Of a stretch of DNA of 37,224 bases, positions 1-37,224 are shown in pieces. The position numbers and the translations under genes are program-made. This stretch comes from Crocosphaera sp. (GTDB lineage: Bacteria; Cyanobacteriota; Cyanobacteriia; Cyanobacteriales; Microcystaceae), in NCBI GenBank assembly GCA_030066295.1, contig JASJBX010000037.1, positions 1 to 37,224 on the forward strand. Direction: 5' to 3'. Below the pieces are notes generated by a model, which worked only from the letters and a program-made list of their open reading frames with translations, did no database searches and was not told where the DNA came from. How positions within the stretch are numbered: position 1 is the stretch's first letter; the number at the start of each line of letters is the position of its first letter.

Positions 1-715
1 TCTCAGATAAATTAATTTTAGGTGTTTCACTATCCAGTCCCAAAGTAGCAAAAACACTCTTTTTTCTTAAATAAGCAATTTCTTTAAGCAATATTCTTTT
101 TAAAACTTCAACACTATGAAGATTATCTAAATCTTGAATTTCTCGAATAGCAAAAATAGAATAATCAATTGATATAATATACTTTCTATCTTTATACTGA
201 ATCAACGTTAAACTATCAGCTTTTAGAAATTCTCCTTTTCCCTTATATTGCTCAATATATTGCTCAATATTATCAATATTCTCTAATTGTTGAAGACTAG
301 ATATGTATACGTCTCTATCTGTTTTTGTTGTATAAGTTCCTAAACTATTATTCCCATGAAAATAACATTGATAATAAAGAATATCCAGCTTTTGATAATG
401 CTTGGGTTTAATCCCAACTGCTTCAAAATATTCTTGTAAAAAATTGAGTCCTGATAAAAAAGCTTTTTGCATAAAAAACAAAACCCAATCTTTAATAATT
501 TTACGATTGGAATCACTAACAACTCTTTCATCTATTACCAATCTATCAATAATCCTACTAAACTTTAATTGTTTTAAATCTTGGGAATATAAGTCATCAT
601 AGTGATGCTTAATATTGTTTTGTTTGATGTAGGTAAGTAGTCCAATATTAAACCCAACTTCAAACAAAAATCCTAACTTTTCTCCAAGTTCAATATCTTT
701 ACCGATATTTGACAT
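1..715 (-). CDS. Unknown protein, C-terminally cut by window edge; partner of the 1035-aa gene
   Basis: I do not recognise this gene. An open frame starts with ATG at 715 and stays open to base 1, giving 238 visible residues with the C-terminus outside the window. The start overlaps the stop of the upstream 1035-residue gene by one base (TAATG), so the two are very likely co-transcribed and translationally coupled. The N-terminal half is rich in charged and aromatic residues with no membrane segment. Around residues 165-190 a strand-like stretch (ADSLTLIQYKDRKYIISIDYS region) recalls the core of PD-(D/E)XK nucleases, but the usual lysine is not evident, so this is only a hint. AT content is high, like the neighbour's. 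The coupling suggests a joint role, possibly in defence, but nothing here proves that. Confidence 0.75.
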   Translation of the reverse strand, partial: MSNIGKDIELGEKLGFLFEVGFNIGLLTYIKQNNIKHHYDDLYSQDLKQLKFSRIIDRLVIDERVVSDSNRKIIKDWVLFFMQKAFLSGLNFLQEYFEAVGIKPKHYQKLDILYYQCYFHGNNSLGTYTTKTDRDVYISSLQQLENIDNIEQYIEQYKGKGEFLKADSLTLIQYKDRKYIISIDYSIFAIREIQDLDNLHSVEVLKRILLKEIAYLRKKSVFATLGLDSETPKINLSE

Positions 716-3700
716 TATTCTTGTTCCTCCGTATCAGGTTTAATGTTCAAGTATCTTCTCACCTCTGTTAGAAAAGCAAGAGAGTTAAATTCAATTTTTT
801 TATCTCCTTTAAGATGATTAAAAATTGATAATTGACCCACTGACTTGTCTCCTATTAAATTTTGGTAAGGATCTAACTTTAAACTAATTGGTCTATTTCT
901 TGTAGCTGTTGCTTGATAACGAGAAAAATGAAATAAAGTAAGATAATTCAATATATCTTTTTTCAATTGAGTATCATGAATTAGTCCTTGATCAATCGTT
1001 TGTTCGTGTTCAGTATCATTATAAATATTTAATAAAGTGGTGTAGGATATAACTCCATTATATGAGTTATCATCTCCCACAGTAATACCATTAAACAAAT
1101 TGAAGAATACTAAGGATCTTTGACTTGCATCTGCTTTATCATTGACTAAGTTTGTTAGTTCAGTAGTATCTTGAATATACAGAGAAGCTGCATTAATTTC
1201 TTGTAGTTTAACAACATAATATTTATCGAAGAAAATAGGATAAATATTGATATCACTCTTACCTAACTTCAATACATTAATAATGTCAGGAGACATAAAA
1301 AAGAGTTCTCTATCTTCTCCTGTAATGTTTAAATAGTTGGAGTAGGGAGATTTAGCAATATACAAAAAATGACGATATCCTGCATTATAAAGTTCAGTAA
1401 CTTTGTTAATCAAAACATCAGGATGTTTGTATATCTCTTCACTATCATAATTACTAGAAAACGTTCCGTGATTATATAATCGAATTGTATTATTTATACT
1501 ATCTTTATTGTTTATATCATCTTTTTGATGATATAAACAGATAACTTCCCCCATCATATTCTTTTTTTGATAAGTGTTGGTATATTTGCGATCGCATTCC
1601 CAACTAGACACAGCGATAATAGCAAGTTTATCCAATTTAGGTGTATAATTATCAAACTTAAATATCTTAGGAAGGATAGAATAGAGAGAACTTAAACCAT
1701 TACGATTTTTCCATTCATTGATATTTTTAACACAAATTCCTTGACAACTAAAATAATGGTCTTGAGAGCGATCATTTTCATTCAATAGATGAGATAATAA
1801 ATAAGAACAAGAACGCATAAAAACTTCTTCTGGTGAAGCGTCATCTTTATTAGTCAAATGAAGGCGTAATAAGGGAATAAATAGCTTTTCTTCTGTTGAA
1901 TCTAGTAATAATTTTAAGCTGAGGTAAGTTAACAAGGAGAAAGTTAACTGATACCAAAACATCTTAGGATCATCTTCCGTCTTAAAAATTTCTTTTTTAA
2001 GACGTTCATGATTATAATTACAAACTAAAGAGGCTTGATTTTTTAATTGTTGTTTATAAATTCTACGACACTGATCTTCTTGAGGGGTTAGAATCATAGG
2101 TATTGTCTTAATTTGTCGTAAATCGTAGTTCATACTAAATCGTTGTTCTTCATTACTCCGAAAGTATTGAATATCATTAAATTTAATGTCAACTGATAAA
2201 CTACACAATGCTTCATTATCAATCTTAGTGTTATCATCTACTGAAATATATTTTAAAGCTTCTTTTTTACCTAACTTATCATTAAAGATTCGATTCAATG
2301 TATCTGGATCTTTTTCTAAAATACCTTGACTAATACTAACTTTGAAAGTGTATGGTTTAGTATCAAATAATTTTGGATCTTCAATACATTTAATTAACAA
2401 ATTTCTTAATTTATTTAACTTGAAATGTATATTAAATTTTTGAAAACCTCTTTTTATGCCATTAAATAGTTTTTCTTTTTTTTCATCATTTTCATCATTT
2501 TCATATTTTAACTTACGTAAAATTTGTTTTTCAAAGTTTTCTACTGGATTATAATTTCCCTCTGATTGAGGATTATAATTATCATCTGAAGGATTACTAC
2601 GAGAAGCAAAAATAAAGTAATATAAAAATACAACTTTCAAAAGTTTCCTTACAAATTTTCCTTTTTCAATTTCATTATCTAACTTATCTTTATTTTCCTT
2701 ATTATTTAAGTCAAGAAAATTAATATGATAGTCAAAAGAACTTTCTCCTTCAGATATGTGGACTTGTCCATTTAATTTTAGTTTCATTCCAAAGACAAAT
2801 TCTTGTTTATCTTTATCTCTATCATTCATCTCTCCTAAATATCCTTCAATTTGTGAAATGATTGGTAAGGAATCAAAAGCATAGGAATTATTAAAAAATT
2901 GACGGAAATTAAAGTCAACACCTTGATAAGAAACTGTATAATGATCATCGGGTTTAGTTTCATCATTAATATAAGTTTCTATTAACTTTAGTCGTCTAAT
3001 TAAATCTTTTAGATAAATTGCATCTTCATCATCTTTAACTTTTTCGTATAAAAATTCCAGATATTTAATACTTGCTGCTTTTTTGATTTTTCCTAGTGCT
3101 TCTTCTTTCATTAATTTGTTTAACTTATAAATATCATTATCTTCTTTCTCTTGATTTTCAAATAAAGGATCAATAATATCCTCTATTAAATCCTCTTTTT
3201 CCTCTTCAAAATTTATTTCAAGATAATTTTCTAAACTATTTCTTAATTCATTTACAAAGCTAGTGGGCTGTTTAACTGTTATACTGAGTTTATGTAATCT
3301 AAGTAATGGGGGAATATTCTGTTCATCTTTAGGTAGGGTTAACCGTTGTTTTTGTAAATTAGTATATTGTTGCTCAAAGGGATAATTAAAAGTGATACTG
3401 TTATTATTAACTTGGCCTTTTAAATTTTCTAAAGGGGTGGCGATACTCTCTAAAAAGGTTTGGATAGATACAGATTGATGGTTTTTCTTCGGTAACGCAT
3501 TTTCTAATAATTGTTTAACCCTTGCTTGAATTTGATGTAATTTATCACTAAATTTTTTTTCTATTCCTTCAACAAAATTAATAGATGCACATTTTGTTCC
3601 AAAAGGTTGACTAATAAAAGGATCATTCATAGATAACTGAGAAACTTTATAAGCAAGTTCATCAACATTCATTAATAACCGTTTGCCATCTTCAGATACC

Positions 3701-3822
3701 TTAAACAGTTTTTGAGAGTTATCCCCATTTAAAACTTCAATAATTTGATCGAGAAAATGATTATAATTTAGTTTAACTAAGTCGTTGCTATCTTCTTTTA
3801 AATTAGATCCAGAATTTGTCAT
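715..3822 (-). CDS. Large unknown protein, 1035 aa, first gene of a two-gene unit
   Basis: This is one uninterrupted frame of 1035 residues, and I cannot assign it to a family with confidence. The protein is hydrophilic, with long charged segments (residues about 200-260 and 440-480) and no signal peptide. A hydrophobic stretch near residue 400 (VVFLYYFIF) is too isolated to call a membrane protein. The last 330 residues look more globular: beta-rich segments, then a C-terminal part with an LTLFHF segment and an NRPISLKLDP segment that loosely recalls the end of PIWI modules. That similarity is by eye and weak. The next gene begins within the stop codon. Low GC and the lack of a housekeeping match suggest an accessory gene. 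Candidate roles include anti-phage defence, unproven. Confidence 0.8.
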   Translation of the reverse strand: MTNSGSNLKEDSNDLVKLNYNHFLDQIIEVLNGDNSQKLFKVSEDGKRLLMNVDELAYKVSQLSMNDPFISQPFGTKCASINFVEGIEKKFSDKLHQIQARVKQLLENALPKKNHQSVSIQTFLESIATPLENLKGQVNNNSITFNYPFEQQYTNLQKQRLTLPKDEQNIPPLLRLHKLSITVKQPTSFVNELRNSLENYLEINFEEEKEDLIEDIIDPLFENQEKEDNDIYKLNKLMKEEALGKIKKAASIKYLEFLYEKVKDDEDAIYLKDLIRRLKLIETYINDETKPDDHYTVSYQGVDFNFRQFFNNSYAFDSLPIISQIEGYLGEMNDRDKDKQEFVFGMKLKLNGQVHISEGESSFDYHINFLDLNNKENKDKLDNEIEKGKFVRKLLKVVFLYYFIFASRSNPSDDNYNPQSEGNYNPVENFEKQILRKLKYENDENDEKKEKLFNGIKRGFQKFNIHFKLNKLRNLLIKCIEDPKLFDTKPYTFKVSISQGILEKDPDTLNRIFNDKLGKKEALKYISVDDNTKIDNEALCSLSVDIKFNDIQYFRSNEEQRFSMNYDLRQIKTIPMILTPQEDQCRRIYKQQLKNQASLVCNYNHERLKKEIFKTEDDPKMFWYQLTFSLLTYLSLKLLLDSTEEKLFIPLLRLHLTNKDDASPEEVFMRSCSYLLSHLLNENDRSQDHYFSCQGICVKNINEWKNRNGLSSLYSILPKIFKFDNYTPKLDKLAIIAVSSWECDRKYTNTYQKKNMMGEVICLYHQKDDINNKDSINNTIRLYNHGTFSSNYDSEEIYKHPDVLINKVTELYNAGYRHFLYIAKSPYSNYLNITGEDRELFFMSPDIINVLKLGKSDINIYPIFFDKYYVVKLQEINAASLYIQDTTELTNLVNDKADASQRSLVFFNLFNGITVGDDNSYNGVISYTTLLNIYNDTEHEQTIDQGLIHDTQLKKDILNYLTLFHFSRYQATATRNRPISLKLDPYQNLIGDKSVGQLSIFNHLKGDKKIEFNSLAFLTEVRRYLNIKPDTEEQE

Positions 3823-4114
3823 TTTATTTTACACTTTTACAAGAATTAATACTTAAGCACTTCCCAGACAATAAGGCTCTTGATTTAGTAAGTAATCTAG
3901 TACTGTACTAAATTATAGTTCAATATTGACTCATCTAGGTGATGCTAATGTTAGGATTCCCTAACTTGTTGTCAAAGTTAACATCAAAAGTAAAAAGATA
4001 ATCGAAACATTGTACAAGAAAAAACGTCCTATTTAAAAATCATTCTGATATGTCTTGCCAATTAACACAATTCATGTTAAGTTTGCGTCCCAAGCCCCTT
4101 ATCTCTAAAAGTAT
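3823..4114. other. Divergent intergenic region
   Basis: This 292-nt AT-rich spacer lies between the minus-strand 1035-aa gene and the plus-strand symporter gene, so promoters for both are expected here. No reading frame, strong hairpin or convincing -35/-10 pair was found. Confidence 0.4.
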
Positions 4115-6055
4115 ATGCAAACCATTGATTATTTAATTATCTTCACTTATTTAATTCTTACCCTGATGATTGGCTTTATGCCCCCTTTATTTTATAACAG
4201 GAAAGAAATTAAACCTATAATAAAAAACAAAGGTATTGCTGGTTTATGGCGTTTTCTGCGCCAAAAAAGTGATATAGACGACTTTCACCTTGGAAACTTC
4301 CCTTGGTGGGCCTTGGGGGCTTCAGGAATGGCTTCTAATGTGGATATTGCCGGAACAATGGTTATTGCAGCCCTAGTTTATGCCTTGGGAACTCAAGGCT
4401 TTTTTATCGAGATTCGGGGTGGTATTGTGTTAATTATGGCATTTCTCATGATTTTCATGGGTAAATGGACTAGAAGAGCAGTTATTACTGATGAACACGG
4501 AGAGCCAAAACGGGTTATGACCACAGCACAATGGATGATTTTTCGTTTTGGGAAGGGAAAAGGGGGAGAGTTTGCCCGTCTTATTAGTGCTATTTCTAAC
4601 ATTGTTTTTTCCATTGGTGCAATGAGTTATTTTTCCATTGGTGGGGGTAAATTCATTGGTAATTTAACGGGAATTAGTGATAGATTTGCCTCTATTTTAT
4701 TAGTAGTTTTAGCGGCGAGTTATACCATTGCTAGTGGTTTTAGTGGAGTTATTTGGACTGATGTTTTTCAAGGATTATTGATTCTCAGTTCTATTCTTTA
4801 TATTTCTTGGCTATGTTGGACAACAGTGACACTCCCTGATACCTTTTCTGTCTCAATTCCCAATGGGGACGGTTTCTTAGTTAAGGATTGGAATTTTGCA
4901 GATTGGAGTAGCATTTTCCCACCAATGACAGCTAATTTACCAGGAGATTATGCAATTTTTAATTTATTTGGTGGGGTAATACTCTTCTACCTTATTAAAA
5001 CTATAATCGAAGGATGTAGCGGTGCAGGGGGCTATATGGCACAACGATATTTTGCAGCAAGAAATGAACAAGATACGGCCTTTTTATCCTTGTTTTGGAT
5101 TGTTTCAATGTCTTTTCGTTGGCCGCTAATTTCTGCGTTCGCTATCTTAGGAATTCACTATGGTTTAACCCATACTTCTCCTATCACCGATCCAGAATTA
5201 ATTTTACCGGTTGTCATTAATACTTATATACCCACAGGAATTAAAGGTTTATTAGTGGCTTGTTTTATGGCTGCTGCCATGTCAACTTTTTCCTCAATTA
5301 TTAATGCTAGTGCTGCTTATTGGACTAAGGATATTTATGAGCCTTATCTGCTGAAAAATAATATGATTAATGACTCTGAAGAACATGAAAAAAATCTAGT
5401 CTTTCAAAGTCGTCTCGCCTCTCTTTTAATTGTTGTAATTGGTTTATTCTTTAGCTTTAATTTGAGTAATGTTAATGAAATTTGGGGTTGGTTATCTTTA
5501 GGGTTAGGAGTGGGATTAGGAATTCCCTTATTATTACGTTGGTATTGGTGGAAATTTAATGGTTATGGCTTTGCCTGGGGAACTTTGGCAGGAATGATCG
5601 CTGCCATTCTCACAAAAGCTGTTATTTTACCCATAATTAATAATCCTCAAAATCAAGAATATATTCTCTTTTTTATCCCTGCAATTTGTTCTTTATTAGG
5701 GTGTATTATTGGTACTTATATAGCTCCGAAAGCTTATCAAACTGATAAAAAAGTAATCGAAAATTTCTACAATACAACAAAACCGTTTGGCTTTTGGGGA
5801 CAATTTAGTAAAGGATTAACCAGAGAACATAAATATGATATTATTTCCACTTTCATTGCAGTTCCTTGGCAACTCTGTTTATTCTTGTTAGGGATGATGA
5901 TTATGATGAAAAATTGGGAAAATGTTAAAGTATTAGGATTAGGTTTCTTTTTATTATCCATTGCCTTATACTTTACTTGGTTAAGCCCAATCATCAAGCA
6001 AACATTAAAAGATACGAAAAAATCTAATTTCAAGGAAAGTAATTTAAAGATATAA
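4115..6055 (+). CDS. Sodium:solute symporter (SSS family)
   Basis: The 646-residue protein is strongly hydrophobic with about 13 predicted membrane spans, which fits the sodium/solute symporter family (sodium-driven uptake across the inner membrane). Supporting features are the N-terminal helix (about residues 5-25), a GASGMASNVDIAGT segment near residue 70 where the family's Na+ site lies, a SGFSGVIWTDVFQG segment near residue 208 that matches the family signature, and an AAAMSTFSSIINASAAYW segment near residue 390. A roughly 40-residue soluble loop follows the first helix, which is longer than in typical members. The substrate cannot be read from sequence. The gene stands alone on the plus strand and is followed by a hairpin at 6063-6087. 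Confidence 0.88.
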   Translation: MQTIDYLIIFTYLILTLMIGFMPPLFYNRKEIKPIIKNKGIAGLWRFLRQKSDIDDFHLGNFPWWALGASGMASNVDIAGTMVIAALVYALGTQGFFIEIRGGIVLIMAFLMIFMGKWTRRAVITDEHGEPKRVMTTAQWMIFRFGKGKGGEFARLISAISNIVFSIGAMSYFSIGGGKFIGNLTGISDRFASILLVVLAASYTIASGFSGVIWTDVFQGLLILSSILYISWLCWTTVTLPDTFSVSIPNGDGFLVKDWNFADWSSIFPPMTANLPGDYAIFNLFGGVILFYLIKTIIEGCSGAGGYMAQRYFAARNEQDTAFLSLFWIVSMSFRWPLISAFAILGIHYGLTHTSPITDPELILPVVINTYIPTGIKGLLVACFMAAAMSTFSSIINASAAYWTKDIYEPYLLKNNMINDSEEHEKNLVFQSRLASLLIVVIGLFFSFNLSNVNEIWGWLSLGLGVGLGIPLLLRWYWWKFNGYGFAWGTLAGMIAAILTKAVILPIINNPQNQEYILFFIPAICSLLGCIIGTYIAPKAYQTDKKVIENFYNTTKPFGFWGQFSKGLTREHKYDIISTFIAVPWQLCLFLLGMMIMMKNWENVKVLGLGFFLLSIALYFTWLSPIIKQTLKDTKKSNFKESNLKI

Positions 6056-6062
6056 CTTATGT

Positions 6063-6087
6063 AAGGGCTTAATATTATTAAGCCCTT
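6063..6087. terminator. Hairpin after the symporter gene, likely terminator
   Basis: A perfect 10-bp inverted repeat (AAGGGCTTAA ... TTAAGCCCTT) with a 5-nt loop begins 7 nt after the symporter stop. No long T tract follows, so a factor-independent terminator is probable but not certain. Confidence 0.6.
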
Positions 6088-6156
6088 CCTATTGATAAAA
6101 TATCCAGTAATCGCAGTATACTGGTGTTGGAAAGAATCTAATCAAGGTATTGATAA

Positions 6157-6363
6157 ATGAACTCAACAGATATTCAGTATGTTTCAAACGAACAAGGAAA
6201 AACCGTTGCCGTTATTGTTCCCATTGAGGTATGGCGTGAGATAGAATCAGAAAAAGAAACCGCTTACTTATTGAAAAGTCCTAAAAATGCTGAGAGATTA
6301 AACACAGCAATAGAAGAATTAAGAAGTGGTCAAGGGATAGAAAGAGATTTAATTGAAGAATGA
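6157..6363 (+). CDS. Phd/YefM-type antitoxin
   Basis: The 68-residue protein has the layout of Phd/YefM antitoxins. An N-terminal strand-rich part (IQYVSNEQGKTVAVIVPIEVW) would dimerise and bind the operon's operator, followed by a helical C-terminal tail that masks the toxin. Its stop codon overlaps the start of the toxin remnant (ATGA at 6360-6363), the usual arrangement for yefM-yoeB-like operons. The antitoxin looks intact, but the toxin it should neutralise is truncated, so it may be an orphan that now only autoregulates or cross-neutralises a related toxin elsewhere. The family call rests on sequence style and on the recognisable toxin next door. Confidence 0.82.
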   Translation: MNSTDIQYVSNEQGKTVAVIVPIEVWREIESEKETAYLLKSPKNAERLNTAIEELRSGQGIERDLIEE

Positions 6364-6479
6364 TTTTAAAATGGTCAGAACAAGGTTGGGAAGATTATTT
6401 ATATTGGCAACAAACCGATAAAAAAGTAATCAAACGTATTAACAAATTAATCGAAGATATTAAACGTCATCTGGTATAA
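6360..6479 (+). pseudogene. Truncated YoeB/Txe-type mRNA interferase toxin
   Basis: A 39-residue frame starts in the antitoxin stop codon. It begins like a YoeB toxin (MILKWSEQGWEDYLYWQQTD, then KKVIKRINKLIEDIKR). YoeB-family toxins are about 85 residues, and the C-terminal half with the catalytic glutamate, arginine and histidine and the final RYHY-like end is missing. The similarity stops near 6468 and a stop codon follows at 6477-6479. The last 20 bases overlap the 3' end of the convergent DUF29 gene, which suggests that a deletion or rearrangement joined the two. The remnant should have no ribonuclease activity. Confidence 0.82.
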
Positions 6480-6921
6480 AATCAAAATCTAGAGTTTCTT
6501 CTGTCGTAAAAGGACTTGTTTTAGGAAAAGTATTGAGTGGTAAACCTGTTTCTATACTTGCTTGTTTCACTGCGTATTGATAACATTCATCAAAAACCTC
6601 TTGATAATAACGTTTCAAACTTGGACTTGTTTTAAATGTTTTACTTAAACGACGACGATGTTCAAAAATGGAAGGCAACCAACTCCTTGAAGGTTTTTGA
6701 GGTTGGTATTTATACCTCAATAAGTGCATTAAGATCACAACTAGATTACTGTCAAGACTGTGTTTTTCACTTCTTCCCATTGCTTCTATTTCTTCAATTA
6801 AATTATCATAATCTAAATTCTCAAGTTGACGATTTTTTAATAATTCTGCTGTGGTTTCTAACCACAAACAAAAATCTTTTTCATAAAGAGTTGCAGTATC
6901 TATCTTAAAGTTAGCTGTCAT
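6460..6921 (-). CDS. DUF29 family protein
   Basis: The 153-residue protein matches the DUF29 family, which is abundant in cyanobacteria and of unknown function. Recognisable features are the opening LYEKDFCLWLETTAELLKN, the central NLIEEIEAMGRSEKHSL segment, the HLLRYKYQP segment and the acidic end (LDFDFIPDD). An SD-like GAGGA lies upstream of the ATG. The gene is convergent with, and overlaps by 20 bp, the truncated YoeB toxin. DUF29 genes often sit among mobile or toxin-antitoxin material, which fits this location. No catalytic residues can be named. Confidence 0.87.
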   Translation of the reverse strand: MTANFKIDTATLYEKDFCLWLETTAELLKNRQLENLDYDNLIEEIEAMGRSEKHSLDSNLVVILMHLLRYKYQPQKPSRSWLPSIFEHRRRLSKTFKTSPSLKRYYQEVFDECYQYAVKQASIETGLPLNTFPKTSPFTTEETLDFDFIPDDV

Positions 6922-7135
6922 GATGGTTAAATCCTCTGTTTTTGAACTTAATTATATTTATAATAAGGTTTTAGCATATTCTTTATTAAAAATTAGATTT
7001 ATAAAATTTTAGTTAGCATACTAAAGCATAGGTTTTGAAATGTCAACAAAAAAATTAACTTATAATTTCATATAACTCCGATAATATGGCACAATTTAAA
7101 AGGATAACGATTAACACACCCACTTTTTATTGTCC

Positions 7136-9859
7136 ATGACCGCAAGCATACCTGAACTACCTACCCAATACGACCCCAAAACCACAGAGGCCAAATGGCA
7201 AGACGCATGGGACACCCATCAAGTCTTCACAGCAGATAATAGCAAGGAAGGGGAAACCTATTGCATTGTCATCCCTCCCCCCAACGTTACTGGAACGCTT
7301 CATATGGGCCATGCGTTTGGAGATTGCCTCATGGATGTATTGGTACGCTATCATCGGATGTGCGGTCATAATACCCTATGTCTCCCCGGAACCGACCATG
7401 CGAGTATTGCAGTTCATACTATCCTCGATAAACAACTCAAAGCAGAGGGTATTACTCGTGATGATATTGGACGGGAAAAATTCTTAGAAAAAGCGTGGCA
7501 ATGGAAGCAAGAATCTGGCGGTAAAATTGTTAATCAGATGAAAAGAATCGGACTGTCTGCGGACTGGTCACGGGAACGGTTTACCCTAGATGAAGGGTTA
7601 TCAAAAGCGGTTAGAACCGCCTTTGTCCAACTATATGAAGCAGGGTTAATTTATCGGGGTAATTATTTAGTTAATTGGTGTCCTGCTTCTTTGTCTGCAG
7701 TGTCAGATGTAGAAGTAGAAAGTAAAGAGGTAGACGGTCATTTATGGCACTTTCGTTATCCCTTAAGCGACGGTAGTGGTCATGTTGAAGTCGCTACCAC
7801 CCGGCCGGAAACCATGTTAGGGGATACAGGAGTTGCGGTCAATCCTAACGATGAAAGATACAAAAATTTGCTCGGAAAAACTATAAAATTACCCATAGTT
7901 GGGCGAGAAATACCGATCTTTGCAGACGACTTAGTTGATCCCGAATTTGGGACTGGGTGTGTTAAAGTTACACCAGCCCATGACCCCAATGATTTCGAGA
8001 TGGGAAACCGTCATCAACTTCCCTTTATTAATATTATGAATAAAGACGGGACACTCAACGAAAATGCAGGAATATTTGAAGGACAAGATCGGTATGTTGC
8101 CCGTAAAAATGTGGTTAAAAAGTTAGAAGAAGAGGGATTTTTAATCAAAATAGAAAACTATAGTCATGCGGTTCCTTACAGCGACAGAGGCAAGGTTCCT
8201 GTTGAACCGTTATTATCCACACAATGGTTTGTCAAAATCGATCCCTTAGCCCAAAAAGCCTTAAAATGTTTAGACGAAAATAATTCTCCCAATTTTGTCC
8301 CTGAACGCTGGAAAAAAGTTTATCGAGATTGGTTAATAAAATTAAAAGATTGGTGTATTTCTCGTCAATTATGGTGGGGACATCAAATTCCGGCTTGGTA
8401 CATTATTAGCGAAACGAACGGAGAAATTACCGATAACACCCCTTTTATTGTGGCGCATTCAGAAGCAGAAGCGTTAGAAAAAGCAAAAAAAGAGTATGGA
8501 AATAACATTAAACTAGAACAAGATTCCGATGTTTTGGATACTTGGTTCTCTTCCGGTTTGTGGCCGTTTTCCACCTTAGGCTGGCCCGAAAATACGGAAG
8601 ATTTAAACACTTATTACCCCACCAGTACCCTGGTAACTGGATTTGATATTATCTTCTTCTGGGTAGCCAGAATGACCATGATGGCTGGCTATTTTACCGA
8701 GCAAATGCCCTTTAAAGATGTCTATATTCACGGCTTAGTTCGGGATGAAAACGGCAAAAAAATGTCAAAGTCCGCTAATAATGGCATCGACCCTTTAATC
8801 TTAATTGAAAAATATGGTACTGATGCACTTCGTTATACCCTGATCAGAGAAGTAGCGGGCGCAGGACAGGATATTAGCCTACAATACGATCGCAAAACCG
8901 ACCAATCCGAGTCCGTCGAAGCCTCTCGAAATTTTGCCAACAAACTGTGGAATGCAGCGCGGTTTGTGATGATGCACCTCAAAGGAGAAACCCCCCAAAC
9001 TTTAGGCACCCCTGATGTAGATAAACTAGAATTGTCGGATAAATGGATACTTTCACGGTTCCATCAAACCGTCCAACAAACGAGGGACTATATCGAAGCC
9101 TATGGCTTAGGAGAAGCAGCTAAAGGGCTGTATGAATTCATCTGGGGAGATTTTTGTGACTGGTATATCGAACTGGTAAAAACCCGTCTCTGGGCTGAAA
9201 CCCCGTCCCGTGACGTTGCCAGACAAACCTTAGCTTATGTGCTGGATGGTACCCTAAAATTACTCCATCCCTTCATGCCCCATATTACCGAAGAAATCTG
9301 GCAAACCCTCAGCCAAAGCAACGGGCAATTTATCGCCCTACAACCCTATCCTAACGTCGATAATAGCCTCATTAAACCCGAATTAGAGGACTCCTTTACC
9401 CTCCTCTTTGAAACCATCCGCACCCTGAGAAATATGCGGGCTGAAGCGGATATTAAACCCGGTGTAAAGGTTTCCGTAATCTTACAGAGTGAAAGTGAGC
9501 AAGAACGATCTATCCTAGAATCAGGACGAAAATACATCCAAGACTTAGGGAAAGTGGAAAATTTAACCATTACACCTCAACTAGAAGAGCAAACGGAACA
9601 AGTCGTGGCTGGAGTCGTCGGAACCATACAAGCCCTAATTCCTCTCTCTGGTGTCGTTGATATTGCTAGTCTTCGCGCCAAATTAGAGAAAAGCTTAGGT
9701 AAAATTGAGGCTGAGATCAAATCCCTCTCAGGCCGACTTAACAACCCAGGTTTTGTCAATAAAGCCCCCGAAGCGGTTGTTCAAGGAGCAAGAGATGCTT
9801 TAGCCGAAGCCGAAAAACAAGCCGAAATTTTACGCGAACGTCTCAAGCGTCTGCAATAA
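7136..9859 (+). CDS. valS: Valyl-tRNA synthetase
   Basis: This class I aminoacyl-tRNA synthetase charges tRNA-Val in the cytoplasm. The HIGH-type motif is HMGH at residues 56-59 in [13 protein letters not shown], and the KMSKS motif lies in [14 protein letters not shown] near residue 545. The editing domain ([15 protein letters not shown]) and a C-terminal coiled-coil tRNA-binding arm ([16 protein letters not shown] onward) are both present. The 907-residue length is usual for bacterial ValRS. The ATG at 7136 ([14 protein letters not shown]) was chosen over a TTG two codons upstream at 7130, because cyanobacterial ValRS proteins typically begin this way. A small unknown gene follows 34 nt downstream on the same strand. 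Confidence 0.97.
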
Positions 9860-9893
9860 TAGAGATACCACCGCGCCCATCCTGTAACCCACT

Positions 9894-10319
9894 ATGCTGC
9901 ACCTAGCCCAAGTGAAAAAGAATCCCGACTCAGGCGAGATGGAACTTCTGTTGCTGGCACGCCAAACCTCCCAAAACCTTTGGGATACCCTATCTGATAA
10001 AATCATCCCCTGTAGCATCCCGATGGGTTTTGGAGATGGGGTTTTGGTGTTAGTAACCTTGGCTGACAATCAAGAAATTATCGAAGTCAAACAAGCCAAA
10101 GATTGGGTGATGGGGTTAGTAGAAATCTATTTAACCAACGGAGTTATTACCCCTGAATGGGTGGAAAAAGAACAAGAAAAAGTAGAACAATGGCGACAGG
10201 AAATTACAGCCAAAAGTCTTGATTTAACCCGTCGCCAACTCGAATTAGAAACCCAAAAAGAACAACTTCAAGAATTAGAGATAAAGTTAAAACAAGAAAA
10301 AGAAGATAATACAAATTAA
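9894..10319 (+). CDS. Conserved hypothetical protein with C-terminal coiled coil
   Basis: The 141-residue protein has a globular N-terminal part (about residues 1-90, starting MLHLAQVKKNPDSGEMELLLLARQ) and a long charged C-terminal helix (about 90-138) rich in E, K and Q with heptad-like spacing, a likely coiled coil. I cannot assign a function. It lies between valS and rsmD on the same strand with short gaps (34 and 43 nt), so it may be co-transcribed with them. No signal peptide or membrane segment is visible. Confidence 0.8.
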   Translation: MLHLAQVKKNPDSGEMELLLLARQTSQNLWDTLSDKIIPCSIPMGFGDGVLVLVTLADNQEIIEVKQAKDWVMGLVEIYLTNGVITPEWVEKEQEKVEQWRQEITAKSLDLTRRQLELETQKEQLQELEIKLKQEKEDNTN

Positions 10320-10362
10320 GGGATAAGTTTAACAGTTAGAGAAGCTAATAGATAACAGTAAA

Positions 10363-10911
10363 ATGAGAATTTATGGCAACCGACTATTAAAAACCTTGCC
10401 AGGAGACTTGACCCGTCCCACATCAGCAAAGGTGAGAGAAGCCTTATTTAATATTTGGCAAGCAGAAGTAAGAGGGTGTTATTGGTTGGATTTATGTGCA
10501 GGAAATGGTTCCATGGGAGCAGAAGCCTTATGTCGTGGGGCTGCCGTGGTTATGGGTATAGAAAAGTATGGAAAAGCCTGTAAAATTATTACTGAAAATT
10601 GGACAAAAATAGCCAACAATGAGCAAGAATTTAAAGTGTTCAAAGGAGATATTTTAAAAGTATTAAAAATCTTAGGAGGGAAAAAATGCGATCGAATTTA
10701 TTTCGATCCCCCTTATCAAAGTTTATTATATCAACCCGTATTAGAATTAATTGTTAATTATCAATTATTAAATGAACAAGGAGAAATAGCCGTAGAACAT
10801 AATCCTCAATTTTGGCAAGCAATAGAGATCAAAGGATTGGAACTTGTGAGAGAAAAACATTATGGTAATACCAGTTTAACGTTTTATCGTTCCGTTCCTT
10901 CCACAAGTTAG
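10363..10911 (+). CDS. rsmD: 16S rRNA (guanine966-N2)-methyltransferase RsmD-like
   Basis: The 182-residue Rossmann-fold methyltransferase opens MRIYGNRLLKTLPG and carries the family-typical RPTSAKVREALFNIW segment (residues 19-32). The S-adenosylmethionine-binding motif is LDLCAGNGSMGAEAL (about 42-56), and the catalytic motif IV is DPPY at 115-118. Length and motif order fit RsmD, which methylates G966 of 16S rRNA during 30S assembly. The gene follows the coiled-coil protein gene and is followed by a 326-nt spacer. A close paralogue acting on another RNA cannot be excluded but is less likely. Confidence 0.9.
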   Translation: MRIYGNRLLKTLPGDLTRPTSAKVREALFNIWQAEVRGCYWLDLCAGNGSMGAEALCRGAAVVMGIEKYGKACKIITENWTKIANNEQEFKVFKGDILKVLKILGGKKCDRIYFDPPYQSLLYQPVLELIVNYQLLNEQGEIAVEHNPQFWQAIEIKGLELVREKHYGNTSLTFYRSVPSTS

Positions 10912-11237
10912 AAGTCCGATTAAGATTGGGTTGACATGATTTATAATAAAGTTAGGGGTAAAGGGGATTTTTTTCAGAAATCTTACCTATTTTTCATTAA
11001 ATGGAACAACCTAAAATTTAAACCCTCCTGCCTTCTGCCTGCTCCCTTGAGAATGGGGATAGGGGGGATTGCCTCCTGCCTCCTTTCGACATCAAAACGT
11101 CATCTCACTGTCACGAGGTTGTCATATCCTCCCCTTATAGTAAAAAATGTCAGTCCAATAAGCCGTTTTCCCATCATCCACTCCTCATACGGACTGACTT
11201 TTCTTTCTTATTGTTGACAGCATAAATAAACAAAGCC
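10912..11237. other. Intergenic region with heptamer repeats and an inverted repeat
   Basis: No convincing gene is present. Positions 11028-11048 hold three 7-bp units (CTGCCTT, CTGCCTG, CTCCCTT), the same style as in the nif spacers, and a related CCTCCTGCC run lies near 11070. An 8-bp inverted repeat, GTCAGTCC at 11149-11156 and GGACTGAC at 11191-11198, encloses a 34-nt loop and is followed by a T-rich run, so it may be a terminator or a leader structure upstream of the HtrA gene. Confidence 0.5.
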
Positions 11238-12482
11238 ATGAAAAACCATAGTTTAAATCAACCTTATTCATCAGGAAAAATGACCGACTCTCAAGGTTCT
11301 ATTTTACAAAAACCCCTGACTTATATCTCCTTAATTTTATTAGGAATGGGGGTAGGTATTGGGGGGACTATTGCCTTTAGTTATCCCCATCTTTTCGTCC
11401 AACAGACAGAAAATCTTGCCCCCTCTACTACTGCAGAAATTCCCCAAGAATGGTCTTCTTTACCCACCATAACCTCAGAAAACTTTGTCACTGATGTGGT
11501 TAAAAAAGTGGGTCCGGCGGTGGTGAGAATTGATGCTACTCGCACCGTTAAAACAGAGGTTCCTCCTATATTTAATGATCCCTTTTTCCGTCGCTTTTTT
11601 GGGTCACAAATTCCCAATATTCCTGACGAAGAAACTCAACGGGGAACCGGCTCAGGATTTATCGTCAGTCAAGACGGAAAAATTCTGACCAACGCCCATG
11701 TAGTTGCGGGAAACCGAGAGGTTACCGTTACGTTAAAAGACGGTCGAACTTTTACAGGGAAAGTGTTAGGAACTGACTCGGTTACTGATCTGGCTGTGAT
11801 TGATCTTGAAGCCGATAATTTACCCACGGTTAAAGCCGGAAACTCCGATAAACTTAACGTAGGAGAATGGGCGATAGCCATTGGAAATCCCTTGGGTTTA
11901 GATAATACCGTCACCACAGGAATTATCAGTGCCACAGGACGACTCAGTTCTCAAATTGGAGTAGGTGATAAACGGGTTGATTTTATCCAAACCGATGCAG
12001 CCATTAACCCAGGTAATTCCGGTGGTCCGCTTCTCAATGCCAGAGGTGAAGTCATCGGAATCAATACCGCCATCTTCCGAAATGCTCAAGGAATTGGGTT
12101 TGCTATTCCTATTAATAAAGCCCAATCTATTGCAGAACAACTCATTGCAAAGGGAACCGTTGAACATCCCTATTTGGGAATTCAAATGGTAGAAATTACT
12201 CCAGAAATTAAGCAAAAATTACAAGAGACGGGGGAACTAAATATCAAGGTAGCGTCTGGTATTTTGATCGTCAAAGTGGTTCCTAATTCTCCAGCCGCAG
12301 CAGCAGGTTTAAAAGCAGGAGATATCATTCAATCCATTAACCAACAACCCCAAAAAACCCCCTCAGATATTCAAAAAGCAGTGGAACAGATTCAGGTGGG
12401 AAGTACCCTTCCCATGGAAGTTGAACGCAACGGCAAACTGTTAACTTTAAACGTGAAAGTTGGGGTTTTACCCAATTCTTGA
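11238..12482 (+). CDS. HtrA/Deg family serine protease
   Basis: This is a membrane-anchored or periplasmic ATP-independent protease for protein quality control. The 414-residue protein has one N-terminal hydrophobic segment (about 28-49), then a trypsin-like domain with the catalytic triad His154 (NAHVV), Asp184 (TDLAV) and Ser261 (GNSGGP). A single PDZ domain follows (about 310-405, containing PNSPAAAAGLKAGDIIQSI). One PDZ domain and this length fit the cyanobacterial HhoA/HhoB/HtrA trio; which member it is cannot be settled here. It has the same orientation as pyrR, which starts 27 nt downstream. Confidence 0.94.
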   Translation: MKNHSLNQPYSSGKMTDSQGSILQKPLTYISLILLGMGVGIGGTIAFSYPHLFVQQTENLAPSTTAEIPQEWSSLPTITSENFVTDVVKKVGPAVVRIDATRTVKTEVPPIFNDPFFRRFFGSQIPNIPDEETQRGTGSGFIVSQDGKILTNAHVVAGNREVTVTLKDGRTFTGKVLGTDSVTDLAVIDLEADNLPTVKAGNSDKLNVGEWAIAIGNPLGLDNTVTTGIISATGRLSSQIGVGDKRVDFIQTDAAINPGNSGGPLLNARGEVIGINTAIFRNAQGIGFAIPINKAQSIAEQLIAKGTVEHPYLGIQMVEITPEIKQKLQETGELNIKVASGILIVKVVPNSPAAAAGLKAGDIIQSINQQPQKTPSDIQKAVEQIQVGSTLPMEVERNGKLLTLNVKVGVLPNS

Positions 12483-12509
12483 TAAAATAGAGGTAAAATC
12501 AGCAAGACA

Positions 12510-13046
12510 ATGGCTAAAAAAATCCTCTCACCTGAAAAACTACGACGAGTGATTACTCGTTTAGCCTCTCAAGTCATTGAAAAATCGGGCAATTTATCTG
12601 ACATTATTTTATTGGGAATTCACACCAGAGGGGTTCCCTTAGCTTATATGTTAGCCCAACAAATGGAACTGTTAGAAGGAATTAAAGTGCCAGTGGGGGC
12701 TATTGATGTGACCTTTTATCGGGATGATTTAGACCGGATTAAAACCAGAACCCCGGCTAAAACAAAAGTCCCCTTTGATCTGACGGGAAAAACGGTCATT
12801 TTAGTGGATGATGTTATCTATAAAGGCCGAACCATTCGTGCTGCTTTAAACGCAGTCAGCGAATACGGAAGACCGAAAATGATCCGTTTATTAGTATTAG
12901 TTGATCGCGGCCATCGAGAGTTACCCATTCATCCCGATTTTACTGGGAAAAAATTGCCCACCTCTTCCGATGAACAAGTGAAAGTTTATTTACAAGAAAT
13001 CGATGGCCGTGATGCCGTAGAATTATTAAAGAACCCGACAGATTAA
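12510..13046 (+). CDS. pyrR: PyrR bifunctional protein (pyrimidine operon regulator / uracil phosphoribosyltransferase)
   Basis: The 178-residue protein has the phosphoribosyltransferase fold with the PRPP-binding loop [13 protein letters not shown] at residues 96-108 and the family's N-terminal [10 protein letters not shown] loop (36-45). PyrR binds UMP/UTP and pyr mRNA in some bacteria and has weak uracil phosphoribosyltransferase activity. No pyr biosynthesis gene is adjacent here, so a role in attenuation cannot be inferred from context. It is followed by cinA after 6 nt, which suggests co-transcription. Confidence 0.93.
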
Positions 13047-13052
13047 TCGAGA

Positions 13053-14294
13053 ATGAGTGCAGAAATTATTTGCGTTGGTACAGAACTTTTACTAGGGGAC
13101 ATTGTTAACACCAATGTTCAGTTTTTGGCCAAAGAATTGGCTAATTTAGGGATTCCCCATTACTATCAAACGGTGGTCGGAGATAACCCCACTCGTCTCA
13201 AGGAAGTGATTAATATTGCCAGCCAAAGGGCTTCCATTCTCCTCTTTACTGGGGGTTTAGGACCGACTCCCGATGATTTGACCACAGAAACTATTGCCCA
13301 ATGTTTTAACAGTCCCCTCGTGGAAAAAGCCGATATTATTGAAGATATTCAACGCAAGTTTACCGCCAGGGGACGGCAGATGAACGAGAATAACCGCAAA
13401 CAAGCCTTAATTCCTGATGGGGCGACTATTTTGCCCAATCCCACCGGCACCGCCCCCGGCATCATCTGGGGACCTAGGGCTAATTTAACCCTGATGACCT
13501 TCCCTGGAGTCCCGTCTGAAATGAAGCGGATGTGGTCAGAAACGGCGGTTCCTCACCTGAAAAGCCAGGGTTGGGGCAAAGAAATCATTTTTAGCAGAAT
13601 GCTACGTTTTAGGGGCATTGGGGAGTCGTCTTTGGCTACCAAGGTTAACCACTTTTTTGACCTGACTAACCCCACTGTCGCCCCTTATGCGTCTTTGGGG
13701 GAAGTTCGTTTACGGATTTCTGCTAAAACCACCTCTGAAGCAGAAGCCAATTCCATTATTGAACCGGTGGCCCGAGAAATTATTAATATTGCAGGGGCAG
13801 ACTATTTTGGCCAAGACGATAACACCTTAGCCCAGGTCGTGGGGGGGTTATTACGGGAACAACAGCAAACTGTAGCGGTGGCGGAATCTTGTACTGGTGG
13901 CGGGTTAGGGGCAATGTTCACCGAGATTCCTGGCAGTTCTGACTACTTTTGGGGTGGGGTTATCGCTTACGATAACCGCGTTAAAATCTCCCTTTTAGAA
14001 GTCAGTGCAGAGGCGTTGGAGCATCATGGAGCAGTTAGTAATATTGTAGCGCAACAGATGGCTTTAGGGGTTAAGCAACGGTTAAAAACTGATTGGGGGA
14101 TGAGTATTACGGGTATTGCGGGTCCGGGTGGGGGGACGGACATTAAACCGGTGGGGTTGGTTTATATTGGCATTGCTAGTCCGGATGGTCAAGTGGCCAG
14201 TGTGGAGTGTACTTTTGGCGATCGCACTCGGGACATTATTCGTTATTTAAGCAGTTGTACCGCTTTAGATCAACTGAGACGAAAATTGATTTAA
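13053..14294 (+). CDS. cinA: CinA family protein (nicotinamide-nucleotide amidohydrolase / competence-damage type)
   Basis: The 413-residue protein has two domains. The N-terminal MoaB-like domain (about 1-170, starting MSAEIICVGTELLLGDIVNTN, with FTGGLGPTPDD near residue 70) has ADP-ribose or NMN-related pyrophosphatase activity in characterised members. The C-terminal PncC-type deamidase domain (about 255-413, with VAVAESCTGGGLGA and GIAGPGGGT) converts NMN to nicotinate mononucleotide. Length and order are those of full-length cyanobacterial CinA. It starts 6 nt after pyrR. Its role is NAD recycling, and a competence role is not shown by sequence. Confidence 0.94.
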   Translation: MSAEIICVGTELLLGDIVNTNVQFLAKELANLGIPHYYQTVVGDNPTRLKEVINIASQRASILLFTGGLGPTPDDLTTETIAQCFNSPLVEKADIIEDIQRKFTARGRQMNENNRKQALIPDGATILPNPTGTAPGIIWGPRANLTLMTFPGVPSEMKRMWSETAVPHLKSQGWGKEIIFSRMLRFRGIGESSLATKVNHFFDLTNPTVAPYASLGEVRLRISAKTTSEAEANSIIEPVAREIINIAGADYFGQDDNTLAQVVGGLLREQQQTVAVAESCTGGGLGAMFTEIPGSSDYFWGGVIAYDNRVKISLLEVSAEALEHHGAVSNIVAQQMALGVKQRLKTDWGMSITGIAGPGGGTDIKPVGLVYIGIASPDGQVASVECTFGDRTRDIIRYLSSCTALDQLRRKLI

Positions 14295-14443
14295 GTTTTC
14301 TAGATAGATTCAACATATCTGGCAACTAATCTATTTACTTCTTAGTTATAATCCCCGTTGACCCAAGTTAGTATTTTAATTAATTTAGTAGTTAAAATGG
14401 ATACCATTTGCTCTAATTTAAAATAACTAATAAGACGTTTTCT

Positions 14444-15208
14444 ATGACAATTTCAAATCGGCTTAACTTCTTCTTTTTTGGTATTGTTCTTCTCATTTGC
14501 TGTCCTTGGGGTAACTTTTATAACGCTCCAGTTTACTCAGCTGTTCCTTCCCATACCACTAGGGTAACTCAAATAGCTCAAGCTCCGACTGGGGAATTTG
14601 TTCAAGCTCCTCTACCCTACAATTATAATGCTTTGGAGCCTTTTATCGATGGTCAAACCATGAAAATTCACTACACAGGACACCATCTAGGCTATCTTAA
14701 AAAGTTTAATAAGTCCCTCGAACAACACCCTGAATTACAGGGAAAAACCCTGGAACAACTACTCGGAAATCTTGATAGTATCCCCTCAGATATTCGGACT
14801 TCCGTGCGTAATAATGGCGGTGGTCATTATAACCATACTGTATTCTGGGCAATTATGAGTCCCAATGGTGGAGGTCAACCCAATGGTGAATTTGCGAGAG
14901 TTATTAATAACTCTTTTGGTAGTTTTGAAGCGTTTAAAACGCAATTTAAGGCTGAAGCTTTCAAACGGTTTGGTAGTGGTTGGGTTTGGTTAGTTAGAGA
15001 CAAAAATGGTCGTCTAGCTATTACCAATTCAGAAGGACAAGATAATCCTATTATGGAAGGAAAATACCCCATTTTAGGGATTGATGTTTGGGAACACGCT
15101 TATTATCTTAATTACCAAAATGCTCGAGGAAATTATGTTGATGCTTGGTGGAATACTATCAATTGGGATGAAGTAAACGAACGATTTAAAGAATCACAAA
15201 CTGTTTAA
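14444..15208 (+). CDS. sodA: Exported or membrane-anchored Mn-type superoxide dismutase
   Basis: The enzyme dismutates superoxide to peroxide and oxygen. The 254-residue protein has an N-terminal hydrophobic segment (about 8-25, FFFFGIVLLICC) absent from cytosolic forms, then the SOD core. By alignment to E. coli SodA the metal ligands are His76, His131, Asp214 and His218 (DVWEHAYY). Gln199 (EGQDNP) occupies the position that marks manganese rather than iron enzymes. The signal implies action at the thylakoid lumen, periplasm or membrane face, as known for membrane-bound Mn SODs of other diazotrophic cyanobacteria. The 3' end overlaps the convergent next gene by 4 bp. Protection of nitrogenase is plausible but unproven. 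Confidence 0.93.
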   Translation: MTISNRLNFFFFGIVLLICCPWGNFYNAPVYSAVPSHTTRVTQIAQAPTGEFVQAPLPYNYNALEPFIDGQTMKIHYTGHHLGYLKKFNKSLEQHPELQGKTLEQLLGNLDSIPSDIRTSVRNNGGGHYNHTVFWAIMSPNGGGQPNGEFARVINNSFGSFEAFKTQFKAEAFKRFGSGWVWLVRDKNGRLAITNSEGQDNPIMEGKYPILGIDVWEHAYYLNYQNARGNYVDAWWNTINWDEVNERFKESQTV

Positions 15209-15681
15209 TCATCATCTTCGTCGGGGTCTTTGGTTAACACTTCAAACACGGTTGTAGCACAAGATTCCCGATGTTCATCAATTTCTTGAACCCGTTCAGT
15301 GATTAATTTTGCTGCTTCAATTTCACCCATTTTAGCTAAAATGTAACCTTGGGACGCATAAGCATTAAGATAGAGTCTTATGTTAGGTTCTTGTTGACGT
15401 TTCATTAAAATAGGTTGCAGTTGTTCCCATTCTAACGGTAAGTTTTCTTTTTCTTGGATAATTCCTAAGACTTTTTTAGCAATTTTTAGGGCTAATTCTG
15501 GTTTATTTTTATAGAAAAAGAAGCGATAAGCTCCTACTAAAACATCGATATTATCCCCTGCTTTTTCCAACGCTTGATTAATATATTGCTCAGATAAACT
15601 GCTATTTTCCCAGTTATCTGTGGCTAATACTAATAACTCTTTTACGTCTTCGGACGCATCGTACCAAGAAAGTTTATTCAT
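15205..15681 (-). CDS. TPR-like helical hypothetical protein
   Basis: The 158-residue protein is predicted to be almost all helical. It has repeat-like helix pairs (YINQALEKAGDNIDVLVGAYRFFFYKNKPELALKIAKKVL; NAYASQGYILAKMGEIEAAKLITERV) that resemble tetratricopeptide repeats, and a very acidic end (DPDEDDD). The role is unknown, with protein-protein interaction the likely theme. The gene converges on sodA, overlapping it by 4 bp. Upstream of its start lies the first 100-bp direct repeat of the toxin-antitoxin islet. Confidence 0.72.
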   Translation of the reverse strand: MNKLSWYDASEDVKELLVLATDNWENSSLSEQYINQALEKAGDNIDVLVGAYRFFFYKNKPELALKIAKKVLGIIQEKENLPLEWEQLQPILMKRQQEPNIRLYLNAYASQGYILAKMGEIEAAKLITERVQEIDEHRESCATTVFEVLTKDPDEDDD

Positions 15682-15707
15682 AATATTAGGCTGTAGGGTC
15701 TAATTCT

Positions 15708-15807
15708 ATTATCTTCTAAGATGGGAGAATTTCATCAAATTTTAGATAGAATTAATGTAATGAAATAGTTCATCATATTGTTGGGTTGAGGAACGAAACC
15801 CAACCTA
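15708..15807. repeat. Direct repeat copy A (100 bp) with palindromic end
   Basis: It aligns without gaps to 17242-17341, with about nine differences outside the hairpin loop. It ends in an 8-bp inverted repeat (GTTGGGTT / AACCCAAC) around a 9-nt loop, GAGGAACGA at 15788-15796. The two 100-bp copies bracket the two toxin-antitoxin operons. Confidence 0.85.
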
Positions 15808-15828
15808 GAAGATCGACGTTGATATATA

Positions 15829-16223
15829 TTAAGGATAAGGTAGTAGATTTAGAGAGGAAATAAAACAATAATCTCGCTGATTCTTACTAAGTAAAGCAGT
15901 ATTATAACCTATCGCCGTCGCTGCAATTAAAGCATCAGGAATCATTAAACCATGACTTAAATAATACTTTTGCATTAACTGAATTCCTAAATCAGAAATT
16001 TCTTGATTCAAGGTTAAGCAATGGAATTGACTTAAAAAACGATTTAATTTTTGTAACTCAGACTTATTACGACATCCAACGATTAACTCCATTATTGTAA
16101 TAATAGAAACCGATAAAACGATAAAACGGCTTTTTTTGACTCATCAGCTAAACGGGTAATTGCCGTTAAGTCTCCATTAGCTACATCAATTAAAATATCC
16201 GTATCTATCAAAACATAAACCAT
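15829..16223 (-). pseudogene. vapC: VapC-type PIN-domain toxin, frameshifted
   Basis: The reading frame starts at 16223 (MVYVLIDTDILIDVANGD, with the first PIN acidic residues Asp7 and Asp9), breaks after about 35 codons and stops at 16092. The rest of the PIN domain continues in another frame to 15829 (MELIVGC, then IPDALIAATA with the third acidic residue). Removing one copy of an 8-bp tandem duplication at 16111-16126 joins the two as KAVLS-VSIITIMELIVG, giving a 128-residue protein of normal VapC length. The stop of the first piece overlaps an ATG for the second (TAATG), so the pieces might be made separately, but a split PIN nuclease is unlikely to be active. An intact antitoxin gene lies 1 nt upstream. 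Confidence 0.88.
16111..16126. repeat. 8-bp tandem duplication inside vapC
   Basis: Two adjacent copies of CGATAAAA (16111-16118 and 16119-16126) lie inside the vapC frame. One copy is sufficient for an uninterrupted PIN toxin, so the second copy is the frameshifting lesion. Confidence 0.9.
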
Positions 16224-16224
16224 C

Positions 16225-16461
16225 TTAACCTTGCCATTGTTCTCGTCTTAATTGACGTACCCATTGAGAACTATTTTGCATCTCTTTTCTATCTTTCCAC
16301 ATTCCAACAAAAGGCTGATTTTCCAGAGAAAAAGAAGCAGAAGATAAGACAGTTAATTCTTGTTTTTCTACTTCATTAAGAATTATCTGAGCAATTCTTT
16401 CTTGTTCAGATTCCGGTAATTTCTCAAGTTTGGTCATTACTTTATTAAGAGCTTCAATCAT
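16225..16461 (-). CDS. Antitoxin paired with the broken VapC
   Basis: The 78-residue protein starts MIEALNKVMTKLEKLPESEQERIAQIIL, a helical segment typical of small cyanobacterial antitoxins of unknown fold, and has a basic, tryptophan-containing end that could contact the toxin. The start at 16461 was preferred over an ATG at 16473 because a strong Shine-Dalgarno (GGAGGT) lies just upstream and would fall inside the longer frame. The toxin gene follows after 1 nt. With the toxin frameshifted, the antitoxin is probably an orphan. Confidence 0.75.
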   Translation of the reverse strand: MIEALNKVMTKLEKLPESEQERIAQIILNEVEKQELTVLSSASFSLENQPFVGMWKDRKEMQNSSQWVRQLRREQWQG

Positions 16462-16521
16462 ATTTACCTCCATTTAATTTAACTTCTCAGTTTGTAGTAT
16501 AACAGAAATTAAAAGAATAAT

Positions 16522-16552
16522 ATTGTTGGGTTTCGTTCCTCAACCCAACCTA
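16522..16552. repeat. Palindromic repeat copy B between the two TA operons
   Basis: It carries the same 8-bp stem (GTTGGGTT at 16525-16532, AACCCAAC at 16542-16549) as copies A and C. The 9-nt loop TCGTTCCTC is the exact reverse complement of the loop in copy A. Only the palindromic end of the 100-bp repeat is clearly present here. Confidence 0.85.
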
Positions 16553-16563
16553 CAAGATCAATA

Positions 16564-16959
16564 TTAAACCCAGTTCTCTACTTTGAGATCAGGAATTCTT
16601 TCAAATTCTCGAATATTATTAGTAACTAAGGTATAATTTTGACTTTGACAATGTGCTGCAATTAACATATCCATATTACCAATAGGAGTTCCTTTTGCTT
16701 CTAAATAATTACGAATTTTGCTATAGCATTGTCCTGCTGTTTCTTCCCAAGGTAAAACTTGTAAGCGTGAGATAAAATCATCTAAAATCTCTTGATTCTT
16801 ACTTTTAGCATTAGATTTATCTACACCATATTGTAATTCAGCTACCGTCATCACAGAAAGATATAAATCTTCAGAAGCAATCGTTTGAAAACGAGTTAAT
16901 ACCGTGGATGGACGCTTTTTAATGATATAAATACAAATGTTAGTATCTAACATATACAT
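16564..16959 (-). CDS. vapC: VapC-type PIN-domain ribonuclease toxin
   Basis: The 131-residue PIN-domain protein has the Mg-binding acidic residues in place: Asp5 (MLDTNICIYIIK), Glu41 (AELQYG) and Asp97 (NMDMLIAAH). Family members cleave tRNA or rRNA and stop translation when not bound by VapB. Length and motif order are those of intact VapC (MYMLDTNICIYIIKKRP start). The gene begins right after the VapB stop codon, so the two are one operon. No lesion is seen, unlike the neighbouring vapC at 15829-16223. Confidence 0.93.
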   Translation of the reverse strand: MYMLDTNICIYIIKKRPSTVLTRFQTIASEDLYLSVMTVAELQYGVDKSNAKSKNQEILDDFISRLQVLPWEETAGQCYSKIRNYLEAKGTPIGNMDMLIAAHCQSQNYTLVTNNIREFERIPDLKVENWV

Positions 16960-17196
16960 TTAGAATAGTTCCTCTCTAGTTTGAGGAAGTAAATCGATTC
17001 TTTGTTCCATAAAATCTTCTGAGGGTAAAGGGGTTTTCTCAAAAAAGTCTTCCCAGGTAGTCGGTTTAGGAGATAAGATAACTTTATTTCCAACTCTATG
17101 AATATAAACTTCTTTACCTTCAAATCGAAATTCTTGAGGCAACCGTACAGCTTGACTACGACCGTTCATAAATAGTTTAGCGGTTTTTCGTTTCAT
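16960..17196 (-). CDS. vapB: VapB-type antitoxin
   Basis: The 78-residue protein has an N-terminal AbrB/MazE-like swapped-hairpin DNA-binding part ([20 protein letters not shown], then [15 protein letters not shown]). A C-terminal tail ([15 protein letters not shown]) would insert into the toxin. It directly precedes vapC and is expected to bind its own promoter, so the complex represses the operon. Repeat copy C lies 46 nt upstream of the start, close to where the promoter should be. Confidence 0.93.
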
Positions 17197-17241
17197 GGCG
17201 AGTATTTTGATTTATATTATTAGTATATATCATTTATATCT

Positions 17242-17341
17242 ATAATCTTCTAAGCTCAGAGAATTACATCAAATTTTAAATAGATTTAAAGTAATGAAAT
17301 AGTTCATAATATTGTTGGGTTTCGTTCGTCAACCCAACCTA
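17242..17341. repeat. Direct repeat copy C (100 bp) with palindromic end
   Basis: This is a gap-free counterpart of copy A, in the same orientation, ending in the GTTGGGTT / AACCCAAC hairpin with loop TCGTTCGTC. It sits between the vapBC promoter side and the AIPR gene. Confidence 0.85.
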
Positions 17342-17432
17342 CTAGCTGATCTTAGTTTTAACAAAAATTTAATTTGATTTATATTAAAAATATTGTACAG
17401 TGGATCTATAATGAAAAAGAAACTAGTTAAAA

Positions 17433-19157
17433 ATGGATAGAATAACAGAAAATTTAGTAAATAATTTTGTTGAGCAACATGAACTTGAACAACTTGAAGA
17501 GTCAAAACAATTTGAATATTTCGTCAATTATGTAACAGGTTCAAAACTTCATAGAGGTAGTTTTGAGATTGACTCGTTATGTACAGGAAATAGTGGTGAT
17601 GCAGGAATAGATGGACTTGCTATTGTGATTAATGGTAGGCTAATTACTGACGTTCAAGAGCTTGATGATATAGTTTCTGAAAATGGTTATCTTGACTGTA
17701 ATATTACTTTCATACAATCAAAAACATCTAGAAAATTTGAGGGTTCAGAAATAGGCACTTTTATTTTTGGAGTTAAAGATTTTCTGGATGACAAACCTAA
17801 ACTGGTTCATAATGAAAAGATCAAAAGGCTTAAAGAAATTTGGGAAACTGTCATTAAAAATTCTTCTTATATGCTAAATCGTAGACCAAATTGTAAGCTT
17901 CTTTATGTTACTACGGGTAAGTGGTTTAATGATCAAAATCTAAAAGCTGTAATTTCGTCGGGTGTTCAGGAAATAGAAGATAGTGGACTATTCAATCAGG
18001 TTGAATTCGAGCCTTATGGAGCAACAGAGTTACAAAAATTATATAATGAAACTCGTAACAAATTATCGAGTACAATTAAATTTGAAAATAAAATTACTTT
18101 ACCAGATATCGAAGGAGTAAAAGAAGCTTATTTAGGACTTGTTCCCTTTAAAGAATTCATTAAATTAATTGAAGATGATAATGAGTCAATATATAATATA
18201 TTTTATGATAATGTAAGAGATTTTTTAGGAGAAAATGAAATTAACAGTAAAATAAAACAAACTTTAAATGAAAAAAAATTTGATTTATTTTGTTTGCTTA
18301 ATAACGGTGTTACACTTGTTTCAACATCTCTTACTCCTGCTGGAAACGCATTTACTTTAAGGGATTATCAAGTAGTAAATGGATGTCAGACTAGCCATGT
18401 CTTACATCAGTGTAAGAAACAAAAAGGTATTGAAAATGTTAATGTACCTATTAAAGTTATTGTTACTGAAGATGAAGATATCAAAAATCAAATTACTCTT
18501 GCAACCAATAGTCAAACAGAAGTCAAACCAGAACAATTAGCTTCTTTAACGACTTTTCAGAAAAATCTTGAACTATATTATGAAGCAATGAAAGATCAAA
18601 TAGAACTTTACTATGAAAGGCGATCACGACAGTATCACGCAAATTCAGGCGTAAAAAAAACACAAGTTATTTCAATTGCGATTCAAATTAAGTCATTTGC
18701 TTCTGCTTTCCTTAATAGTCCTCATTTAGTATCAGGTTATTATGGAACAATTGCTAAAAGATTCAAAGATAAAATTTTTAATAATGATCATAAATATGCC
18801 CCTTATTATGGAAGTGCCTTGTGTTTCTATCGACTAGAAAGTTTATTTCGCAATAAAACAATAGATACAAAGTATAAAAAACTTCGCTATCACATGATTA
18901 TGTTAGCTCGAATATTATCGATGAATTCAGTGACGGTTGATTACCTAAATAGCTCTAAAATTGAAAAAAAATCAGAAGATTTTATCAAAAAGCTGAAAGA
19001 CGAAGAAAAATATTTGAAGTTATTTGAGTTAGTAATATCTGTGATTGAAAAATCACCACTTGATTTATCTAAAAATCAATTTAAAGCAGAATCTGAAACG
19101 AAATCTTTAATTGATACATTAAATTCACTAAATTTACTGAGTAAAACTAATCAATAA
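17433..19157 (+). CDS. AIPR-family protein with restriction-endonuclease-like N-terminus (candidate phage defence)
   Basis: The 574-residue protein carries the AIPR (abortive infection phage resistance) core: CLLNNGVTLVS near residue 290 and DYQVVNGCQTSHVLH at 311-325. The N-terminal 150 residues look like a PD-(D/E)XK nuclease: GDAGIDGLAI with Asp60, then ITFIQSKTS with Gln95 and Lys97, matching the D...QxK pattern of Mrr-like enzymes. It probably recognises phage infection and cleaves nucleic acid, but neither trigger nor target can be read. It stands alone on the plus strand beside the toxin-antitoxin islet. Codon use is AT-rich. A 9-codon upstream frame (17411-17440) overlaps the start and might affect translation. 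AIPR assignment is firm; nuclease activity is inferred. Confidence 0.85.
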   Translation: MDRITENLVNNFVEQHELEQLEESKQFEYFVNYVTGSKLHRGSFEIDSLCTGNSGDAGIDGLAIVINGRLITDVQELDDIVSENGYLDCNITFIQSKTSRKFEGSEIGTFIFGVKDFLDDKPKLVHNEKIKRLKEIWETVIKNSSYMLNRRPNCKLLYVTTGKWFNDQNLKAVISSGVQEIEDSGLFNQVEFEPYGATELQKLYNETRNKLSSTIKFENKITLPDIEGVKEAYLGLVPFKEFIKLIEDDNESIYNIFYDNVRDFLGENEINSKIKQTLNEKKFDLFCLLNNGVTLVSTSLTPAGNAFTLRDYQVVNGCQTSHVLHQCKKQKGIENVNVPIKVIVTEDEDIKNQITLATNSQTEVKPEQLASLTTFQKNLELYYEAMKDQIELYYERRSRQYHANSGVKKTQVISIAIQIKSFASAFLNSPHLVSGYYGTIAKRFKDKIFNNDHKYAPYYGSALCFYRLESLFRNKTIDTKYKKLRYHMIMLARILSMNSVTVDYLNSSKIEKKSEDFIKKLKDEEKYLKLFELVISVIEKSPLDLSKNQFKAESETKSLIDTLNSLNLLSKTNQ

Positions 19158-19261
19158 TTTGATTCTTGTCATATTATAATAATCACCTTATTTTTTTGCA
19201 TTTTGACTTCCTAAAAGGCAAGAGGGTGCGCCGAAGCGCAACCCAACTTAACCTAAGGGAC

Positions 19262-19558
19262 TTACGCAGGTAAAGGGGCGTGAGTGTAGCAGTTTTTGGG
19301 ACAAATGCGGGCGCAAGCTTCACAACCAATACAGTTGGCTTTGTTAGCAATGGTCATGACTTGACGCTCAATATCGTCGTCGTCTTCGTCTTCGTCCACA
19401 AACTCCCCTTCTTCGTTAACACCCATTAGGGTTAAAACGTTTTGACCACAGACTTTGAAGCAACGTCCGCAACCAAGGCAGGTGTCTTTGTTGATCGCTT
19501 CAACAAATTTAGGAATCCAATCAAGTTTACCAAAGGTTAAACCAGTTAAACTTGCCAT
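19262..19558 (-). CDS. fdxB: nif-type 2[4Fe-4S] ferredoxin (ferredoxin III)
   Basis: The 98-residue ferredoxin has two cysteine clusters: C27-C30-C33-C37 ([11 protein letters not shown]) and C76-C79-C82-C86 ([11 protein letters not shown]). They are separated by a longer, very acidic loop ([13 protein letters not shown]), the pattern of FdxB from nif clusters. It is an expected electron carrier linked to nitrogen fixation or cofactor assembly. The ATG at 19558 was chosen because a strong GGAGG precedes it; an upstream in-frame start at 19606 would run into the modBC gene. It is the last gene of the minus-strand nif island, 19 nt after modBC. Confidence 0.93.
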
Positions 19559-19577
19559 AATAAGTGTCCTCCTTGTA

Positions 19578-21533
19578 TTAGGATGGGTGTTGGTTAGATC
19601 GATCATCCCTAGTCATTCTTGACGAGTGGCTAGGTTTGTATTCAAGAGATACGGAACCGCTTGAATTCTGTAGTAACATGAGGCGAGTGGGGTGAAGTTG
19701 TATCTGCCAGGGTTGGGGAAGCTGTTGCAGCGCATTCCACTGATCTTTGAACACTTCAACTTGTAGGTGATAGTCGAAGGGACTGGTAGGGGAAGAATTT
19801 AACTTCAGGTATAATGTCATTCGGTGTTGGGTTTCGCTGGTGGTGGTTAGCCAAGCAGGAAAAATGTTGTCTTGAGAGTCGGTTTGTTGCCCGTTTAACC
19901 CGGTAAAGATGAGGTGATGGGCGCGGATACCTACATGGGCGAAGTCGTCGGGGATGGGTTCGTGGACTCGTAGGGTACATCCCCAGTCAAGCGCGGTGAC
20001 GGTATTCTTGGACTGTATAACGGCGCGAGAAAAGTTTTTACAACCGGTGAGTTGGGCGACTCGAAACGAGTAGGGGGTGTCAAAGATGTCTTGTTTGGGA
20101 CCTTGGGCAATAATTTGTCCTTCGTCTAGAATCAAGAGGTTGGGACAAATACGATAGGCTTCCTCTAGGTTATGGGAGACAAACAAGGTTGCCCCTGGAA
20201 AGTGGATTAAACTGAGTCTGAGGAGTTTTTCCAGTTGATCCCGTAAATAGGTGTCTAGGGCGGAAAATGGTTCGTCTAGTAGCAAAATATCCGGTTCACT
20301 GGCTAAGGCTCTGGCTAAGGCAACTCTCTGTTGTTGTCCTCCTGAGAGTTCTTGAGGATAGCGATCGCCTAATCCCTGTAATTGTACCGCCATCAGTTGC
20401 TTTTCTACCCGTTGACGAATGGCAAGGGATGAGAGGGTTTTCGGCAGGCCAAAAGCAATGTTTTGGGCAACGGTAAGGTGGGGAAAAAGGGCGTAATTTT
20501 GAAATAAGAACCCGACACGGCGATCGCGGATAGGGACATTAATACCCCTTCTGGAGTCGAATAAAACCCGACCATTGAGGATAATGCAACCGTGATCGGG
20601 GGTTTCTAAGCCCGCAATACAGCGTAAAATAAAGCTTTTCCCCGCTCCTGAGCCGCCTAACAGCCCTAATGGCAGTTGATTACTGGAAAAAGAAACGTTA
20701 AGGGTAAATTCTGGTAATTTCTTTTGTATATCAACAATTAACTCAATGGGATCGGGTAAAACATTTGTGCTGCTATATTCCCAGGTTAAGGGGGTAACAG
20801 GATGATCCCAAGGGAGTAAACTCTCGTCTACCAGGGTAAGATAACCTTCTTTGGCCCGTTTCCTGATCCGTTTCTGGGGACGGTTATCATTCCAATAGTT
20901 GACCCCAACCACAATAGTTAAGGATAACCCTAACATGACGCTTACCCAGAGCAAGGCTTCTGCCATGTCCCCACTTTCAGCAGCGAAGAAGATGGCAATG
21001 GGAAGGGTTTGGGTTCTTCCGGGTATGCTACCGGCCAACATCAGGGTGGCTCCAAACTCCCCTAAAGCGCGGGCAAAGGCTAGTAAGACCCCTGAGATTA
21101 AGCCTGGTCTAGCTAGGGGGAGAAGAACTTTCCAGAAGACTTGCCATTCTGTAGCTCCCAGGGTTCTCGCCGAGGACAACAAATTACGGTCTATCTGTTG
21201 AAAGGCTCCCAAGGCGGTTTTATACATCAAGGGGAAGGCGACAACCGTAGCTGCAATTACGGCAGCATACCAAGTGAAAATGATTGTAACATCAACTAAT
21301 CTTAAAAGTCTACCGATTGGTCCATATTTTCCTAACAATAAGAGGAGAAAAAAGCCCACAACCGTTGGGGGAAGTACCAAAGGGGCGGTCAAAATACCAT
21401 CGATTAAGCCTTTTCCTTTGCCCCGATATTTAAACATGGTTCTTGCTGCGATCGCCCCCAGAAAAAAGGCGAAAAATGTAGCTAATGCAGCCGTTTTTAA
21501 TGATATCCAAATGGGGGACCAATCCAATGTCAT
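19578..21533 (-). CDS. modBC: Fused molybdate ABC transporter permease and ATPase (ModBC)
   Basis: The 651-residue fusion imports molybdate for the FeMo-cofactor. The ModB part (about 1-215) has several membrane spans and the ABC-permease EAA-like loop ([23 protein letters not shown], about 156-178). A linker of about 50 residues leads to the ModC part (about 260-500), with Walker A GGSGAGKS (293-300), the LSGGQ signature (396-400) and Walker B ILLLDEP (416-422). A C-terminal TOBE-like oxyanion-sensing region (about 515-640) follows. No modA binding-protein gene lies in the window, so the binding protein must be encoded elsewhere. Fused ModBC is known in cyanobacteria. It lies between the tauE-like and fdxB genes with short gaps. 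Confidence 0.94.
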
Positions 21534-21559
21534 GATACTTCCTTCCCTGAATAAAACAA

Positions 21560-22372
21560 TTAACGTTGAGTGTGGAGAAACACTTTTAAGGCAGCAATAT
21601 TTAAGATAATACCTAAAATAATTTTGAGCAGATTAGACGGAACAATACCCACCAATAAACCACCAAGAATTGCCCCAATTAATGAGCCAAACCCCATGGG
21701 TAAAACCGTGTCTTTTAGGGGTTGTTTATTGATAAAAGATCCTTGATGATGATACCTTAGTAAACCGACGATTACGGTGGGTAAACTAATCAATAAACTG
21801 CCGGTTCCTGCGATTTTTATATCTACCCCAAAGGCAAAGATTAAGGTAGGAATAATTAACTCACCTCCAGCCACTCCTAACACACTACTAACGAGGCCAA
21901 TAATCAAACCACAAGTTAAAGCGACAATAATTTGTAAACTGGGAATAGCAGGAACTAAAGCGGGTAAACTTTCGGGTAAAAGTCCTTCAATAATTAACGC
22001 GCAACCAATAATAATTAGAAAAACTAAAATAATTCTTTCTAGTTTTTCGTTGGATAAATGTTTAGCCCAACTTGCTCCTACAAAAGCCATAATCATCGCA
22101 CCAACGATGAGGAAAATAATAACTTGACTGTAAGGAATAACCGTTGATAGGGATAAAAACTTTCCCCTGACTAATAGAGAAATAAGAATAGTAATTAAAC
22201 TAATAGCTAAGTTAAGAGGAACCACTTGACGGGCAGAATAACCCAATGGACCGGCTAAAATGGGTAAGCGAAATTCAGCCCCCCCTAACCCCATTAATCC
22301 CCCTAAAATAGCGATGGGAATGGAAACAAGAAATGCAAATTGTGAGTGATTTTGTCTGGTTGCTAGTTTCAT
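21560..22372 (-). CDS. TauE/SafE-family membrane permease
   Basis: The 270-residue protein is predicted to have about eight membrane segments. Two similar halves, with GGLMGLGGAEFRLPILAG (about 19-36) and SSVLGVAGGELIIPTLIF (about 160-180), are the TauE/SafE (sulfite/sulfonate/sulfur-oxyanion export or uptake) signature. It starts 1 nt after feoA and ends 26 nt before modBC, so it is co-transcribed with iron and molybdate uptake genes. The substrate is unknown; a sulfur compound for Fe-S or FeMo-co synthesis is an inference. Confidence 0.87.
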   Translation of the reverse strand: MKLATRQNHSQFAFLVSIPIAILGGLMGLGGAEFRLPILAGPLGYSARQVVPLNLAISLITILISLLVRGKFLSLSTVIPYSQVIIFLIVGAMIMAFVGASWAKHLSNEKLERIILVFLIIIGCALIIEGLLPESLPALVPAIPSLQIIVALTCGLIIGLVSSVLGVAGGELIIPTLIFAFGVDIKIAGTGSLLISLPTVIVGLLRYHHQGSFINKQPLKDTVLPMGFGSLIGAILGGLLVGIVPSNLLKIILGIILNIAALKVFLHTQR

Positions 22373-22373
22373 T

Positions 22374-22628
22374 TTACCTTGTTTTTCTCACATAAATTGC
22401 CTTGGCAATGGAACGGTCTAAAGCGATTCTTGTTCCATCAATTTTAATCACATAGGAAGGAAATTTCTGCTCTAAGGTAATGGGTAATCCTGGCATAATC
22501 CCAATGGCAATGAGTTTTCTCAGTAAATTTTCATCGCTTTTTCTAAACTGGGTAATGACTCCTTTTTCCTTTTCTTTCATCAAGTTTAAGGCAGAGGACT
22601 CAATGGCAAATGTTTTGGTAAACATCAT
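22374..22628 (-). CDS. feoA: FeoA-type protein
   Basis: The 84-residue protein has the SH3-like FeoA fold: LRKLIAIGIMPGLPITLEQKFPSYVIKIDGTRIALDRSIAKAIYV is the family's characteristic second half. FeoA binds FeoB and modulates ferrous iron uptake. The ATG at 22628 overlaps the feoB stop (TAATG). A longer in-frame start at 22667 would lie inside feoB and is less likely. Here feoA follows feoB, the reverse of the usual order. Confidence 0.88.
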   Translation of the reverse strand: MMFTKTFAIESSALNLMKEKEKGVITQFRKSDENLLRKLIAIGIMPGLPITLEQKFPSYVIKIDGTRIALDRSIAKAIYVRKTR

Positions 22629-24091
22629 TAGATTATCTCCAAAATTAGTAATAGTTTGTTCAAGCAATAGCCCATCGAAAACGCAAAAATAATCACCAAA
22701 CTACTCAAAGCAATGGTTGTTTTTAACCCCCGTTCCCTGACCATAAATTTCAACTGAGACAGGCAAGGAATAAACAGCGTTAAGGTTAAAGCAGCAACCA
22801 CTAATTGTCTTCCCTCTAATAAGCTAGAATGGTGTAAATCGAACATTCCGGCTGCCCCATAGTCCCGTCGAAAAAAGCCATAAATAAACATAGTTGAGGC
22901 TTCAGGTGGTAGTTCTAGTTTTAGCATTATGGGTTCTATAGCATGGGTTAATAATGGTAAGATTCCTGTTAATGTTCCCAACCAAAGTAGAACCGAACCT
23001 AACGTAAACCAAGGAATAATTTCACTTAAATACCACCGCACTCGACTATAGGTTTTGGTGAGAATTGAACGCAGATGAGGTAAGCGCAAGGGGGGTATTT
23101 CCATATAGAAATACGAGAGACTTTCTGGCAAAACTTTAGCGGTTATAGAGCCAATAATAGCGAAAATCAAAGCAATACAAACCCACCAAATAATTAAAGC
23201 GATGGGATTTTGGGACAGGAGGCCAATAAAAAGCCCTAATTGAGCCGAACAAGGAATGACTAAGACTAATAATAAAGAGACAACAAAACGCTCTCTTTTA
23301 CTCTCAATGGTACGAGTAACTAATGACCCCATACTGCCACAACTTAACCCCAAAATTAAAGGAATAATAGAACGACCCGATAAGCCAATCATTTTAAAGA
23401 AATGATCGATTAGTAGGGAAATTCTTGGTAAATAACCACTATCCTCAAGGATAGAAAAGACCAAAAAGAATGTGGTAGTAATCGGTAAAATAATAGTAAT
23501 AACATAACGCATCCCTAAGGTTAAAATTCCCTGGTCATTGGCCACTAAATTTTGTAAGCTAGTCCAAGGCAATAAGTAATACGCTATCCCGTTAATAATA
23601 GGGTTAATTTGCTGAATAAAACCCTGTTCAAAGTAATTAACTAAAACCCCTGACGTAAAGCGACCGACAAATTGATAAATTCCGAAATAAATAATCAAAA
23701 AGAGTAGGGGAAATCCGGTAATAGGATTAACAGTTAAACGATGAAAAAATTCTTCGCTTTCTGTTGAGGTTTTTTTGATTTTGACAATGGCTAATTCTTC
23801 AATTTTTTTAGTCGCTTGATGACGGGTTTTAGCGATGACTAAAACTAAGGGATCACTAAATTGAGATTGAACCGATTCGACTACCATTTCAATTGCTTCA
23901 AATCTCGGTTCATATTGACGGACTTTATCCCATAATAAGGGATCATTTTGCAGTAATAAAAGGGCTAAAGAACGCCGAGAAACTAACGGTTCAATGGCCG
24001 CTTTCACAACGTTATGATCGCTGGTGAGAAGGCACTCTATTTTCGTGATTCCTTCTTCAATAGCTGTAGGATAGCGCAGGAATGTGGACAT
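22628..24091 (-). CDS. feoB: FeoB, C-terminal membrane part (split gene)
   Basis: The 487-residue protein is the membrane core of the ferrous iron transporter. Two Gate regions are visible: FLVFSILEDSGYLPRISLLID (about 208-228) and GFFRRDYGAAGMF (about 400-412). Its N-terminus (YPTAIEEGITKIE) normally continues directly from the G domain, which is encoded in another frame immediately upstream (24057-24683). The ATG at 24091 lies inside that upstream frame and has only a weak ribosome site. Either it is made as a separate subunit by coupling, or +1 frameshifting joins the parts, or a one-base change has broken the gene. feoA overlaps its stop. Confidence 0.87.
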   Translation of the reverse strand: MSTFLRYPTAIEEGITKIECLLTSDHNVVKAAIEPLVSRRSLALLLLQNDPLLWDKVRQYEPRFEAIEMVVESVQSQFSDPLVLVIAKTRHQATKKIEELAIVKIKKTSTESEEFFHRLTVNPITGFPLLFLIIYFGIYQFVGRFTSGVLVNYFEQGFIQQINPIINGIAYYLLPWTSLQNLVANDQGILTLGMRYVITIILPITTTFFLVFSILEDSGYLPRISLLIDHFFKMIGLSGRSIIPLILGLSCGSMGSLVTRTIESKRERFVVSLLLVLVIPCSAQLGLFIGLLSQNPIALIIWWVCIALIFAIIGSITAKVLPESLSYFYMEIPPLRLPHLRSILTKTYSRVRWYLSEIIPWFTLGSVLLWLGTLTGILPLLTHAIEPIMLKLELPPEASTMFIYGFFRRDYGAAGMFDLHHSSLLEGRQLVVAALTLTLFIPCLSQLKFMVRERGLKTTIALSSLVIIFAFSMGYCLNKLLLILEII

Positions 24092-24683
24092 AGTTAGCCA
24101 TCTTAGCAGTTAAACTTTTGATGCCTCTTTGTTGAGCAGCAGATAAGGTCACAACAGGGATACCAAGGGATGCTTCTAGTTGCTTTTCGTTGACCCATAT
24201 TCCTAATTTTTCTGCTTCATCAATCATATTGACAGCCAGTAAAATAGGCACCTGGGTTTCTATCAGTTGAAAGGTTAAATTTAACATTCGACTGAGATTT
24301 TTTGCGTCAATGACATGAACCGCTAAGTCTAAAGGTTCTTTGAATAATAACTCTCTAGAAAATCGCTCTTCTTCTGTCATGGGCATTAAAGAATACATCC
24401 CCGGTGTATCAATAATAGTGATAGTTTTTCCCGCAATTTTGGTATAGTTACGAGAAGCTTCCACCGTGGTTCCAGGATAGTTAGAAACGTTAGTATAAGC
24501 CCCAGTTAAAACATTAAACAAAAGACTTTTACCCACGTTAGGAGAACCCAGTAAGGCAATGGTTCCTTGAGAAACAACTTCTATGGGTTGACCCTGAAAA
24601 CGTTTTGGCAAGAAATTTTGCCAGAAACTGGTAGAAGTTTGGGGATTTTTTTGGCAACTATCAGGACATTGATTACACTTCAT
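24057..24683 (-). CDS. feoB: FeoB, N-terminal G domain (split gene)
   Basis: The 208-residue GTPase domain of the ferrous iron transporter shows G1 GSPNVGKS (46-53), G3 DTPG (92-95) and G4 NMID (152-155). The N-terminus bears three cysteines (MKCNQCPDSC), a possible metal-binding addition. The frame ends at a TGA 35 nt into the downstream FeoB part, just where the linker to the membrane domain should begin. The two frames differ by +1. This is the first gene of the feo-tauE-modBC-fdxB run, 187 nt downstream of an unknown gene. Confidence 0.88.
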   Translation of the reverse strand: MKCNQCPDSCQKNPQTSTSFWQNFLPKRFQGQPIEVVSQGTIALLGSPNVGKSLLFNVLTGAYTNVSNYPGTTVEASRNYTKIAGKTITIIDTPGMYSLMPMTEEERFSRELLFKEPLDLAVHVIDAKNLSRMLNLTFQLIETQVPILLAVNMIDEAEKLGIWVNEKQLEASLGIPVVTLSAAQQRGIKSLTAKMANYVHIPALSYSY

Positions 24684-24870
24684 CTCTCTTTTTTGTACCT
24701 TGTTATTAGTGTAATTTTTTTTCTTATTTTAAACAGTAACTAGAGATACATAAAATAAATTATTATTGATCTTTTTGATATTTTTTGATAATAATCTTCT
24801 TTATCATAGTTATTTTAACTTGTCATCATCCACTTGGATTAGACCAATTGGTAATTATTATAATTAGGGA

Positions 24871-25227
24871 TTAATCTAAATAAGTAGTCACTTTACTACA
24901 AATCCAATAAAGTTCTAACCAAAGACGGGTATTTTCTCTTTTCAGAGTAGACGAAGGATCACGTATAATTTGTTTAGCATTAATAAAAATAATATCAACC
25001 ATACCAAAAGTTTTGGCAATTTTTCTTAATTCATTTAGATATAAAGTAATTTCTTTTTCTTGTCTCCCTGCATAATAAACTCCCAAATAATAGTAAGGAG
25101 GAGAAACAGAATTAAGACAACCATCAATAATGTTAATATAACAGTTATTTAATAAGGAATTAATATAAGGATGGTAAGAGTTAACAAGATTCCGATACTC
25201 TTGGACTAACTTTTCACGAATCACCAC
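24871..25227 (-). CDS. Unknown 118-aa protein in the nif island
   Basis: I do not recognise this gene. The 118-residue protein is mostly helical by composition, with aromatic and cysteine residues (NNCYINIIDGCLNSVSPPYYYLGVYYAGRQ) and no signal peptide. The start is GTG at 25227, since no suitable ATG exists, and it overlaps the end of the upstream gene by 14 nt, which supports coupling. Its position between fdxH and feoB on the nif strand suggests a role linked to nitrogen fixation or metal supply, but only by neighbourhood. Confidence 0.6.
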   Translation of the reverse strand: MVIREKLVQEYRNLVNSYHPYINSLLNNCYINIIDGCLNSVSPPYYYLGVYYAGRQEKEITLYLNELRKIAKTFGMVDIIFINAKQIIRDPSSTLKRENTRLWLELYWICSKVTTYLD

Positions 25228-25642
25228 TATAATCTTCCCATTTCAAATTGTACGATAAATCAGAAAATAACGAAGCCTTAATACAATAATGTTTAATTTT
25301 TGTGCATTTTTTAAAGAAAATTTTATGGTTAGTAATACAATCTTCAATCGGAGAATCAGAAAATTGTAAAGCCACTTCATCTACCGGACAGTTTTCATTA
25401 ATTTTGTCACAAAACTTGGGCTTGAGACAAGACAATTTAACAGTCCGATGGTTCTTTTTAGACAATTCTAATTCATGGCCAAAAAGAAACTCACTATAAT
25501 CGGCAACATTATCCAATCCCAAAAGATTAAGGACAATTTCTCCCATCATCCAAAATGCTGTTTTGTAAACAAACGTCTTCCACCTTAAATTCATAGGAAA
25601 CCTCGAAGAAGGCAAGTTTTTTTGCTGTTGAATAATATCCAT
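25214..25642 (-). CDS. Unknown six-cysteine 142-aa protein in the nif island
   Basis: I do not recognise this gene. The 142-residue protein has six cysteines (72, 78, 85, 102, 113, 120) in its C-terminal half, spaced in a way compatible with metal or Fe-S binding, though no known ferredoxin motif is formed. A moderately hydrophobic stretch (KTAFWMMGEIVLNLLGL, about 27-43) is too short and mixed to call a membrane anchor. It starts 95 nt after fdxH and overlaps the next unknown gene by 14 nt. The role is unknown, with the context pointing to nitrogenase metal or electron supply. Confidence 0.65.
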   Translation of the reverse strand: MDIIQQQKNLPSSRFPMNLRWKTFVYKTAFWMMGEIVLNLLGLDNVADYSEFLFGHELELSKKNHRTVKLSCLKPKFCDKINENCPVDEVALQFSDSPIEDCITNHKIFFKKCTKIKHYCIKASLFSDLSYNLKWEDYSGDS

Positions 25643-25737
25643 AAAATGTTTCCCTGGAAATAATCAATTAGGGACAGGAAGTCGTAGCATATGCTACGAC
25701 TTCCTCAGCAGATGGATGAGGAAAATAGGTCAAGAAT

Positions 25738-26079
25738 TTATGCCAAATAAGCTTCTTGGTGGGTTTTAATCGTACAGTTAGAACGGGGATAAGCAACACA
25801 AAGTAACACCCATCCTTTTTCCACTTGTTCATCATCGAGAAAGCTTTGATCTTCTTGATCAACCTCTCCTTCAACGATGCGTCCCACACAACTAGAACAA
25901 CCACCAGAACGACAAGAAGAGGGCAACTCAACGTCATTTTCTTCGGCTGCATCAAAAATGTATTGATCTTCAGCAACCTCTAGGGTAACGTCCATTTCGG
26001 CGATTTCTTCTTTTTTGCCTGTCTCTTTGTTCTTTTTCTTAGAAGTTTTGAGCAGACGAACTTGATACGTAGCAGTCAT
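25738..26079 (-). CDS. fdxH: FdxH-type [2Fe-2S] ferredoxin for nitrogenase
   Basis: The 113-residue plant-type ferredoxin has cluster ligands Cys56, Cys61, Cys64 (CRSGGCSSC) and Cys94. The C-terminal part ([21 protein letters not shown]) is nearly the same as in heterocyst FdxH, which donates electrons to NifH. The N-terminal segment (residues about 11-25, [15 protein letters not shown]) is longer and more lysine-rich than in the 99-residue Anabaena protein as I recall it, in the region that contacts dinitrogenase reductase. A strong ribosome site (GGAGA) precedes the ATG. It lies 97 nt after hesB. Confidence 0.95.
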
Positions 26080-26176
26080 GAGTGTTCTCCTTAATCATAG
26101 GAACATTTACCAGTGATTTTTAACCAGTTATTCCTTCTTTAAAAGAAAAAATAACCATCAAAAATCAAAGCTTTAT

Positions 26177-26542
26177 TTAGCCACAAGAAGCAGCTTGGCC
26201 ACCGCAGTTTGCTGTAGAGAAAGACTTACCGCAGCCACAAGTATCGGTTGCATTGGGGTTAGTAAAGGTGAAGCCACTTTGGGTTAAACTGTCCACAAAA
26301 TCAATGACCACTCCATCTAATAAAGATACGCTTGTGGGGTCAACATAGATGGGAACATCATCCTGTTCAAAGCGGACATCTTCGCTGTTAGCTTCCTTAA
26401 CTAAATTTAAGGCGTATTCGTAGCCATTACAGCCCCCATCTTTGACACCAACCCGAATACCAGCAATATGACTGGTATTAGAGTTACCGTATAAAACGGT
26501 ACGGAGTTTCAGGGCAGCTTTTTCAGTAAGAGTGACAGTCAT
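26177..26542 (-). CDS. hesB: HesB / IscA-type Fe-S carrier
   Basis: The 121-residue A-type carrier has the three conserved cysteines Cys38 (GGCNGYEY), Cys102 and Cys104 (CGCGKSF), which bind iron or a cluster. Extra cysteines at 113 and 120 in the tail (STANCGGQAASCG) are common in nif-linked HesB/NifIscA. It is expected to deliver Fe-S clusters during nitrogenase maturation. It sits between hesA and fdxH, the standard cyanobacterial order. Confidence 0.95.
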   Translation of the reverse strand: MTVTLTEKAALKLRTVLYGNSNTSHIAGIRVGVKDGGCNGYEYALNLVKEANSEDVRFEQDDVPIYVDPTSVSLLDGVVIDFVDSLTQSGFTFTNPNATDTCGCGKSFSTANCGGQAASCG

Positions 26543-26551
26543 GGTGTTTTA

Positions 26552-26672
26552 AGGGTGAGGAGTGTGGGGAGACGGGGGAGTGTGGGGAGGGTGGGGAGAC
26601 GGGGGAGAGGGGGAGACAGATATTTAACTCCTGCCCCCTGTCCCCTGCCTTCTGCCTTCCGGCTTCTGCCTC
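26552..26672. repeat. Heptamer-type repeats between hesB and hesA
   Basis: On the plus strand a G-rich run (repeated GTGGGGA and GACGGGG-like units, 26552-26616) is followed by six 7-bp units (CTGCCCC, CTGTCCC, CTGCCTT, CTGCCTT, CCGGCTT, CTGCCTC) at 26631-26672. The second block lies inside the 3' end of hesA and encodes its tail. Confidence 0.85.
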
Positions 26673-27439
26673 TTAACATAACTGCTTAACTGTTGCTTGC
26701 TAAAATCACCGCAAACGGGACAGTTAGGGTCATGGTAGGGACGACGTTTTGCAAAAGTAGCAGTTCCTAAGTCCATAGTCAAGAGTTGACCTGTGAGGGG
26801 TTCTCCGAGTCCGGTGAGGAGTTTGATGCCTTCTAAGGCAGCTAAACAGGCTAAACTGCCAGACACTGCCCCCAAGACCCCAAACCCCCAACGATCCCAT
26901 TCCGGGGTTTCGGGGAAAATGCAGGATAGACAAGGGGTTTCCCCAGGAATAATGGTGGTTAAGTACGCATCCATGCCACTCATGGCCGCTTCCACCATAG
27001 GAACCCCCCAACGGACACAAGCTTGGTTTAAAAGGTTGCGTTCTTTGAAGTCAAAGGCGCAGTCAAAGGCAATATCGGCCTGTTGGACCAAAGCATCAAT
27101 ATTTTCGGCGGTGACAAACTCAGCAACCGCCTCGACTTCAATCTCAGGGTTGAGGTTGAGGAGGGTTTCTTTCGCCTTATAAACCCTCGGTTGACCCACC
27201 CAACTATTGGTCATCAATATCTGACGGTTGAGATCATCGAGACGAAGATCACCCCCCCGAACCAAAATGATCTTACCCACACCAGCCACTGCTAAATATA
27301 GCGCAACAGTACCCCCCAGTCCTCCGACTCCTGTGACCACAGCAGTAGAGTCCTTGAGGCGTTTTTGCCCTTCTTCGCCGAAACCAGGCAGTTGTATCTG
27401 TCGTGAATAACGTTCTCGTTCCGTTGGGGTGAAGTTCAT
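26624..27439 (-). CDS. hesA: HesA, ThiF/MoeB/E1-like enzyme
   Basis: The 271-residue protein has the ATP-binding motif of the ThiF/MoeB family, GVGGLGGTVALYLAVAGVG (about 37-55), then GVPMVEAAMSGMDAYLTTI and zinc-binding cysteine pairs CLSC and CPVC. Family members adenylate a partner protein's C-terminus, often for sulfur transfer; in nif clusters a role in cofactor sulfur or molybdenum handling is assumed. The last 15 residues (RQKPEGRRQGTGGRS) are encoded by the 7-bp repeat block at 26631-26672, so the natural end has been extended or replaced. It precedes hesB. Confidence 0.94.
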   Translation of the reverse strand: MNFTPTERERYSRQIQLPGFGEEGQKRLKDSTAVVTGVGGLGGTVALYLAVAGVGKIILVRGGDLRLDDLNRQILMTNSWVGQPRVYKAKETLLNLNPEIEVEAVAEFVTAENIDALVQQADIAFDCAFDFKERNLLNQACVRWGVPMVEAAMSGMDAYLTTIIPGETPCLSCIFPETPEWDRWGFGVLGAVSGSLACLAALEGIKLLTGLGEPLTGQLLTMDLGTATFAKRRPYHDPNCPVCGDFSKQQLSSYVKRQKPEGRRQGTGGRS

Positions 27440-27455
27440 GACCGTTTGGGGGTAG

Positions 27456-27560
27456 GGTTTGGGAAGGATGAGGAGTGTGGGAAGGATGGGGAGTGTGGGA
27501 AAAGAGACAATTTAAACTTTTGCCTTTTGCCTTTTGCCTTCCCGAAGGGTTGCCTTCTAT
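27456..27560. repeat. Heptamer-type repeats between hesA and nifW
   Basis: A G-rich part (GAGTGTGGGAAGGATGGGG style, 27456-27500) is followed by three CTTTTGC units at 27517-27537. The block ends at the stop codon of nifW. Confidence 0.85.
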
Positions 27561-27907
27561 TGCATAATACCGGCTTCTTTGGTTAAATCATCCAATAAAA
27601 CCACGTTACCAGGAACATCTTTGAAGACTTTAAAGAGTTTGGTTTCGAGAGGGCTGGAGGTTTTAAAGAGTTCGTAAGCTTCCGAAAAAGCGAGTTTATA
27701 TTTTTCTAATTTTTCACTTTCACTAAGATCGGGGAAGGCTTGATCGACTTGGGCAATAAGTAAAGAGAACTGCTTAAGAATATGAAGACGGTTAACGTTA
27801 ACAAAAGTAGGGTCATAACTGATTCCAAAAAAGGTTAAATAGTCTTCCGTGTCGATAAGTTTGGTGAACTCCGCTAAGGTTCTTGGGGTATCAGCAGTAA
27901 TAGTCAT
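27557..27907 (-). CDS. nifW: NifW, nitrogenase-stabilising protein
   Basis: The 116-residue protein matches NifW: TLAEFTKLIDTEDYLTFFGISYDPTFVNVNRLHILKQF and FKTSSPLETKLFKVF are the family's conserved parts. NifW associates with the MoFe protein and helps its maturation or oxygen protection. The ATG overlaps the stop of the DUF683 gene (ATGA), so the two are coupled. Length is typical. Confidence 0.95.
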   Translation of the reverse strand: MTITADTPRTLAEFTKLIDTEDYLTFFGISYDPTFVNVNRLHILKQFSLLIAQVDQAFPDLSESEKLEKYKLAFSEAYELFKTSSPLETKLFKVFKDVPGNVVLLDDLTKEAGIMQ

Positions 27908-28140
27908 TTTAGGGTTTCCTCCCAGATGTTAAGTTTTTTCTTGAGTTGATCTAATTCACGAAATACTTCGTAAGTTTTTTGTGCCTCTTCGACCAATTTT
28001 TCGTAGTCGGTAGGCAGTCCTTCGGCAAGATCATGGAGATCCATCTTCATTTGACCGGCTTTAGAATTGAGTTTACGAACCTTTTTTTTAAGATCCGCAA
28101 CTGCTTCTGGAGTGGGATTATTTTCGGTAGCTACTGTCAT
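27904..28140 (-). CDS. DUF683 (CCE_0567-type) small nif protein
   Basis: The 78-residue all-helical protein (ADLKKKVRKLNSKAGQMKMDLHDLAEGLP, then EEAQKTYEVFRELDQLKKKL) fits the DUF683 family found between the DUF269 gene and nifW in many nif clusters. Members are small helical proteins proposed to bind iron or assist cofactor assembly. The DUF683 call rests on position and pattern. Translation is coupled to nifW through an ATGA overlap. Confidence 0.88.
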   Translation of the reverse strand: MTVATENNPTPEAVADLKKKVRKLNSKAGQMKMDLHDLAEGLPTDYEKLVEEAQKTYEVFRELDQLKKKLNIWEETLK

Positions 28141-28198
28141 CTTTTTCCCTCGTATTTACCTAGAAAATTTAAACAAAAAAATTAATTATTTTTCGAGA

Positions 28199-28678
28199 TT
28201 ATAATCTCGAAACTTCAGGGAACTTTTTAACTAACTCAATGCCAGCATTGGCCAGTTTAGTTCCTTGATCGTTTAACTTTTCTAAGGTGTCAAAACCGAA
28301 GCGATGAGCATCCCGTAACGTACGAGAAACCACCATTAATTTTCCGCCCCAAACTAAAGCCCAGCCGAAACCTTCATGGTTTAAGTCAACAACAACTTGA
28401 CAGAGTAATCCTGTTTCTTTTTCTATTAAGGCAGCGATCGCCCGAAAATAACACAGGATTCTTAATTTTGTGGTGGGGTCAATATCTCCTTCTAGAGAAA
28501 TTTCCCGTCTTTTTTTCTTAGGAATAACATAAGGTGCAATAACCAGTTCATCAGTCCAAGTACGATACACACCGTAATGATCATAAGCGCGTATTTGCTG
28601 TACTAATGATTGTAAAAAAGGACTTTGTTCGACTAAGAGAGAATCAGTTTCCGAATTGGTTGTTGTTGTTGTTGTCAT
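28199..28678 (-). CDS. DUF269 / NifX-associated nitrogen-fixation protein
   Basis: The 159-residue protein belongs to the NifX-associated DUF269 family (FLQSLVQQIRAYDHYGVYRTWTD, then GFGWALVWGGKLMVVSRTLRDAHRFGF). Such proteins accompany NifX and are thought to take part in FeMo-cofactor handling. The ATG at 28678 was chosen; a longer frame from a TTG at 28720 adds an unlikely hydrophobic extension. The N-terminus begins with a threonine run (MTTTTTTNSETD), from a GTTGTTGTT repeat. It lies 134 nt after nifX. Confidence 0.92.
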   Translation of the reverse strand: MTTTTTTNSETDSLLVEQSPFLQSLVQQIRAYDHYGVYRTWTDELVIAPYVIPKKKRREISLEGDIDPTTKLRILCYFRAIAALIEKETGLLCQVVVDLNHEGFGWALVWGGKLMVVSRTLRDAHRFGFDTLEKLNDQGTKLANAGIELVKKFPEVSRL

Positions 28679-28812
28679 AATAACAATTAAAATGAGGACT
28701 CTTCTGTTATCTATGAACAATTTTACCTGATTTTGTTGTTCAATTATTCATAGATTTTCAGGCTTAGTTAAAAAAGAAGTTATCGGGGAAAATATTCCCC
28801 TTCTTTTACCAC

Positions 28813-29226
28813 TTATTCATCCTCGTCTAAAAAGTTAGGAGTGGGGTCAATTCCGGCTTCTTTTTGCAGAACTTTTCTTAACCAAGGAGGAGGATTTCCT
28901 TTTAACGTTTTGACTAATTCGCCGAGAATTTCATCAATTTTATCTTGATCAGTCCTTGCTTTTATCGGGGTGACATTTTGACGAATTAAACGGGCGGCTG
29001 CACTGCCACCAATAGCAGAAACATAGAGTAAAGTACAGCCATCTAATGCCTCTAGTTTTGGAACTAATTTATCTTCGTTTCCGTCTTCTTTTAAGTCGCC
29101 ACCAAACTCTAAGGTGTTGACGAAATTAAAGCCATCGGGAGACACATCATATAAGTCGATGTTCTTAGCCCAACCGAAGTGGGCGTTGACATGGACGTTA
29201 TCGCTAGTGGTAAATGCAACTTTCAT
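28813..29226 (-). CDS. nifX: NifX, FeMo-cofactor biosynthesis protein
   Basis: The 137-residue protein has the NifX/NifB-C-terminal-like fold (MKVAFTTSDNVHVNAHFGWAKNIDLYDV). A conserved histidine sits in the AHFG motif that binds NifB-co or the VK cluster. The second half (CTLLYVSAIGGSAAARLIRQNVTPIK) also fits. NifX carries cofactor precursors between NifB and NifEN. The C-terminus is acidic (FLDEDE). It begins 36 nt after nifN. Confidence 0.95.
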   Translation of the reverse strand: MKVAFTTSDNVHVNAHFGWAKNIDLYDVSPDGFNFVNTLEFGGDLKEDGNEDKLVPKLEALDGCTLLYVSAIGGSAAARLIRQNVTPIKARTDQDKIDEILGELVKTLKGNPPPWLRKVLQKEAGIDPTPNFLDEDE

Positions 29227-29262
29227 GTTTTTCCTCTCAGATGAATGAAATAAGGGGAAACT

Positions 29263-30645
29263 TTATACAGTCAACCCGTGTTGATGAAGGGCAACGGGAC
29301 TATGTTTGGCTTCTTCTTCCATAAGAATATTGCCAACATCAAATAAAAACTTCATGGTGCCACGATATCCCACTAAACACCGTTGACCTAACCCCAATTT
29401 ATCGAACACAGGATAACCCATTCTATAGAGGGGTGCTTTGAGGCGTTTAGCTAGGGATGTGCCGTGAGAATTGGTGATAATTAAATCAGCACCAGTGCCT
29501 AATTCTTCTAAGTCTTCTAAGTCCCCAATAGTGACCGTTTCTATCGGTAAATCTTCTAAAATAGGTGACTTGGTTGTGGTAACAGCAGCTTGAATATTAG
29601 CCCCCATTTCTGTTAATAACCAGGCGGTTTGATACAGTAAATCAGGTTCTAAAGCGAGGGCAACTTTCTTGCCCCCAAAATAGAAATGGGTGTCTAAAAT
29701 AACATCTTGTAACTGACGACGTTGCCGTTGTAAATGGGCGGGTACATTAGGTACAATGGGGAAGTGATGATCGCAACGGGATGTTAAAATTTGCGACAAT
29801 TCCCACAAAAAAGAATCTACTGCATCTAAACCAGCTAAACGGGGAAAAACTTGGTATTTTGTGCCAAAACGTTGCTGTAAAATTGTAGCAGCTTTACGCA
29901 TACTTTCCCCAATGGCTAACGTTAAACAAGACCGGTTTAACCGTTTTAATTGAGTTAAGCTAGTACCTCCCGTCGTCACAGTGTGATAATCATCTTCTAG
30001 ATGGCCATCCAAGGACCGAGATAAGTCAGGAACCATAATGGGAGAGATACCAAACCCTTCGATGATGGTTTTGATCTCTTCCACGTCCCCAGGGGAGAGA
30101 TGGGAGGCACAAAGTACCGTAACTTGGGGTTTCATTCCCACCGTTGGCGGTTCATCATCGGCCACATTATCATAGTCAGTAGCAACGATACTTTCGACGG
30201 CCGCAGCATAACCATCCTGCAACGATCCCTTGTAATCAGGGGTAGAAACGGAAACAACGGGGAAACTATCTAATTCTGGGTGCTTATCTCGAAACGTCTT
30301 TAAAATACGCTTCATATCATCCCCTCTCGTCTCCGTTAACCCCGTGGTTAACAGGCCAATGATTTGAGGATTATATTTTTCTAAGATAGTTAAGATCGCC
30401 TGTTCTACATTGTCCTCTCCCCCCAAAATGGTACTAACTTCTGTCATAGCAGTAGTAGACAGGGGAATAGACTCACGAAAATGCCGTACGAGGACTACTT
30501 TAGCAAAAGCAGTGCATCCTTGCGAACCATGAAACAGCGGCATCATTTTCCGCAACCCTAGAAACGCTAACGCTGCGCCTAGGGGTTGACTCATTTTTAA
30601 CGGGTTGACGGATAGAGACTTGTGAGGGTTGAGTATGGTGGTCAT
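29263..30645 (-). CDS. nifN: NifN, FeMo-cofactor scaffold subunit
   Basis: The 460-residue protein, related to NifK, pairs with NifE to form the NifEN scaffold on which FeMo-cofactor is completed. The start (VNPLKMSQPLGAALAFLGLRKMMPLFHGSQGCTAFAK) includes Cys44 at the position of a P-cluster-like ligand. SMTENAA-type segments of NifK are replaced by AMTEVSTILGG. Length fits NifN without a NifX fusion. It begins 83 nt after nifE, a spacer filled with repeats. Confidence 0.96.
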   Translation of the reverse strand: MTTILNPHKSLSVNPLKMSQPLGAALAFLGLRKMMPLFHGSQGCTAFAKVVLVRHFRESIPLSTTAMTEVSTILGGEDNVEQAILTILEKYNPQIIGLLTTGLTETRGDDMKRILKTFRDKHPELDSFPVVSVSTPDYKGSLQDGYAAAVESIVATDYDNVADDEPPTVGMKPQVTVLCASHLSPGDVEEIKTIIEGFGISPIMVPDLSRSLDGHLEDDYHTVTTGGTSLTQLKRLNRSCLTLAIGESMRKAATILQQRFGTKYQVFPRLAGLDAVDSFLWELSQILTSRCDHHFPIVPNVPAHLQRQRRQLQDVILDTHFYFGGKKVALALEPDLLYQTAWLLTEMGANIQAAVTTTKSPILEDLPIETVTIGDLEDLEELGTGADLIITNSHGTSLAKRLKAPLYRMGYPVFDKLGLGQRCLVGYRGTMKFLFDVGNILMEEEAKHSPVALHQHGLTV

Positions 30646-30654
30646 TGCTTTGTT

Positions 30655-30728
30655 GAGGTGTGGGGTGTGTGGGGAGATAGATTAACTTTTGCCTTTTGCC
30701 TTTTGCCTTTTGACTTCCGCGAAGCGGC
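30655..30728. repeat. Heptamer-type repeats between nifE and nifN
   Basis: The block has a G/T-rich part (GTGTGGGG style, 30655-30676), three CTTTTGC units at 30686-30706, then CTTTTGACTTCCGCGAAGCGG, which contains a short inverted repeat (CCGC / GCGG). It ends at the nifE stop codon. Confidence 0.85.
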
Positions 30729-32147
30729 CTACTCTCCTTCTGCTTCTAAGTTCAATAAACTTTCGTGTTCCTGTTGCCATATCTCCCAAGGGGAGGGTTT
30801 ACGAACTTGGGTCCAGATGGGACTATACACCGCTTCGCTTAACTCTCGGGCCATTTCCACTAAACCAATGTACCCGGCGTAGGGATGATGACGTTCTTGG
30901 TTAATATCTAAGAAAGGTATCTTAGCTTTGAGTGCCGTATATTGATTCCGTCCTCCAGCTACCAAGAGGTCAGCTTTTGTCTTCTGAACCACTCTTAAAA
31001 GCTCCTCTGGGCTGCCTTTTTCCAGCATAATGCCATCTTTGCCCAAAAGTTTCTTAATGCGTCCCTTATCCTCTTCTGTACTTTTCTTGGTGCTAGTGGC
31101 CACCACTTCCATGCCTAAGTCTTGGGCCGCCGAAACAATGGACCAACTTTTCACCCCACCGGTGTAGAGGACCATGCGCTTACCCTTGAGACGTTCCCGA
31201 TAAGGGGCCAAAGCAATGTCTAACTTAGCTGTTTCTTCTGCGATTATTGCTTCAACTCTATCTATTAATACTTTATCGCCAAAAAATTGAGCAATGTTGC
31301 GTAAACACCGATTCATGTCTGCGATGCCATAAAAAGACTCTTCAATGTAAGGAATATTGTAGCGTTCCTGCATAGCAGAAGCCATATTAATTAAGGCTTT
31401 TGAGCAGATCATTACGTTGAGTTTCGCTCCATGAGCATAACAGACCTCATCGTAACGAGCATCCCCTGTAATCTTTGCTAAGACACGGATTCCCGCTTTT
31501 TTAAACAGAGGAAGAACCCCCCACATTTCACCAGCAACATTGTATTCACCGATTAAATTAATATCATAAGCGGTGGTATATTCAGGTTCTTTTGTGCCAA
31601 CCACGTGATCGAGTAAAGCTTCCCCACCGAGACGGTTGCCTAAATTTTTACTACCGACAAACCCAGGAGAATGAACAGGAATAATCGGGGTTCCAAATTT
31701 GTCAGTGGCAGCCTTACAAACTGCATCTAAATCATCACCAATGAGAGCAGTAACACAAGTTGAATAAACAAAAACTGCCGCAGGATTATACTTTTTTATT
31801 AATTGAGAAATCGCCTTATAAAGCTTTTTTTCCCCACCAAAAATAATATCATTTTCTGATAGGTCAGTGGTAAAACCCATCTTATACGTCATCGGCCCAC
31901 TAGAGAGACTCCCGCGACTATTCCAACTATTACCCGAACAACCAATAGGACCATGAACTAAATGAGCAGCATCGGTGATAGGAACTAAGGCAATAGAAGC
32001 CCCATCAAACGCACAACCGCCTTGAGCCGATCCGGGGTTAGCTGTTTGAGTACAAGACTTATTTTTACCCTGGCCTTCCTTATGTTGATTATGTTCACAC
32101 CCAGGCTGTGTTAGCAAATCGTTGATTTTGCTCTTCGTTAGTTTCAT
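30729..32147 (-). CDS. nifE: NifE, FeMo-cofactor scaffold subunit
   Basis: The 472-residue protein, related to NifD, is the alpha-like subunit of NifEN. Conserved cysteines at about 45 (GGCAFDGA), 70 (HGPIGCSG) and 131 (STCVTALIGDD) hold the NifEN [4Fe-4S] cluster. A later cysteine (VMICSKALIN) matches the cofactor-site region. The N-terminus has additional cysteines (Cys17 and Cys32). It is separated from nifK by the Mo-nitrogenase-associated gene. Confidence 0.96.
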   Translation of the reverse strand: MKLTKSKINDLLTQPGCEHNQHKEGQGKNKSCTQTANPGSAQGGCAFDGASIALVPITDAAHLVHGPIGCSGNSWNSRGSLSSGPMTYKMGFTTDLSENDIIFGGEKKLYKAISQLIKKYNPAAVFVYSTCVTALIGDDLDAVCKAATDKFGTPIIPVHSPGFVGSKNLGNRLGGEALLDHVVGTKEPEYTTAYDINLIGEYNVAGEMWGVLPLFKKAGIRVLAKITGDARYDEVCYAHGAKLNVMICSKALINMASAMQERYNIPYIEESFYGIADMNRCLRNIAQFFGDKVLIDRVEAIIAEETAKLDIALAPYRERLKGKRMVLYTGGVKSWSIVSAAQDLGMEVVATSTKKSTEEDKGRIKKLLGKDGIMLEKGSPEELLRVVQKTKADLLVAGGRNQYTALKAKIPFLDINQERHHPYAGYIGLVEMARELSEAVYSPIWTQVRKPSPWEIWQQEHESLLNLEAEGE

Positions 32148-32208
32148 GACTGAATTCCCTAATAATTACCAGTGACCGAATAATTAATAATGATGAGTTA
32201 TTAATTAT

Positions 32209-32514
32209 TTAACAAATATAATGCTCAACATCTTCACCACAAATATCAGCCAGATAACTTAATGCTTTCAATCGTAAAGCTACAAATTCGTGATAAAAAG
32301 GATTTAATTTACACAGAGGAGGAATGTGGATTAACTTGCGTCCTAACACCGTTATGGTTCTTTCAAAGGGACAAGAACAAGGAATCACCCGACAAATAAA
32401 ATGAGCAAAGGAGGTACTTGTCACCTCGATATTATTAAGCCAGCGTTTGAGGGGGAAAAGAGGGTCAAGGGTGAATCTTTTCTGTGTGGAATGGGTAGGA
32501 CTCGTCATAACCAT
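32209..32514 (-). CDS. Mo-dependent nitrogenase-associated protein
   Basis: The 101-residue protein matches the cyanobacterial family annotated as Mo-dependent nitrogenase C-terminal domain (FICRVIPCSCPFERTI, IPPLCKLNPFYHEFVALRLKALSYLADICGED). It has five cysteines, several in the CRVIPCSCPF segment, which suggests metal binding, but the function is not established. Its place between nifK and nifE is the usual one in cyanobacteria. A second in-frame ATG two codons later is an equally good start. Confidence 0.88.
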   Translation of the reverse strand: MVMTSPTHSTQKRFTLDPLFPLKRWLNNIEVTSTSFAHFICRVIPCSCPFERTITVLGRKLIHIPPLCKLNPFYHEFVALRLKALSYLADICGEDVEHYIC

Positions 32515-32606
32515 GTCCTCATCTTGATTAAAAATATAGTGGCAGAGAGTGTTTTTTGAGAGCAGAGCAAGCAGAGGGTACAGAGGAAGAAAATATAAAT
32601 TCCAAA

Positions 32607-32695
32607 CTTTTGCCTTTTGCCTTTTGCCTTTTGACTTCTCGAAGAGAGAGGGGGAGAGGGGGAGTAGATACTCCCTGAATCTTCCTAGTCTCCCT
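32607..32695. repeat. Heptamer-type repeats after nifK
   Basis: Three CTTTTGC units (32607-32627) are followed by CTTTTGACTTCTCGAAGAGAG, a GGGGGAG-type run, and a 7-bp hairpin GGGAGTA-GA-TACTCCC at 32660-32675. The hairpin lies 41 nt downstream of the nifK stop and could limit read-through or protect the mRNA end. Confidence 0.8.
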
Positions 32696-32715
32696 CGTAT
32701 GCAGATTTCCTCTGA

Positions 32716-34251
32716 TTAACGAACTAAGTCGAAAGAAATATCCGTTACAGCAGGGGTATCTGTCTTGCGATCTAATTGATCCATCAATCCATTAGCGATC
32801 CAGGTAAGAAGATTAATCGCACCTTCATAACCAATGGTGGAGTAGCGGTGTAAGTGATGGCGATCAAAGATAGGATAGCCAATACGGATTAAAGGAGTCT
32901 TGGTATCACGCTCTAAATACTTAGCGTAGGAATTACCAATGATGAAGTCAACAGGCTCAGTGAAGAGTAAAGAACGCATATGCCATAAATCTTTACCACC
33001 CCAAACGGTAGCTTGTTGTCCGTAGGGACTAGCTTCTAATAAAGCTTTTGCTTCAGCTTCAAATTCCTTGGTGCTGTTGTTAACCAAGACGTGAACCGGT
33101 TCGATACCCATTTCTAACATGAACTGTAATAAGCCCATTACTAAATCGGGATCACCGTAAACTGCAGCACGCTTACCATGTACCCAAGCTTGAGTATCGG
33201 TCATTGCGTCAACAGCGCGTCCACGGGCGATTTCAAACTCTTTAGGAATGGGTTTGCCGGTTAACTCAGATAAGCCCATTAAGAACTCATCAGTAGCTTT
33301 AACACCCCAAGGACGATAGGTGAAGGTTTTTTGTCCCCACTCTTTCTCGATGTACTGACGAGTTTTAGGAGTGGTGTAGGTTTGCAGCGCAACGGTGGCT
33401 TCAGCGTTGATAGAATCTGCTGCATCTTCTAAGGAAGTCCCTTCATGGTACATTTTGAATTCCCCTAAGTTGGGAGAATCTAAGTACATTTCGGTGTCAC
33501 TTAAAAGGGTAGCGTCTAAGTCAAACGCAGAGATAATATTTTTCAACGCACGGACGTTACCGATGTAGGTTTCAAATCCAGCGATGAAGTTGATTTTTCC
33601 GTTGGTGGTTTCTTTCTTCTTACCTTCGGTTAAGGTAGAAAGAATCGATTTCATCATGCTGTCATAACCAGTGATGTGAGAACCCACAAAACTAGGCGTA
33701 TGAGCAAACGCAACGGGTAAATCTTCAGGAATCGCGCCGTCTTGACGAGCATTTCCGATGAACGCACCTAAGTCATCCCCAATAACCTCAGCCATACAGG
33801 TAGTACAGACGGCGATCATTTGAGGTTTGTAGAGAGCGTAGGAGTTTTGAAGTCCATCAACCATGTTCTTTAATCCACCGAAAACCGCAGCGTTTTCAGT
33901 CATGGAAGAAGAAACAGCACTTACAGGCTCTTTGAAGTGACGGGTTAAGTGGGTACGGAAGTAAGCCACACATCCCTGAGAACCATGAACGAAGGGTAAG
34001 GTTCCTTCAAAACCAATCGCTGCCAGTAGCGCACCTAAAGGTTGACAAGCTTTAGCAGGGTTAACGGTTAGGGCTTCACGAGCGAAGTTCTTTTCCCGAT
34101 ATTCCCAGGTTTTAGTCCATTCAGCCACTTCTTGAACTTTCTCAGCAGAAGGCATTCCTTCAAACTGTTTCTTATTTTCAAAAAGTTCTTGGTATTCAGG
34201 CTGATGAAACAGATCAACGTGATCCTTAATGTTGTTTACGTTTTGAGCCAT
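32716..34251 (-). CDS. nifK: Nitrogenase MoFe protein beta subunit
   Basis: The 511-residue protein carries the P-cluster ligands at Cys69 (KACQPLGA), Cys94 (GSQGCVAYF) and Cys152 (CTTCMAEVIGDD), plus the FRTHLTRHFKEP and SSSMTENAAVFGG motifs. With NifD it forms the catalytic MoFe tetramer that reduces N2. Length and motifs are those of a functional Mo-nitrogenase. It starts 129 nt after nifD, across a repeat-containing spacer. Confidence 0.98.
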   Translation of the reverse strand: MAQNVNNIKDHVDLFHQPEYQELFENKKQFEGMPSAEKVQEVAEWTKTWEYREKNFAREALTVNPAKACQPLGALLAAIGFEGTLPFVHGSQGCVAYFRTHLTRHFKEPVSAVSSSMTENAAVFGGLKNMVDGLQNSYALYKPQMIAVCTTCMAEVIGDDLGAFIGNARQDGAIPEDLPVAFAHTPSFVGSHITGYDSMMKSILSTLTEGKKKETTNGKINFIAGFETYIGNVRALKNIISAFDLDATLLSDTEMYLDSPNLGEFKMYHEGTSLEDAADSINAEATVALQTYTTPKTRQYIEKEWGQKTFTYRPWGVKATDEFLMGLSELTGKPIPKEFEIARGRAVDAMTDTQAWVHGKRAAVYGDPDLVMGLLQFMLEMGIEPVHVLVNNSTKEFEAEAKALLEASPYGQQATVWGGKDLWHMRSLLFTEPVDFIIGNSYAKYLERDTKTPLIRIGYPIFDRHHLHRYSTIGYEGAINLLTWIANGLMDQLDRKTDTPAVTDISFDLVR

Positions 34252-34311
34252 TGGTGGTAACTCCAGTATAGGATGGATATCTCAGACAAAGAAGCTTGGA
34301 AAGAAAAGAAA

Positions 34312-34380
34312 GAGGGAAGGGTGGGGAGTGTGGGGAATTTTTCGGTTTCCTGTTCCCTGTTCCCTATTCCCTGTTCCCTT
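34312..34380. repeat. Heptamer-type repeats between nifD and nifK
   Basis: A GGGTGGGGAGTGTGGGG run (34318-34336) is followed by four 7-bp units TGTTCCC / TGTTCCC / TATTCCC / TGTTCCC-T at 34351-34380, ending at the nifD stop codon. Confidence 0.85.
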
Positions 34381-35817
34381 CTATTTATTCCAAGGGGTGC
34401 CAATTAATCCCCAGGTGGGACTATTGAGGGCTAAGTCCATGTCACGGGCGAAGATAGCGAAGCCATCATAACCGTGGTAAGGTCCGGAGTAATCCCAAGA
34501 GTGCATTTGACGGAAGGGAAGTGCCATTTTTTGGAAGACATACTTCTCTTTAATACCGGCAGCAACTAAGTCAGGTTTCAGTTCTTTCACGAACTCTTCA
34601 AACTCATAACCGGTGATGTCATCATAGATGAGGGTAGCGTCTTCAACGTAGTTGGTTGTACGTTTGTAGTCGTCACCGTGAGCGAATTCGTATCCGGTAC
34701 CGATGATTTCCATGCCTAAGTCTTTGAAAGCAGGAACTACGTGACGGGGACGTAAACCACCCACCATCATCATTACGGTTTTGCCTTCTAAACGAGGACG
34801 GTATTTAGCAACGATCTCTTCAGATTGCTTTTTGTATTTCTCGATGACTTCTTCAGCTTTCGCTTGAATGGTCTCATCGAAGCGTGCAGCGATCGCTCTT
34901 AAGGATTCAGCAATCTTGGTGGGTCCAAAGAAGTTATATTCTAACCAGGGAATACCGTATTTTTCTTCCATGTGACGACTGATGTAGTTCATGGAACGGT
35001 AACAGTGGATCAGGTTCAACTTCACGTTGGGGGTAACTTTCATTTCTGTGAAAGTACCATCACCAGACCATTGTGCTACAACACGAAGACCGATTTCTTC
35101 GAGTAAGATACGGCTAGACCAAGCGTCACCACCGATGTTGTAGTCACCAATGATGGCTACGTCATAAGGAGTGCCTTCAAACTCGATGCCTTCTTTTTCC
35201 GCAGCAGGGAAAACCCAGTCACGGATCATGTCGTTAGCGATGTGGTGTCCTAAGGATTGAGAAACCCCACGGAAACCTTCACAACGTACGGGAACTACAC
35301 CTTTTCCAATTTCTTTGGATTTTTTACGAGCAACCGCTTCGATGTCGTCTCCAATTAAACCAATGGGACATTCTGACTGAACAGAAATACCGCCATTGAG
35401 GGGGAATAATTCTTCGATTTCGTCAACAATTTTGGCGAGTTTTTTATCTCCACCAAAAACGATATCACGTTCTTGGAAATCGGAGGTAAACTGCATGGTA
35501 CCGAAGGTGTCGATGCCGGTGGTTCCGATGTAGTAGTTACGACGACCAGACCAAGAATAGTAACCACAACCCACAGGACCGTGGGAGATGTGAACCATAT
35601 CTTTGATCGGACCCCAAACTACCCCTTTTGAACCTGCATAAGCACAACCACGAGCGGTCATAACTCCAGGTAAGGATTGTTTATTAGATTTTACGCCACA
35701 ATCGTCTTTACCTTCTTCGTAAACACCAAGGTGTTTTGCACGTTTTTTAGCGGCTTTTTCGGGATAGGTTGCCAGAACGTCGGCAATAAGTTTCTTATTT
35801 TCTTCAACGGTTGCCAT
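34381..35817 (-). CDS. nifD: Nitrogenase MoFe protein alpha subunit
   Basis: The 478-residue protein has P-cluster ligands at Cys58 ([11 protein letters not shown]), Cys84 ([10 protein letters not shown]) and Cys150 ([11 protein letters not shown]). The FeMo-cofactor is held by Cys272 ([10 protein letters not shown]) and His439 ([12 protein letters not shown]). The start at 35817 ([10 protein letters not shown]) is preceded by AGAGGAAAA. A longer frame back to 35937 is read through heptamer repeats and is not part of the protein. It is the catalytic subunit of Mo-nitrogenase. Confidence 0.98.
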
Positions 35818-35879
35818 TGGTTTTCCTCTCAAAGTGAATATAGAAGAAATAGAAAGGGTTTGGGGGGTTCGCGTGACGC

Positions 35880-35958
35880 GCAAGGCAAAAGGCAAAAAGC
35901 AAAAGGCAAAAATAATTGATACAACTTCTGACTTCAAACTTCAAACTTCTGACTTCTA
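35880..35958. repeat. Heptamer-type repeats between nifH and nifD
   Basis: GGCAAAA-type units (35884-35911) are the reverse complement of the CTTTTGC units seen elsewhere. They are followed by five tandem 7-bp units of the form ACTTCNN (ACTTCTG, ACTTCAA, ACTTCAA, ACTTCTG, ACTTCTA) at 35924-35958. Confidence 0.88.
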
Positions 35959-36006
35959 TAACTCCCCCATTTCCCAACTAGACTAAATGAGAATCAAGCC
36001 TTGATA

Positions 36007-37224
<1,218 letters not shown>

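Follow-up and report, generated by a model that had tools for sequence, protein, structure and literature searches.

An Argonaute-like protein paired with an SF2 helicase: a candidate genome-defence system of cyanobacteria

Introduction

What do two overlapping genes at the very start of a cyanobacterial contig encode, and might their products act together against invading DNA? The stretch of DNA analyzed here, referred to as the window, comprises 37,224 nucleotides from Crocosphaera sp. and is contig C130 from end to end. Four kinds of system serve as points of comparison, as described in the passages cited. DdmDE, a plasmid defence of Vibrio, consists of an inactive long Argonaute-like protein and an SF2 helicase encoded in one operon (PMC12409362). 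The antiplasmid system ApsAB of E. coli also consists of an Argonaute-like protein and an SF2 helicase, and ApsAB-like systems have been reported from cyanobacteria as well (PMC11096173). pPIWI-RE systems contain three genes, for an REase, a DinG and, in last position, the pPIWI-RE protein (PMC3702460). Finally, long-B pAgos, which lack the DEDX tetrad, are also inactive and can adjoin helicase or nuclease genes (PMC6299218).

Results

A two-gene unit truncated by the contig end

An earlier note, made from the sequence of the window, had described a 1035-residue open reading frame (ORF) and a second one of at least 238 residues that overlap by one base in a TAATG junction. Both ORFs were confirmed, as was the shared base, position 715, within TAATG; we refer to the products as P1 and P2.

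715..3822, minus strand: P1, ORF of 1035 aa, a cryptic Argonaute-superfamily protein as judged from ORF, model, PDB matches and homologues
2..715, minus strand: P2, ORF of 238 aa, the N-terminal part of a predicted SF2 helicase of about 1,200–1,320 aa
714..718, minus strand: TAATG stop/start of P1 and P2, a one-base overlap with comparable overlaps in relatives

The pair is AT-rich, as had been noted, with a GC content of 25–29% in the first 4 kb versus 28–48% in the remaining 1-kb windows. Among 65 P1–P2 junctions of related loci, an overlap of −1 was observed in 8 and of −4 in 20; because overlaps recur in this way, we consider the junction to be more than chance, and P1–P2 is a conserved, probably translationally coupled two-gene unit. 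The description of the pair as a large protein plus a small partner did not hold, since the contig end cuts the P2 gene and its intact relatives, at about 1,200–1,320 aa, are longer than P1. A further contig of the same assembly (C72) encodes P2 residues 183–1226 without a stop, and its end overlaps the start of the window with 168 of 173 nt identical; this is a near copy or strain variant, not necessarily the same gene as in the window.

Sequence searches place neither protein

Consistent with the earlier impression that the pair belongs to no recognized family, neither product was matched in Pfam, NCBIfam or PADLOC, neither matched a housekeeping family, and PHROG returned weak matches only (best E = 0.021). 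A PDB sequence search with P1 gave no relative, nor did viral contigs and phage records, and the Piwi profile PF02171 did not match P1 up to E = 1, its only match in the same genome being a pAgo on contig C48. Comparison of P1 with pAgos or pPIWI-RE by hhalign yielded probabilities of at most 2%, with no improvement after five divergent sequences were added. In the controls, weak against strong pPIWI-RE reached 99.9%, whereas pPIWI-RE against pAgo reached only 2.9%; because this positive pair fails likewise, profile–profile comparison is uninformative on Argonaute kinship and was dropped as a test of it. A search of the main text of open-licence papers found none on the P1–P2 pair.

P1 is predicted to adopt an Argonaute-like fold

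The AlphaFold2 model of P1 had a mean pLDDT of 84.2 and a pTM of 0.83. Searched against the PDB with Foldseek, it matched Argonautes at all of ranks 1–23 (best E = 9.0 × 10−6, probability 1.00), the first non-Argonaute appearing at E = 0.059. VIA aligned the model to the A. aeolicus Ago with Z = 11.1 over 326 residues (rmsd 4.3 Å) and to a short Ago with Z = 8.4 over 350 aligned residues, covering about residues 551–1023 of P1. Among the best 50 VIA matches listed, 48 are titled Argonaute/PIWI proteins or their systems, and the other two, 8xih and 4kpy, are titled just protein–DNA complexes. The structure query is not promiscuous, since a viral structure library returned nothing at E ≤ 0.001. 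TM-scores normalized by target were low for the 23 Argonautes (0.21–0.38), for which the multi-domain nature of the protein accounts only in part. We delineated three regions of P1:

2158..3822, minus strand: N-terminal half (residues 1–555), mixed helix/strand, partly aligned with the Argonaute N-terminal/linker regions, no PAZ assigned
1648..2112, minus strand: MID-like domain (about residues 571–725), from the model, short-Ago alignments and column counts
922..1629, minus strand: PIWI/RNase H-like domain (about residues 732–967), from the model fold and column counts

In the predicted structure, MID is followed by an RNase H-like PIWI domain, which is the Argonaute order and that of conventional long pAgos, and P1 can be aligned structurally with long Agos from about residue 158 onwards. 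P1 has about 1,035 aa compared with 700–791 in the 16 pAgos considered. Conservation is concentrated in the same half, with 31 of the 47 columns invariant across 78 P1s falling in residues 571–1035. Assignment of the modeled P1 to the Argonaute superfamily by fold is thus well supported.

Residues at the putative MID pocket and at the predicted catalytic positions

Within the MID-like domain, R653, E666, G695, N708, Y714, S715 and P718 are invariant (78/78), while Q694 is found in 77 and K719 in 76 of the 78 sequences. Measured against the motif of the guide 5′-end pocket (Y/R/H, K, Q, K), with positions assigned by eye, the Q and K are present and the Y..K pair is absent from cyanobacterial P1s. 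The Q694-G695...K719 arrangement resembles the MID 'QG...K' elements described for ApsAB, whose motif is given as Y[X]3K[X]nQG[X]nK (PMC11096173); cyanobacterial P1s differ in lacking Y[X]3K, and an Acetobacter relative has Y-A-V-F-K.

The predicted catalytic positions of the PIWI domain, set by strand order and by eye, are 739, occupied by Ser in 77 sequences and Ala in one, and 824, where 40 sequences have Lys and the other 38 Gln, leaving both assigned positions of the DEDX tetrad without an acid. With Ser and Lys/Gln where catalytic aspartates would be predicted, P1 is probably a guide-binding sensor that has lost nuclease activity.

P2 is a helicase with a putative nuclease-like N-terminal region

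We modeled P2 from a Calothrix relative, L070, in place of the window's truncated copy. The top structural matches were SF2 helicases (Z = 15.3 to Prp2), and one P2 relative matched Helicase_C at 3.9 × 10−9. The Walker A motif GNPGIGKT, DEITG and motif VI (Q...R.R) are each present in 51 of 51 sequences, in two RecA-like lobes that form a helicase core at about 380–950. By modeled fold and conserved motifs, P2 is an SF2 helicase whose ATP-binding and hydrolysis motifs are intact. The core is preceded by some 380 residues, part of which lies in the window:

56..493, minus strand: P2 N-terminal PD-(D/E)XK-like region, from the order of helices/strands and conserved residues

The element order and D162/[D,E]179 (L070 numbering) are compatible with the alpha-beta-beta-beta-alpha-beta core of PD-(D/E)XK nucleases, but Ser/Thr replaces the expected Lys. 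D162 and D179 are each found in 51/51 sequences (with Glu at 179 in proteobacterial relatives), and residue 181 is Ser in 48 and Thr in 3; D162 and D179-x-S/T181 correspond to D167 and D184-Y-S186 of the window. This putative nuclease module may be inactive, or no nuclease at all.

The pair is common, patchy and carried by conjugative plasmids

Across 388 genomes of the order, P1 was found in 164 and P2 in 178, with both in 157, P1 alone in 7 and P2 alone in 21; P1 occurs patchily, in 64 of 149 genera. A set of 78 loci, derived from the best 80 of 113 confirmed stretches in a contig scan with cyanobacteria-typical peptide patterns, was entirely cyanobacterial (78/78), which says little on other phyla because the patterns themselves are typical of cyanobacteria; plasmid searches did recover relatives outside them. 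P1 is followed by P2 on the same strand at 64 of the 78 loci, P2 comes first at one more, and five have no P2 despite 3–10 kb of room. Whether homologues stay paired was the check proposed in the earlier note, and by these counts pairing is well supported. Distances between P1s and between P2s were correlated (r = 0.93 for 54 pairs, against a maximum of 0.17 among 1,000 shuffles), as expected from linkage alone.

P1 was present on six cyanobacterial plasmids, all typed as conjugative, and P2 on the same six; at all three of the plasmid loci inspected, the pair was intact and in the same order. Trichormus variabilis ATCC 29413 carries a P1 on its plasmid C. Strongly diverged pairs, again in this order, are carried by four proteobacterial plasmids, from Cupriavidus, Acinetobacter (2) and Acetobacter.

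The genomic surroundings contribute less to a defence role. The AIPR gene (PF10592, 3 × 10−46) that the earlier note placed near the pair, together with toxin–antitoxin debris, is indeed present, as are PIN and MazE-like genes, but these lie 12–15 kb away, past a valyl-tRNA synthetase and a symporter. In a neighbour scan of 121 cluster representatives of 245 genes, run without a random-region baseline, no PADLOC family occurred in more than 4. The defence role suggested earlier thus stays plausible while guilt by association is weak, and it is better supported by the fold of P1, by its helicase partner and by the occurrence on plasmids than by the neighbours.

Discussion

We somewhat favour the view that P1 and P2 constitute a two-protein genome-defence system, in which a dead Argonaute holding a guide works with a helicase against invading DNA. 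The MID–PIWI half of P1, which has the fold and part of the MID pocket, would hold a short guide and meet a complementary target, most likely a plasmid or other invading DNA. Target-bound P1 would then recruit or activate P2, which could load on the opened DNA, translocate, and destroy or evict the invader, with destruction falling to the divergent PD-(D/E)XK-like N-terminal module of P2 or to host nucleases.

In this, the pair may work like DdmDE and ApsAB, and we claim membership in neither. As in DdmDE, an Argonaute-like protein and an SF2 helicase share one operon; however, in the description cited, DdmD carries its helicase N-terminally and a PD-(D/E)XK nuclease C-terminally (PMC12409362), whereas in P2 any nuclease-like module precedes the core and the last 250 residues have no assignment. 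The Argonaute gene comes first in P1–P2, unlike in DdmDE as described there. This separation is by description, not by DdmD/E sequences: no PADLOC match named DdmDE appeared up to E = 1 or 10, and neither DdmE nor DdmD is named among the best 50 VIA matches listed for P1 and P2, an absence that proves nothing. ApsB is described without the PIWI RNase H fold that P1 has, and ApsA, with its C-terminal nuclease, is encoded first in that system (PMC11096173), whereas the Argonaute-like gene is first here; compared by description rather than sequence, cyanobacterial ApsAB members may overlap with P1–P2.

On our best reading, the pair would be a third type of defence that joins an inactive Argonaute to a helicase, with its own gene order and domain layout. 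More tentatively, and at a little under even chances, unrecognized, profile-invisible, nuclease-dead Argonautes with their own SF2 helicase would form a third independent Argonaute–helicase immunity, among the commonest in cyanobacteria and carried on conjugative plasmids, with Microcoleaceae-type loci placing two Argonautes of different clades on either side of one shared helicase (two sensors, one motor). Many cyanobacteria are hard to transform. A common and overlooked Argonaute–helicase pair would be a candidate transformation barrier in them. It would also mean that sequence surveys underestimate the extent of the Argonautes, and that partnerships between an inactive Argonaute and a helicase have originated or been reshaped more than once or twice.

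An unlikely alternative is that P1–P2 is a diverged branch of pPIWI-RE/DinG-type RNA-dependent restriction, with P1 sensing DNA–RNA hybrids (R-loops), the helicase resolving them and transcribed foreign DNA being hit. The ingredients are alike, a diverged PIWI protein and an SF2 helicase, and P1 has an invariant E759 (78/78) and R741 in 57/78, reminiscent of the conserved R and E described for pPIWI-RE (PMC3702460), whose positions may or may not be equivalent. However, R741 is not absolutely conserved and proteobacterial relatives lack E759; P1–P2 comprises two genes with the Argonaute-like one first, differing in order from the cited triad and lacking its third, REase gene; and alignment of P2 with the triad's DinG is unconvincing (probability 3.7–8.4%). 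PF13032 (RNaseH_pPIWI_RE) matches two genes of the window's own genome, on contigs C114 and C68, and not P1. On the missing PF13032 match, the gene order and hhalign, we rejected pPIWI-RE membership of P1.

It is similarly improbable that the pair serves cellular genome maintenance or gene regulation, such as replication, decatenation or R-loop clearance, in place of defence. Its frequency in the order (164/388) would suit such a role, as would apparently stable chromosomal synteny at some Nostocaceae loci, many housekeeping neighbours and the report that pAgos can help chromosome decatenation (PMC10269773). Yet most genomes of the order lack P1, its occurrence by genus is patchy, copies broken by stops or fragmentation exist, and the pair occurs on conjugative plasmids as well as on plasmids from proteobacteria, which are only distantly related.

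We consider it quite unlikely that P1 is an active nuclease with a rearranged RNase H-fold site, in which D744 (with E759 in cyanobacteria) replaces the usual Asp and P2 serves as unwinding motor. D744 is, like E759, present in 78/78 sequences, the two sit on adjoining strands of the modeled PIWI sheet (732–746 and 752–765), and four proteobacterial P1s, as aligned, retain D744; the same four have lost E759, however, and the second catalytic position, on strand 818–824, is never acidic. Least probable of all, and very unlikely, is that P1 resembles Argonautes by convergence on an RNase H/Rossmann-like arrangement and is a scaffold without guide binding for a functional core formed by P2: profile-level similarity is absent and TM-scores are low, but the viral library gave the query no match at the threshold used, Argonaute/PIWI entries make up nearly all of the best VIA matches listed, and the match covers both MID and PIWI, in order.

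Two coupled genes at the end of the contig

The window is contig C130 end to end, within an assembly of 4.4 Mb and 263 contigs, and carries these features:

715..3822, minus strand: P1 open reading frame, 1035 aa
2..715, minus strand: P2 open reading frame, incomplete, 238 aa so far
15829-17196 and 17433-19157: PIN, MazE-like, second PIN fragment and AIPR genes (AIPR by PF10592, 3e-46)

The P1 and P2 frames have base 715 in common, within TAATG, and their stretch is AT-rich. Neither P1 nor the P2 stump matched Pfam, PADLOC or NCBIfam, and PHROGs returned weak matches only. The earlier note's two overlapping AT-rich frames without a known family thus stand, while the small size it gave the second protein does not: the gene after P1 belongs to one family in 20 related loci and measures ~1,200-1,320 aa when complete. 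Another contig of the assembly (G000:C72:7290-10421) terminates in P2 residues 183-1226 with the reading frame open to the contig end, and this end overlaps the window start with 168/173 nt identical, making it a second near copy or strain variant. The pair is preceded upstream by genes for a sodium:solute symporter, a DUF29 protein and valyl-tRNA synthetase. A NifW gene and a Rop-like gene (27557-28140) place nitrogen-fixation genes on the contig as well.

P1 resembles a cryptic Argonaute

We modeled the window P1 with AlphaFold2 from an alignment of 78 P1s, taken from a 78-locus set (located with cyanobacterial-type peptide patterns and retained from the best 80 of 113 confirmed stretches), and obtained a mean pLDDT of 84.2 and a pTM of 0.83. 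In a Foldseek search of the PDB, ranks 1-23 were all Argonautes, long and short, from bacteria, archaea and eukaryotes (E = 9.0e-6 to 1.1e-2), and the first non-Argonaute was an unrelated protein at E = 0.059. VIA-align, in which chance often gives Z of 7-8, superposed 326 residues of the model on A. aeolicus Ago (rmsd 4.3, Z 11.1) and matched model residues 551-1023 to the short Ago of SPARTA (8qlo; 350 aligned, Z 8.4); for this model, a Z of 11.1 topping a list of Argonautes is beyond the chance level. TM-scores to Argonautes were low, at 0.21-0.38 by target, and little of the N-terminal half could be assigned structurally. Taken together, the model makes it very probable that P1 has an Argonaute fold.

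Conservation is concentrated toward the C terminus, with 31 of 47 invariant columns within residues 571-1035 (78 sequences). In the MID region, R653, E666, G695, N708, Y714, S715 and P718 are present in 78/78, Q694 in 77/78 and K719 in 76/78. Catalytic positions were placed by eye from strand order, a reading short of a structural alignment at residue level: the first catalytic Asp falls on S739 (Ser 77/78, Ala 1/78) and the second on residue 824 (Lys 40/78, Gln 38/78). P1 is probably nuclease-dead. Two residues count against a fully dead site: D744, kept in 78/78 P1s and in proteobacterial relatives, and E759, also 78/78 but absent from those relatives.

P2 carries a helicase and an N-terminal module

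Full-length P2 relatives matched Helicase_C (best 3.9e-9) and AAA models. The modeled P2 of a Calothrix relative (L070; pLDDT 82.7) matched DEAH, RecQ, RIG-I-like and Ski2 helicases with Z up to 15.3, most matches covering model residues ~330-1075. Walker A, DEITG and Q...R.R were each found in 51/51. P2 is almost certainly an active SF2 ATPase. A module of helices and strands precedes the helicase; D162 and D179-x-S/T181 are invariant in it, position 179 being Glu in proteobacterial relatives. Since its elements follow PD-(D/E)XK order and spacing with Ser replacing Lys, this module could be a nuclease of degenerate or variant type.

P1 and P2 travel together

P2 of the same family followed P1 in the 78-locus set and was present in 65/78 loci; among the other 13, 8 stop <500 bp from P1 and the remaining 5 extend 3.3-10 kb beyond it. 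Junctions running from P1 to P2 (n = 65 in 64 loci) comprised 29 overlaps, 12 at 0-50 nt, 13 at 51-300 nt and 11 at >300 nt, and a single locus (L067) has P2 ahead of P1. Five loci (L049, L097, L101, L104, L109) hold additional genes between the two, frequently in opposite orientation. Among the order's 388 genomes, 157 carried both genes, 7 had P1 only, 21 had P2 only and 203 had neither (Fisher P = 1e-74, of descriptive value because the genomes are related). Pairwise P1 and P2 distances correlated at r = 0.93 (54 pairs), a value that linkage alone would give. Residue 824 divides the P1 tree into Lys and Gln groups (2 changes versus 26 in shuffles), and all four two-P1 loci of the set (L074, L076, L081, L084) place one Lys and one Gln P1 around a single P2; in L081 a second P2 starts at the contig end. 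P1 and P2 very probably form a functional pair.

Distribution and plasmid carriage

All 78 loci are titled cyanobacterial, and the window P1 clusters with Crocosphaera. Three loci (L041, L042, L045) have a five-gene block upstream of P1 in common, with minor variation in L042, which suggests long vertical residence on the chromosome there. P1 was also found on six plasmids, all cyanobacterial and all typed conjugative; P2 was on the same six, plus a P1-less fragment on a Stanieria plasmid. The pair was intact on all three plasmids inspected in detail (Tolypothrix PCC 7712, Trichormus variabilis ATCC 29413 plasmid C and Nostoc pNPM2), and pNPM2 carries DISARM drmD ~9 kb away.

P2 relatives (23-26% identity) occur on plasmids of Cupriavidus, Acinetobacter (two) and Acetobacter; on the Acetobacter plasmid P2 is broken into two ORFs. 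Each has a gene of ~1,100-1,200 aa directly upstream of P2 (from annotation in three, from ORFs in Cupriavidus). By E-values relating to ORFs of six loci only, the P1 profile matched this gene in Cupriavidus (2.3e-8) and A. piscicola (8.1e-5) and not significantly in PK01 (0.13) or Acetobacter (4.8); tblastn with the Cupriavidus P1 reached Acetobacter at 4e-42 and the two Acinetobacter plasmids at 2e-35 and 2e-33. In Pfam and PADLOC, these P1s and P2s matched neither a known P1 nor a Ddm-type model. Genes for an HNH endonuclease and a WYL-domain protein lie downstream of one Acinetobacter pair (L210, 13504-15510); in Vibrio, too, ddmDE has a WYL gene ahead of it (PMC12409362).

Relation to defense and to known systems

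The earlier note had placed the pair near toxin-antitoxin-type and AIPR genes, and these are indeed on the window, 12-15 kb away. We scanned 121 representatives of 245 neighbor genes against Pfam and PADLOC: the most frequent PADLOC family had 4 matches, and Pfam gave Uma2 (5), TPR and many metabolic genes. The neighbor genes give no support for defense islands in general.

As published, DdmDE is an inactive, DNA-guided long pAgo that brings a helicase-nuclease to plasmids (PMC12409362), ApsAB an antiplasmid system of an Argonaute-like protein without the PIWI RNase H fold and a helicase-nuclease, also reported from cyanobacteria (PMC11096173), and pPIWI-RE systems combine REase, DinG and PIWI (PMC3702460). 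P1-P2 has its principle in common with DdmDE and ApsAB but differs in having the Argonaute gene first and another place for any nuclease module, and P1 has a PIWI fold whereas ApsB has none. P1-P2 is likely distinct from both at the family level, a judgment drawn from their published descriptions. We lean slightly toward guide-directed defense against plasmids or other invaders as its role. P1 is separate from the two pPIWI-RE genes (C114, C68) and the one conventional pAgo gene (C48) that the same genome also encodes; one cyanobacterium can thus hold as many as three kinds of PIWI protein.
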